Assembly: GCA_033439255.1 (NCBI GenBank)
Contig: CM065891.1
Location: 1,240,001-1,304,000 of the forward strand
Source: Hericium rajendrae
Lineage: Eukaryota; Basidiomycota; Agaricomycetes; Russulales; Hericiaceae
DNA: 64,000 nucleotides
Direction of reading: 5' to 3'
Shown here: positions 1 through 64,000 of the stretch, piece after piece
Position numbering within the stretch: the stretch's first letter is position 1
Layout of the letters: each line of letters begins with the position of its first letter
Position numbers and translations under genes: made by a program
Notes under the pieces: generated by a model
What the model saw: the letters and a program-made list of their open reading frames with translations, nothing else
The model's database searches: none
What the model was told of the DNA's origin: nothing

Positions 1-187
1 TTGAAAGCCATCGTCTTTGTCAGATTTGCTCTTAACTCTGTAGGTATACAAGATGTTAGTGCGCAGGTCTAAAGGTATGGATTTGTCTGAGATACGCGAT
101 GAAATCCGAAGGTCAAAGGACGTATCGGCGGGCGCTTCTAGAGCGATATAGCGCGATGTAGGTTATCCCAGAAAGGCAGGTCTCCTG

Positions 188-235
188 CTAGTCTCCGAGC
201 AGACCTTACACAGAAGAAAGTCGTTCTGTGTTTAA
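188..235 (+). mobile_element. 48-bp mini-insertion, copy 1, with 9-bp target duplication
   Basis: A 48-nt segment is bracketed by the direct repeat ggtctcctg (179-187 and 236-244; by chance extendable to 12 bp). It matches the segment at 39957-40004 at 42 of 48 positions, and that copy has its own, different, 9-bp direct repeat. The element begins ctagtctccg and ends gtgtttaa. Its 3' two thirds form an imperfect hairpin in which cttacacagaa faces ttctgtgtttaag across about 8 nt. It has no coding capacity and no obvious terminal inverted repeats. It lies about 100 bp upstream of the F-box copy A start. The 9-bp duplication is typical of Mutator-like transposons, but the size is far below normal MITEs; class assignment is inference. 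Confidence 0.8.
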
Positions 236-338
236 GGTCTCCTGCTGTAGTTTGTCCAGGCGATATGTAGGTTTCTTCGACTCTCGGCGTTTGCTCAAGG
301 TAGCATACTCAAAATTTGCAACGTAGTAGACATTTACT

Positions 339-2147
339 ATGACCTCAACGTCGCGATTCCTGTCCATTCCTCCCGAGCTCCTGATAATGGTGTTGCAAAA
401 CATGGAATACAAAGATTTGATCGTCTGCTCGATGGTGAGTGTGCGAGACGTTCTGCCATCGTGGCGATTCCCTTCTAAACGACCATCCTAGGTGTGCAAT
501 CGCTTTCACAAATCAGTCAAGGAGGTTGCAGAACTTTTATACACCATCAAACTTGCTGTTGATGGACTCGTCGACGGCCCTCCAGCGACCAGAGCACAAG
601 CGAACGTCTGCAAATTCTCCTCGATCTACGGTCGCGCTGGCGCACCTTTGACTGGATGAAGCGGGAAACTGTAAACCCATATCCGACGAAGCCCAAGCGT
701 AACAATAAGCATTACGCTCAAGGAATATTCTCGCAGGCCATGCGGCTGAGCGGCGAAGAGGACCACCATGAGTCCTCGATCTTCTGTACGACATTACCAA
801 CTCGTGCGATGGGAGCCATGGAAGACGGTTCGCTTGCCGAGAATGATGATCTATGGCACCGGGCCTTCTGTATGGATCCCGCTGCGGACATCGTCATCTT
901 CGTGTCAATCGAAGACGAGAACCTTGAGGACGAGGAGATAGTGGACCAGTTAGCCAGATCCCGCTTGACATTTGTTCCCAGATCTCTCAGTTCGAATGGT
1001 GCCCGCCCGCATCCATTGTGCCGGTCTGAGTCTTTCGAGCTCAATACGGGTTTCTACGATGCCGGAATCATAGAGCCTCAGATTGCTGGAGACATCATTG
1101 GCGTCATCATTGACGATCAAGAGGAGTCTGTCGTGATGTACAACTGGCTCACAGGTCAGCTGATTATCGTGTGTATTCCCCTTTACAGTGACGTGTTACG
1201 CAGCTCTTGACCGCTTGTTTGTGGGTGTAGAGATTGATGCCTTCATATGAACTGTCGATCAGGAACTTCACGTTTCTTTCTCCTAGGTCATTCGTGTTGT
1301 CCACGGCGCAGTGGAATGGACGCACGTATACTCAGCGCATTTTGATATTATTCACACTCTGTGACGAGCCCTGGGGCGATCAGGAATGGGTAGTTGCTAC
1401 TGACGCACTCAAATCCCTTGTCAGCTTACTTCTCCCAGAGATCGCTTAGGCTACATCAACACCACACCCTGCGCCTCTTACCAGCCTCGAGACATGCCTT
1501 TCAAGGTTGAAGATCCAAGTCGTATCTTGGTGTACGACGCGGGCAGATATGATAGTCAATCAAGCGTGAGGATGATAATTCACACTGATGTGTTCATAAA
1601 AGTTAAGGAGCTTGTGTCAAGGGGATCCGACACCATGTCTCAAACCCACCAAATACGTATACCTTGGGAAGCCTGGGGCCCAAAATATACCCGATTATTC
1701 ATGGCGAGGGCCCACGATTATGTCGATCTTCCATAGAGGTGAGTATCTACTTTACTACACTGTTATTCCTCGATGCTGATGACATCTGGAGACCAATTCA
1801 TGGCGAACGAATGATTATGCAACTGACAGAGGCTGACGAATCAAAAACATATCTGATGGATTTCAACCGTCGCGCGCATTGTCGACAGATTGCCTCTGGG
1901 AACGATTCCGTGCTCATCACTGAGCCTTCGATCCTCCCGCCATTACTGTTCACCACTCCGGTTACATCTTCCCTGCCGTACACCGCAGTTCGCATTCCGG
2001 ACGAGCATTTGTATGATGGATTTTTGCTGGATGAGCAGCGGTTGCTTGGTCTCAAGGTGAGTCTGTAGATTGACTCATCTGTATTGGTACTCAAGTTGAA
2101 TGCAGGGTTCTAGACCTGTTCAAGAGCTCGATGTATTCGTGTTCTAG
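339..2147 (+). pseudogene. F-box-like protein, copy A (frame-broken)
   Basis: This belongs to the Agaricomycete F-box family, whose members are expected to be SCF ubiquitin-ligase substrate receptors. The N-terminal helix-rich F-box segment (PPELLIMVLQNMEYKDL) ends at an intron (435-491). It is followed by the family block VDGLVDGPP and a repeated beta-strand region with MDPAADIVIFV, LSSNGARPHP, the IAGDIIGV motif and SFVLSTAQWNG. The last short exon ends QELDVFVF at 2147. Compared with copies B-D in this window, copy A lacks one C in a C-run near 583. It has lost about seven codons with a frame change at the stop 1447-1449 (GQFPSG in copy C is missing). It also has CAG changed to TAG at 1734-1736 before the conserved donor. 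Splice sites are otherwise conserved. Multiple independent lesions make a pseudogene likely even if one is a sequencing indel. Confidence 0.8.
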
Positions 2148-3315
2148 CCAAATACCACGGATTTTTACATATGCTCTTCACTTTATAAAAACTATCTAGC
2201 AATCAGTCAAAACATGGTCTCCACTCATCTGTACCCTGCATTTATCTGTCAGCAATCATTTTCTTCTGAAAGTGGGTCGATCTTCGTGTCGTCTCTTGCC
2301 ACGAGCCGTGCAGACTCAAAAGAAACTCCTTCGAGCCAGGTGCATCTCAGAATACCACAGGTCCCGACAGGGCTATGCCATGATGGTTCAAAATGCAATC
2401 CAGGATGAATAATCTATTGCGTACCGTGAGGGACATCTTTACGCTTACACTGACTGCGACGTCCGTTATGGTTATGGACTGAAGTCCAGCATCTCGAGGC
2501 GCTAGATTTACCGAATGACACTTCCCGCACCATTGACATACCAGTCTGTGCACTCAATGCAACAGCGAATCATCACAGTGTGCAGTTAGTACTGAAGTGC
2601 GTTTTTAAGCTTTCGGCACGCGATGCGACGGGACCGCCGGCAGGAGTACTGATGATCATTAAGAAAGACATCATCAGGATTTTCGCGTGAAAGCGTTGCT
2701 ATTCTTCGCGATTGACATACAGTAAATAGGACGCAGTAAACAAAGGGAGCTCGGAGGCGAGACTAATGCGCTTGATGCAAGAGATGATTTGGGGCCGAGA
2801 CTGGAAGTGACAGCTTTGTCGTGTGTCTGAGACTAGTATACAGACGCAAAACCTGCTTTGTTATTTTGCCTCCGCCCCGGCGCCATAACAATTACAGTCC
2901 GTCTGATTGGCAGACCATTGCGGCCACGAAGTCTCGAATGGTTGACAAGGTGAGGAAACTCTAAGAAGTTGAGTGGCCAGAACCCGGTCCGGAACCATCT
3001 CGAAAGCACGATGATCGGTACAGGAATTGGCTCCCAATTATTTTGCTTTTTCCCGGATCTACCTCGAACGGGCCGATGGCGCGCCCAATCAGGGATGCCG
3101 AGCCCAATCAGGGATGCCGAGCTATTTGCCGCGGCAAATGTGCCTGACATCAGTAACATCAGATGACCTCAGTGGACAAGGACAATCACATGCGAAACGC
3201 AAGAGCAATTGCTATGTTTCGACGTAGGGAGCCAGGTGCTGAAACCCCTCCTTTATATCCTACTCATCACGATCTCTTCGTCGTCGTCTGGTTTGCACCC
3301 ACCACCTAGCAAACC
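2148..3315. other. Intergenic, no gene seen; 19-bp tandem duplication
   Basis: No open frame here has recognisable protein similarity or a plausible intron-exon structure. At 3084-3121 the 19-nt unit starting cccaatcaggg is repeated exactly twice in tandem. Sequence close to 3240-3315 is CT-rich and is probably the leader of the following hydrolase gene. Confidence 0.6.
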
Positions 3316-6300
3316 ATGATTGACCACATCGTAGGTCGTCCAAATCCATCTTGGAAACGAGCTCAGGTTAGCGTCCGCCGCGATCCCTTGCTGCATTGGA
3401 GCACTGAAATCATATTCGCCCCTGCTTCTACAGGTCATACTGGTTATCATCTTCTGGATATGGCGCATCATATGTGGCAACCCACATGGACCGAGGGTGC
3501 TCTACATACGGCGGATGAATCGAGCAATCAGTGCGTACCTGGCGTTCTAGTGGATGAGCGGCGATCCCTGACTTTTATACTCCTGACGTAGAGCACTTCA
3601 CTCCTTGGCAAATAATTGTCAGCACCCTCACTGCCGTTTACGCCGTGCGACATTTCGATAAATTGCTTGGTCTTAATGGTAGGTGTCTAGGAGGATATGG
3701 TCGCCGGATCTGCTTACCTACTCGTCCTTTGCAGCACCTGAGCCATTGGCCCGACTGGTACGTGGAAGCGTCCTGGTTTTTCACTTTAACCCGGAACTCT
3801 CATCATAAACACTGCAGTATTCACCGTCCTATTATCGTGCGACATGGATTGCTACAGGTTTAGACTCCGGCTTTGCAACAGCGATGGCCATCAGACCGAA
3901 ATGGCTTAGAGACATATGTTCAGTCATATTCTCAGCTTACTATATTGCCTACGCCAATGAAGCCGACGAAAAGGTACGCCTTTTGTCTATCCTTGTCTGC
4001 AGTTGCACTAAGGTCCGTAGCTTCGTCGGTTTCGAGCCGTCCCTACTGTCGAGATGCTCCGTGCTACCTGGGAGAAAACGACGAACCCATATGTACGCCT
4101 TCAGCTCCCCATTCAGCCCTTCCTCCTCACATCTCGAATCTTGCTAGCTTCGCCTTCTCTCCCGGACGGAACATGTGGCGCTCTGCCGCCAGATACTCCT
4201 TCCCCGCCCCAAGTCTTCGCCTTACAAGCGTCCCATCCATGTCTACCTGTATTTTCACCCTTGCGCCGAGGCAGCTCAGAACACCGACCCCCTTGCAATG
4301 CTGGCATTGCAAGAAGACCTAATCCTTGACTTTCCCGGAGGCGGATTTGTGGCCATGACGCCCGAGCACCACGAAGAGCGGCTCAAATCCTGGGCACACT
4401 CTTCTGGCCGCCCTGTCCTGTCCGTCGATTACGGCAAGGTACCCGAACGTGAGTCCCTCAATTCAATTGCCACCCATAAACGGCCTGACAATTCATCATC
4501 GAACTCTAGATCCTTACCCGTTCGCCATTGACGAGGCGTTCGATACGTATCGCATCCTCGTCGAATCCAAGGGCAAGGCGATCGGTATGTCCGGGAAGGC
4601 ACTCAACATAATCATGACCGGTGACTCCGCGTAAGTCTCGTATTTCGTTCTTTGACCTTCATCGTCCACGAGCTCATACCATCGGCAGGGGTGCCACTAT
4701 CATCATCGGCGCGGTCAACAAGATCATTGAACACTCGATCCGCGTCTCGGACCCGTCATCAACGTTTCGCTGGCCCTCGTCTGAGCCTCCGCAGCCGCTT
4801 CCACTGCCCGTCGCCATGGTGTTCAGCTACGCCTGCCTCGACTTCAATTTCACCTCGTGGATGACGCCCGCAAACCTGCGCGTTCTGCGCGAGGAGACTG
4901 AGGCGGACGAGAGCCGCGCCCACGGGCGCACGCCCTCAATCCTGCGGCGCTCGTCGAGCTTCTTCTACCAGTCCGATGGGGAGGACGACGAGTGCGAGGG
5001 GTGGGCGAGCGGGCTCCGCGGGGCGAAGGACCATTTGTCGCATGTGAGCCCGCTGGCGGTCGTCGGCGACGAGCGGCGGAAGCACAAGCTGCGCCGCAAG
5101 AAGAGCTGGGTGGACACGTTAAAGATCGGCTTATCGAAGAGCGCGCCGACGAACGGGCCGAAGCAGACGCGCCGAAAGTCAACGGGCCAGTTGAAGCGGG
5201 GCCTGGGGAGGGCGTCGGATGGCGAGTCGGAGAGCGATGGTGCAGATGCGGAGGAGGACTACAGCGATCTGCCTGAAGAGGATCGTCCGCTGCAAGCTCG
5301 TGTCCGCTACAGCTCGCAGACGGAGCCGTCCAGCCCTGTCCTTGGCAGAGACTTCGCCGCAAAAGACGTCAGGTACCCTCACCCTCTGGACGCCGCGGAG
5401 CAAGCAAAGCTTGAAGCTGCTGTAGTCCAAGCGGATGTGGAAGTCGAGAGCCGGAGGCAGCAGGAGGGTGCGCAGTGGAAGAAGGAGCCGATCGGGACGC
5501 GTCTGACGATGACAAGCCGCACGGGGTACTTCCAGGACCGCATCATATCACCAAGCATGGTGTGTCATTTCTTGTTAGCTGTTAGATGGCCGAGCAATGC
5601 GCTGACGCCGTGTACAGATGCGCGCGATGGCAATCCTGTACATCGGTCCTCATCTGAACCCCGACTTCATGACCGATTACCACATCTCGCCGATCCTCAC
5701 GCCGTCGCAGCTTCTCGCACGGTACCCACCGCTCCTGATGCAATGCGGGGAAAAGGACCCCTTTGTGGACGATAGCATCATCTTCGCGGGCCGCGTGCGT
5801 GAGGCGAAGCGGCAGCGCAAGGAGGAGCTGCGCAAGACTGCGAGCGAGCTGCGCAAAGCCGCGAAGGAGCACGATGCGGTCGATGACGAGCTGGCGCAGC
5901 TGGAGAGCCAGAGCGAAGACGACTGGGTGCGGTTGCAGATCTTCTCCGAATGGAGCCACGGCTACTTGCAGATGCCGACGCTGATGCACGAGGCGGCCGG
6001 GGTGATTCGCGACATTGCGGCCTGGATGGAGGACATGTTTGTCATGGCGAACCCGCCCGCTGAGCCTGAGGCCGGCGCGGAGCAGCCGAGCCTCCGCTCT
6101 GCCGTGGGTTACAGGCGGCCATCGTTTTTCAGCCGCCTCTGGGCGTGGGCAACGAGTGGACATGAGCAGGAGACGATTCCACGTATCCCCCGCGTGCGCA
6201 TCACGTCTCCCACGGAAGCCGAGGGCTATACGACTGCGCTCACGACGGACACGGAAACCGAGAACGACGAGGGCATCACGTTTGTCCCCAAGGCCCGGCG

Positions 6301-6664
6301 GGAGAAAGGCTCCTTCGGCAGCGACGAGACTGTGAACGGCAGGCCGCTCATCAAGAAGCCGGTCGATCGTGCCATTGCGCACGGGAACGGATCGACAGTG
6401 CCCAAGGCGAACGGGAACGCAAACGGATCGGCGAACGGGCGGTCTGCAGGGTTACGAGCGGAGGGCGAGCGCGCGGCTAACGGTGGCGGGCTAGACCAGG
6501 ATGGGGACGAGCGGGCGTCGCGATCGCGCACGCGGTCTCCGAAGTCGGCGGACACGCCGGGGAGAGGGAATGGGAGTGCGTCAGCGGGGCAGACCATATC
6601 AGAGCAGGAGCTGATGCGAAGGCGGCGGTTGCTGGACTCGCATATTTTTGTGAGCGAAGGATAG
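3316..6664 (+). CDS. Membrane-associated alpha/beta hydrolase of the hormone-sensitive lipase type
   Basis: The predicted protein has about 940 residues in about ten exons and is likely a neutral-lipid or ester hydrolase. Exon 1 is MIDHIVGRPNPSWKRAQ (3316-3366). Hydrophobic stretches in the next exons (VILVIIFWIWRII, then IIVSTLTAVYAV, then SVIFSAYYIAYA) suggest N-terminal membrane anchoring. The hydrolase core shows an oxyanion-type FPGGGF near residue 214 and the nucleophile elbow GDSAG near 300. The latter is split by an intron whose donor follows GC of the Ala codon (about 4630-4688). The acid is probably in CGEKDPFVDD and the histidine in WSHGYLQMP. Between nucleophile and acid lies an unusually long charged, low-complexity insert (about 4900-5550) with Ser/Arg-rich blocks, possibly regulatory. 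The C-terminal 120 residues are Asn/Gly/Ala-rich and disordered. I saw no frame break. Exons were joined by hand from GT-AG sites and family resemblance, so small exons near 3530-4060 are the least certain. Confidence 0.85.
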
Positions 6665-7716
6665 GTGAACGTATAATATTAATATTTGTAGCAGACTCAC
6701 TAACAATAATGTACCGGACTCCATGTATTTAAACACCGTGTATCGTTCGCTGCAGGGTCAAATTGATATTTTTTGTATCGGTTTCAGGGTTTGAGGTCCG
6801 GCGTTGCTGCTGACTGCAGTGTGCTCGTGGAGAAAATGAGGCGGGCTTGCGTGTGCGCCTAATATTAGTATGTGAAATCGGTGTTCCATACATACCTGGG
6901 CAGCACCCTTCAAGTACCCTTGGACCTTGGATCCTTGGATCGTAATGATGCGCACGATCGTGTTGGTGTCGATGGGCGGTTCAAACGAGAACGAGAGCAT
7001 CGCATCGCATGTTTCATGCCGTGCATCTCCTACGGGACGCCCATGTGCCCTGACAAGAGTGCTAGAACACTGACGGTTGTGTTGATTCGATACGTACGGC
7101 AAGCAGGAGGATTACAGTATGTGAGCGGGGAAGCGCCGTACCGCCACGAGGCTCGCTTGGCCGGGCTGCCGGCGCATCAGGCTCAATCGAAAGCGGTCCA
7201 CTCTTCGCGTCGGTTCGTCGTACGAGTTCACTCTTGCTAGGCCCTCGTGCGGGTCTCAAGGAGCTCAAGCTTCAAGGTCCCAAGAATCAACTGACGCGTA
7301 GATATCCGATGGCCATTAGCGTTCAGACAGGTGCAGAGAATTTCGGTGGGAGCGTGGAAAAATACGCGGAGGAGCAGGATTGTACCGGCGGTAGACCGGT
7401 TGCCTGACGGAAGCGTGCGAACGGAAACTGGTCGCTCAGTTCGCCATAAACGACGTTTCCTTTTGTCTTTACATCTCAACTTTCCTCTCGCAATTCCCTT
7501 CTGTACGTCCTCTGCCCTCTGATCGTCTGATGAACGTCGTAGCTGATTTTTCTGTGATTTGTGTCTGCAGGGCCACAACCCCGCAGCACTCAGACGCCCG
7601 TCGCTTCGCCAAACATATAATCAGCTTCGCCTGCATCGCTTTCCTGACCCGACCCTTCTTACTGCTATAACTCGATCTCCTTCTCCCCATACCCAACCTG
7701 CTCAACGTCATCCACT
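6665..7716. other. Intergenic, promoter and leader of the zinc-finger gene
   Basis: No coding frame is supported. The 3' part (about 7440-7716) is strongly CT-rich, as in basidiomycete 5' leaders. It contains a probable leader intron beginning at gtacgtcctctg (about 7503) and ending in tgtctgcag (about 7570). The 5' part holds the terminator of the hydrolase gene. Confidence 0.5.
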
Positions 7717-9310
7717 ATGCATGCTACCCTGCGCAACTTTGGGCCTCACCCCCACGCGTTCTGGGATACGCCTGGTGCAAGCACCAGCGCTACCCCAACG
7801 CCCAGCGGCCCAGAGTCCCTCGCCACACCCGCGAAGCCCTCCCGCGCGTCCTCTCATTCGTCGATGGATGCGAGCATAGACCCCCAATTGAGCGGCGGTG
7901 GCGAACTCTCCGCCAATGGGCAATACGTCCTTACACAACAGCCGGCGCCTCAGCCTCCCGGAAACGGGCATCCACATCTGCCAAACGCGAACGCGAACTT
8001 TCGCCGCTATGTCATGCAGCAGCATCAGGACGGTGACATCGGCGCTGCTTACGGTGGGGCAGTCTACGAACTCGGCCCGCCGCCGCCCATCCCACTGCAT
8101 TCCCCGCAGAATTCGATCCACTACGCGTACGCCTCAATGGCGGCAGCCCATGCCCACCTGCTGCCGCCCCAGTTGCCGCAGGCCCCGCCCCAGACGCAAA
8201 CCCCCGGGGCCACAACGCCCCCAGACGCGCCGGGCAGCGCGCCTCCAGGCCGGGCATCGCCCACAAGCGCGAGTGCCACACCCATTCCGTCCGCGCGTGC
8301 CTCGCCCCGCCTGCACTCGCACGCCGCGAACCCGCCCTACCCCGCCACGCGCCGCGACGGCCGACGCAGCCCGAAGCCCGAGTCATACTACGCGCCCCAG
8401 GCCGCGCTGCTCTATAGCCACGCGCAGGTGATCCAGACGCCGACCGCGGGCGCGAGCTCCGCCACGAGCCCGTTTGCGCCATCGCCCGCGGGCCCGCCGG
8501 GCTCGGTGCCGCGCCTGCCGCCCATACTGCAGGTCGAGAAGCAGCAGGTCACGACGACCGCCACGCAAGCGGCGAGCGCAAGCCGCAGGCGGAACGAGGC
8601 GCATTTTATCTGCCCCGTGCCTGGCTGTGGCAGCACGTTTACGAGGAGGTTCAATCTGCGAGGTGCGTCGTCTTTGCGCTCGGGCGTCTCATTGCGGCTT
8701 TGTGGCTGACTCGCTCTGTACAGGACATTTACGCTCACATACCGAAGAGCGGCCTTATGTCTGCGATTGGCCTGGCTGCAACAAGGGCTTTGCACGCCAG
8801 CACGACTGCAAGTGGGTGTTCTCCGTCATGATGCCCTCTGTCATACTTTGGTGATCTACTCGACTGACATCTGCCTGCTGCAGACGGCATCAGGCGCTCC
8901 ACACGGCAAAGTCCCAGAGCAACGCCTGCCAAGGCTGCGGGAAGACCTTCAGCAGACTGGATGCACTCAACGTAAGCATGACCGCCCATCTCTCTTCCAA
9001 GCCACTGACCAACGCGCTGCCTACAGAGACACCGTGCGTGCATATCCGACCTGCCCGTGTGCCACGCTCATTACTGACATCACTTCATGTAGTGCGGTCC
9101 GACGGCGGCTCCGAGTGTCGCCAGGCAACCGAGAACAAGGCGTCCCCGGACGGCACGGCGGGCGCCCCGAACGCAACGGCAGCCGGCGACGGCAGCGCCT
9201 CGGGCTCTGCGACGACCAGCCCGTCGCCCGCGTCGACGCCGCTCAGCAATCCGCCTGCTGCGGAGGCTGGTGCTGAACGCGCGCCCACGCCCAGCAACGC
9301 GTCGGATTAG
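7717..9310 (+). CDS. C2H2/CCHC zinc-finger transcription factor, Swi5/Ace2-like finger arrangement
   Basis: This is a nuclear DNA-binding regulator. The first exon (7717-8662) encodes about 300 residues of Pro/Ala/Ser/His-rich disordered sequence ending in finger 1, CPVPGCGSTFTRRFNLRGH. Its end and finger 2 (YVCDWPGCNKGFARQHD) lie in exon 2, and RHQALH in exon 3 completes it. The third finger, CQGCGKTFSRLDALN then RHLRSDGGSEC, lacks the last histidine and offers a cysteine instead. This C-C-H-C pattern follows two C2H2 fingers as in yeast Swi5/Ace2. The acceptor at about 9094 is needed to complete finger 3. The C-terminal tail is Ala/Ser/Pro-rich and ends NASD. Introns split each finger at 8663-8723, 8815-8882, 8970-9026 and 9034-9093. 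The target genes cannot be read from sequence, and Swi5/Ace2 orthology is only suggested by the finger pattern. Confidence 0.85.
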
Positions 9311-10253
9311 CGCGACGGGGGCGTCATGTAATGGTATCGTGCGAGGATTGCTTCTGTGTTGCGGTGTGCTCCGGTTTCTAGGCTTCTGTTTCTGATGCTT
9401 GAATGTTTAATACAGTTTGCTTATTGGATTCGTGCGCGCTGCGGCTGTCTGCCGGGCGTGATGGATGGATGTATGTAAGTGTGGGCGTCTTGCATCTCGA
9501 GACGACCTGGATACGGTGAGGATCTTGCGCTTTGTGGCGATGGGCTCTACGGCAACGCAGCAAGCTGTCTCGTTGCCAAGCCATCAGAATCTTCATCCAT
9601 GAACAGGTGGTTTTTCATTCTAATGCTAAGTGACACGGTTTCTGTCGTTTGAGTGGGTCTGCTCCCGATGTTTACGCATGCTGATGGGCGAGACTTGGGC
9701 GAGACTGGGTAGAGACAACAGTTCGCCGTAAGCACTTGCCCATTGAGCAGTACGACTACTTGTTCTGCACCGAAGATAAAGACGAAGACGTCCAGGCATG
9801 TCCAGCCCTGCACGGTCCATCAGCGAGCGTAAATAGATATTCTGGAAGCTGTTACCCGTCCGTGCATAGCGAGTCAGATCCTTAGATAGGGTACGACGGA
9901 TATCATACTGAACGCGGCAAAGTGTCGAGCTGGAACTTAGGCGGAGCGTTCGAACGCCGGCGGAACGCGGACTGGATGCAGGGTCGTAGCTCTGGCGCCG
10001 CGTACATCTGTCGGTTTGAGCGATGCTGATGAAGTCCGCGGATGTAACGGACTGTGCACCCGGTGTGGCCATGGCGATATGCCTGAGGGTGCTGATCGAA
10101 CTGGGATATTCTTAGACGTACTTAGCGCGAGACATCTTCGGGCCAAACAGTCGTGGAACACAAAGAGAAGGTCAGAATGGGGGAAAGAGTATACATTGAC
10201 CAACGTCGGTATCAGAATGAAGAGTACATATGGTATCCCTTGTGGTACTGGGC
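9311..10253. other. Intergenic between convergent genes; nothing recognised
   Basis: The region lies between the stop of the zinc-finger gene (+) and the stop of F-box copy B (-), so it should contain two terminators. Reverse-strand open frames of 88-148 codons exist but have no domain features and arise in GC-rich sequence. Confidence 0.5.
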
Positions 10254-12076
10254 TCAGAACACGAATACATCGAGTTTTTGAGTGGGTCTATAATCCTGCA
10301 CTCGAGATTGAATATAAATACAGGCGGGTCAGTGTACAGACTTACCTTCAGACCGATCAACCGCTGCTCATCCAGCAAAAAACCATTGTATGAGTCCGCG
10401 TTTGGAATGCGGATGGCTGTGTACGGCAGGGAAGTTGTGACCGGATTCGCGAACAATGACGGTGGGAGGATTGAAGGTTCAGTGATGAGCGCGGTATCGT
10501 CGAGCCCAGACGACATCTGTCGGCGATGCGCGCGGCGGTTGAAATCCATCAGGTACGCAGTTTCTTCGCCGGCCTCTGTCATTTGCATAACTGTTCGTTC
10601 GCCATGGATTGGGCTTAAATGGTCGTCAGAATTGAGGCAGTGTAGTAGCATAGATACCCACCTCGGTAGGTCAGAGAAATAAAAAGGGGCATCCGCCATG
10701 AATAGTCGGGTATATTCTGGGCCCCAGGCATCCCAAGGTATACGGCGAGGATGAACCGTAGCGGTAGACCCCGCCGACGAGAGCAAGTTCTTGGCATTCT
10801 TGAACACATCGGTGTGGACAACCATTCTCACGGTTTCCTGGTCGATATCGGCCCATGCGTCATACACCAGGATGCGACTTGGATCATCAACCTTGAAAGG
10901 CACGCCGCGAGGCTGGTAAGAGGTGCATGGTGTTGTCTCGATAAGAGAGTTGCCAGTATTCTGTCCTTCAGCCAGTTCTGGGAGCATGAGAGTGACGATA
11001 TGCTTGACTGAGCCGGTAGTAATTGTCCATGGCACTCCGTCCGAGGACTCGTCGCAGAACGTGAACAAGAGCAAAGCATGTTCAACAGGTGCACGCCCAT
11101 TCCACAGCGCCGCGTACAAAACGAATGACCGAGAGGAGAGAAAAAGGAAGTTTCTGATTAACCACGACGGATTGCTATCGAGGCGTCCCATTCGCTATTC
11201 CCATGATTGATGAGTAGTCAGCTTAATAGCACATTAATATATGAAGCGGGGTACATACGACGACTAGTTCACCCGTATGCCAGTTGTAGATCACCAAATA
11301 ACCCGAATCCTGCTCGTCGCCGGCCGCGATTGTGACACCAGCCATGTCTCCCGCAATCTGAGGGTCCAAGGGGCCGCCGCCGTAGTCCACTCCGAAGAGC
11401 TTGATAGGGTCAGACTGGCATAATCGATGCAGGCTGTCGTCATTCGAACTGAGAGATCTGGGAGCAAACATCAAGCAGATTTCCTCCTCCTCCTCGCGAT
11501 CGTCCGGGGTTAATTCGTCTTCAATCCGTACAAACATGACGACGTCTGCAGCGGGATCCATGCAAAAGGGCCAGTAGCTTCGAAGATCAGTCATCGATCC
11601 GTATTCCGCTGCTTCTGTCGCACGGGTTGGTAACATGATATGGAAAATCGAGGTTGGATGCCCTTCGCTGCTCAAGTGCATGCTCTGTGAATATATTCCT
11701 TGAGCGTAATGCATAGTATGTTCCTTTCGCCTCGTTGGATATGGGTTACCCTTTCTCGCTTCACCCAGTCGAAGGTACGCCAGCGCTTGCGACGATCCAG
11801 GAGAAATCGCAGACGTTCGGTTGTGCTCAGGTCGCTGGGAGGCCCGTCGACGAGTCCATCAACGCCGAGTTCGACGATGTATGAAAGCACAATAGCCTCT
11901 TTAACTAGTTTGTAAAAGCGTTTGCACACCTTGAATGGTCGCTTAGAGGAAAATCTTGCCACAACATGTGGCACACGCACCATCGAGGAGGCGATCAAGT
12001 CTTTATAACCCAGATTTTGCAGCATCATTATCAGGATCTCTGCAGGAAAAACCACAAACTGCAACTTTGAGGCCAT
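10254..12076 (-). pseudogene. F-box-like protein, copy B (one frame break)
   Basis: Copy B is the same family as copies A, C and D, and probably an SCF substrate receptor. The start MASKLQF at 12076 matches the family; an in-frame ATG at 12091 is upstream and not conserved. Exon 1 carries FPAEILIMMLQNLGYKDLI, and after the first intron comes VCKRFYKLVKEA with VDGLVDGPPSD. Later blocks are FCMDPAADVVMFV, IAGDMAGVTI, IYNWHTGELVVV, SFVLYAALWNG, the IPWDAWGPEYTRLFM motif and MDFNRRAHRRQM. The last exon ends QKLDVFVF (stop 10254-10256). Against copy A, one A is missing from an A-run near 11744-11748, which shifts frame between VKRERV and MHYAQGIY. Everything downstream is open, so copy B is either a very young pseudogene or an intact gene with a sequencing indel. 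Confidence 0.75.
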
Positions 12077-13078
12077 GACGAACGCCTGCACCGTGAACGT
12101 TGGTGCTTCTTTATTCTTTGTTGGAAGTGCCTAACCTAGTGGCGTCAGTTCTGACCTGGCTCTCGGTACTGAATTCGGACGACTGGCTCGAGTATTGCGT
12201 ATGAGAGGGAGTGTGGCGATCGGAGGGAAAGTTGAAAAGGGATCTTGCCTGGAGCTGAGCGAATATAAGTACCGGTCATACCTCCAAAGACAATAGAAGT
12301 ACCGGCCATACCTCCACAAAGACAATAGACAGGCCAGTAGATGCTTACTCAATGTTCATTGACAACTTTCAAGCCTCATGGTCGTCTTGATGGCTGGATT
12401 AGCTGGCACGTGTCTAGCCCAGCGCTAGCAGAGGGAAAGCAGCAGCGAGGTACCCTGTTCCGATGCGGAGACGACAGACGGGCTGTGAAAGCTGTAGGCT
12501 GTTCGTTCATGTACAGGCTACAGAGAGTCCCAATCACAAGTACAGGCTAGGTAGGACGGAATTGTGCCAGTGATGGACACGACAGATTTGAGGTGGCCAG
12601 ACGTTTGAACGTCGGGGAAACGCGGGGTGATGGCGAGGGTGCCGGTGATGGTTAGTGATGGCTACTATGGCGCCTTCGTACTCTGTCGGTTTGAAAGGTT
12701 GATCATGAAATGCGCCATGGCTATAACGGACACTGCACTCAGCACAACGAAACCAGCACAACGAAACTCGCGTGTCGACACGCTTGAGCTAATCCTAATG
12801 AATGAGATGCCCATATTGCATCACGCCCGTCGCTCACACTGATTTTGGAATTGTTTTACATAAATGAACTTGTTCAGCGGCGACACGGGTCAATGACCAA
12901 GCTACGCGTTCACAGCTACAAGGCCAGGGAGACTCGGCATGCATGACGGTTGCCCTGCCTTTTAGCTGTAAAGGCTAGGCACAATGAGGTAAAGGGTATA
13001 TTGGCCGATTAAAGGGCTAAAAGACTGCTAAAAGTCTCTCAAAGTGCACACACATCCATCGAACTTCGGCTATCCCGC
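12077..13078. other. Spacer between F-box copies B and C with a short tandem repeat
   Basis: No gene is seen. At 12268-12330 a unit of about 30 nt, starting agtaccgg and ending gacaataga, occurs twice in tandem, the second copy with small changes. This is about 190 bp upstream of the copy B start and may be part of its promoter. Confidence 0.55.
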
Positions 13079-14908
13079 TTAAAGCACAAAAACATCAAGC
13101 TCTTCAACGGGTTTGGAACCCTGCAGTCACGACTGAGTATCAGTACACACGGCTCAGTCAACAGACTTACCTTGAGGCCCAGCAATCGCTGCTCATCCAG
13201 CAAAAATCCGTCATATAACTGCGCGTCCGGAATGCGGACTGCAGTGTATGGCAGGGAAGATGTAATCTGCTTGGTGAACAGCGATGGCGGGAGGATTGAA
13301 GGCTCGGTGATGAGTACCATGTCGTCCCCAGAAGCCATCTGTCGGCGATGCGCGCGACGGTTGAAATCCATCAGGTACGTCGTTGGTTCGCCGGCTTCTG
13401 TCATTTTCATTACCATTCGTTCACCATGTATTGGCCTTCAACTGACATCAGCATTGATGGATGGCCATTGGGTAACACATACCTCTGTGGGAGATCGATA
13501 TAATCGTGGGCCTTTGCCATGAATAGTCGGGTATATTCCGGGCCCCAGGTATCCCAAGGTATTTGTCGAGTTTGAACCATATCGTTGGATCCCACCGACA
13601 GAAGCTCCTTGGCTTTCGTGAACACGTCAATGTGAACTACCATCCTCACACTTGATTGGCTATTGTAGTCGCCCGCGTCGTAGACCAAGATACGGCTTGG
13701 ATCCTCGACCTTGAAAGGCAAGCCGCGAGGCTGATAAGAGGCGTACGGTGTGGTGTTGATATAGCCTGAGGGGAACTGTCCTTTAGCGACCTCTGGGAGA
13801 AGAAGGGTGACAACGTGCTTGACCGCGCCAGCAGTAACTGCGAATGGCGCGCCATCTGACGACTCGTCGCAGAATGTGAACAACAGCAGAGCGCGCTCAG
13901 TATACGTGCGCCCATTCCACAGCGCTGCGGACAAAACGAAAGACCGCGGGGTGAAAACGTGAAGTCTCTGATTGACCACATTGGATTTTTCGCCGAGGGG
14001 TGTCATTTTCTGCGCCCCACCGACGAGCAGTTAGGATTGGGGTAGCACATCAAAGGTAAAGGAAGTACATACGACGACCAAATCACCGGAATGCCAGTTG
14101 TATATGATGATGGAGTCATCCAGATCGTCGATGATTGTAACACCGACCATGTCTCCAGCAATCTGAGGCTCCATGATTCCGGCGTCAAATGTACCCGTGA
14201 TGAATCCAGAAGGACTCAGACTGGCAAAATGGATGCAGGTGAGTGCCATTTGAGCTGAGAGATCTGGGGTAAAACGTCAAGCAGGACTTGAGTTGATTCG
14301 GACTGCGTCTCTAGCTCCTCCTCGTCGAGATCCTCATGCTCCATTCCTACAAAGATGACGACATCTGCAGCGGGATCCATGCAGAACGGACGATACCATA
14401 AATCATCGTCCTCGCCAAGCGAGCCGTAATCCGACGCTTCCATCGTACGGGTTGGCAATGTCGTGCAGAAGATTGAGGACTCATATTGATCCTCTTCGTC
14501 GCTCAGGCGCATGGCCTGACAGAAGATTCCTTGAGCATAATGCATATTATTATGCTTGGGCTTCGTCGGATGTAGGTTTACGGTTTCCCGCTTCACCCAG
14601 TCCAAGGTGCGCCAGCGCTTGCGAAGATCGAGGAGAATTTGCAGACGCTCGCTTGTGATCTGGTCGCTGGGAGGCCCGTCGATGAGTCCATCTACACCAA
14701 GTTCGATGGTGTATGAAAGTTCTGTAGCCTCTTTGATTAGCTTATGGAAGCGTTTGCACACCTACGATGGTCGTTTAGAGGGCAACCAAATTGGGACATC
14801 TCGCACACGCACCATCGAGCAGACGATCAAATCTTGATATCCTATATTTTGCAACACCGTTATCAGGAGCTCCGAAGGAAAGGACAGGAGCTGCGATCTT
14901 GAGGCCAT
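13079..14908 (-). pseudogene. F-box-like protein, copy C (two frame breaks in the middle)
   Basis: Copy C is a tandem neighbour of copy B in the same orientation. The start MASRSQLLSFPSELLITVLQ at 14908 is shared with copy D. Blocks in order are VCKRFHKLIKEATELSY, VDGLIDGPPSD, MHYAQGIFCQAM, FCMDPAADVVIFV, IAGDMVGVTI, IYNWHSGDLVVV, SFVLSAALWNG, GLPFKVEDPSRILVYDAG and IPWDTWGPEYTRLFM. The last exon ends EELDVFVL (stop 13079-13081). The conserved LSSNG block is in a different frame from both flanks. One shift lies near 14285-14300 and another near 14204-14220, so the chain cannot be read through. The 3' half is fully open and serves as the best reference for copy A. An unrecognised intron could hide one shift, but no good donor is present. 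Confidence 0.75.
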
Positions 14909-15417
14909 GGTGAACGAGAACTACGCTAGGCTGAGTATGTTGAGCTTGGTGGGAGAGTCATGGCTAGAAGTGTTGATACTGATGCTGACGAGTGGAGACT
15001 AGAAATTGAACTTCGACTTGAAAGGTACCATCTGGCACATTATCCGGCCCTACCAGATTGCCGAATGGGCGCGCAGCATTGTGGTACGCTCATATGGCTT
15101 ACCGCTTGCCCATCGACTGGCCCATCAAAACGACGTAGCGGCCTTGGCAATGGCAGACTAACTACACTAGTATTCGCTCAACAAGAAGTCTCTAGATCAG
15201 CGAAAGTCTCCACGGAAGTATGCGCTCGTTCACTTTCAGATTGAGCTCTCATCTACTCGATGGCTTATGACCGTAGCGGCTTCTTCTTGCAACCATTAAT
15301 TCCCACAGTTTACTTATTATCTCGCGGAAGCAGAGAGGAGTATGATTGCAGAACGATACTGTAAATGCAGCGGATAGCAGAATGACGCAACCCCACAACC
15401 ATGACAAGCAAGTCGGA
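14909..15417. other. Intergenic: F-box C promoter and uS9m terminator
   Basis: No coding frame is supported. The right end carries the 3' flank of the mitochondrial ribosomal gene. I see no conserved element. Confidence 0.5.
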
Positions 15418-16553
15418 TCACCGCTTGACCCAAGCATACTGTGCGGGCAGCATGGTTAGTAGAGATCATAGCGAAAATCACGAGTTTACGCACCCGTTTG
15501 CGTGCCTTGGCCAAACCGGTCTTCTTGCGTTCGACCATACGGGGATCGCGCTTGAAGATTTTGGCTACAGATGAGGTCAGCTCACGACTACTCCAAGTTA
15601 CAGGGAAGTTGAACTACGCACCTTTCCGAAGGATCTGTTCCATCTCTGGGACATACGCTACGACGCCCTTCGCGACACCATGGGCAACAGCCCCGGACTG
15701 ACCAGTAGTCCCTCCTCCACGAACAATTGCAAATACGTTATAAGCTCCGACAACTCCTGCGAGCTTGAGCGGACGAACAATGCGTTCGCGGTCGGCCGGC
15801 GATGGGAAGTACTCGTTCAGCGGGATGTTGTTGACCAGGATCGAAGTCGTCGTGACATTCACCGGCACACGCGTCACCTGCGTGTGCTCAAATGCGTCTT
15901 GCACTCTAGGTTCAAGAGAGTAGTCTGGCAATGCTTCTTGAACGTCGGCCTTCTCAGCAGGTGCCTGGACCGGGATCATCCACACTTGCGCCATGCTCTC
16001 CTTCCTCCTGCCCACAGTGTACGAGCGACCGAAGCGGTCGAACTTGACAGGTTTCGCCTTTCCGCGTCCAAGGAAAGCATCCTTGTCCGCACGCTCGAAG
16101 ATACGCATCACGCCCAGGATACCCTCTGCAAGGCCCGGGTGCCCTGCCGTGCTGGCAATGCGCTGGTGTGATTCGAGTTCGCTCAGGAGCTCGGTGAGCC
16201 GGCGATAGCGAGAGGTGGTGAGCCTGCGGGCGAAAAGACTCGACATGTCATCGCGCGAGCGCCATGCGGGCTGCGCTGGAGGCAGGGAATCGCGAGCATG
16301 TTTGGGAAGAGGAGGAGCTCGAGTGTGCGGAGGGCGCGGCGGGAGTGCGTCACCGCCGTTTCCAGTTCATTCACTTGGTCATAGTAGTCCGACCGGCCAG
16401 TGTAAAAAGTGGGCGACTCCGGCTTGACCTTTCGGGGCGGCGTGGTGTGCGGTCGACGTGTTGAAGGGAACGTGGTGGAACGAAGGGTGTCGACGCAGTA
16501 GCATATTGTCGCTTGAGCGCAACCCGAATGGGTTGCCTGAAGGCGTTGAGCAT
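15418..16553 (-). CDS. MRPS9: Mitochondrial small-subunit ribosomal protein uS9m
   Basis: This is a structural protein of the mitochondrial ribosome small subunit. The core exon (about 16246 to 15622) contains the S9 signature FGRSYTVGRRKESMAQVW and, near its end, RGGGTTGQSGAVAHGVAKG. The exon after an intron ending about 15559 gives KIFKRDPRMVERKKTGLA. A last 21-nt exon (15418-15438) gives YAWVKR, the family's conserved C-terminus. The N-terminal MLNAFRQPIRVALKRQYATA from 16553 is a basic, acid-free mitochondrial presequence. Two frame changes separate it from the core. One is near 16431-16440, before KPESPTFYTGR, where a weak 53-nt intron is conceivable. The other is near 16313-16323, before LPKHARDSLPP, where no intron fits. 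For an essential single-copy gene, a sequencing indel at the CTC-rich run is the simplest explanation for the second. Confidence 0.85.
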
Positions 16554-16961
16554 TATTGCCTATATAGCAGTTCTTCCTCAACGCTCTTTCGTTCAGAAGA
16601 ATGATTGTACTCACCTGGGGCGACAAGGCTTGTCGTCAAACAGAAGTGACCGCAAGACAAGCCGCGCTCGGTTATTCGTAAATTTCCCGTCACGTGGACA
16701 CAGACGCGCTGCCAGACGGCAGAACTCGAGACGCGTTTTCTTGGTCAAACCTACTCACTATTACTCTGTGAGATGCTTACAGCTGGTCGAGGCAGCTTGT
16801 GCTATTCCAACGGCCTTTTCTCAATTTTTACCTGTACAGAGGGACCTCTCGGCAAAGGCAAAAGCATCAGACATCCTGAAGAGGAAACCCGATTTACCAC
16901 GCTCACGTAGCAGCCGCAACCTGGCACGGGCAAAGGACTGACAGAGATCCGCCTGTCCATC
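16554..16961. promoter_or_regulatory. Divergent promoter region of uS9m and CASP
   Basis: About 400 bp separates the uS9m start (-) and the CASP start (+). It should carry both promoters. No TATA-like box is evident, as expected for housekeeping genes. Confidence 0.5.
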
Positions 16962-19867
16962 ATGTCCTCAGAAACAAACTTCTCTGGTGCCCTGGCAACA
17001 TGGAGAGGTAAATCTGCCTTTTAATTGTAGCAAACTGCAGCTAATTTGGTTCTAGACATCAACCTCTCCGAGTTGCAGAAGCTCCTGGATACCCAAGGTG
17101 TTGAGGTGGTGGAGAACCAGAAGGAGAGCGTAGTTGGACGCAAAGCCTTGGCTGACCGGACGAAGGGTATGTATTACTGTTGAATTGCGTTCCGCGGTGG
17201 TATGACGCGTGCTGTTAGAGTTCAAGAGGATTCCGGACGAGGAGAAGCTTACAGCGTTCAAGGGATTGCTTAAGGGTGTGTGCTGCTGACGCTGTCTCAA
17301 GGTCCAATATTAACCTCGTTGTTAGCATATCAGACCGAGATTGATAACCTCACTAAACGTAGCAAGACTACCGAAAATGCCTTTCTCAACGTGTACAAGG
17401 TCCTCGCGGAAGCTCCTGACCCATATCCCCTGCTCGAGGCAGCAGTTGTAAGTGCCCCATGTAATGATATCGGGATTTGCTTAACGGAGAAATGCGCGTC
17501 TTAGGACCAGACGGTCAAAGTTGCGGAGACCAGAGACCTGGAACAAGAGCTACAGCGCGTCCGCAATGAGAATGCTGATCTGCGCAAGCGCGTGGCTGAC
17601 ACTGCTAATCTGGAGTCGGCCAAGAAGAAAGTTGAGACCAAGGTTGAGCAATTAGAAGAAAAGGTAGCCGTAACGCAGCGCATACAGTCTTATGTCGCAT
17701 TTCGTTATACTCATACTCGCGACAGATGGATGTCTTGATTCAAGAAAGGGTCTCACAGAAGGAACAAGAACTACATGCGACCTATGATGAGAAATTGCGG
17801 AATTATGAGGAGCGGTAAGATGACCTTTATCAATTTGGATGTTGAAAATGCTCATTATGTACACAGAGAACACGATCTTCATCGGCAGGTATCTCTCGTT
17901 AAGGACCAACTCCGGGATCTTCGCACTTCGAATGAATCCAATCAAGCAAAGCTGTTCGACCACAGTCAACGTCAAGGTTCGCTATCTATATATTAATGTT
18001 TCTGTCCATTCTCATAGGAGCAGATCAGGAAGTCTACGCGAAGCTCGCTGAAATGGACATGATTGTCGCGGATCTAGAGCGCGCAAATACGAGGGTGGCA
18101 ACTGTGGAACGGCGCAACGTGAGTCACGTGAAATTCTCAACCTCAACATGTTGATGATAATATGTCTTTCTATAGGAGCTCCTGCGTGCTGAAATGGAGT
18201 CGCTGCGGACAGGCAACGAATCTTCCGAGCGGTAAGTTTAGCTGCCACATGCACATGCTCCAAATACTCAGCTGTACGAACTTGGAAACGACAGCGTCGT
18301 GGCATTGAAAGCACAAATCACATCCCTTGAGTCCGAAACTGAACGTCTTTCCCAAATGCTCGATACCCAAAAAGCAACCACATCGGACATAGAAAAGATT
18401 GCCACCAAGAACGTTGAGGAGAGCGCAAAGATGGCATCACAAATGGTGCGTTTCGGCGGGCTTCGGCGGACCAGAGTGTCCTAATTAAATGTCTCTAGGC
18501 CGTAGAGGTCGACAGATTAAAGCAAACCTTGAAGGGTTATGCGGACTACGACGAAATTAAACGTGAGCTTGATATCATGAAGGTAGGTTTCTAATCTCAC
18601 ATCACTATTCTTATGCATTTGTTGATGATCGGGTTCTTGGAGTACGTCGAATTCGCTGGTCTGGAAGGCGACTTGGACGACGATAGCGGCTTTTCAACGG
18701 ACAATGAATTGGGACTTCAGTTACCTAATCCCAACGCGTCGAAGGCGAATGCTCATCAAGACTCCTTGGAAGTGATGTTAGCTACCAAGAACAAGCGGAT
18801 ATTGGAAGAATTAACCAAGTACAGGGTAAGCATCCAAATTCATGACATGTAATGAGCAACAGTCACTGATTCAGCACTTGTGATTCATTGCACAGATCCT
18901 GCATAGCGAGCTGGAATCGTCACTGCAGTCGGTCCGCGACGAGCTGGCGACAACCTCTGCAGAGTTGGAGAAGCAGCGTGAACTCAATGAGCGGCTCGAA
19001 AATGATCTTCTGCAATTAGACCAACGGGAGCAGAATGGTCGAGCCATTGGGACCGATACATCCTCTCGTGAAATTGATCCAGATGACGTCCTTGCCGGAT
19101 TAGACCTTGGGCGAAAGGACAAGGGCAGTGCAAATGTGAGTAAAACCAAGTTACGTCGACAGGACGAGGAAGGCCGAATAACTCTCAGGATACCCCCGTG
19201 AGGAATACACCGATCCCATTCGCCCCCTCAGCGGATACATCCATTCTCCCTATCGTCACCAGCCAGCGAGACCGTTTCAGACAGCGAAATGCCGAGTTGG
19301 AGGAGGTTTGTACATCCATTTTGGATCATTACATGCCTCTTGACATGACATATAGGAACTGCGCAAGCAATTCCAAATCATCTCTGAGCTGCGTACCGAA
19401 ATACGCAGCCTGCAAACGGACAATCTCAAGCTCTACGAGAAAGTCCGCTACATGCAGAATTACCGGGAAAACACGACGAACTCGACACTCGACCCACTGC
19501 CGGCAGGACCGTCGACTTCGACGGCAACGCCCGAGTTCGGGAAGTACAGGGCACGATATGAAGAATCCATGAATCCATTCGAGGCGTTCCGCGGTCGAGT
19601 AAGTCTGCCTGGTTTTTAACTTAAGGTATCGAATAGCTGACGGTTTATATGATGCAACAGGAGGCAGCAAGGGCGTACTCAAATCTCAACCCACTAGAAC
19701 GTGGCGTTCTCGCCCTAACACGAGCGGTCCTTGGCAACAGGCGAGCTCGGAACGCCTTCATTTTCTATGCGGTCGCGTTGCATGCCTTGGTTATGTTCAC
19801 CACGTACGAGTGCACAATGGCTTCGGGATCGCAGCTACAACGACAACCCGGACCCTATGGCTCATGA
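16962..19867 (+). CDS. Golgi coiled-coil membrane protein CASP (Coy1 homologue)
   Basis: This is a tail-anchored Golgi tether acting in intra-Golgi vesicle transport. The start [20 protein letters not shown] leads into the family's N-terminal segment ([19 protein letters not shown], then DRTKEFKRIP across an intron, then [19 protein letters not shown]). A long heptad-rich coiled coil follows over about a dozen exons, including [19 protein letters not shown]. The C-terminal CASP domain is clear in the last exons: [20 protein letters not shown], then [20 protein letters not shown], which contains the single transmembrane segment, followed by a short luminal tail ending PGPYGS. The membrane-proximal placement of the hydrophobic stretch matches human and yeast CASP. 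No frame break was seen. It is divergent from uS9m and convergent with the TFIIH gene. Confidence 0.9.
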
Positions 19868-20073
19868 GCTATAGGCGCTCTTTCGCTCGTCAACTTCGCT
19901 CAGCCTTGGGGGGAGGAGCAAGCATCCCAGTAATATTCCATGCATTTAGGGACTTTTTACATTACATTCGCTGTAGGTACTTGAATTAATCATGCAGTCC
20001 GGACACAGTGTCGATCATGCGGAGTGAATGCTAAAAGGGAAGATACAAATGAGAGCGTCGACATGCTTTTGTA

Positions 20074-22407
20074 TCATGACCTGGGTTTGCGCGTCTGCCA
20101 GAATGCCAGCGCCTTGTCTACAGCGTCCATGATGGGTTTCATACCCTGCGAGTTACCTATTAGCACGACCAATAGCCAACTTCAGTAGCGGAGTATTCAC
20201 TTACGATTTCGACCTTTCGGTGGTCTACCCCTGCCTTTTCTGCGGCAACGACGATAGCCATAACCTTCTCAGGTGTTTTGCTCAGATAGGTCGCCATGCG
20301 CGCCGCCTTGGCAGCTTTCTGCGCCGGCGTCGCAGGAGCAAGAGACTGCAGCTCGGCGGTAGATGGGTAGATTGACGACCAGAACTGGCGGAGAAATTCG
20401 TTGGCTGCGGTTTGGCATGTGCGCATTTGGCGGAAGATATCCTCAGGAATGTCCCCTAAAACATTCCAACATCAATCCAAGGATTGTCCAAAATAGGTTG
20501 CCTGCAGCAACGTACTTTTCCTGCCTTTGATGTCGAGACGGGCAGCGACATTTTGAGTCATTGACATCAATGCAGTATCTGCTGCTTTGCGTTCGAGTTT
20601 CAGCTGGCTGAGGCTGTTCGACCAGTCTTGAAGATCAATTTTGGCTTCTCGTAGAGCGGCTCGCAAATCGACAGCCTTGTGACGAGTGTCACTGGAGAAA
20701 CACAAATAGAGCCTGCAGCACTCACCAGTCGAGGCGCCTCTTCTGCTGCTCCTACCGCTCCAACTCGTCCTTCGAAATAACGTTGCCGGTCCTGCATTTG
20801 TAGAAGAATTCCCTCCGACGATTGGGGGTCATGCAGATCGTCGAGGTCTATTTGCGTATAGTAGGCATTCTAAGGGCAGTCAGTCAGACGTTGCCGGTTC
20901 GCGGGTTTCAAAGGTAACCCACATCGATCGACTTCGCCGAATCTAATCGTCTTCGTTTTTGCGAAGCCCCTTCCGCTCTATTCGACAGTGAGTGACGGAA
21001 TAAGAGTACATAGCAGTGTCGCCTACAGTGCTGAGTTCAGAAGCCTTTCGGAATGCTCATTGAACTTGCGTATGAGGGGCAGAGCACCCCTTTGTTTCCC
21101 TGGTTGCATTGTCACATCCTGGACATTCCCAGTCTATTGTATATACTGTCAAATCGAGCTTTATGACAAGGCAAAGAGACCATTACTTCGTCGTGATCTT
21201 CATGAGTGGCTCCCAGATCGATGAACATGTCAATATCTTCATCCCTTTGACGACGCGGTTCCAATTCTGGTGGAATGTCGGTAACGATTTGTAAGACAAC
21301 AAGGTCTGCGCGACCTACCATCATCGGGCTTCTCAAGATATTTATCAAAGATAATATCGTCTTTGACTACGTGCTGAGCGGCTGTCGATCGTATAGAGGC
21401 ACGATGCGAGTGGAACAGCTTCGATTGGAAGTATCGCTTCCAGAATTCGCCTTCTGAGAGCTTCATAGGACAGCTGTGAACTCCCTTCGAAGACATTTTA
21501 TGTGAGTGGGCATACTTTATTGGGCACGTTTTCGTCGTACGCCTTGGCCACGACAGGGTACTCTTCGAAGATGTCGTGAACGAGCTGCGGTGTTACAACG
21601 ATTTTGACATCTCCGCCCTCGATGGCTTGAGGTCTAGGGTCGACCAGTTGGCCCGGTCTGCCCTTCCTTTGGCTGTCCGCAGCTGCTTGGGCGAGTAGAA
21701 GGTGCTTTGGGACTATCGTCAGCATAGCAAGACGGATAAACGGATCAAACCCATTACTTCTCGACCCTCCCAGAATTCCGCTTCCGAGATTTGACCACTC
21801 ATGACAAGTTCACGGTGGAGAGCCGCCAGCTCCGGTGCCTTGACAAGGACCTTTTTGCGCAGACGAAAGTCGCTCAAGGGATCGGTGCTGGGGGTTCCGG
21901 GCGTTCGCGATTCGCTCGAAACAGACGCTGCTCGGGATGTGGATGGCTGCGAAAGTGCACCCAATCGTGGGGTGCTGACAGTGGGCGGGGTAGGGGCCGC
22001 AGTGACAGGCTGTACAGGTCTCGCTTCCTGCACGCTACGATTCCGGCTTATGATGTTCGTGAGCTCCTGCTTAAATGCTTCCCGGTCTGACAGCGCGGTG
22101 GGCTGGGGCGAAGTAAAGGTGAAGAAGTGTCCATTCGGATCGCTCACGAGTCCAATCTTGAGCTTGACCTGAGCTGCACCTTCCTTACTCGAGAAAAGAG
22201 CTACACACCCAGCAAAGCATTCCGAAACTTCAGAGCTGGGGGCGATGTCACAGGAGAAAACTCACAAGCCGCGTCAGCATGGGGTACGCGCACAGATGGC
22301 GCCTTTTTGCCATCCTGCGTCCATTGAAGGTGGGTATCTGTGAGCTCTAGAAGACCCGGTAGTTTCTTAAATGAGGCCCTTGCAGAGCAGAGAGTCGAGG
22401 GAGGCAT
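20074..22407 (-). CDS. TFIIH core subunit Tfb1/p62
   Basis: This is a subunit of transcription/repair factor TFIIH in the nucleus. Exon 1 (from 22407) gives MPPSTLCSARASFKKLPG and LELTDTHLQWTQDGKKAP, the start of the PH-like domain. It continues after an intron as LVSDPNGHFFTFTSPQP. BSD-type helices follow (LSDFRLRKKVLVKAPELAAL and ISEAEFWEGRE, then LSEGEFWKRYFQSKLFHSH). Next come DEDIDMFIDLGATHEDHDE, RKFNEHSERLLNSAL, YTQIDLDDLHDPQSSEGIL and the helical C-terminus NEFLRQFWSSIYPST. The last exon gives AVDKALAFWQTRKPRS, with its stop at 20074-20076. All are family landmarks in correct order. It shares a 138-bp divergent promoter with the phosphatase gene. A degraded copy of part of this gene lies at about 25938-26165. 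Confidence 0.92.
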
Positions 22408-22545
22408 TCACGGTTGGTCGCCGCCACTCCCGCCCGCCCGCGTCGTTTATCGTTAGATAAGCATGTCTTTCTTCCGTTATGAGATTAGATCTTTAGATTC
22501 TTTGCTTTACGCCTCGACTCTCGAGTCACCCTTGCTCTTGTCGCC
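22408..22545. promoter_or_regulatory. Compact divergent promoter (Tfb1 / PHOSPHO-type phosphatase)
   Basis: Only 138 bp separate two start codons on opposite strands, so the elements must overlap. The segment is CT-rich towards the phosphatase start. No TATA box is visible. Confidence 0.6.
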
Positions 22546-23606
22546 ATGTCCAAGGAGATCCAAAGGCAGCTCATTGTCTATGACTTTGACTGGTATGTGC
22601 TCATGATTCTGGCTGTGACATCCAACAAGAACAAGAACATTCAGGTCTCTCGCTGATCAGGATTCGGATAGATGGATCTTCGAGGTCCTGGCTCCCGATC
22701 TTCGTCGCAAGATGAAGACCTTGAAGGAGGAAATTCAGTGGACCGATCTCGTGTAGGATTGATGCTCTTAAGTGTATCTTGCCATTCTCATGTTGCGTGC
22801 GATTCAGAGCCCAGTCTTTGCGGGAACTACATGCGCGCGGCACGACAAGAGAAGAGATTGAGGATGCACTGAGAGTTATGCCCTTCGTACGTATCATTGT
22901 CTTTCTTGAACGTGAATTGTATAAACATCAGCCCCAACTAGCATCCTGCAATGGTTCGTAGTGTAAAGGCAGTCAAGGCCACTGCCAAACCAGAGACAAC
23001 TTTCCTCTGCTTGTCCAACGCAAACTCTGTCTTTATTACGACCATCCTCCAGGTACGGACACTACGATCTTGACCACTAACACGGAAAGCTCATTAGGGA
23101 ATAGTCGAAGGGTCTAGAGGATCTTTTCACTGAGATCGTCACCAACCCGGCTGAGTGGAATTCATCAGGTCTTCTGAAGCTTCGTCGGAGGATCGACCCC
23201 AACGGTCCTCAACACGCATGCAAGGTCGGCTGTAGTCCGAATATGTGTAAAGGTGCTACCATAGATCCTCGTGAACGGGGGGTGGACTGATCTAGCGCTA
23301 GGCGAGGAACTTGAGGCATTCCTCCAACACCATCAACCTGGGTTCGACCGTATTATCTACGTCGGTGATGGATCCAATGATTTCTGCCCGATATTGCGAT
23401 TGCGAAGGCAGGTGGTCTGATATTCTACTGGATTTAACATCTCATGCCCTTGCAGCCATGATATCGTCCTTTGCAGGCAATACCGCGGGCTTGAAAAGCG
23501 CATCGCCAAAGAAGGCGAAAAAGAAGGCCTGAAGTGTCAAAGGCGCTACTGGGCCGGTGCTTGGGAGGTCGAAGAGATCTACAAGCAACTCCCAAATATC
23601 GTCTAA
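22546..23606 (+). CDS. HAD-superfamily phosphatase of the PHOSPHO1/2 type
   Basis: This is a small cytosolic phosphatase; relatives act on phosphocholine, phosphoethanolamine or pyridoxal phosphate. The first HAD motif is unusual: IVYDFDWSLADQDSD reads DFDWS where most HAD enzymes have DxDxT, a form known in fungal PHOSPHO homologues. Further blocks are SLRELHARGTTREEIEDAL, TFLCLSNANSVFI (motif II), CKVGCSPNMCKG and RIIYVGDGSNDFCP (motif IV with the GDGxND acids). It ends RRYWAGAWEVEEIYKQL with a stop at 23604-23606. Seven exons were joined. The intron before SHDIVLCRQY appears to use a GC donor (gcaggt at about 23410), the only junction that restores family sequence. An unrelated reason for that junction would be a sequencing error. 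Confidence 0.85.
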
Positions 23607-24235
23607 TTCCCGTGCCCGGCGGGTACTAGACTGCTCTTCTCAAGGCTAACAGCAATGGTTTGTGAATCATTTATATATCATAGAGCTGCCAAAACATCTA
23701 GGAGTGTATGTCACCCATGTATACGATATACCACTGCCCTTGCTGTTGTACTGCATGCCAGTCTCGATCATTCGTGCAATGCTCGTTCTTTGCAAGTTTG
23801 GCCCTTCCACAACGGAAGAAAGTCGTAACGGTTTGTCTTGTCTCTTGACTGACTGCTAGTGACTTTTCTCGCCGAATATTTGCGGAAGAAGACCAGCACT
23901 CACACCAAGACATCCTCGTGCTTCTTTGAAGTACAGGCGTTAGCGCCGTCTTGGATTCAATTCAGCTCCATCCGTGGCTGCCGTATCACGGAGATCACTT
24001 CGGGCGGCCTCCCATTTACTCACCTTCCATTCATCTTCCTTCACTTTGCTCACATGTATTCGTAGCCCCCTGACAGATTCCATCATTACTATTTTTTCAA
24101 ATGAAGAAGCATCAACTTTACGTCCTTACGAGAACATCGGTTGCCGGAGAAAAAGCGGCTAATGGGAACCATTTAAAAGCAACGAAGGCTGCGCACAATG
24201 ACAGCCGCTCGTCCGACTAGTCACTCTCGAACATC
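23607..24235. other. Intergenic; promoter of the first SMP-30-like gene
   Basis: No gene is seen. From about 24020 the sequence aligns in patches with the region upstream of the second SMP-30-like gene (around 26430-26560): cactttg...cacatgt and gaagcatca...ttacgtcc occur in both. The duplication therefore included promoter DNA. A TTTAAAAG at about 24172 could act as a TATA-like box. Confidence 0.5.
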
Positions 24236-25862
24236 ATGATCAGACGCGTTGGAATAAATTCCGCCTCCTTGTTCGCTGCTTTCATAGCCCTCGCATATGC
24301 GGGGAGCAACAATACCGCCAATAATGGTACCAACGCAATTCCTGCTCAAGCAGTGGTAAGCAATTGTCACTTCATTATTGAAGCATTTTTCATAACATTG
24401 TGATTTTGTTAAATATCTTCCCTCACCAAACGAACGGCAGCTTGTTGATTTGCCCTCCCTCGCTGTCCTTGGCGCAGACGGCACATTCCGCCAAGACGAG
24501 GCTGCCTTATTTAATCCGACGAATACAACTCCGCCGTTCTTCCAGGTGTTTGACCCGCGCTTCCTCGCGCTTCTCGGATCTAATGCATCCATCCGTGCGG
24601 TCGCTTCCAATGCAAGCTATGCGTTTGCGCACGAGGCACCGATATGGGTGCCCGAGACAGACGAGCTATTTTTCGCAAGCAACACCAACGGTCTGGGTGA
24701 CAATGTCAAGATAGGGAAGATCAGCTTGCGGGATGTCGATCGTGCCGTGACTGCCTCGAATAGCACGACGAGTGCGTTGAACGTCTCCGTCACTGAGGTA
24801 AGTGAACACGCGCAATTAATTTTGTCAGTTAACATTCATATGGATACGATTGTTGTCACATGGAAGCTCAATCTCCCGGACACAATTCAAGTGGCAAATG
24901 GCGGCACGGGGCCCTTCCACGGGAACCTGCTACTTGCTACCTCAGGCATGGGCTCGAGCCCGCCATCGGTAGCGCTCGTCAACCCATGTTTGCCCAACAA
25001 TGTTACAATCCTGCTCGACAACTACTTTGGCCGGCAGTTCAACTCGCTGAACGATATCAAAGTACATCCCAAGAACGGGAAGATCTTCTTTACTGACACG
25101 ACGTGCGTGTTTTAGCTAGGAACAAGTTCTGGTGACTGAATATAGGGAGTGCAGATATGGGTTTTTGAGCCACTTCCGCCCTGAGCCGCTTATGCGCAAT
25201 CAGGTGTACCGCTTCGACCCCGATACTCGTGCGGTGCGTGTCGTTGCGGATGGATATCTGAGGCCGAACGGGATCGCATTCTCTGGAGACGGGAAGACCG
25301 CATACGTGTGCGTGAAAAACACCCTCATCGAATTCCTCTTCCAAGCGCAAGCCTTGACACCTATGCAGCACAGATACGGGTCTCGCTGGTGGCTTCCTCG
25401 GGAACAATCAGACTGATCCCGCGACGATGTGCGTGCTGTCTTCGTTATTATATTCGTTCATGTCTGATGGACAAGAGCGGTGCAGATACCAGTATGACAT
25501 CGATCCTGTGACAAACCAGTTCCTCAACCGACGCGTGTTCGCGTTCATCGACACGGGAATCCCTGACGGCATCCAAGTTGACGCACAAGGAAATGTATAC
25601 TCCGGATGCGGTGATGGCGTGCAAGTGCGTCGCACACATTCTCTTGCTCCTCAATTATATCGACTAATCCAATGTGGTACTCATCTTGGACGTGTATGCA
25701 GGTATGGGCGCCTGATAGCACGCTGCTTGGGAAAATTTTCTCGGAACGACGAGCGCAAACATGGTGTTCGCGGGGCCGGGGCGGCTCATGATCAACGCAG
25801 AGAACACGATCTTTATGGCGCGCATCGCCGCTAATGGCCTCGATCTCGCTTCCTTCACTTAA
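24236..25862 (+). CDS. Secreted SMP-30/lactonohydrolase-like beta-propeller, copy 1
   Basis: This is a predicted extracellular lactone or ester hydrolase with a six-bladed calcium-dependent propeller, resembling fungal lactonohydrolases. The signal peptide is MIRRVGINSASLFAAFIALA; cleavage is likely before GSNNTANNG. Family blocks are TTPPFFQVFDPRFL, HEAPIWVPETDELFFASN (metal-site Glu), GGTGPFHGNLLLATSG, LLDNYFGRQFNSLNDIKVHP, YRFDPDTRAVRVVADGYLRP, NGIAFSGDGKTAY and DTGIPDGIQVDAQGNVYSGC. Seven exons have the same intron positions as copy 2. One base is missing in a T/A-run at about 25735-25741. Translation therefore stops at 25789-25791 instead of giving the family tail GRLMINAENTIFMARI, which ends at 25862. 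This is either a sequencing indel or a 27-residue truncation with an altered tail. Confidence 0.82.
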
Positions 25863-25937
25863 TATTGCACAAGCCTTCGTTCAATCGTTTTGGGGATGTG
25901 TTTGCGAGCCTGCCGCTATGAGGTAGATGGTAAATTT

Positions 25938-26165
25938 TTTGGCTGCAGTCTGCATGTGCACATTTATCGGAAATTAAATGCTATACATCTCCAGGAAAGT
26001 CTCGGTCGATGATTGGGATTCATGCAGGCTCTTGAGATCTATTTGTGCCGAGCAGGCGCACCCCAGATTGGATGTTACTGGCTCACACAGATATTCGAAA
26101 TCCTGCAACATCTGTTGACTTCGACGAATGGAATCGTCTGCATTTTTGCGAAGAACCTCCTGGCT
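25938..26165 (-). pseudogene. Decayed fragment of the TFIIH Tfb1 gene
   Basis: Three patches align, in the same order and orientation, with the Tfb1 gene at 20.4-21.0 kb. They are ggctgcagtctgcatgtgc (Tfb1: ggctgcggtttggcatgtgc near 20403), the stretch reading AQIDLKSLHESQSSTETFL (Tfb1: TQIDLDDLHDPQSSEGILL) and cttcgcaaaaatgcagacgatt (Tfb1: cttcgcaaaaacgaagacgatt near 20960). About 350 bp between the first two patches is deleted and intron sequence is partly retained, so it arose from DNA, not mRNA. It has no function of its own. It sits between the two SMP-30-like copies. Confidence 0.78.
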
Positions 26166-26619
26166 GAGTACTAGAGAAATACATGCTAACAGTATATGGC
26201 ATAGGTTCTTGCACCGCGCAGTGCACACTTCGCGGACTGTCCGAGTCCAGGCTGAAAACTGAGGAATGCGAGGATGTTCGGTAAGTCGTGCCTATGACCC
26301 CATGACGTATATTCTTCCTGCAAGTTCAGCCCCACCGCTTGCTATGCGGATATACCAAGATCAACCCGCAAGCAGGTCATGTGTCCCTCAAGTTAAGTTC
26401 CCGGGCCGTTTTAGTTCATCTTTCCCATCCACTTTGTCCACATGTGTTCGCAAATCCCTCGCGAACACTACCCTCGCCGTTCTCCCGCAGAGGAAGCATC
26501 AGCCTTACGTCCCAATAATATCGGCTTCCGGGGTAAAAATGGCTCACAAGGACAGGATAAGAACAACGGAGGCCTCGCACGAGGATAATCGCAAATCTGA
26601 TCACTCCCCATCGAGCAAC

Positions 26620-28182
26620 ATGATCGGACGCGTAGGATTAGTCTCCGCTTTGCTGTTCGCTACCTTTGCAGCATTCGCATACGCGAAGAGCAACAGTGCC
26701 GCGAGCAATGATGCGGGTTCCGCCACAATCCCTGCTCAAGCTGTGGTGAGTGTTTCGGCTAATATTATCGCGAAGGATATCTCCGGATGCCAGAGGGGTC
26801 CCATCGAATACTTACCACCCCTCCGACAGCTCGTCGATCCGCTATCCTTTGCAGTTATCGGCGCAAACGGCACCTTCCGCCAAGATGCAACAGCACCGTT
26901 CAACCCAACAAACACGACCCCGCCGTTCTTCCAGGTCCTCGACCCGCGCTTCCTCACGCTCCTCGGGCTGAACGCGTCCATCCGCGCCGTCGCGTCCAAC
27001 TCTGGCTTCGCGTTCGGGCACGAGGCACCCGTGTGGGTGCCCGAGACGGACGAGCTGTTCTTCGCGAGCAACGACGGCGGCGCGCTGGGGTTCAGCGATC
27101 TGAACCATAACAACAAGGTGGGGAAGATCAGCCTACAGGAGGTCGACCGCGCCGTGAGCGCGTCGAACAGTGCGACGAGCGCGCTGAATGTCTCCGTCAC
27201 GGAGGTGGGCAATATGGTGACACTACCTGACCTTCACGTGAGCTTGACGGTCGCCGTAGCTCGACCTCCCGGATACGATACAAATGACGAACGGCGGCAC
27301 GGGGCCTTTCCGCGGGAACCTGCTGCTCGTCACCTCAGGCCGGGGCCCGCGCCCGCCGTCCGTCGCGCTCGTCAACCCGCACCCGCCGAACAACGTCACG
27401 ATCCTGCTCGACAACTTCTTCGGCCGGCAGTTCAACTCGCTGAACGATGTCAAAGTGCACCCCACGAACGGGAAGATCTTCTTCACCGACTCATCGTGCG
27501 TGCGCTCCGGCCGCAATGTGGTGTAGGGACGCTCATGCGTGTGCGCGTTTTTGTGCAGGTATGGGTTCTTGAACCAGTTCCGTCCGGAGCCGCTCCTGCG
27601 CAATCAGGTGTATCGTTTTGACCCTGATACACGCGCGGTGCGCGTCGTTGCGGATGGGTTCTTGAGGTCGAATGGGATCGCATTCTCCGGGGACGGGAAG
27701 ACTGCATACGTGTGCGCCCTCATCCCATCCTCAACTGCAGCTCTTTCAAACATGCCCCTACCCCAACAGCACCGACACCGGCCTCGTCGGCGGCTTCCTC
27801 GGTAACAACCAGACCGATCCCGCAACAATGTACGTTCCCCCCTCCCCCGTACGCACACCGCACAACTAACGCCCGCACACAGATACCAATTCGACGTCGA
27901 CCCAGCAACCGACCAGTTCCGCAACCGCCGCGTCTTCGCCTTCACCGACACGGGCATCCCCGACGGCGTGCAGGTCGACGCGCAGGGCCACGTGTACGCG
28001 GGCTGCGGCGACGGCGTGCAGGTGTGGGCGCCCGACGGCGCGCTGCTCGGCAAGTTTTTCCTCGGGACGACGAGCGCGAACATGGTGTTTGCGGGGCCGG
28101 GCGGCTCATGATATGCGCGGAGACGGCGGTGTTCGAGGCGCGCATTGCGGTCGACGGCCTTGATCTCGCGTCGTTCACTTGA
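26620..28182 (+). CDS. Secreted SMP-30/lactonohydrolase-like beta-propeller, copy 2
   Basis: This is a tandem paralogue of the gene at 24.2 kb with the same exon layout. The signal peptide is MIGRVGLVSALLFATFAAF. Blocks include PSFAVIGANGTFRQDA-like sequence at the start of exon 2, HEAPVWVPETDELFFASN, MTNGGTGPFRGNLLLVTSG, LLDNFFGRQFNSLNDVKVHP, DPDTRAVRVVADGFL, GGFLGNNQTDPAT and DTGIPDGVQVDAQGHVYAGC. GC content is higher than in copy 1. A G is missing from the run at about 28097-28101 compared with copy 1. The frame therefore stops at 28109-28111 (VFAGPGGS) instead of reading RLMICAETAVFEARI to 28182. The two copies are thus broken at different bases close to the same end. Without these indels both would be complete; an ATG-proximal extension upstream is unlikely because the signal peptide fits at 26620. 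Confidence 0.83.
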
Positions 28183-28740
28183 GTGCAGTGGTGTGGTGTG
28201 GGAAGTGGTGGATGCGGGGCGGGCGGGGCATGGGACGAATGGGTTAAGATACCATTGACCGAATTGCTACGATACATCATGAGCACCAGCTAGAAATACA
28301 GTAAATATCCCCAATCCGATCCGACGCGAGGGCACCCAAACGAGATGGGTCAGTAGAGTAGGGCCAACCAATAGAGCCAAAAGGTGAAGATAGAGTAAGT
28401 ATAACTACAGGGGTCGTAAGCTACAGTAAGGAGTAAGGAGGAAGTAAACGCCGCGTCGAAGGGGGCCGTGCGGTAAAAGACAGAACAGGTGCAGATGTCA
28501 GAGCAAGGTCAAAGCAAGGGGGAGGGGGTGTCGCGGGAGTAAAGGTAAAGACAGGCTTGACGCCAGGCGTCGCAATCCTGTTTTTGTATCTTGTATCTTT
28601 CACTTTTTTTCAGTACTTTGTGTTTTGCGGGATAAGTTCGAGTGGCGTAACGACAGGGTGGGACCAAGACAGACAGTCCCGGGAAGAGACAGGACGCCAG
28701 AGGTGTCTCCGGCTTTTCCTTGATTGAAACATCGTGCAGC
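28183..28740. other. Intergenic between convergent genes
   Basis: This holds the 3' flanks of SMP-30-like copy 2 and of the GRF protein gene. It has purine-rich stretches (about 28430-28560) and no coding signal. Confidence 0.5.
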
Positions 28741-30334
28741 TTAGTGCTGGCTGGCACTGCCGCTAGGACCCGACTCATCGCCCTGTGTGGCAGAATCGTC
28801 ATCAAGATCCGCAACCGCGAGCCTCAACGCAGCGCGCATACGTGTCTTGTCCTTCTTCAGCCTGCACCATAAACCCATCAGCCTCCGTCCAGGAAACAAC
28901 GGAAGCAACGCACCTCTCGTTCTCGTCGAGCAGGTCCTTGATGCGGCGCGCCTTAGCATCGCTGCCCTTTTGCAGTGCGATGACTTGGCGCTCGAGCTTG
29001 GAAACGTACGCGGGAATACCACCCAACCAGTTAATCATATCCGCAATGGACTCAGACGAGGCCGTAGTAGAGGTGACCGACGACGGGCCTGCAACCAACA
29101 ACCGAAGAGCCCGGCTGCCAACCAGCATAAGCACAACAACGACAAAAAATGCGCTCAGGCAAACGCACATTGAAAAACTCGCGCACCTCCCATTCCTCCG
29201 CCGTCTCCCTCTCCTTCCCTTCGCCGCAAAAAATGCGTCGCGATCGCATCCTCGTCCATGTCCGCGTCGATCGACATCGACCTCGTCGCCGAACTCGCTC
29301 GACGGGTCCGTCTGCACCGAACGCGCGCTGCGCACGGCTGCTTGCCGCGCACTGACCATGCGCTCGACGGCCACCTCGTCCGCCGCGCTCGCGCCGCTGC
29401 GCTGCGTGTACGTTCCGCCGCGGCGCTCGAATCCCGTCGCGACAGGGGAGGGCTGAGGCGCCGCGCCTGTAGCGTATGTCGACGGCGGCGGGGGCGGCGG
29501 GGGCGGCGGGGGCGGCGCCAGACCGTAAGGGACACCTGGGGCGGCGTACAGGAAGCCGTACGTAGTTTGAGCCGGCTGCGTCGGGCCAGTGGGACCGCCG
29601 AATGCGGGCGCAGGGGGTGGGGTGTGCCGTCGGGACCCAAGAACGCCTCGATCTTCGCGCGGAGGCGCTCGTGCCGCGGGGTGCGTGCCTGTGCGCCGGG
29701 CGGGGGCATGGTGCGCTTCGGGATGCGGGGGGCGAGGGTGAGCCGGTGTCGGAGAGGGGACGCTTGTTGCGCGGGGGCGTCGAGGGCGTCGGGTAGCCTT
29801 GACCCCGGCCCGGCGGGGGCTGAGAGGACGGCTGGGTCTGGGAGGATGGCTGGGATTGTGTCGGAGATGTGGAGACGGGCGCAGGCTGGCTCGAAGGGCC
29901 TGCTAACGGCACGGACACGCCCTGAGAGCTTTGAGTACTCTGGGAGCTTGGGGCGGGAGGATGCCACTGGAGCGAGGGATCGGCTGGGTTGTTGTGTGGG
30001 GGAAGTTCGTTATCCCATTCTGCAGAAAAGATAGATGTTAGGGACACGATTGCTGGTACGGGTTGCGTGGTTTGGAATGAAACTCACTGAAAAACTCGCA
30101 ATGACCCTCCTCGCCCCTATAGATAGAGCAGGCCCAGAATACCCTGAAGAGGTGTAAGCACGACACGTCCCGCGAAATGAAAGATTGCAGGTGTACGAAC
30201 CTGCCTGGGTGACGGGTGGTGGTGCTGGTGCGCTTGACAGCCCGGTTACCGTGCCAGCACAGCACGTCACCGTTGTCGTCAACGAGCGCGATCTTAGTGT
30301 TGGTAGGAATGAACTTGGCAGGAGAAGCAACCAT
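28741..30334 (-). CDS. GRF-type zinc-finger protein with C-terminal coiled coil
   Basis: This is a likely nucleic-acid-binding protein; GRF fingers bind single-stranded DNA or RNA ends in topoisomerase III, NEIL3 and APE2. The finger is spread over three exons: LCWHGNRAVKRTSTTTRHPG, then RVFWACSIYRGEEGHCEFF, then KWDNELPPHNNPADPS. It keeps the C-H-C-C-type ligands and the HPGR and FFKW hallmarks. It is followed by a Pro/Ser/Gln-rich linker with a polyproline run encoded by the G-rich block at 29480-29520. Next is the helical RHERLRAKIEAFLG, and the C-terminal coiled coil is GGIPAYVSKLERQVIALQKG then KARRIKDLLDENER. It ends SGPSGSASQH at 28741. Between about 29750 and 29150 the plausible frame changes three or four times at GC or T runs, so the middle cannot be assembled reliably; indels are suspected. 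Confidence 0.72.
29475..29520 (+). repeat. G-rich (GGGGGCGGC)n microsatellite inside the GRF gene
   Basis: Three near-perfect copies of a 9-nt G-rich unit (preceded by ggcggc) lie on the + strand, the template for a polyproline tract on the - strand. Several G-runs of 4-5 could form a G-quadruplex and are also prone to length error. Adjacent frame changes in the gene fit that. Confidence 0.7.
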
Positions 30335-30651
30335 GGTAGATGCAACTACGGGGAGAGTTTTAGAATACAGTAAGCAGTGAGAGATGACAGAAGAGGATGG
30401 GAGAAAAGGGACTGGAACCTATAGGAGCTGCTTTTAGCGAAACGCCGAGCTAAATAAGACGAAGATAGAGAGGGGCTGCGGCAGGTGGGAGGCGGATAGT
30501 ACGCAGCTAGATGAGCGGGACCGGGAGTGAATGCAACATAGATCACTTGGCGCCGTCCTACTGGTTAACAGTACGGATGACGTCAGCAGCATTCAATTCG
30601 TGCCTTTCAATTCAACGCGTCCTCCTCGAGTCCTCCCAATCACCATCTGCA
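30335..30651. promoter_or_regulatory. Divergent promoter region of the GRF and PAC4 genes
   Basis: It is 317 bp between opposite start codons. It contains gaagatagagagg purine tracts and tgacgtca at about 30578, a perfect CRE/ATF-type palindrome close to the PAC4 start. No TATA box is seen. Confidence 0.5.
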
Positions 30652-31246
30652 ATGTCCGAACCACCGCCTTCGTCGTCATCAGCACCCGCAATCCACGTTT
30701 CATCACACAGGATCGAACCCGCCTCACCGACCGCGCCCACCTTAGTCGTCCAGGTCACCCATCTCGTCGATTCGTACATGCTCTGGGTTGGTGTAGCGGA
30801 CGAACCCCACGTCCCGAGGAGCAGGTCATCCGCAGTGGCCACCTCGCGCGCGACTGGGCATGCGCAATGCCTGCCCGAGACGTGCGTGTCCTTGCCCTTG
30901 CTCTTTGTGTCCGCTAATTTCTTGGTTACCGATTGCATTTCTCGACTTGACCTTTCTTGTGCTCTCGGTCTGTTCTTCGTCGTGCAGTCCTCCGCCGCAC
31001 CACCGGCTGCCTCGCTCTTCCGCTCCTCCTCGGACATCGCACTCCCAATGGCACAACGGCTTGGTACGTCGTCCACCACGAGAAATCTGCTGCTAAACTG
31101 ATTTGATCACAGCGCGACGCTTCAAGAAGCAGATGTACGTCAGCGTCGACATCCCAGCCTCGATAACTACGGCTGGCGCAGATACCCAGATCGCGCTGGA
31201 GATGGAGAAGGCCCTGATGAAGACGCTGAAGGGGCTTGAGCAATGA
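30652..31246 (+). CDS. Proteasome assembly chaperone 4 (PSMG4-like)
   Basis: PAC4 pairs with PAC3 to help assemble the 20S proteasome alpha ring. The N-terminal Ser/Pro-rich start MSEPPPSSSSAPAIHVSS leads to the family strands VVQVTHLVDSYMLWVG, then SGHLARDWACAMP. An intron (about 30883-30986) is followed by LFRSSSDIALPMAQRL, a second intron, and ARRFKKQMYVSVDIP, typical of PSMG4. The end is MKTLKGLEQ with stop at 31244-31246. Length is about 145 residues, normal for the family. The frame changes by one base near the C-run at 30805-30808, between MLWVGVADE and EEQVIRSGHLARDW. One further C there would restore a continuous family-like protein, so a homopolymer miscount is likely. Confidence 0.83.
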
Positions 31247-33397
31247 CGCGCCGCGTCCTAGCAGTCGTGAGCGCTGCTACTCAAAATGTACGTCGCATGA
31301 AGTGTAAAATATCACAACGTGTATTTTTAGGAAGGTGTGAGAGGTGCCTTCAGTTGGTCGGACCTTCGATCGGGGTGCTTAGGCACTCCGCGATTCGCGG
31401 CTGAGCTGAATTCGAGACTTTGATCGCATGCCACGAACAAGTCTACGCAAACGTTCTGCTAGAATGTGCTCTTGTGGCTCGCGGACATCCATTGGTGGGC
31501 GTGGTCTTGGGTGACCGCCTCGGACGTGCTCGATCGAGGGCTGTGGTGTTGATTGGAGGGGAGCTTGAGTGTTTGCATCCAGGATCCGACACTCTTTCCT
31601 ATTCTGCGTCACTGTTGGTGGGCTTCCAGGGTCCGTATGCAATCAAGAGAGACCGCCAAACAGGGATCGAAGTAAGGACGTTCTTAAAGTGCCGGGGTTC
31701 ATTCGATCGAATTCTAGACAACCCAGTCCGTTCGCTCTTGGATCAAATAATCGAAGGACGACTGCTCATAGTACGTCACCGACTCGATAGGTCAAACATG
31801 CTGCTAATCAGAATGGGTTCAGATTGTCATCGAGAGGATAGTAATCGCCTGTGGGGAATGGCATGCAGACATGAGTTCAATCCATCCGGCAAGTCGCAGG
31901 TCGTTGCGGGTCCTACACATTGACAACGGGGCATGTCGGAGGTTTGGAAGCGCCATACACGATCACGTTACCGTTTTCACCCAATTCCTCCCGATGCCTC
32001 TTCCGGCTGGAGTCGAGACTCGACGTCAACTTTTCCACCGACTCGATGCGTGCTCCACCCCAGTAAATCACGGACATTCTCGCATCGAACTTGCGTGTAT
32101 AAATGCAGGTATGGAGCCTTTGCTGAGGATGCCTTTTCCTTCGTCCTTGCACACTTGCCCCTATACGAGGGGGCATTCGATACAAATTTTGCTTTCAACC
32201 CTGTCACAATTCGCAATTTGCTTCACCCCATTGGCCGTTATGACTTTGCTACATCCAGTCTTCTGTGGGATGTGTCTCGTCGATCAGTTATGTGTCGTGA
32301 ATCGGTGAGCACCTCAATTGTTCCGCTATCATATGTCATATCGCTGTTGACAATCTTGCACATTCAGGCGCCCCCACGAGTCTGCATGCCCCGCAGACTG
32401 GGCCGGTGTGGGGCATTTGGCCTTGGCAAAACCATTGTGAATCCTTTTCTGCACCTCCGTCAGCACCACGGACGTTCCTCGATCTCCACTGAGATAATTT
32501 CACCTCCACCCCAAATGAGCATCATTGTACATCACGCGCCCGCGCCCTCGTGTTTGACAAAGAACGGGTGCCCGGTGCCTATATGATCCGGGCGCGTGCA
32601 GCTGGCTTCCCGATCCTGATATGCCAGAAGGCGTCAAGGCATCCCAGAAAGTCTTAGGATGTCCAGGCTGACGCAGCGCATCCCCACACCTGACTTCTGC
32701 ATACAGTCCCGTGAGTATGCTGTGCCCCGTCTCATACAGACTAGCGTGTGCCTCCGTCACACGGGTGTATGGATGTGCTGCCTCGCGCATGTTTAGACAG
32801 CTTTAGATTTCCAGGGACGCGCGCTGAACCACGGGCAAAGACCTGCAGAGCGGGCGGATTCGCACAATCGCGCGTCGTAGGATCGACCCGGAACGGGACG
32901 GCGCCCCGATATGGGCGTTTCGCGGCCAGAGTCGGGAGCTAATCCGCGCGGGTGATGCTTCGCGCGCCGCAGGCAGTGAGCCTGCCATCCTGAGCGCGTG
33001 CCATCGCGAGTTGCTCGGCGAGCTTGCGCTGTGGCGCCGCTATCAACTCATCGCAGTGAAATTTGGACGTGTGTAGGGGCGAATCCGGGAGGACGGTACA
33101 TGGGAGCGGGTCTAGACGGGCGCAATGACGTTGCTAAGACGGGGAAATACGCTGGGGAGGTGACTGGAAGGTGCCCCTCTCCGTTGCCGGTGCGACTGAC
33201 GTTGATTATGGTCCTATGCGCCGAGCTCTATCAATTCCACAGTCAGGAGATGCGTGGGATCAATCTTCTTCCGTGCATCCCATGCCCATTCCCGCAGTGA
33301 GTGTGTGATATAAAAGCTCCCGCTTTCCCTCGTCCTATCTGTCCTATTACCCCGCATTCGTTGCTTGATCTCTGATCGCTCTAGTCCTCCCCATACG
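31247..33397. other. Intergenic of 2.1 kb; promoter of formate dehydrogenase at right
   Basis: Open frames up to 217 codons (31933-32586, +) and 167 codons occur, but they show no domain, signal peptide, biased composition or plausible intron structure. I do not call a gene. The right end is a strong promoter candidate with TATAAAAG at 33309-33316 and a CT-rich leader. Confidence 0.5.
33309..33316 (+). promoter_or_regulatory. TATA box of the formate dehydrogenase gene
   Basis: TATAAAAG lies 82 bp upstream of the start codon and is followed by a CT-rich leader (ttccctcgtcctatctgtcc), the usual layout of highly expressed basidiomycete genes. Confidence 0.65.
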
Positions 33398-34916
33398 ATG
33401 AAGGTTCGCAGTCGTTGTATCTGTCGCTGTGATATGCTCATGCGAGCTGCGTTGTGCTAGGTTCTCGCTATTTTGTACGACGGTGGCAAAGCTGCTCGGG
33501 AAGAGCCCCGCCTGCTGGGAACTGTAGAGAACGAGGTGTCTATAACCCTTGATCGACCTCAGGAGTGCTATATTTACCAAATTACCCGCCATTCAGCTCG
33601 GCCTCCGTGAATTTCTCGAGTCTCGCGGCCATGAATTCATCGTGAGCAATGCTATGCACGCTACTTCGTCCATCTCCCTCTAACTCCTATCGCCGCGCAG
33701 GTTTCCAGCGACAAGGACGGCCCTGATAGTCTCTTCGAGAAGCACATTGTTGACGTGCGTCCTCTTTGACTTGCGCGAAGAAGGTTGTACCCTGACGATC
33801 TTCCAGGCGGAAGTCCTCATCACCACGCCCTTCCATCCCGGCTACCTTACCGCCGATCTCGTCGAGAAGGTAGCTATTCTCCTATCATTCGTCGAGCTCA
33901 ACCTCTCATCGTGATCCCCAGGCGAAGAAGCTGAAGATCTGCATCACCGCCGGCGTCGGTTCCGACCACATCGACCTCGACGCCGCAGTCACCAACAAGA
34001 TCCAGGTCCTCGAAGTCTCTGGCTCGAACGTCGTCTCCGTCGCCGAGCACGTGGTGATGTCGATCCTGCTGCTCGTCCGGAACTTCGTGCCTGCCCACGA
34101 GGTGCGTGCCGCGCCATTCTGCGCAGTGCGACAGTGCTCACGCGACGGGCTGCGCAGATGATCGAGCGCGGCGACTGGCAGGTCTCCCAGATCGCGCGGA
34201 ATGCGTACGACCTTGAGGGCAAGGTCGTCGGCACGATCGGCGCTGGCCGCATTGGGTACCGCGTGCTGCAGCGCCTGCTGCCGTTCGACTGCAAGGAACT
34301 CCTGTACTACGACTACGCGCCCCTGCCGGCTGGTATGTCGTTCCTTATATGCTTTGCTGCCGACCGTGCTGATGAAGCGTCTCAGACGCCGCGAAGGCCG
34401 TCCGCGCGCGCCGCGTCGAGGACCTGAAGGAGTTCGTCTCGCAGTGCGACCTCGTCACCGTCAACTGCCCGCTGCACGACGGCACGCGCGGGCTCGTGAA
34501 CGCGGAGCTGCTGAAGCACTTCAAGAAGGGCGCGTGGCTCGTGAACACTGCGCGTGGCGCGATCTGCGACAAAGACGCGGTCGCGGCGGCTGTCAAGAGC
34601 GGGCAGCTGAACGGGTACGCGGGCGACGTGTGGAACGTGCAGCCCGCGCCGAAGGACCACGTCTGGCGCACGATGAAGAACCCGCTCGGCGGGGGCAACG
34701 GCATGGTGCCGCATTATTCGGGCACGACGCTCGATGCGCAGCAGCGCTATGCGCAGGGCGTGCACGACATCCTCGTGAACTACCTCGAGGAAAAACGCAG
34801 GCGCCGCAGAATGTCATCGTCGGCCCGTCGGGGTACGAGACCAAAGCTTGTGAGTGGTGCGGTTTGTTTGTGCGTGATGTTTTGCTGATGGTTTTCGTGT
34901 AGACGGCCAACGCTGA
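33398..34916 (+). CDS. NAD-dependent formate dehydrogenase
   Basis: It oxidises formate to CO2 with NAD+, linked in wood-decay fungi to oxalate and formate turnover. Exon 1 is only ATGAAG; after an intron the protein reads [20 protein letters not shown]. Landmarks are [54 protein letters not shown], the NAD-binding loop [45 protein letters not shown] and [16 protein letters not shown], which carries the catalytic His. The last exon adds YGQR. Nine exons, about 357 residues, match the family. The run GAGGAAAAACGCAGG near 34791-34800 puts the conserved tail ([18 protein letters not shown]) out of frame by one base. A missing C in this otherwise perfect gene is most likely a sequence error. Confidence 0.92.
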
Positions 34917-35547
34917 GCGTGCGCCGGCAATGGCACCTTCAGTGGTGGGAGTGGATAATTCAGTTTATGCTTTGGGACAACGGGTCCATGACTTTGTAGT
35001 ATTTATGTGTTAACTTGTACGATACGCACAATGAAGTTCTGATGATACCAAAATCATCATTTGTATCAATATGCTCGTTTGAGGAAATTGGACGGTAGCC
35101 GTGGCGATGGACTGCGTGTATGTATAGGTCTAACCAGTCTGCATTGTGGGATGGTATCTTTCAGAACATTTCAATGTTCTGACTCGATTGCTTACATCGC
35201 CATTGCATTCGATGTTTCGCTTGTTCTCTCCTCCAGAATGTTTGAAATTGGTGACAGCGTTTAAAAATAAGGATAAAAACGTCAATACATCCAGAACCAG
35301 GTATACGAGCGATAACTGCCTCTCACAGGCTTCCACCGAGCAAAAATAAAGTAAGCACCGCCAACACAAAATCAGCAACCAGCAATGACGTCCACAATGG
35401 TGCAGCGCGTGGCGTCCCACCGCTCGTGGTCGTATCCGGCCTGCACACAGATAATCAGCACTCTTCCTCCAGCACCATTCAACGAGGAGACGACGCACGG
35501 AATCCCATTGCGTCCGAGTACGACGGGCATGTATCATTCGCGCTGCC
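34917..35547. other. Intergenic between convergent genes
   Basis: This holds the 3' flanks of formate dehydrogenase (+) and the GH45-like gene (-). AT-rich stretches around 34960-35060 and 35260-35350 fit polyadenylation regions. No gene is recognised. Confidence 0.5.
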
Positions 35548-36398
35548 CTAGACACACGTTTTCCTCGTCAGCACATAACGGAATACAGAAGAACAGAACA
35601 GTGGACGCACTGTGGGGTCGGTGGGGCAGCACACGCCGTTGCCGAGTTGGGAGCGCTGCCGAGCGCAGCTGCGCTTTTGGAGCCTGCCCAGTCGGGCTCG
35701 CAGGATACGCTCTCGTAGCTGACGTTCCAGACGCCAAAGTCCTGTACCCAGTTTGGCAGTCAGACCAGGCAAAGATGAAAGTGAAAAGTAGGCGGCGCAC
35801 AGTATAACCTATGGCGAGAGGCGTGTGGGTGAGTGGTCATGTCGGGCAAAGTGCGGGCGGACGTACCGTAGAAAGACGCGTTAGACGGGAAGAAATTGTC
35901 GGGTATGGATGAAGACGGCCACGCGAGGTCAAAGTTCAAGTAGTTCCCCGCACTGCATGTCTAACGTCAATATACCATCTATAATGCAAAGAAATACACG
36001 CACGCATTTGGGGCGTTGCTAGTTGCATTACACCATCCAGTTTTGCTGAGCGGACAGAGGTCCGTGACTTTAACGACAACGCTCTTCTGCTGCGCGGGGA
36101 AGAAGGATGGGTCGGACAAAAAGGTGTTGAGCAGCGTGAGGTTGAAGCAGCGTCCACATGCAGGGCCGTACGCAGTGCTGCTCCCAAAGGCCAGCTGGTT
36201 GAGCGCGGCAGTCGGATAGTGCGTACTGCCCGCGGTGCAGCCGCAGGACGCGATGAAGTCTTGCGGAAGGGTATAGTGCGTGAGGGTCGCGGTGCCGGAA
36301 GGCGGGTATGAGATCCACGAGGTTGCTTGCACGAGCGTGGGGAGAAAAAGAGCAGAAAGGGCTGCATAGAAATACAGCGTAGGGGGTATAGATTTCAT
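35548..36398 (-). CDS. Secreted GH45-like endoglucanase (subfamily C type, expansin-related fold)
   Basis: This is a predicted extracellular small endoglucanase acting on beta-1,4-glucans. The signal peptide MKSIPPTLYFYAALSALFLP ends around QATSW. The double-psi barrel shows AALNQLAFGSSTAYGPACG, RCFNLTLLNTFLSDP and SVVVKVTDLCPLSKTGWCN. The Asp of TDLCP aligns with the general acid of basidiomycete Cel45 enzymes. After the first intron come GNYLNFDLAWPSSSIP and FFPSNASFYG, and after the second FGVWNVSYESVSCEPDWAG. No carbohydrate-binding module is present. Near 35645-35651 one C appears missing (CCCAACTCGGC), since the duplicate at 39.9 kb keeps the frame into GDSVCCP. Depending on that base the protein ends at 35568 or 35548. 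An inverted broken duplicate lies at 39430-40085. Confidence 0.82.
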
Positions 36399-36552
36399 GG
36401 GTATATACTGGATTTCAAGTCATGGACTTGAGTCGTGACGAACAGAAGAACAGAAGGCCGTGCTCACGGAAGTAGATTAGATTAGATCGGAGGGTGTCGC
36501 GCGTGGGGCGGCCGGAGACGGCTGGAGCCCTCCGTCGTCCCTCCTCTACGGC
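36399..36552. promoter_or_regulatory. Short divergent promoter (GH45-like / Gcn5)
   Basis: About 150 bp separates the GH45-like start and the first plausible ATG of the acetyltransferase. The GH45 secretion gene and a housekeeping acetyltransferase would share this stretch. Confidence 0.45.
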
Positions 36553-39024
36553 ATGAAATACCTCTACCCGCATCCAACAATCTCGCCGACATCTCTCCCC
36601 TCTCCCAGTCCATAAAAATCGCCCGCCATTCGCCGTGCAGCGCCTGCGACGTCTGCCCCGGCCTGCATCCCTCCCCGGCATCTGACATCATCCGCGACGA
36701 CCGCGTCGAGAACTCGAACTCGCTGACAGACCTCGCGCAGTATGGCTCGGACGATGACGACGGCACGACGAGCTACCTCCTGTCGTGCGAGTGTGGGCAC
36801 AGCGTTAAGGACCACGGCGCGGATGACAGGGCGCTTGACGAAGATGAGTTCGCACGGCGCGCACGGGTGGCAGTCAAGATCGACGAGCATCTCGAGGTGC
36901 GTGCGTTGCTCCGCTGGTCCGATCATTCCTCTCATCTCGTCATCGTGCATACCCCGCCATCGATTCCGTCTCCCCGCACGGCAAACGACATTGGTTCTTT
37001 TCATACCAGGTGCGGAGTTTGAACTGTTCGGTGGATGGCTATCCTCATGCTCATTGTGCCTCTGCGCGCTTTAGAACGTCGGGCGATTGCTCGACTTTGA
37101 CTACACGGACGAGACCATGGACGCCCTCCGGCATCAGCTGCGGCTCCCAAAGTCCTTCATGAGCCTGTCAGAATCAGTTCCTTCCCCAGGCAAGTCCCTC
37201 CCACCGTTGGCCACGAGGCCACGAGGCGCGCGCTCGCTGCCTTCCGCAAGTCTTCCGTTCGCCTCACTGATCCTTCTATTCTTGCAGTCTTAGTCTCCCC
37301 AGATAAACAACCCCCGTCCCCGGGCTCCTCACGCCTCAGTGAGCGCACCTCCCCGCCCCCCGCCAAGCGCCGCCGCATCTCCCTGTCCTCACTGAGCGAC
37401 CAAGACGACGACGAAGACCAGCCGCTCGCAGCGAAGATGCACGCCTCGCTCAATGGCGCCGCGCGCCAGGGCACCGACCGCCGCAGCGGCAAGACGACCA
37501 AGGCCCACACGGGCCCCGCATCGTTATTCGCGCCACCGACGGGCGAGTTGCAGGCCGAGATGAACGGACACGTCGCGAAGGTCAAGGTCGAGGAGCGCAT
37601 GGATGAGCGCCAGCTCGATAGGCTGGTGACGGGCGTCACAGTGGACACGGAGGCGCGCCGACGAGTGCGGTAAGCATCTGATTCTGACATCCTGCATGGC
37701 CGCCCTTTCACAGCTGCACATCTTGCAGCCACCCGTCAAGCCCGAAAAGCTGTCTGCGGCCGAGCTCCGCAGGGGCGTCATCCAGATCATCCCCGTGGAG
37801 AACGACCGCCAGCCGCGGTCGCTCGTCATCCTTACCAACCTCAAGACGTTGTTCCAGAAGCAGCTACCGGTGATGCCACCGGAGTACATCGCGCGGCTTG
37901 TGTACGACACGAATTCGAAGGCGCTTGCGATATGCAAGCGCGGCTACAAGGTCGTCGGTGGGATCTGCTATCGGCCGTTTCCCCATCGCGGCTTTGCGGA
38001 GATCGTGTTCTTCGCGACCGCGTCCGTCGACCAGGAGAAGGTGCGCATTCTTCCGCTCTCCGGGCCGGCTTTGTTCAATACGCCGTGGACAGGGCTACGG
38101 CGGGCTGCTCATGGATCACTTCAAAGCACACATCCGGCGCACGTATCCCGAGATGATGCACTTCCTGACGTACGCAGACAACTATGCCGTCGGCTACTTC
38201 AAGAAGCAGGGCTTCACGAAGGACATCACACTCGACCGCTCGGTGTGGGCGGGCTACATCAAAGACTACGAGGGCGGCACGATTATGCAATGCACGCTCC
38301 TGCGGCGTGTCGACTACCTCGCTCAGCGCGACATCGTCGGCGCGCAGCGCGCGGCGATTCTCAGCAAGATTCGCGAGATGAGCAAGAGCCACGTCGTCTA
38401 CGAGGGCCTGCCGCAGTTCCGGGACGGCGGTGGCGAGGGGCTGTATGTCGACCCGCGCGAGGTGCCCGGTCTCCGTACGTACATGTGCCGCATCGTGCCG
38501 CCGCCGGAGCCATGTTGATGATGCATGCGTTTGTAGGCGAGAGCGGGTGGACGCCGGACATGATGCCGCCGTATGTCGTGTGCTGTTGCCTGTAGGACGA
38601 GACATTCACGTGTGCTTTGCTTTGCTGTGTTGCAGGACCGGCGCCGCGCGTAAAGATGCGGAGCGCAGCATGATGGAGCGCATCCTCGCCGAGCTGCAGA
38701 GCCACCCGTCCGCGTGGCCGTTCATGCAGCCCGTGAACAAGAACGAGGTGCTCGACTACTACGACGTGATCGCGCAGCCCATGGGTACGGCGCTGCATGC
38801 CTCTGCCGTGTGTGTCATGTCGCTGAAATCATCCGGACAGACCTCAGCACGATGGAGCACAAGCTCGAGACGGGGCAGTACGCGGGTTCGACGCGTTCCT
38901 CGCCGACGCGCAGCTCGTGTTCGACAACTGCCGGTTCTACAACCAGGAGGGCTCGATATACTGGAAGAACGCGAACAAGGTCGAGAAGCACATGCGCGAC
39001 CTCGTCGACCGGCTGCGGGGATAG
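36553..39024 (+). CDS. Gcn5/PCAF histone acetyltransferase with PCAF-type N-domain and bromodomain
   Basis: This is the catalytic HAT of SAGA/ADA, acetylating histone H3 from acetyl-CoA. The N-terminal Cys/His-rich part reads [15 protein letters not shown] then [17 protein letters not shown] and [17 protein letters not shown]. It resembles the PCAF N-terminal homology domain, which yeast Gcn5 lacks. A disordered Ser/Asp-rich linker follows. The HAT core has [40 protein letters not shown] (catalytic Glu in FAEIVF), [13 protein letters not shown] (acetyl-CoA loop) and [19 protein letters not shown]. The bromodomain has [20 protein letters not shown] and later [20 protein letters not shown]. The 5' end is uncertain: the ATG at 36553 is out of frame with [15 protein letters not shown] by one step. 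A further one-base break lies in a G-run near 38884-38886. One intron (about 37190) seems to use a GC donor. Confidence 0.88.
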
Positions 39025-39429
39025 CGCGGCGCGCGTTCTTCCGTCGTTTGCTTAGGTTGGCCTGGTGTATATCCCTGCATTGTATTCTTAGGTGCGCTTG
39101 CTCGCCATACACGTAACTTATACATCTGTTTTTATATCAATATTGTACTTTGGCTTGGTTCCGCCGCTCGATTGCAATGGCCCTGAACATTGGTGCTGAT
39201 GGATACTGTGACAATTATTGGTACATTGTGGTCGGGCAGCCTGGCGGTGTGTCATATAGACCGCCATCACAAATACGGGATGCTATTTCCGTCCTGTAAT
39301 TGCGACTTCATGATACCGACAGGCATGTAGCGCATCTATATGACTTTTGGAACCGTCGTTGGCTGACAGATAAGCGGACATTCCCAACATGAGGGCACAG
39401 GGTGCATTGGCTACTTGCTGGAACACCGT
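39025..39429. other. Intergenic 3' of Gcn5
   Basis: This holds the terminator region of Gcn5 (ttttatatcaatattgtac near 39130) and unassigned sequence up to the start of detectable GH45 homology. No gene is seen. Confidence 0.5.
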
Positions 39430-40085
39430 CGCTACTTCAAGCTCACACTGCTCAACACCTTCCTGTCCGACCCGACATTCTTCCCGGTGCAGCAGAAGAG
39501 CATCGTCGTGAAGATGACGGACCTCTGACCGCCGAGCACAACTGGGTGCAATGCGACAAGCAGTGCGCCGTATGCGTGAGTCTGGTTCACTGCTTTTTAG
39601 ATATATATATTCATATAGGACATGCAGCGCGGGGAACTATCTGAACTTTGACCTCGCATGGCCGTCCTCATCTATACCCAACAACTTCTTCCCCTCCAAC
39701 GCAGCCTTTTACGGTATGTGCGCCGCGCCGCGCCCTGCGTCATCCACTCATCCACACATATTTCGCCTCAGGATGCACTGTGTGCCACCTCATTCACATC
39801 TTTTGCGTGGAGTCTGACTGCCCGGATTGATCGAGAAGCTTTGGCGTCTGGAACGTCAGCTACGAGAGCATCATGCAAGTAGAACTGGCCGGGCTCCAAA
39901 AGCGTCGCCGCATTCGGCAGCAACGCGCCCGATCTGGGCGACAGCGTGTGCTGCCCCTAGTCTCCGTTACGACCTTACACAGAAGATAGTCATTCTGTGT
40001 TTAAGTGCTGCCCGCCGAGCCGACGGTGTGTTGCCCATCCTGCCATCTTACTAGTGTCCTGCTGACGAGAATGCTGTGTGCATAG
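39430..40085 (+). pseudogene. 5'-truncated GH45-like pseudogene, inverted duplicate
   Basis: It aligns with the gene at 35548-36398 but in opposite orientation, from KLTLLNTFLSDPTFFPVQQ onwards, without signal peptide or the first 70 residues. Introns are retained at the same positions, so the copy is DNA-mediated. Lesions are TGA replacing the Cys codon directly after the catalytic TDL motif, a 2-bp loss after WNVSYES, and a 48-bp insertion (39957-40004) in the GDSVCCP codons. Similarity to the 3' flank of the intact gene (gctgacgag...gtgtg..tagg) extends to about 40085, exactly where the AT-rich island begins. Confidence 0.85.
39957..40004 (+). mobile_element. 48-bp mini-insertion, copy 2, with exact 9-bp target duplication
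   Basis: It is flanked by gtgctgccc at 39948-39956 and 40005-40013; neighbouring bases differ, so the duplication is exactly 9 bp and the element exactly 48 bp. The intact GH45 paralogue has this site once and uninterrupted (reverse strand, about 35625-35640), giving an in-window empty site. The element starts ctagtctccg and ends gtgtttaa, like copy 1, and contains the same cttacacagaa/ttctgtgtttaag hairpin. Confidence 0.88.
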
Positions 40086-41278
40086 GAGAGTGCAAATGGC
40101 TTACAGCTACATAGGACTATATACCTTCTGCCTGCTGCTATGAAGGCTATGATAAGGTGCATAGCTCAACATAGGTGCAAGGTTGGCTACATAGACCTCA
40201 TAGCACTATGCTAGGACACATACTTTAGTACTGAGCTATATAAATTTCTAATTTCTCAGATGACCTATCTAGTCAATGTTATCCAATGATTCATCAACTA
40301 TGCCAGTCAGTCCTGAAGTGCCTATCACTATGGGCTGACAGGTAAAGCTGCAGCATAGGCAGTACAGAAGCAGAAACAGCACTGACAGATCTCTGTCAGA
40401 GCTCTGATGACAATAGATGCCATTTTGAACCCTGTTCAAATGTTATTCACATAGAAATATGAGAGGCTGGTCAAGCAATAGCCCTACATAGTTTTGGTTT
40501 TCTAGCCAAAAAATTTGGCCAATCCAAAATGTTGTGGAAACTAAAATGAGGTCATTTTTGGACCTTTTGGGACCTCCTGAGTTCAAATCTCAACTTATTT
40601 TGGCCTAAAAAATTTGCATCCAGGTCCTGCCAAATTGGATGGCTTTGACTGTCTGCAACTGTAGCTTTACATAGATTACTGAACTGCTATAAGACTGCTA
40701 TATATAAAAGAGAACAGCTATGGACTTAAAAAAGCTATATAGCCTACATAGCCTTATATACTAGTAATATATTTCTGTGATAATGCCTGATGCAGCTTCC
40801 TTTTTGGAGCATCGTAACTCTATGATGTTTCTCTCTCTTGTTATACTGAGTCATTACAACATTGGCTATCATATGCAAATCAGTATCTTGTAGCACAGGC
40901 ACTGATACTATAGCATAATGTAATGTTGCCCTAGCTATCAATCAAAAAACACTTTTCTCTAATATAGCTGTGCCAAAAAATATAGGACTCATAGCACTAC
41001 TATAAGACTCATATGAGTGGCTAAAAGCTATGTCAAACAAAGTTCCCTTTCTATCAGAATTATAGGGCTATTGGGACCATCTGATGTCTTGTATGTAGAA
41101 TGTAGAATAGGTTGCCATGTGTTCTCTGTTACTTGAACCAATCCCTCAAGAGTCAAGAATGATATCTCTCACAGTGATTCCAGAAAGCCAGTTCCACAAA
41201 AGGTCACTGTCACAGTAAAAGATGTCTGCTAAAAGTGTCACCAGTCTTCCTTTGGATTTTAAAGTACTATCTTCAAAA
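40086..41278. repeat. AT-rich low-complexity island with catag/ctatag words
   Basis: Base composition drops sharply relative to both flanks. The sequence is dense in catag, ctatata, agcacta and acatagg words in both orientations, and in near-palindromes such as ctatatagcctacatagcc. Stop codons are frequent in all frames and no transposase, reverse transcriptase or terminal repeat was recognised. The left edge coincides with the end of GH45 homology; the right edge merges into the 3' part of the next gene. It could be a degraded element or locally mutated DNA. Confidence 0.6.
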
Positions 41279-42577
41279 TCAAAAAAAAGTGTAGATGTAG
41301 ATTCTTGAGAGCATGGCAGCTATATCCAAGTCAGACATGTAAAAGCAGTAAATCAAAAGTACATAAATAGTTTCAATGCAATGACTCACCTTAAATTTGA
41401 CTCCAATCACCATGGTGTCCAAGTGCACTGGGCTGTGCCATTGGCATGACATGAAGTAATCTCTTCTGTCGAGTGCATCCACAATACGAACACCATATGT
41501 GTCTTCTTCATCCTTCATATCAAAAAAAATCGGGGGATGGAGTAGATCATGGTGGGGCTCTTTCGGAATGTCGATAAGAACTCAAATTCAAAGGCTGCCA
41601 TAATTCTTGAGGAATTATAAAACTCGAGTTGCTACAAGTTTGTTCTGTCTGCGGGTGCCAGTGTCCCTCTGGTATGGATGTTGTGATGACCGAGCTGATA
41701 TTGCATGTCAAAAGCTCTCTGGTCAATGACATCGCAGTGTTGGGATCTTGCTGATGACAGTGGATCAAAAAGTCGTGGAAAATCTGGAACAGCACACAGA
41801 AGACAAATTTAACAGATGCTCTCATTATGAATTGGTCAAAACATACCTTTCTGGACACATGTACATGGAATGGCTGATTCCGTAATTATTCGGTCCACCG
41901 CGATATAGTTGGATCGGAGGGGATTGAATCAACATGCTATACAGGGCCCGCACGTAGCGGTGAGTCTCTACATTGACAGCATAATGCTCGCGGTGGATTT
42001 CTGCAAGATGATCCTGGCGTTCTCTAATGGACACGGTGAGCCTTGCACCAAGGTTGTATGCACTTTACGATACGCACCCTTGAGCAAGTGAAAGTAGGGT
42101 ATTCATCGCTGTGATTTGTGCTGCAAGCTGGGCGCGAAAAGCAACCGATTCGTCTTTCTTAAACAACGACCAAACGACCCTCCGCTGCATGTCGAGTGCC
42201 ATCGCCCTCATCGAGCTATTGCCGCTTTGGACGTCTAGCTGGTATTTGCTGATCATCTCGCTCACTTGTTCCAGGATATGTTTGCAGGTCCGAATCGATT
42301 GACGAAGGCCATTCTCGACCGACTGCGAGAGCCGATCCGGCCCCTGCGAATCTATCGCCTTCTGTACAACGGTCACGGTGTCCACGAGGGCGTGAAGTTC
42401 CAGGATTAGACCCTGGTATTCGGCAGAACATCCTCTGCTATCACGGAGCGTTTTTATACATGTCCCGGCGATCTGGAGGAGCGCGATGATATCTCCTAAG
42501 GAGCCTACCGTGAACGCGAAAATGGGCATGAGGTGGTAGATAAGGGCGGGATCGAGGGAGGGGAGGTCCAGGTCCAA
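41279..42577 (-). CDS. STAND/NLR-N-like helical protein with probable ubiquitin-like C-domain
   Basis: Exon 1 (42577 to about 42072) encodes FAFTVGSLGDIIALLQIAGT, GCSAEYQGLILELHALVDTV, ENGLRQSIRTCKHILEQVSE and VVWSLFKKDESVAFRAQLAA. This is the helical N-terminal module common in fungal STAND/NLR-type and ubiquitin-like-domain proteins. The ATG giving MPIFAFTV (about 42529) could be the true start. A second exon reads LTVSIRERQDHLAEIHREHY. A third (from about 41794) starts IFHDFLIHCHQQDPN, and another holds GVRIVDALDRRDYFMSCQW, similar to the start of fungal ubiquitin-like domains; the domain is not complete. The coding 3' half lies in AT-rich DNA and I could not find a convincing end, so the gene may be truncated by the island. 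Function is unknown; a role in incompatibility or immunity-like signalling is only family inference. Confidence 0.55.
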
Positions 42578-43613
42578 GACGGGAGGTCAGATATAAGAGC
42601 TACCCCTTGCGGACGGCATTGCACAGCCTCGTGTGCTGTACGTGCAAGCGTCAATCCTGCTTCAATCGCAGCGGGAACGCTCTGAGATAAAGGCTTACTT
42701 AAACGCCGTATCTGGATATCAACAACGCTCAACGACAAGAGCCGCTATTAAAGGGTAGCAGTCGAAATGCAACGTAACTGCTGGATGCTTGGAACGCAAA
42801 GTTCTGTCGACGATCGGCTGGAAATATGAAAATCGCAGTAGGTGAAAGGAAACCCGAATAATGCTGGCTCACAAGAAAATCGGCTGGCTCGTGCCGGCTC
42901 ATTGTGGACACCAACAGCCAAAATCCTTTGATGATGTGATCTTGGCAAGCTTGACGCATAAGACTCAAAGTAAGTAATATGGTAACATACTGTCTTGCGT
43001 GCTCCGAAGATCTTGGGGATATCTTGTCATGTGTTCTCCAAGAGCATTGGATGCGATGCTTACTGGTCTGCGAAGCTGTCAAAAGGTGGGGCTATAAGTC
43101 GTGGCCATCCGTGTTCGTTCAGTAGGACACTTCGGATTCAGCATGCCAGAGGCCTAATAGGCTGTCGGAAAGAGGATGAATACCAACTCATCTGGCCATG
43201 TAGTACTTTAGGATAGAAATGCTGTGCCAATATTATGATATGATGCCGGGTGCGTCATGCGAAGAAGCAAGGAAAAGTACTGTCTTCCGAGCTGCCTCTT
43301 GTCGTCGTCGACCCTGACGTTGTCGAAATTGCCGTGGATTGCCATCGATGAGCGCTTGTCTCAGAATCTTATCTTATCACGGTCTGCAGTCGATACGTAC
43401 GTGCCGGACGAGTTGAACTAGTAGGTTTGAACAGGGTTGAACGTTGAACTCCTTAATACTATTATCATACGAACTCGACCATCACTCCCCTATTGACTTC
43501 TTAGTGTGGAAAGGGTTATATCGACTACATTTTTGAGCACCAGAAGTCAAATTGATGGACGAAGAGCACATGCGGATACTTACAATATATCGTTCCTTGG
43601 GTTATCTTTAGAA
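42578..43613. other. Intergenic with a promoter-like segment (left member of a duplicated pair)
   Basis: No gene is seen. At 43367-43384 atcttatcttatcacggt and at about 43471-43485 aactcgaccatcact recur upstream of the WBP4-like gene at 46904-46921 and about 46953-46967, in the same order and orientation. The first motif read on the - strand is TGATAAGATAAG, a double GATA-factor site. Confidence 0.55.
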
Positions 43614-45440
43614 TTAGAACACGAAAACTTCAATCTCTCGGATGGGTTGAAGTCCCTGCTCGAAGATAAGCTCCAATATGTACGAGGCCATTTGCACACT
43701 CGCCTTGAGCCCCAATAAGCGTTGTTCGTCCAGCAAAAAACTGCTGTAGAGATCCGCGTTGGGAATGCGAGCTGCGGTATACGGGAGTGCAGTTTTGACC
43801 GGCTTGGTAAACAGTGATGTTTCAAGAGTGGTGGGCTCGGTGACGAGCATGGGATCATGATCGCCCGAGGCCAAGCGTCGACGATGGACGCCGCGGTTGA
43901 AATCCAGCAGGTAAGTCGACTGCGTGGTGCACGTATCCGCAGTGTCCGTCAACTGCATGACCACTCGTTCTCCGTGGATTGGTCTTGAGTTGTCCACAAC
44001 GTTGAGCAATAGCAGCCAACGTTTTGATTTAAACATGGACCTACTTTTGTGGAGAGTCGATATACCTGTGCATGAAGACTCGGGTATATTCTGGGCCCCA
44101 GGCATCCCATGGTATACTGCGTCCTTGCCCGTGGACATCGTTGATAAAAGCTTTCTGGCTTTGCTGAACACGTCGATATGTATCACCATTCTCATGCTGA
44201 ACGGGTGAGTACTGAACCAGCGTCGTACACCAGAATGCGGCAGGGATCTTCAACCTTGAAAGGAAGGCCGGGAGGCTGGTAAGAAGCGCAGGGCGTGGTA
44301 TTAATATAACCTGAGAAATGTTGCTCTTCAGTGACTTCCGGGAGCAGGAGGGTGACGATATGCTTGACTGCGCCATCAGCAACTGGCCGTGGCGCGCCGT
44401 CCGAGGACTCGTCGCAGAATGTGAAAAACAGCAGCGCGATCTCGGATCGGCACGCGTTCGACAGCTCCGCAGACAACACGAATGACCGGGAGGAAAGGAA
44501 GGCGAAGTCTCTGACCGACCATAACCAATTTTCATCAAGGCATGTTGTCATTCTCTGCATCCGTGAATAGTCAGGAATTGGACAACGAATTGACATACAG
44601 AATATAATACATACGACAACCAGTTCACCCAACTGCCAGTTGTAAATCACGATAGAGTTCTCCCCATCGTCGCTGACTGTAACGCCAACCATATCTCCGG
44701 CAATCTGAGGGTTCGAGATCCTGGCATTGTAGGCACCCGTGATGAACTGGATCCGGTGGAGGTCCTTTGACTGGCATAATGGATGCAGGCGAGTGCCATT
44801 AGAGCTGAGAGATCTTGGAACAAATGACAAGTACAATTGGAGCGACGCGTCGTGGAACAGATTGCCCGTCACCAAAAAGATGACAACGTCCGCAGCAGGA
44901 TCCATGCAGAAGGCGCGGTACCAGAGATTATCGTCTCCAAACGATCTACACTCTACGGCTTCCGTCGCACGGGTGGGTAACGTGGTAGAAAAAATTGCGC
45001 AGTGAGAATTGCCTTCGTCAATCGCGAGGCTCGGGCATATCGCCTGCGAGAATATACCTTGCGCATAATGCATATTTCTATGCCTTGGCCTCGTTGGATA
45101 TGACTTGATGATTTCCTGCTTCACCCAGTCCAAGGTGCGCCAGCGCGAGCGGAGATCGAGAAGAAGTCGCAGACGATCGCTTGTGCTCAGATCATTCGGA
45201 GGCCCATCAACGAATCCATCAACACCAAGTTCGACCGTATATGAAAGGCTCTGCAGCCTCTTTGACTAGTTTATGAAAACGTTTGCATACCTAGGATAGT
45301 CGTTCAGATAGAAATTTTGCTGCGACATCTGTGGAGCACACGCACCATTGAGTAGATGATCAAGTCTCGGTATCCCAGATGCTGCAGCCCCATTATAAGA
45401 AGCTCCGAAGGAAAAGACAGAAGCTGCAGTCTTGAGGCCA
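43614..45440 (-). pseudogene. F-box-like protein, copy D (several frame breaks)
   Basis: Start MASRLQLLSFPSELLIMGLQ at 45440 matches copy C. Family blocks follow: VCKRFHKLVKEAAE, MHYAQGIFSQAI, FCMDPAADVVIFLV, LSSNGTRLHPLC, IAGDMVGVTVS, IYNWQLGELVVV, SFVLSAELSN, GLPFKVEDPCRILVYDAG, IPWDAWGPEYTRVFM and LDFNRGVHRRRLASGD. The last exon ends REIEVFVF (stop 43614-43616). Lesions are an extra base near 45250 (before the VDGF block), a lost base near 44205 (after YDAG) and a shift before IPWDAWG near 44110-44140. The last intron's donor is GC instead of GT. It is the most diverged of the four copies and lies next to a retroelement gag. Confidence 0.78.
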
Positions 45441-45680
45441 TGACACGCGTCGACGGTATGGTGCTATCGGTAATGGTGTGTGGGAAGAGACACTTAAATA
45501 TCTGGCACGATACTTATACGGTCCTGACTCTGGTTAGACAGATGCCAAATGAGCAATTGTCAAGCGCTGGCATTGACCGGTCCAAAAGGAGCTTGCAGCA
45601 ATTGTATTGAAAACAACTATCCTAAGTTACTTCCAGTCAAGCGCCAACATCCCGCGAGTCCCAGGAAAGTGAGAACAAAG

Positions 45681-46751
45681 CTACAGTGCATAAGAACTAT
45701 TGATGCTGTTGTCAAGAGCGGTACCGCAGAATTCGACGACGATGGCGGTATTGGTCTGAACAGATGGCGTCGACAAGCTAGACCTGTTGCCTGGGGCAGG
45801 AGCAACCTTGCGGGCACGTTTCTTGATCCGCAGCCATTCCGGCTTACCGAACTTTTGCCAACATTTATCTGAAGAGTGGTTGGACCTGTTGCAATGCACG
45901 CATGCCGCGCGGATGGGCTTCGCAGGAACTGCAGCGGCAGCGGTAGTGTTGGAAGACGAGCCGCCAAGGCAGGTTTCAGAACGACGCAGAAAGTCGATGC
46001 TCTCGAGACGCTGACAGATAACGAAGGGATCGATGGTGCCAGAGATTTGCAGAGCGGATTGAATATTTGGATGATGAGCGCTGAGGGCCCGAAAAAGCAC
46101 AACGTAGAGCATATCGTCAGCCGTGGGGGCGCCGATGGAGTAAAGACGTTCGATGTCGGCGCGCATAGCCTCGAGGGTGGGACCAAAAAGACCATCAGCA
46201 GGGAAGACGTGCCCTAAAGCGCGACGAAAGTGGATGGCTTTGGAATTGGCGATAGTGTCGGGGTGGAGATAGAGACGACGCATTCTGTTCCAAAGGTCGG
46301 AAGACGACGTGTAACCGCGGCACTACAGTTCGACGCGCATGCGTTCAGAGTCGGAAACATGCGAGAGAATGAGCTTTGTGATATATAGGTCTTGCTCGGC
46401 CCAGCGATAAAGGTCGACAGGATCAGTTGGTTTGACGATAGAGCCGTCGATAAATTGACCACAGGAAACTTTGTCGAGACCCTCGGCGCAGTCGCGAGCC
46501 CAAGTAGAATAGTTGAAGTCCGTGAGCTTGTCGATAAGTGGGAAATCATCGAGAATGGAGAGCAGCAGCTGGCGGAATGCACACTCCTCCTTAAAATCAA
46601 GAGGACACTGCATGACGGATGCGATGAGCGGGTCGGGCGGAAGGGGAAAGGAGGGTTGAAGAATAGTAAACATTGAGTTGCGTAAAGCTGGACTATTATG
46701 TATCTTCTTTCTTCGCCGCCACATGAGTAACGCAGCCCAGACATAAAGCAA
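45681..46751 (-). mobile_element. Isolated Ty1/copia-type gag with zinc knuckle, one internal stop
   Basis: The frame from 46751 to 45681 contains the UBN2/gag-like region LDDFPLIDKLTDFNYSTWAR, LYRWAEQDLYITKLILSHVS, then SSSDLWNRMRRLYLH and MRADIERLYSIGAPTADDML. The CCHC knuckle CVHCNRSNHSSDKCWQKFG has the exact C-x2-C-x4-H-x4-C spacing. A single in-frame TAG (46323-46325) splits it. No protease, integrase or reverse-transcriptase sequence follows, and copy D of the F-box family occupies the place where pol would be. Clear LTRs were not found; tgttattacataataac (- strand from about 46851) is a possible LTR end. It may be a solo remnant or a gag-only non-autonomous element. Confidence 0.8.
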
Positions 46752-46903
46752 AGAAAAAATTGCTCACTTCGTTGATGGACGGGGTATAAGAATAACTACT
46801 GAGGAAGGCAAATCAGAATCGTCGTGTAACAAGTTATTATGTAATAACAGATGTACTGATCTGAACATCATGAGCGGAACCGTTGACGACTGAACCATGC
46901 AGG

Positions 46904-46968
46904 ATCTTATCTTATCACGGTGGACGCTCGTCAGGTGCAACTGCACTCTTTCAACTCGACCATCACTA
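46904..46968 (+). promoter_or_regulatory. WBP4-like gene promoter with double GATA site (right member of duplicated pair)
   Basis: It carries the same two motifs as 43367-43485 but with about 50 bp, not about 104 bp, between them, 40-105 bp before the start codon at 47009. A GATA-type factor could bind TGATAAGATAAG on the - strand; that is inference from the motif. Confidence 0.5.
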
Positions 46969-47008
46969 AGGTTATCGACATCGTAACTTTCAACTTTACT
47001 CGAGCACC

Positions 47009-48242
47009 ATGAGCGAATACTGGGTCTCAAAGAAGCGTTATTACTGCAAATACTGCGAGATCTACATCGCCGACGATGCGCCCTCGCGTCAGCATCACGA
47101 GGGTGGCATGCGTCACAAGGGAAATAAGGAGCGTTTCGTGCGCGGATTGTACAAGGCCGGCGAGAAGCAAAAGAAAGATGCAGAGGAAGAGAAGAGAGAA
47201 ATGGTTAGGATAGAACAGGTACGTAGTCATATAACACAATGTTGGATCCTCGGTGCTGACTCTCATTGTCTAAATTCAGGCGGCCCAGGCGGCCTTCTCA
47301 CAGGACATTGGTGCAGGACATGCGAAAGCATCGACCAGCGCTCTTCCAGCTCGCGCGTCTCCTGCTGCACCTCCGCCTAAGCCTGCAAGGCCCACTAGTG
47401 CATTCGCCAATTATTCCACCGCAGAATCACTGGGATACACTGATCCGGATCTCGAGCGCGCTCAAGCAGAGGCCGAACGCCGACGGACACAAGGCCTTGC
47501 CGGAGAATGGCAGTATGTGCAGAGCAGCCCCACGGCACATGGAGAAGCCTCTCCTGCACCTGGCGAGGAGCATGCGAGCTGTGCGCATCCGACAGGCAAA
47601 CGCACGGCGGAGGACGACGACGAATTGGGACGAGGCTGGAAATTGCGGAAGAAGGCCGTCAGCACAGGACTAGGCGAGATCTATGACCCCGGGTTCATAC
47701 CCATCAAGCTTAAGCCGAAGAAGGAAGAGGTCAAGGAGGAGAGCGTGCCGGCAGCTGCTCTCAGTCTTCTCGGTGGGGACGCAAGAGATGTTGGGACAGC
47801 AAAGGTGAACGCCACGACGGGTCTTCAGGCGAGCTCAGCTCCAAAATGGACCGCGACACGTTGGAAGAAGGCTGGGGAGCCCGTTGACGGTGAGCAGGCT
47901 GGGGTCAGCAGTGCAACTCCCGAGTCCTCAGTACCGCCGGACGATGCAGCACGTCAGGTTGTCCCGGTCACCGAAGAGCAGGTCCGTAGTGAAGACACGA
48001 ATGGCGCCGAGGAGACGGCCGAAGAAAAACCCGCTCTTCCATTGGGGGGAATAAAGAAGGAGGATATACATGTGAAGGTCGAGGAGGCGGCAGTGGCTCC
48101 GGAGGCTCCTTCTGGCGGCCTTTTCAAGAAACGGAGAGTCCCTGCGTCTGGGGGTGCGATCCGTGGCGGAGATCATGAACGGACCGCATCATGTTGCTTT
48201 CGAAGAGCTTTTCATCCCTGGGATGTCCTTTGTACTGTATAA
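47009..48242 (+). CDS. WBP4/FBP21-like spliceosomal protein with U1-type zinc finger
   Basis: This is a probable pre-mRNA splicing factor of the spliceosomal B complex. The N-terminus MSEYWVSKKRYYCKYCEIYI with HEGGMRHKGNKERFVRGLY is a matrin/U1-C-type C2H2 finger, the hallmark of WBP4. One intron (about 47219-47279) is followed by AAQAAFSQDIGAGHAKAST and the acidic/basic region GRGWKLRKKAVSTGLGEIYD. FIPIKLKPKKEEVKEE and the SSAPKWTATRWKKAG motif lead to a Lys/Arg-rich end GGLFKKRRVPASGGAIRG. The WW domains of animal WBP4 are not visible, as in other fungal members. The extreme C-terminus after GGAIRG reads unlike the family and may reflect a small frame slip. Confidence 0.82.
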
Positions 48243-49083
48243 GTATGTTTTATTGTTTTATGCCGAGGCTAGAAATTATATGGCTTATACTCTTCATTTG
48301 TCATCGTGACTACAACAGTCTTGACAATCACCACCTCCTGTTGTCCCGGGATCGAACATCCGGGAACGAAGCGTGATAGTCGTGGCCGAGCGTGCCACTT
48401 GCAAGTCCTGACCCAACATGGATGACTATGTGATGGAAAGAGCACATCGACCCTCTTTACCATACCTCAGACTGCTCGCACGTGCAATTTCTCACTGATG
48501 AGGGCCAAGTGGACCCTCCAATGCCATGATTTAAACGAGTCGAGGATAAATATAAAAACATGCTGCACTGCCAAAGATATACATTTGCGCGGGAGATTAC
48601 ACCGTACATGCGATTGAGAGTCCAAGAACCATCGGCAGCTAATGATCCTCAAACGGAATGGGACAAGCCTGCTGCTACGTGTCGTTTGTAGAATGAAGCA
48701 AAGCAAAGTGAAGTGCAATGGAATGGAATGGCAGGGGGAAATGGAACTCTTGGTAGTGTCGAAGCGAGGGCGGCTCGCGCCCGTTGTCGAGTCGTGGACA
48801 GGAAGAGATAGAGACAGATATGTGCGCGGGAAATGGGACGGAGCACTGGAACGAAGGCCGAGCCTGGGAGCAGGCGAATGGGAAGAAAATCTGCATATGT
48901 TAAGATCGAAGGAGATGATGACGTTTGTGCTGCAGATGCAAGGCGACGAGCTTGGAAGCACGGAGACGAATTTATGTATATCAACATATGCACAAGGGCC
49001 ACGCACGATAGAACTGCCGTAAGACTGGGAGGGCCTTTGCCCACGGCGAAGTCCTTGCACGCCGCCCAATCGCCAGTACGCCC
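48243..49083. other. Intergenic between convergent WBP4-like and Yak1 genes
   Basis: This holds two terminator regions. A palindrome (tcccgggatcgaacatccggga, 48344-48365) and an A-box-like gtggccgagcg (about 48381) occur, but no foldable tRNA was found. Reverse-strand open frames of 126-209 codons have no domain features. Confidence 0.45.
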
Positions 49084-53355
<4,272 letters not shown>

Positions 53356-56300
53356 GGCCTCTTTGAAGATGATCGGGACGACGGGCAGGGCAGAGACGTC
53401 GAGAGCGTTGATGCGCTCCTAGAGAGCGACGTTGACGACGACGAGGATGTCGAGAAGGATGAGTCGGATGGTGGTCTCAGCGGTCGTGGTGGGGCGGACG
53501 CATGACAGCGGCAAAGTGGCACTCGCCCAGCGCCTTAGCATCCCCTTACGTAGCGCTCATCGATCCCAGCCTCGCTTTTTCTGATTTCTCTCTCTGTCCC
53601 TCCTCATCCACGAGCCTCTCGGATCCTCCTCAACTCACAAATCCGGTTCTATTCGTGTCTGAGCATATGCTGACCCTTGGACAGCCCATCTAGCCGCTGC
53701 ACGACGATCTCAGCAACCCCATGCCCATCTTGACAAGGATCCCGAACATCCGATGCCGAAACCCCAATATTGTTGCCGTTTCGTGCTGGGTCAATCACCA
53801 CTTGCATCGCCATTGGATCTATGTATGCCCGGCGGTCATCGCAGCGTCAGTCATATTTTCTTCCCTGAGCGCTTTCAACAGGATTCAGGGCTGGAATTTG
53901 CACCACCCCAAACTTCGACACGCGTTGCTGTACATACATCCCCATCTGTCCATGCAGTGCCTACTGTCCTTGTCCTAGGTTTCTATGCAGCTAATGCAGA
54001 AATACCGAACATCGCACTTCTGGGGCAGCGGCCATTCTTGCCCGACAGTTTTTTCGTGTGCCAAGATCCATTTCTCTTCAAGTGTCAAGGACGCCTTGTT
54101 ATATGCCAGCTTGCTTCCCTGTAGCTGTCAGCTCCATGCATTTTGCTGGTCTTCAGCTGGAATCTGCATATAGGTATTTTCTCATAATTTTGTCGAACAG
54201 CATTCGAATTGCAAATTCATCTGGCTTCACTACCGTCTCGTCGACGACGAATCGATGACTCACCAGGAGTAAACACAGCCTCGGCTTCGTGCCTCAAAAC
54301 AAACGTGTTTTCCACCTGCGGAGTGTTTTCCGGCTTGCAAGAAATACGAGGTAAGACTTGTGTGACAGCTTCAAGCGTTGTTCACTGATGCTCTCCAGAG
54401 ATCCGTACTTCCGGATGACGCATACAGGCGGCCAGCAGCATGCCTGTCACAGATTGCAGCACGCGCTGTCAGGCTCATCAGGAAATCCAAGACGAGAGCT
54501 AGCTGCTCACCAGAGTCTCGTCTCGGCTTGCATGAGCGATAAACATGAAGGGGTGAAGACGCAATTTAGGAGCAATGTTATAATCTGACTAGAGCGCAAT
54601 CCAGGGTTCATTCGCCTGAGTCCGGTGTTTCGCTAGACCTTGATGCAGGGATCCGCCCGCACAAAGATTGCTCTTTGCGGATCCAGCCGTCCCGCCTATG
54701 CTGTGTCTGGCCCCTGCATACGATACACACGCTCTCCTGACCTTGCGAACATGGGGCTGCATCTAGACCACTCGTGGGGCCACTTGCAGTCACCTGGTCG
54801 CAGTTGTAAACGAAGGAAGGAACCGAAGAAGACGCCACAAAGCCTCTGTTCTCCAGCCGTCTCAAGTCCGTCTCGAAGCGGCATGGAGCAAACTTTCTTG
54901 CGAGACTCGAGGCGGAGAAGAGGTGCCAGCGCAGAAAGCAGAGAAGGTGTGGGGCCAAAAACAAGCTATTGATTCTTCGCTGACTGATTTTTTGTGGATG
55001 GAGTTCTCTTCTCTCGATGTCCGATCCTCGTACGAATGGGACTCGTCGCGCTGACCGTTTCCTCTCTTTCTATCAATCGTGAGTCGACGCTGGAAAGGGA
55101 CAACGGTTCTATGGCCCGCCTTTCGCGAAGAGCGTAAACCTGCTTCTATGGCTGTTCTATGGCCGTGGTGTGGAGTAGAAGACGGCTAAACACAACAAGC
55201 TGCCGCCTCTCGTTTACTTTGGCCAGAAACTGGTACTTTGGCCAGTCTAGGCTAACCACGACACGTTGGCCACTTCATGCGCCGATCGTCTCCGCTCGTT
55301 CTGTGCTTGCACGAGAAGAGGCGGCGCACATGACGGCGCATCAGAGAAGGGTAGATGAAGAGAAAGGAATATCTTTAACTTGTCTGCCGCGCGTGAGTCG
55401 ATACTTCCACATCCTCTCTAGTTCTCAGTGAGCCTAATGCTGACGGTTATGTTTGCCCATCTTCCCAGCCACTCGACCCGTGACAATTCAGATTGGTACC
55501 CTAGAGGATCTGAGCCTCCTTCCCGGACAGACTTTCTAAGACCCGTGCATCGAAGATAGGTTCAGGCTACGGTCCGTGCACAGACGTATACTATCCTGCG
55601 AGATGACAGCCTCCGTGGTCGGTAGACCAAGTTCTGGAATGTTTATGTTTATCATCCCATCACCATGTGCAACTGGGCTTCCGAGTCGTGATACGAATTC
55701 AAGGTTGTTCGGTCTCGATTCTTGAAGTAGGCCACGTGCAATGCAGCGATTAGAGAAGCCAGACGCAGTCTTGGGATTATTCATCCTAGTGTGTCCCAAC
55801 TTACGCAGTATCTCTGGATCATGGTTATACTTCCGGATAACATATGCACAGCTTTCTGCTCAGGTGAACATACTGCGGCGCTATACCGGAGAGCACACTG
55901 AATAGTTATGATCTCCGCAAATTATAACGAAGGGATCTTGCGTACATTCCCCAGGTGAAGACGTCACTTTATTCTCAGCCATTCTGGCCGCTCTCGGGGC
56001 GACCATTCACCATTCCTCCATTCTTCATACACTCAGCTCGTCACCGCAGATGTCTGAATGCCAATCGCGCAAAAGCGACCGGCGCGTGCGTGCGCGCAGA
56101 CACATACGTCAGCGCATTGAATGGGTCGCGTGCCCGCGCAATTGTCGCCGAGGCCTTCTCAGCAACCTTCCAAGCCACGCGCCAGCCTTCGTCGCCGAGC
56201 CCTCAGCCCGGAAAAAAAATACCAGCACTGTGTGCGTGTATGTGCCTCGCCTTCTCGACGCCGCTCACTTTTCCGCCGGCACACGCCGACGAGACGCTGT

Positions 56301-58220
56301 CCTATCGGACGTCCTTCGCCCTTTCCCCAGCTTCCGGCCTTCTCCCCCCTGCGCACCAGGGCACGCTTGTTCTCCGCCCTCGATTCTCGGGCACCTCATC
56401 ACCGTCGCGCGTCCCTGGCGGCGAGCAGGCGCGTCAAGTGACGCCAGTGCGGGGAAGCGCGCTGTGCGCGTTCGCACACGCATTCAGCGCTGAGTGCGCG
56501 CCACCCCGCGCGGGACAGCGTACATCAGGGGCGTGATGCAGATACGGAGTGGTGTTCGCTGTTCTCTGCATGCGGCAGATGGAAGCTGTCCACGCATATC
56601 TTTGCATGCATCAGCCCATCAAGACCCGCACTTGTTGTCTTCTGTTGTATGTGAGCCACGGGCCTGAATGCTTTCCTGTCTCATACGTCTGGCGGTTTTT
56701 ATTTACGGGTACGTGGAGTGTTTTGACCTGATGATGAGCCCATTCTATGCTCAGGACAGGGTTGCAAGTCCGACTGGAGTCGAGGATCAAGTATGGACTG
56801 TTGTGATGGTATATTTTTGTTCTGCAGTTTGGCTTGGACAAAACATTGACCCCGTCCTCGAAACTTCTGTGTTGACATGCAAAGAAGACAAACCTGCCCC
56901 GCGGACGAGCAGACTTCGGCCAGGCGTCCAAAGCCCGAGCCTGTACGTCCCTCGACAGGCATAGTCGCACTGAAACATTGATCGTGCTCGTCCTACCAGA
57001 TCATCAATCCGAACCAGTCGACAAGCACCACCAAGCTCAGTGCGCTTCCCTGTCAGTGTCAGATCCAAACCATACTTAATGAAGAACAGACTTCCCCCTC
57101 ACTGGATCTCAGGCAGCGCCAATCTCAGTTTATTGTTATTGTGATGCGCAGATGTCCTCGGACGCGACGTCCGCGGACTTGCCCGACGTCTGAATCATCT
57201 GCCCCTCGCGCGCAACCAACTATGAACGCCGCAATCTATCATCGCGCAGCAGCTGCAGGCCGAGTCGAGTGCCATGGTGCCGTCAGCGGTCGGGATCCGA
57301 AGAAGACAGACACCAATTGGATGTCAGCCGTGTCGATCAAGGAGGCCGGTGCGGTCCGTCAGCGCTTCAGCAGCGTTGGCTGGTCCAGGTGTCGGACGCG
57401 GCCGTCCGCTCCTCAATACGACACCGTCACGTCGCGTCGCGTCGAATTCTAGAATCCACACGTACATACGCATCCAGCACACCTATCACAAGCGGCCATT
57501 CTGCGAGGGGCGCTATGCGCCGCACGATGCCGCGTACCCTTCCCTCGGCGCGCTATGTCCATACTGGCCCGCGATTGGCTGCTCACAGAATGTGGAGGAC
57601 GCAGTATGATCTGTGAACGCGAGAGGTTATGGCAGGATTCGCTCAGGCTGGGGCGATGCTGAGAAAAGGCGTCCCGGACCGGAAGGAAGGCCATCTCTGC
57701 CGGTTGGTGGCTGCTGCCTGTCGTGCTATTACCGACGGCATGTCAGCGCGCTCAGTTACGCTTTACGTTGGCGAGGAACAAGGAAGGCCGGGAATGAGGC
57801 ATATGGTGGATTCGATGCTGTTCGATGCTATTCGACAGTGTCGTTAAGATGATAAGATTTGGACCGCTGCCGGCATGGTGTACCTCTTGACTTTGAGTTG
57901 TCATACATATGACGACAAAGTGACAAAGCCCCCGCTGGATGCACTGGGTACAACAATTGGTATCACGATGAAAGGATGACAGGGGAGAAAGGATGCTGGA
58001 ACACGTGTATGTACCGCTATGTGCGTATCAGGTTCACATAAAATCAAGGAAGCGTACGTGGGTGTGATGATAGACCACAAGTCTGCGAGAGAGAATGTAC
58101 AGCTGCAGTTGAGGATGATCAACAGGTAACACTGGAGGTGATAACAAATGTGAAGTGTAAAGGTGTCCGAAGAGATGCAGGAGCATGGGGTAGAACAAGC
58201 CAAGAGAGTACAATTGTCCC
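53356..58220. other. Large gene-free region upstream of Yak1
   Basis: About 4.9 kb without supported genes. Open frames up to 193 codons (55955-56536, +) have arbitrary, Arg/Pro/Ser-rich translations in GC-rich DNA and no intron-exon logic. The first few hundred bases beyond 53355 are CT-rich on the Yak1 strand and should be its leader. The rest may hold a long regulatory region or a non-coding transcript; nothing specific is visible. Confidence 0.5.
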
Positions 58221-59882
58221 CTAACAGAACACACCTTTCCACCATAGCACAAACCTGGCCCACCAGTGCCCAGCCCAGCTGCCAGTCCGCTGTCGCGCAC
58301 TCACCCACATCTTGCCCGTCCCGATGTGGATCTCGTCTCTCATCGCCGATGCTTCCTGGCCTTCCTCAATATCATTTGGGCGGCGCGAAGCTGTCGAGTC
58401 TGGAAAGCGGGGTAGCGTTCGCCGCGAGATGAATGAGGGGAAAACCTTAAGCAACTCTAAAAGCTCGGGGTTGGTAAGGTCAGGTGAAGTCCATGTGCGA
58501 AAGTACGCCTCTTCTGCCTCCGGCTGGTATCCAAGATCAACGGCGGGCGTCTTCGCTGATATAAAGCCAGTGTCAACATCGGCAGGAGGCGTGATAGGGC
58601 TTGGTGGTTCCTCTGGCGTATCAGAAGGCGAGGCGGAAGAGGGTCGGGTGGATTGGGGGGATGAAGATGCATAGGAACGCGAAGGGGCGGAAGTATCCAA
58701 AAACGGGTCACTCGGAGCTCGGGGGCGTTTCCCGTGGATAGAAGAATGTATGGGCGTGGCCTTACGGCGTGCCGGAATCGGGGGTTTCGAGCTGAGCGGC
58801 TGTGATTGCGACCGAGAGTGCATTGGAGACTGAGCGGGTATCGTTGAGGAAGTGCTCGACGAACGCGAAATGCGTTTGGAAGGCCTCTCCTCGAATGCCA
58901 GAACCTGATCGAGAGAAGCGTTACAACGTGGACCACGTAATTACGGTGTAGGACAAACTGACCCCTTTGAGCACGTTGATGGCTTCGAGCATGAAGTTCT
59001 TACCACTGTGTTGCGCAAAAAGCCGAGCAAAAACTATGAACCTCTGCTGTCGATCAGGTCAAAAGCACAAACTTACGCTGCTTCTTGGAATACTGCGTCG
59101 TCGATTTCCCATTCTATGCGATATGATCCCGCGCCGCCGAGGTTTTCAGGTACAACCTGCAGTCTCATCACAGCCCAAAGACCCTCGAAGAACGGCTTGG
59201 TTCCTGGCATGCCCAACGTGCACCAGCTTCCCACGAATCGCTCGAACCGCTCGATGCGCTCCTTTCGAGCCTGCGATCCATGGGGATCCGCACGGGAGTG
59301 CGGCATGAGCGAGGCTCCAGGGATGGTCGCACATAGGTGTGCTCTGAACTCGGCAGTCCGCCGCGCATTGACGCTTGCATGATACGCGGAGCGAATGGAG
59401 CCTTGCAGCTTAGCATAAGGCGCGCGTTGAGACGGAGGTAATGTGGCCAGAGTGTGCGTCATGAGCCGACCCGACTCCTCGTCCTGGTCATAGTACCTGG
59501 GGTGTCCTCCGTTTCAATCGGAAGATATCAACAGGCTGGGTTGAACTTACCACCGACGACAGCGGTCTGCGAAGGTTTCCAAATCATTCTGCACCCTCGA
59601 TGGGGTCGCCGACCTTGCGCGGGTCGATAAGTGCGGGCCGGGACTCGAACTGGGAGCGCGGCCCCTTGGGGCTCGAAACCTCGAACGGCCAGCGTACGAG
59701 GGAGATGTAGGCGAGGTCAATGAAGATGAGGGACCAGGCGCGGGGAGGTCGTAAAGGAGCGGCTCTGAGGAGGGTGTCGACGAGCCGGCAAGTGACGATG
59801 AGCGCCTGCCGGAATTGTTGAGGCGCAGAGGTGGAGGAGGGGGGCGGCGAGGGGTTTCCAGACGATATGATGGCATGGACAT
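58221..59882 (-). CDS. Conserved-looking basidiomycete hypothetical protein
   Basis: I do not recognise the family. The start MSMPSYRLETPRRPPPPPLR at 59882 opens a Ser/Pro/Arg-rich disordered region ending VQNDLETFADRCRRW. After an intron a folded helical part reads YYDQDEESGRLMTHTLATLP, AYHASVNARRTAEFRAHLCA, FVGSWCTLGMPGTKPFFEGL and YRIEWEIDDAVFQEAA. A further exon is GKNFMLEAINVLKG. The last exon (from about 58900) begins VLAFEERPSKRISRSSSTSS and contains PEAEEAYFRTWTSPDLTNPE. It ends with a Trp-rich segment GSWAGHWWARFVLWWKGVFC at 58221; a splice donor at about 58285 could give another end. The aromatic C-terminus could associate with membranes. Consistent intron phases support a real gene, but its function is unknown. 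Confidence 0.65.
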
Positions 59883-62800
59883 AGCTATGTATAACTATCC
59901 GCTTTGTCTCGAGCAAATTGCACGCAAAGTCGACGCGACTAGTTGACCGAAGGGCGGGAAAGGCGCCGAAAGCACGATGCGCGATAAGAGCCAGGTGATA
60001 CAGCGCAGCGCACGGGAAACGGCAGCGAGACTGGAACAGACAAGAAAAAAGACAGGAGGGGAGCACGCCGGAGGTATAGGCCGCAACTAAAGAGCGCGGC
60101 GGGAGGTGGCCGTTGCGGATGACGAGGGCAGTCCGCGCGCAAGTGGCGCGCTCGGCCGTTGCGATCCATTCAATCACCGCGGCACTTCCTGCCAAGTCAT
60201 CCCCACATCGTCAGCATCGTCAGGCACTCCGTCGTCCACCAACTTGTTATTACACGTCGATGCACTTTCTCCCTCTTAGTACTCTTGTGTACCGGGATGG
60301 ACTTCATCGAATTGTTATTCCAACCAGATCCGGCTCGCCGTACAACCCATGACCACGTTCAGGTTGCTCGGGCATCCCGGGAACCGATACAGCACCTGTC
60401 CCCGTCAAATCCTCGTGAGCAAGATGTTTTGCTTCTGACATGGGTGCAGTATTCTATGAGCCCTGACTTGCCCTGCATTCCATCATTGAAGCCCTAATTT
60501 TAGCAGTTTCTTCCTTTGAGTTTCGCTGATACATTCACTCCCCTGAAGTCGGGACAGGCGCGCGCGGACAAAGGGCAGGTCATCGGGACAGGGCCAATGC
60601 TGTTATGCCCTCGTCGAATCGGCCTTGATATATTTCCTTCCTCGGTCGAAAATTTTGCTATTCACTTCTACCGAACCAGCCGCTAGTTCCCAAGTAAAAG
60701 CCTCCGAGCCGCCGGAATATTCGACGTGGCGCATGGATGCTGCAAACAAGTTGTATTGATCCCATGGTTGCTTTTCGTCCCCTCATCACGGTCGCTCAAC
60801 GCTCATCTGCGGCGTTCCCCAGGAATTCTCTTGTGATATGATGTGTTCCGCTGTCAAAATAAGGCTCAAGTGGACGATTTCATGGATCGGCGCTGCCAGC
60901 GGGGAAATATCCGATAAAACATATGCATATAGCGACTTGTATCCTGCTTTTGTTGATGCGTTTACTTACCTGTGTTTTAATTTATCTTCGAGCAGGTCGC
61001 TGCCAGACCCCCTGCAACCTCGACTCTCAGAATCAATCTACTGGTATCCTTGTCGTCTTTCACCACCGACCTGCCTGCCGAAACGCATGTCAGGATTGAA
61101 GGTTCTTATCAGGACTTTCCCGCCCCACCTCAGAAGCTACACTTCCGTTAGTTCTAGCTAGTTCTAGGTTCGATACTCCTCATTTCTAGGTTCGCTTTAC
61201 TTCGTGATGGTGCGTCCGCAGCTCTTCGGTGTTCCTTGATGCCCATCCGCCGAAGCCCCGAAGCAGCGCCCTCGCAGCCGACGACGAATCCTCGCCGGAC
61301 GGCTGAACCTCGACTGCGGCGAATGAATGTGCGTCGTCTGCAGGGATTGTCGCCGATAATCAGGCGAGTTCATCACAATCTCCGATGTGGCTCCCTGGAC
61401 GTAAGAAACACTGCCGAACCTACGATGTTCTTGCCTGCACAATATCAGGTGCTTCAATATTCACAGTCATACAGTTTCTTCGATGGCGGGGGCGGCCGGA
61501 TCAGCACGGTGCATTACGCATTCTGTACGCAAACGACATCCGCAGCTCGAGGTCGCAAATGGCAATGCGACACAGAATAACCATCCCAGTGAAAAGTCAT
61601 CAAGCTCAAGGGTCGTTATAGCTAGGTGGTCGAAAGCGATCATGGGGCATTCATCAACGAGGAAGACGGGCTATGCTCAATCCTCCCGGCGGTAGGCGTA
61701 TATGCTAACTCCTTTGGGCGACCAAGTCCTGGATCTACGGCGCCCGTAGGCACCCACAAAAACCTACACGTTGCCGGCGGGCACGCCACGCCTCCCGCAC
61801 AGTCCGTCGAGCACAAAAGCCCACCCATGCCTCAGGCAATGACGTCGCATCCCTTCGCGTTCCCTGCCAGTGGTACGGCTACGTCGCGACTCTCATTGAT
61901 TGCATTTCTAGCCCGCCACGCCGACGTCGATCACGCAAATCATAACACGCACCGATCGCGCTTCGCGAGGCACGCACGATGCGCACTTGCCGCCGCGCAA
62001 CGTAAGCCCCCCACATCCGCTCCGCGATCCATACATATCCACACTGGCGACGGGCAGTCCAGGAACGGTGGCTTTGCTACTTTGCGTTCGTATTTGTATT
62101 GTATGCACGTTTCTGCGGGCATGCATGTGGGCGTGCCGGACGGTCCTGCACTAGTCAGGGTGCGTTTTGGTCCCTTATGCAGACGTTACGCAGGAGATAG
62201 CCATTCTTGGGTGCGCTTGTCCGTGCATAGTGCGTCATGCATAGTAGCGCGACATATCGACTGATACCAGCTCCCCAGATCTGCATCCGGAGGCAGCTGC
62301 GCTCGATACGGGGCCTGATCTTCGCCGATGTCGAAAGAGCCCTTAGCTTCCGTGCGCAGGGCCGTCGCAGGGCCCCGGGCTGCGTCCGCGCGCTCGAAAG
62401 CTAGCTTGACAGCTTACAGCACGCGCGCCCAGTGCAAGATATCTGATATGCACTAGCCGGAGCGGGTCCAGTCCGGGCGCGATCGTGCTCTCGGGCCGCG
62501 CGTCTTGCTATCGGCGTCGCGGGACGCAAGAGGATTAATATAGGACGAGTGCGCGCCTCGCGCGAGCGAGCGCAGATCGTTGGGCATGGGCGGGTGCCTG
62601 TAGGTGAAACACGGGGGACAACGGAGGGCGCTATCAGGCCGTCCGGGGACGCGATCTAATTATTACGATCTTGACACTTACAGTATTGATTGCAACATGT
62701 CTGCAGAATGGGCTGGCTGACAGAGTGTTTTGGCACCGCGGGCAAGTGGCCTCCGTGTCCGAGTCGGAATGGTACCTTTGTTACTACACCTGGCCAGATC

Positions 62801-64000
62801 TGGTCGGGAGGTATCATACGACACCAATGTCCGAGTCCGGCTATGTCGCAGTTGAATAGATACGACGACGATGACGCGCCGGGTACATATGGATATGTGC
62901 TTCCGGGGCCTCGAAAGTGGGTGCATGTCTGTGGACACCGCATGCAGCGGTGCCTGGCGCGGAGATGCAAAGAGCCAAACGCATCAGACGCGCGCATAAC
63001 GCAAAACGGAGGCAGACGCGATTCCATTCCCGCCGATATGCACATTAAGCCCGCGTGAGCACAGCCCCGCGCGTCGCGATGCAGGGACACGCGCGAATGC
63101 ATCAGATGGACAGACAAGTGAGAATGGGAATGCGCAAATGAAATCAGCAGTTACATGCATCACTGCAACTGCCACGAACGAAGCTACTAAGATGCTTGCT
63201 AACGTCCATGGCCTGTGCGCGAATGCAGACAGATGCGCCCACGGGTAACACATGGCGCGCGGGGGCGGGCGCGCGTAACTGCTGCCGCTGCTGCTGCGCA
63301 GCAGCCGGGGCCCCTCCGCTCCGACGACATGCGTATAGCCTATCAGGCGCAGGCACCGTGGCGTGCAGCAGCAGGGAGAAGCCATTAGCCGCGGCTTCGC
63401 GATGCAAGTAGCGGATGCGGTTGTGTGCGTGCGAGACCGGGCGGGCGGGCGCATTGCCTTCGCGAATAGCCTCGTGAGATTGCCTTTGCGGGGGACGAAT
63501 CGGCGCGGGGCAGGTGCCTGATGGTTTGGGAGAAGCAGGGAGGCTGGTGATGTCCTGTCGGCGGGTGATGGCTCAATGACACCTGCGATGGGTGGGGATG
63601 TCGGTGACGGGCAGCCGACGGAGACGATCACTTCGAGCGCGGGCTGATTGGGTGGACGTCGTGGACAGATGCGTCGGGAGATGAGACCCCGGAGGCGTGT
63701 GTCTGCAATCTGGAAAACGGTCGCGGATTTTGGACAAATGAGCGATCTGCAGTTTGTACAAATGGGCCAAGGACGATGATGGAGAGACCTGCCTTGTCCG
63801 AGACTCCGACATAGCCGTCTGCGTCTGTGCACAAGTCTAAACATTGCAGAAACTTCTGTATGGACGCGACGAGGCATCGAGAACGACATGCAATGGGATT
63901 ATCCGGGGTCCTGGAGTAGGCGGTTTGGATCCGGGTGCCCGAGCGAGTTACGAAGTCGGGAGCATGTGGGCGACGAACGCAGGGGATGCCGTCATGTTGT
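59883..64000. other. Gene-poor right end of the window
   Basis: About 4.1 kb without a supported gene. Reverse-strand open frames include one of 301 codons (62984-63889) with a hydrophobic stretch, but its translation is Arg/Pro/Cys-rich and looks like chance opening in GC-rich sequence. The 60200-61200 part is moderately AT-richer; 62300-62650 and 63250-63480 are GC-rich with CG-dense words. No repeats, RNA genes or transposon domains were recognised. Confidence 0.45.

Follow-up and report, generated by a model that had tools for sequence, protein, structure and literature searches.

The window, by which we mean the whole stretch of 64,000 nucleotides of Hericium rajendrae DNA analysed here, holds three plus-strand copies of a very short mobile element, each lying between two (unstranded) copies of a short target duplication. 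Copy A (189..236, locus L054), delimited from the sequence and a duplication scan, is 48 bp long, runs TAGTCTCC...TTTAAG, equals the family consensus exactly and is framed by the 9-bp duplication gtctcctgc at 180..188 and 237..245. Copy B (39958..40005, locus L012), likewise 48 bp long, belongs to the TAGTCTCCGTTACGACC subfamily and breaks an exon of a gene that resembles an endoglucanase V-like (GH45-like) paralogue; its left duplication is tgctgcccc (39949..39957), and the right one, at 40006..40013, is 8 bp long, namely the left one minus one C. Copy C (62168..62209), a degenerate third copy of 42 bp that the first-pass annotation had missed, stands between ggtgcgttt (62159..62167) and ggtgcgctt (62210..62218), which differ by one mismatch (8/9 identical). 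For the first two copies that annotation had described a pair of 48-nt segments identical at 42 of 48 positions in its own phase, each bracketed by 9-bp repeats, and segments and repeats are indeed present; the phase, however, is one base off as judged from the ends of the whole family. Since family copies begin with TAG and mostly end with TTTAAG, we place copies A and B at the coordinates given above. The internal hairpin that had been claimed is also seen: in the DNA fold of copy A (189–236), the arms CTTACACAGAA and TTCTGTGTTTAAG enclose the loop GAAAGTCG at 205..236 on the plus strand, at −7 kcal/mol with a z score of −2.55, and 3 of 200 shuffled sequences were equally stable.

The region around copy B aligns with a minus-strand paralogue (approximate extent 35600..36419) at ~76% identity across 540 aligned bases. 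In this paralogue the insertion site is unoccupied: near 35.63 kb, GTGTGCTGCCCC runs directly into ACCGACCCCACAGTG without an insert. The 12 bases to the left of the site are identical in the paralogue and the interrupted gene, and 11 of 15 agree on the right, counted after the second duplication copy; this empty site was read by eye from the printed sequences, because the automatic alignment opened no clean gap there. The first-pass annotation had likewise seen the paralogue's site as unoccupied and had taken it to show a true insertion and not a coincidence, a view that the empty site upholds together with family matches and 9-bp duplications far above controls (see below). The insert of copy B places a TAG in the paralogue's reading frame. 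At ~57 bp including the duplication, the element is a source of small gene-breaking insertions, of which the GH45-like copy is an example. As to the identity of the gene, the first exon of the paralogue matches ‘Endoglucanase V-like protein’ structures (E 1e-12) and the Pfam domain EXPB1_D1; this exon, at 35979–36419 on the minus strand, is found by EXPB1_D1 and not by the Pfam GH45 model. The latter (PF02015) has zero matches in the window and matches at two places only, both on contig C8. We thus call the gene GH45-like: the earlier GH45 label keeps the support of the structure match, but not that of a PF02015 match in the window.

The first-pass annotation had proposed a search of the whole genome, which we carried out on the 46.8 Mb assembly (19 contigs) with reversed patterns as controls. 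A ribosomal protein S9 encoded in the window shares 96% identity with a protein of Hericium alpestre, followed by hits at 67–70%; by this one protein the host is a member of Hericium or stands very near to it. A 34-base core pattern, allowing up to 3 mismatches, matched 44 times against 0 for its reverse, a 25-base left-end pattern 61 times against 0, and a 19-base core 124 times against 4, so that further copies do exist; positions were taken for 100 of the 124 core matches. The genome holds about a hundred copies of ~37–54 bases, many of them still framed by a 9-base duplication. Subfamilies diverge just inside the left end, with TAGTCTCCGAGCAGACC, TAGTCTCCGTTGCGACC, TAGTCTCCGTGGCTGACC and TAGTCTCCTATGCAGACC as their variants. 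When up to 400 bases on each side of 72 loci were compared all against all, only five short matches of 34–66 bases appeared, one of them within a single locus; hence the copies are not segmental duplications. Of thirteen 48-bp copies counted, four equal the consensus throughout, three of them with an exact duplication. The family is real and looks to have been active recently. It is multi-copy and non-coding, 37–54 bp being too short for any protein, and the three loci examined against Rfam gave no match. We also observed that the insertion flanks of L062, L067 and L072 are similar over 52–66 bases, perhaps reflecting another repeat family, and that in L056 (~700–920) two copies of different subfamilies lie within ~160 bp, with a 38-base stretch common to their flanks.

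Among the 83 copies whose flanks could be read, 55 have a 9-bp duplication that abuts the fixed left end TAGTCTCC, exact in 39 and with a single mismatch in 16; of 413 swapped-flank controls 5 have one, one of them exact. The second copy of the duplication was sought up to 760 bp away for L044, and up to 130 bp away for all other copies and all controls; copies free of a duplication stay in the denominators, and the 83 sites include two with little left-end similarity, an extra site in L003 and L106. In a scan of 81 copies that left the length free, the longest exact repeat was 9 bases in 22 copies, 10 in 10, 11 in 8, 12 in one and 13 in two, whereas 243 swapped controls peaked at 4 and reached 8 at most; this is what a constant 9-bp duplication plus chance extension would give. 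A later set of 10 copies, part of the remaining 19-base core sites and mostly chosen from other subfamilies, comprised 5 in which an exact duplication abuts the left end, one in which the duplication has two mismatches, three with none and one (L112) whose flank was too short; in L118 of this set the left end is unrecognisable. The 9-bp repeats thus recur at other copies, the outcome on which the first-pass annotation had made its reading depend. In 28 of the 83 copies no duplication was detected at up to one mismatch, and its loss there is likely decay with age.

The sites into which the element inserts are not a random sample. Across 25 positions, the target profile built from the empty sites of the 55 duplicated copies sums to 2.34 bits, compared with 0.96 on average and 1.53 at most in 2000 random draws, and its correlation of 0.61 with its own reverse complement was reached by 0 of 2000 position permutations. 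Within the duplication, G is the commonest first base (28/55) and C the commonest last (25/55). The target profile is non-random and palindromic. Such two-fold symmetry is expected when two transposase subunits attack both strands at a fixed spacing. It favours strand transfer by a DDE enzyme without proving it, since a retroposon whose nicking enzyme acts as a dimer could produce this pattern too. The first-pass annotation had hinted at Mutator-type or integrase-like transfer; the palindromic target lends weight to a DDE or integrase-like process, while the Mutator part of that hint draws on the duplication length and nothing else.

Across the family, the left end is constant and the right end is variable. 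Among all 55 duplicated copies, 53 measure 37–54 bp, one 111 and one 742. In the set defined by the left-end pattern only, 43 of 61 copies are duplicated: 41 of them fall at 37–51 bp, with 47 and 48 the commonest lengths, and the other two measure 111 and 742 bp. Put differently, 37 of these 43 are at most 48 bp long and 40 are under 50 bp, the remainder being the copies of 51, 111 and 742 bp; no duplicated copy of the 61 lies at 20–36 bp, a range most of which the 25-base pattern could detect. The earlier picture of the unit as a fixed 48-mer must therefore be given up, the right end sitting anywhere from 37 to 54 bp from the left one in 53 of the 55. The lengths 37 and 47–48 differ by about one helical turn; we make no claim of helical phasing, since intermediate lengths are populated.

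The right ends have regularities of their own. The terminal base, counted in 46 copies, is A in 24, G in 18, T in 3 and C in one (A or G in 42/46). Identical right ends occur at unlinked sites with different duplications, as in the 37-mers L045, L055 and L077 (duplications exact) and L051 (one mismatch). Short copies ending in TA comprise four of 37 bp, of which three have exact duplications, two of 40 bp, of which one does, and one of 39 bp, plus a 39-mer of another subfamily, and their final A differs from the base that the 48-mer has at that place; three further copies of 40–42 bp end in TG or GA. The 37–54 bp forms have no terminal inverted repeats beyond one or two shared end bases, in agreement with what had been noted for the short unit.

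The family has two longer relatives. The first, L044, is 742 bp long, starts with the whole 48-mer, ends in inverted orientation (TAGTCT...AGACTA) and is flanked by the 9-bp duplication ggtaacccg; near its two ends lies an inverted repeat of 38–43 bp with 91–92% identity. A longer hairpin is predicted at its left end (−16.2 kcal/mol, z −6.15), with a stability that none of 200 shuffled sequences attained. Within the locus (L044:3260-4001), the mini-element is whole at the left end and the hairpin is missing at the right, as if lost from one side. The second relative, L070, corresponds to the left part of L044, stops after 111 bp and is flanked by an exact duplication of a different sequence, catcgctca. 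Apart from L044 itself and this fragment, the interior of L044 has no match in the genome. The arm of the longer hairpin occurs exactly in L044, L020 and L070; at up to 3 mismatches its pattern gave 12 genome matches against 11 in the control, and hence only the three exact matches were used. A scan of 361 kb of locus sequence (overlaps included) for TAGTC...GACTA with a 9-bp duplication returned L044 only. The suggestion that a longer autonomous element might share the ends is thus borne out as to a longer relative with the same left end, but no autonomous element was found.

We also looked for a partner enzyme around the family sites. MULE domains match six times in the genome, the nearest family site being 86.5 kb away. 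For hAT there are 33 matches, compared as 26 places because the other matches are second pieces of the same places, and the nearest lies 8.6 kb from a family site. Reverse-transcriptase domains have at least 150 matches (150 of 294 candidates scored), the nearest 12.4 kb from a family site. None of these 182 places (6 + 26 + 150) falls within 8 kb of the 101 family sites, a few of which, C1:2767467 for instance, match the core by chance. That site and C1:2777011 form an inward-facing pair (+/−) that we considered as the ends of an autonomous element and rejected, as it is an inverted duplicate region whose match extends beyond the core; the two loci concerned (L107 and L108, C1 ~2767.4 and ~2777.0 kb) lie ~9.5 kb apart and apparently match the core by chance. 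With no MULE transposase linked to the sites, the length of the duplication is all that the Mutator assignment draws on.

Altogether, we consider it somewhat probable that the family is a non-autonomous DNA element mobilised in trans, by a DDE transposase that recognises one end strongly and is permissive about the other. The moved molecule would be DNA and the enzyme of DDE type, perhaps Mutator-like to go by the duplication length. Acting in trans, the transposase would recognise TAGTCTCC at the left together with the adjoining hairpin region and would accept a loosely defined second end ~37–54 bp away; it would cut the two target strands 9 bp apart and join both ends there, and repair would yield the 9-bp duplication. 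The constant 9-bp duplication, the symmetric target, the bounded size, the recurring right ends and the inverted ends of L044 lead us to this reading, and the presence of MULE domains in the genome (6 matches) also counts for it. From the TA-ending short copies, whose final A departs from the 48-mer, we infer that the short copies arose by losing nearly all of a proper right end.

Several observations count against a DDE transposase. A fixed and a ragged end are also what 5′ truncation of a retroposon would produce; the variable ends lie in or just past the hairpin, where a reverse transcriptase might stall; and the additional A seen at several right junctions could have been added without a template. 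Furthermore, the short form is without terminal inverted repeats, none of the 6 MULE domains lies within 86 kb of the 101 sites and none of the 26 hAT places within 8.5 kb, the interior of L044 is nearly unique, no duplication was detected in 28 of 83 copies and 5 of the 10 later copies are not exact.

More tentatively, and at odds we would put somewhat below even, 37–48 bp of nuclear DNA may constitute a complete mobile unit. One recognition end plus a hairpin would then suffice, with the second end at nearly any position close by, most often a purine; the transposase complex would act on DNA that hardly exceeds its footprint, or else on a single strand or an RNA hairpin.

The strongest rival, albeit one we regard as unlikely, is that a very short hairpin RNA spreads by retroposition. 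In the reverse orientation, the copies have a common 3′ end (the hairpin followed by TCGGAGACTA) and variable 5′ ends; a reverse transcriptase of LINE type would begin at this constant 3′ end and break off within the hairpin or beyond it, the RNA strand would end ...CGGAGACTA, and the accompanying endonuclease would make cuts in the two strands at a distance of 9 bp. Such a route would fit one fixed and one ragged end, the A that differs from the parental base at the right junction of several short copies and the commonest stop (TTTAAG), which adjoins the bulge of L044's longer hairpin. A partly RNA-mediated route is also suspected for the yeast mitochondrial cluster GC42 by the authors of a study of it (PMC4478555). 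Against retroposition, the duplications act as a constant 9 bp instead of varying in length as those of retroposons do. Nor do the lengths form the ladder that truncation would leave: compared with SINEs and LINEs, the family in reversed orientation has a fixed and a variable end, but of its 43 duplicated left-end copies 41 lie at 37–51 bp, two are longer and none is at 20–36 bp. The fixed end has no A-rich or short-repeat tail, L044 has inverted ends, and the reverse-transcriptase domains compared, 150 scored out of 294 candidates, are all more than 12 kb away from the 101 sites. The palindromic target profile also speaks against retroposition, although a dimeric endonuclease could produce it as well.

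One could also imagine that a long DNA transposon moves by one-ended transposition, joining its one proper end and an arbitrary downstream break, with the short copies as dead-end products. L070 fits this idea well, since it is the left part of L044 with an apparently arbitrary cut and yet has an exact 9-bp duplication, and the 742-bp L044 has the same left end. Arbitrary breaks, however, predict many intermediate lengths, whereas only two duplicated copies exceed 54 bp, with the reservation that part of the left-end copies were examined over 260 bases downstream only, which could hide such lengths. Moreover, right ends recur, and forms of 47–52 bp exist in several subfamilies with different interiors, which points to the short units themselves as the movers. 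Given the missing intermediate lengths, we hold one-ended transposition to be quite improbable.

That the insert creates a spliceosomal intron (an introner), with the duplication supplying a splice site, has a next to negligible chance of being right: ~50 bp is the size of a fungal intron and some copies read G|TAG...AAG, but the duplication starts with GT in 4/55 copies and ends with ACC, as needed on the other strand, in 5/55, so that exact splicing is not generally possible and the idea was rejected on the duplication sequence, and the sites are not enriched in open frames of at least 120 codons (12/31 versus 56% of 620 control positions). A Helitron was dismissed too, as Helitrons are not known to duplicate their target and a 9-bp duplication is present here.

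Returning to a short DNA unit moved in trans, the family suggests that the smallest nuclear mobile elements can be very short and that the enzyme involved copes with a second end that is hardly defined. If the 37–48 bp unit is self-sufficient, it would mark a lower bound on the length of nuclear transposons, one that equals or undercuts the shortest lengths usually given for MITEs. How ends only 37–48 bp apart pair, or whether pairing is needed at all, is a mechanistic question that can be put to the test. Tools for finding MITEs seek inverted repeats and lengths of ~50–800 bp and would therefore miss elements like these; similar families may thus be common. In the open-access literature, to which our search was confined, no title returned describes a nuclear element of such size and features, and the papers returned by one of the searches make no mention of Hericium.

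Among known systems, MITEs are similar in behaviour. They are generally 50–800 bp long and have terminal inverted repeats (PMC6171319). Like them, the present family is short, non-coding, dispersed and multi-copy, has a duplication of constant length and was probably moved in trans; it differs in that it is mostly 37–49 bp long, lacks inverted repeats in its short form and has one variable end. The first-pass annotation had called the unit much smaller than described MITEs; 40 of the 43 duplicated left-end copies are under 50 bp, set against the range of 50–800 bp (PMC6171319). The family works like a MITE but fails two defining features, inverted repeats and size.

MULEs make duplications of 8–11 bp, and some are without terminal inverted repeats (PMC6446971). 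The 9-bp duplication of the family lies inside that range and non-TIR MULEs offer a precedent, but the family is far shorter, has no MULE transposase linked to it, and its ends are at most candidate MULE ends. The Tm1 Mutator/Foldback elements of root-knot nematodes share asymmetric outer end motifs, foldback-like terminal inverted repeats and duplications of 8–10 bp, mostly 9 (PMC3169594). Compared by description, Tm1 differs in its size of hundreds of bp to 2.6 kb, its multi-motif inverted repeats and its linked transposase (PMC3169594).

Another comparison is with GC42 of yeast mitochondria, a GC cluster that is a mobile palindromic unit of 42 nt with a putative target duplication and AG target nucleotides, the mechanism of which its authors leave open (PMC4478555). 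It differs from the present family in being mitochondrial and GC-rich and in its AG target nucleotides (PMC4478555). Finally, the internal eliminated sequences of Paramecium, many of which are 26–28 or ~45 bp long, are held to be cut out by a piggyBac transposase that has been domesticated (PMC3464196). These segments are unique-copy, decayed and developmentally excised, in contrast to multiplying units with 9-bp duplications; their excision nevertheless indicates that an end spacing as short as that of the present family can be handled (PMC3464196).
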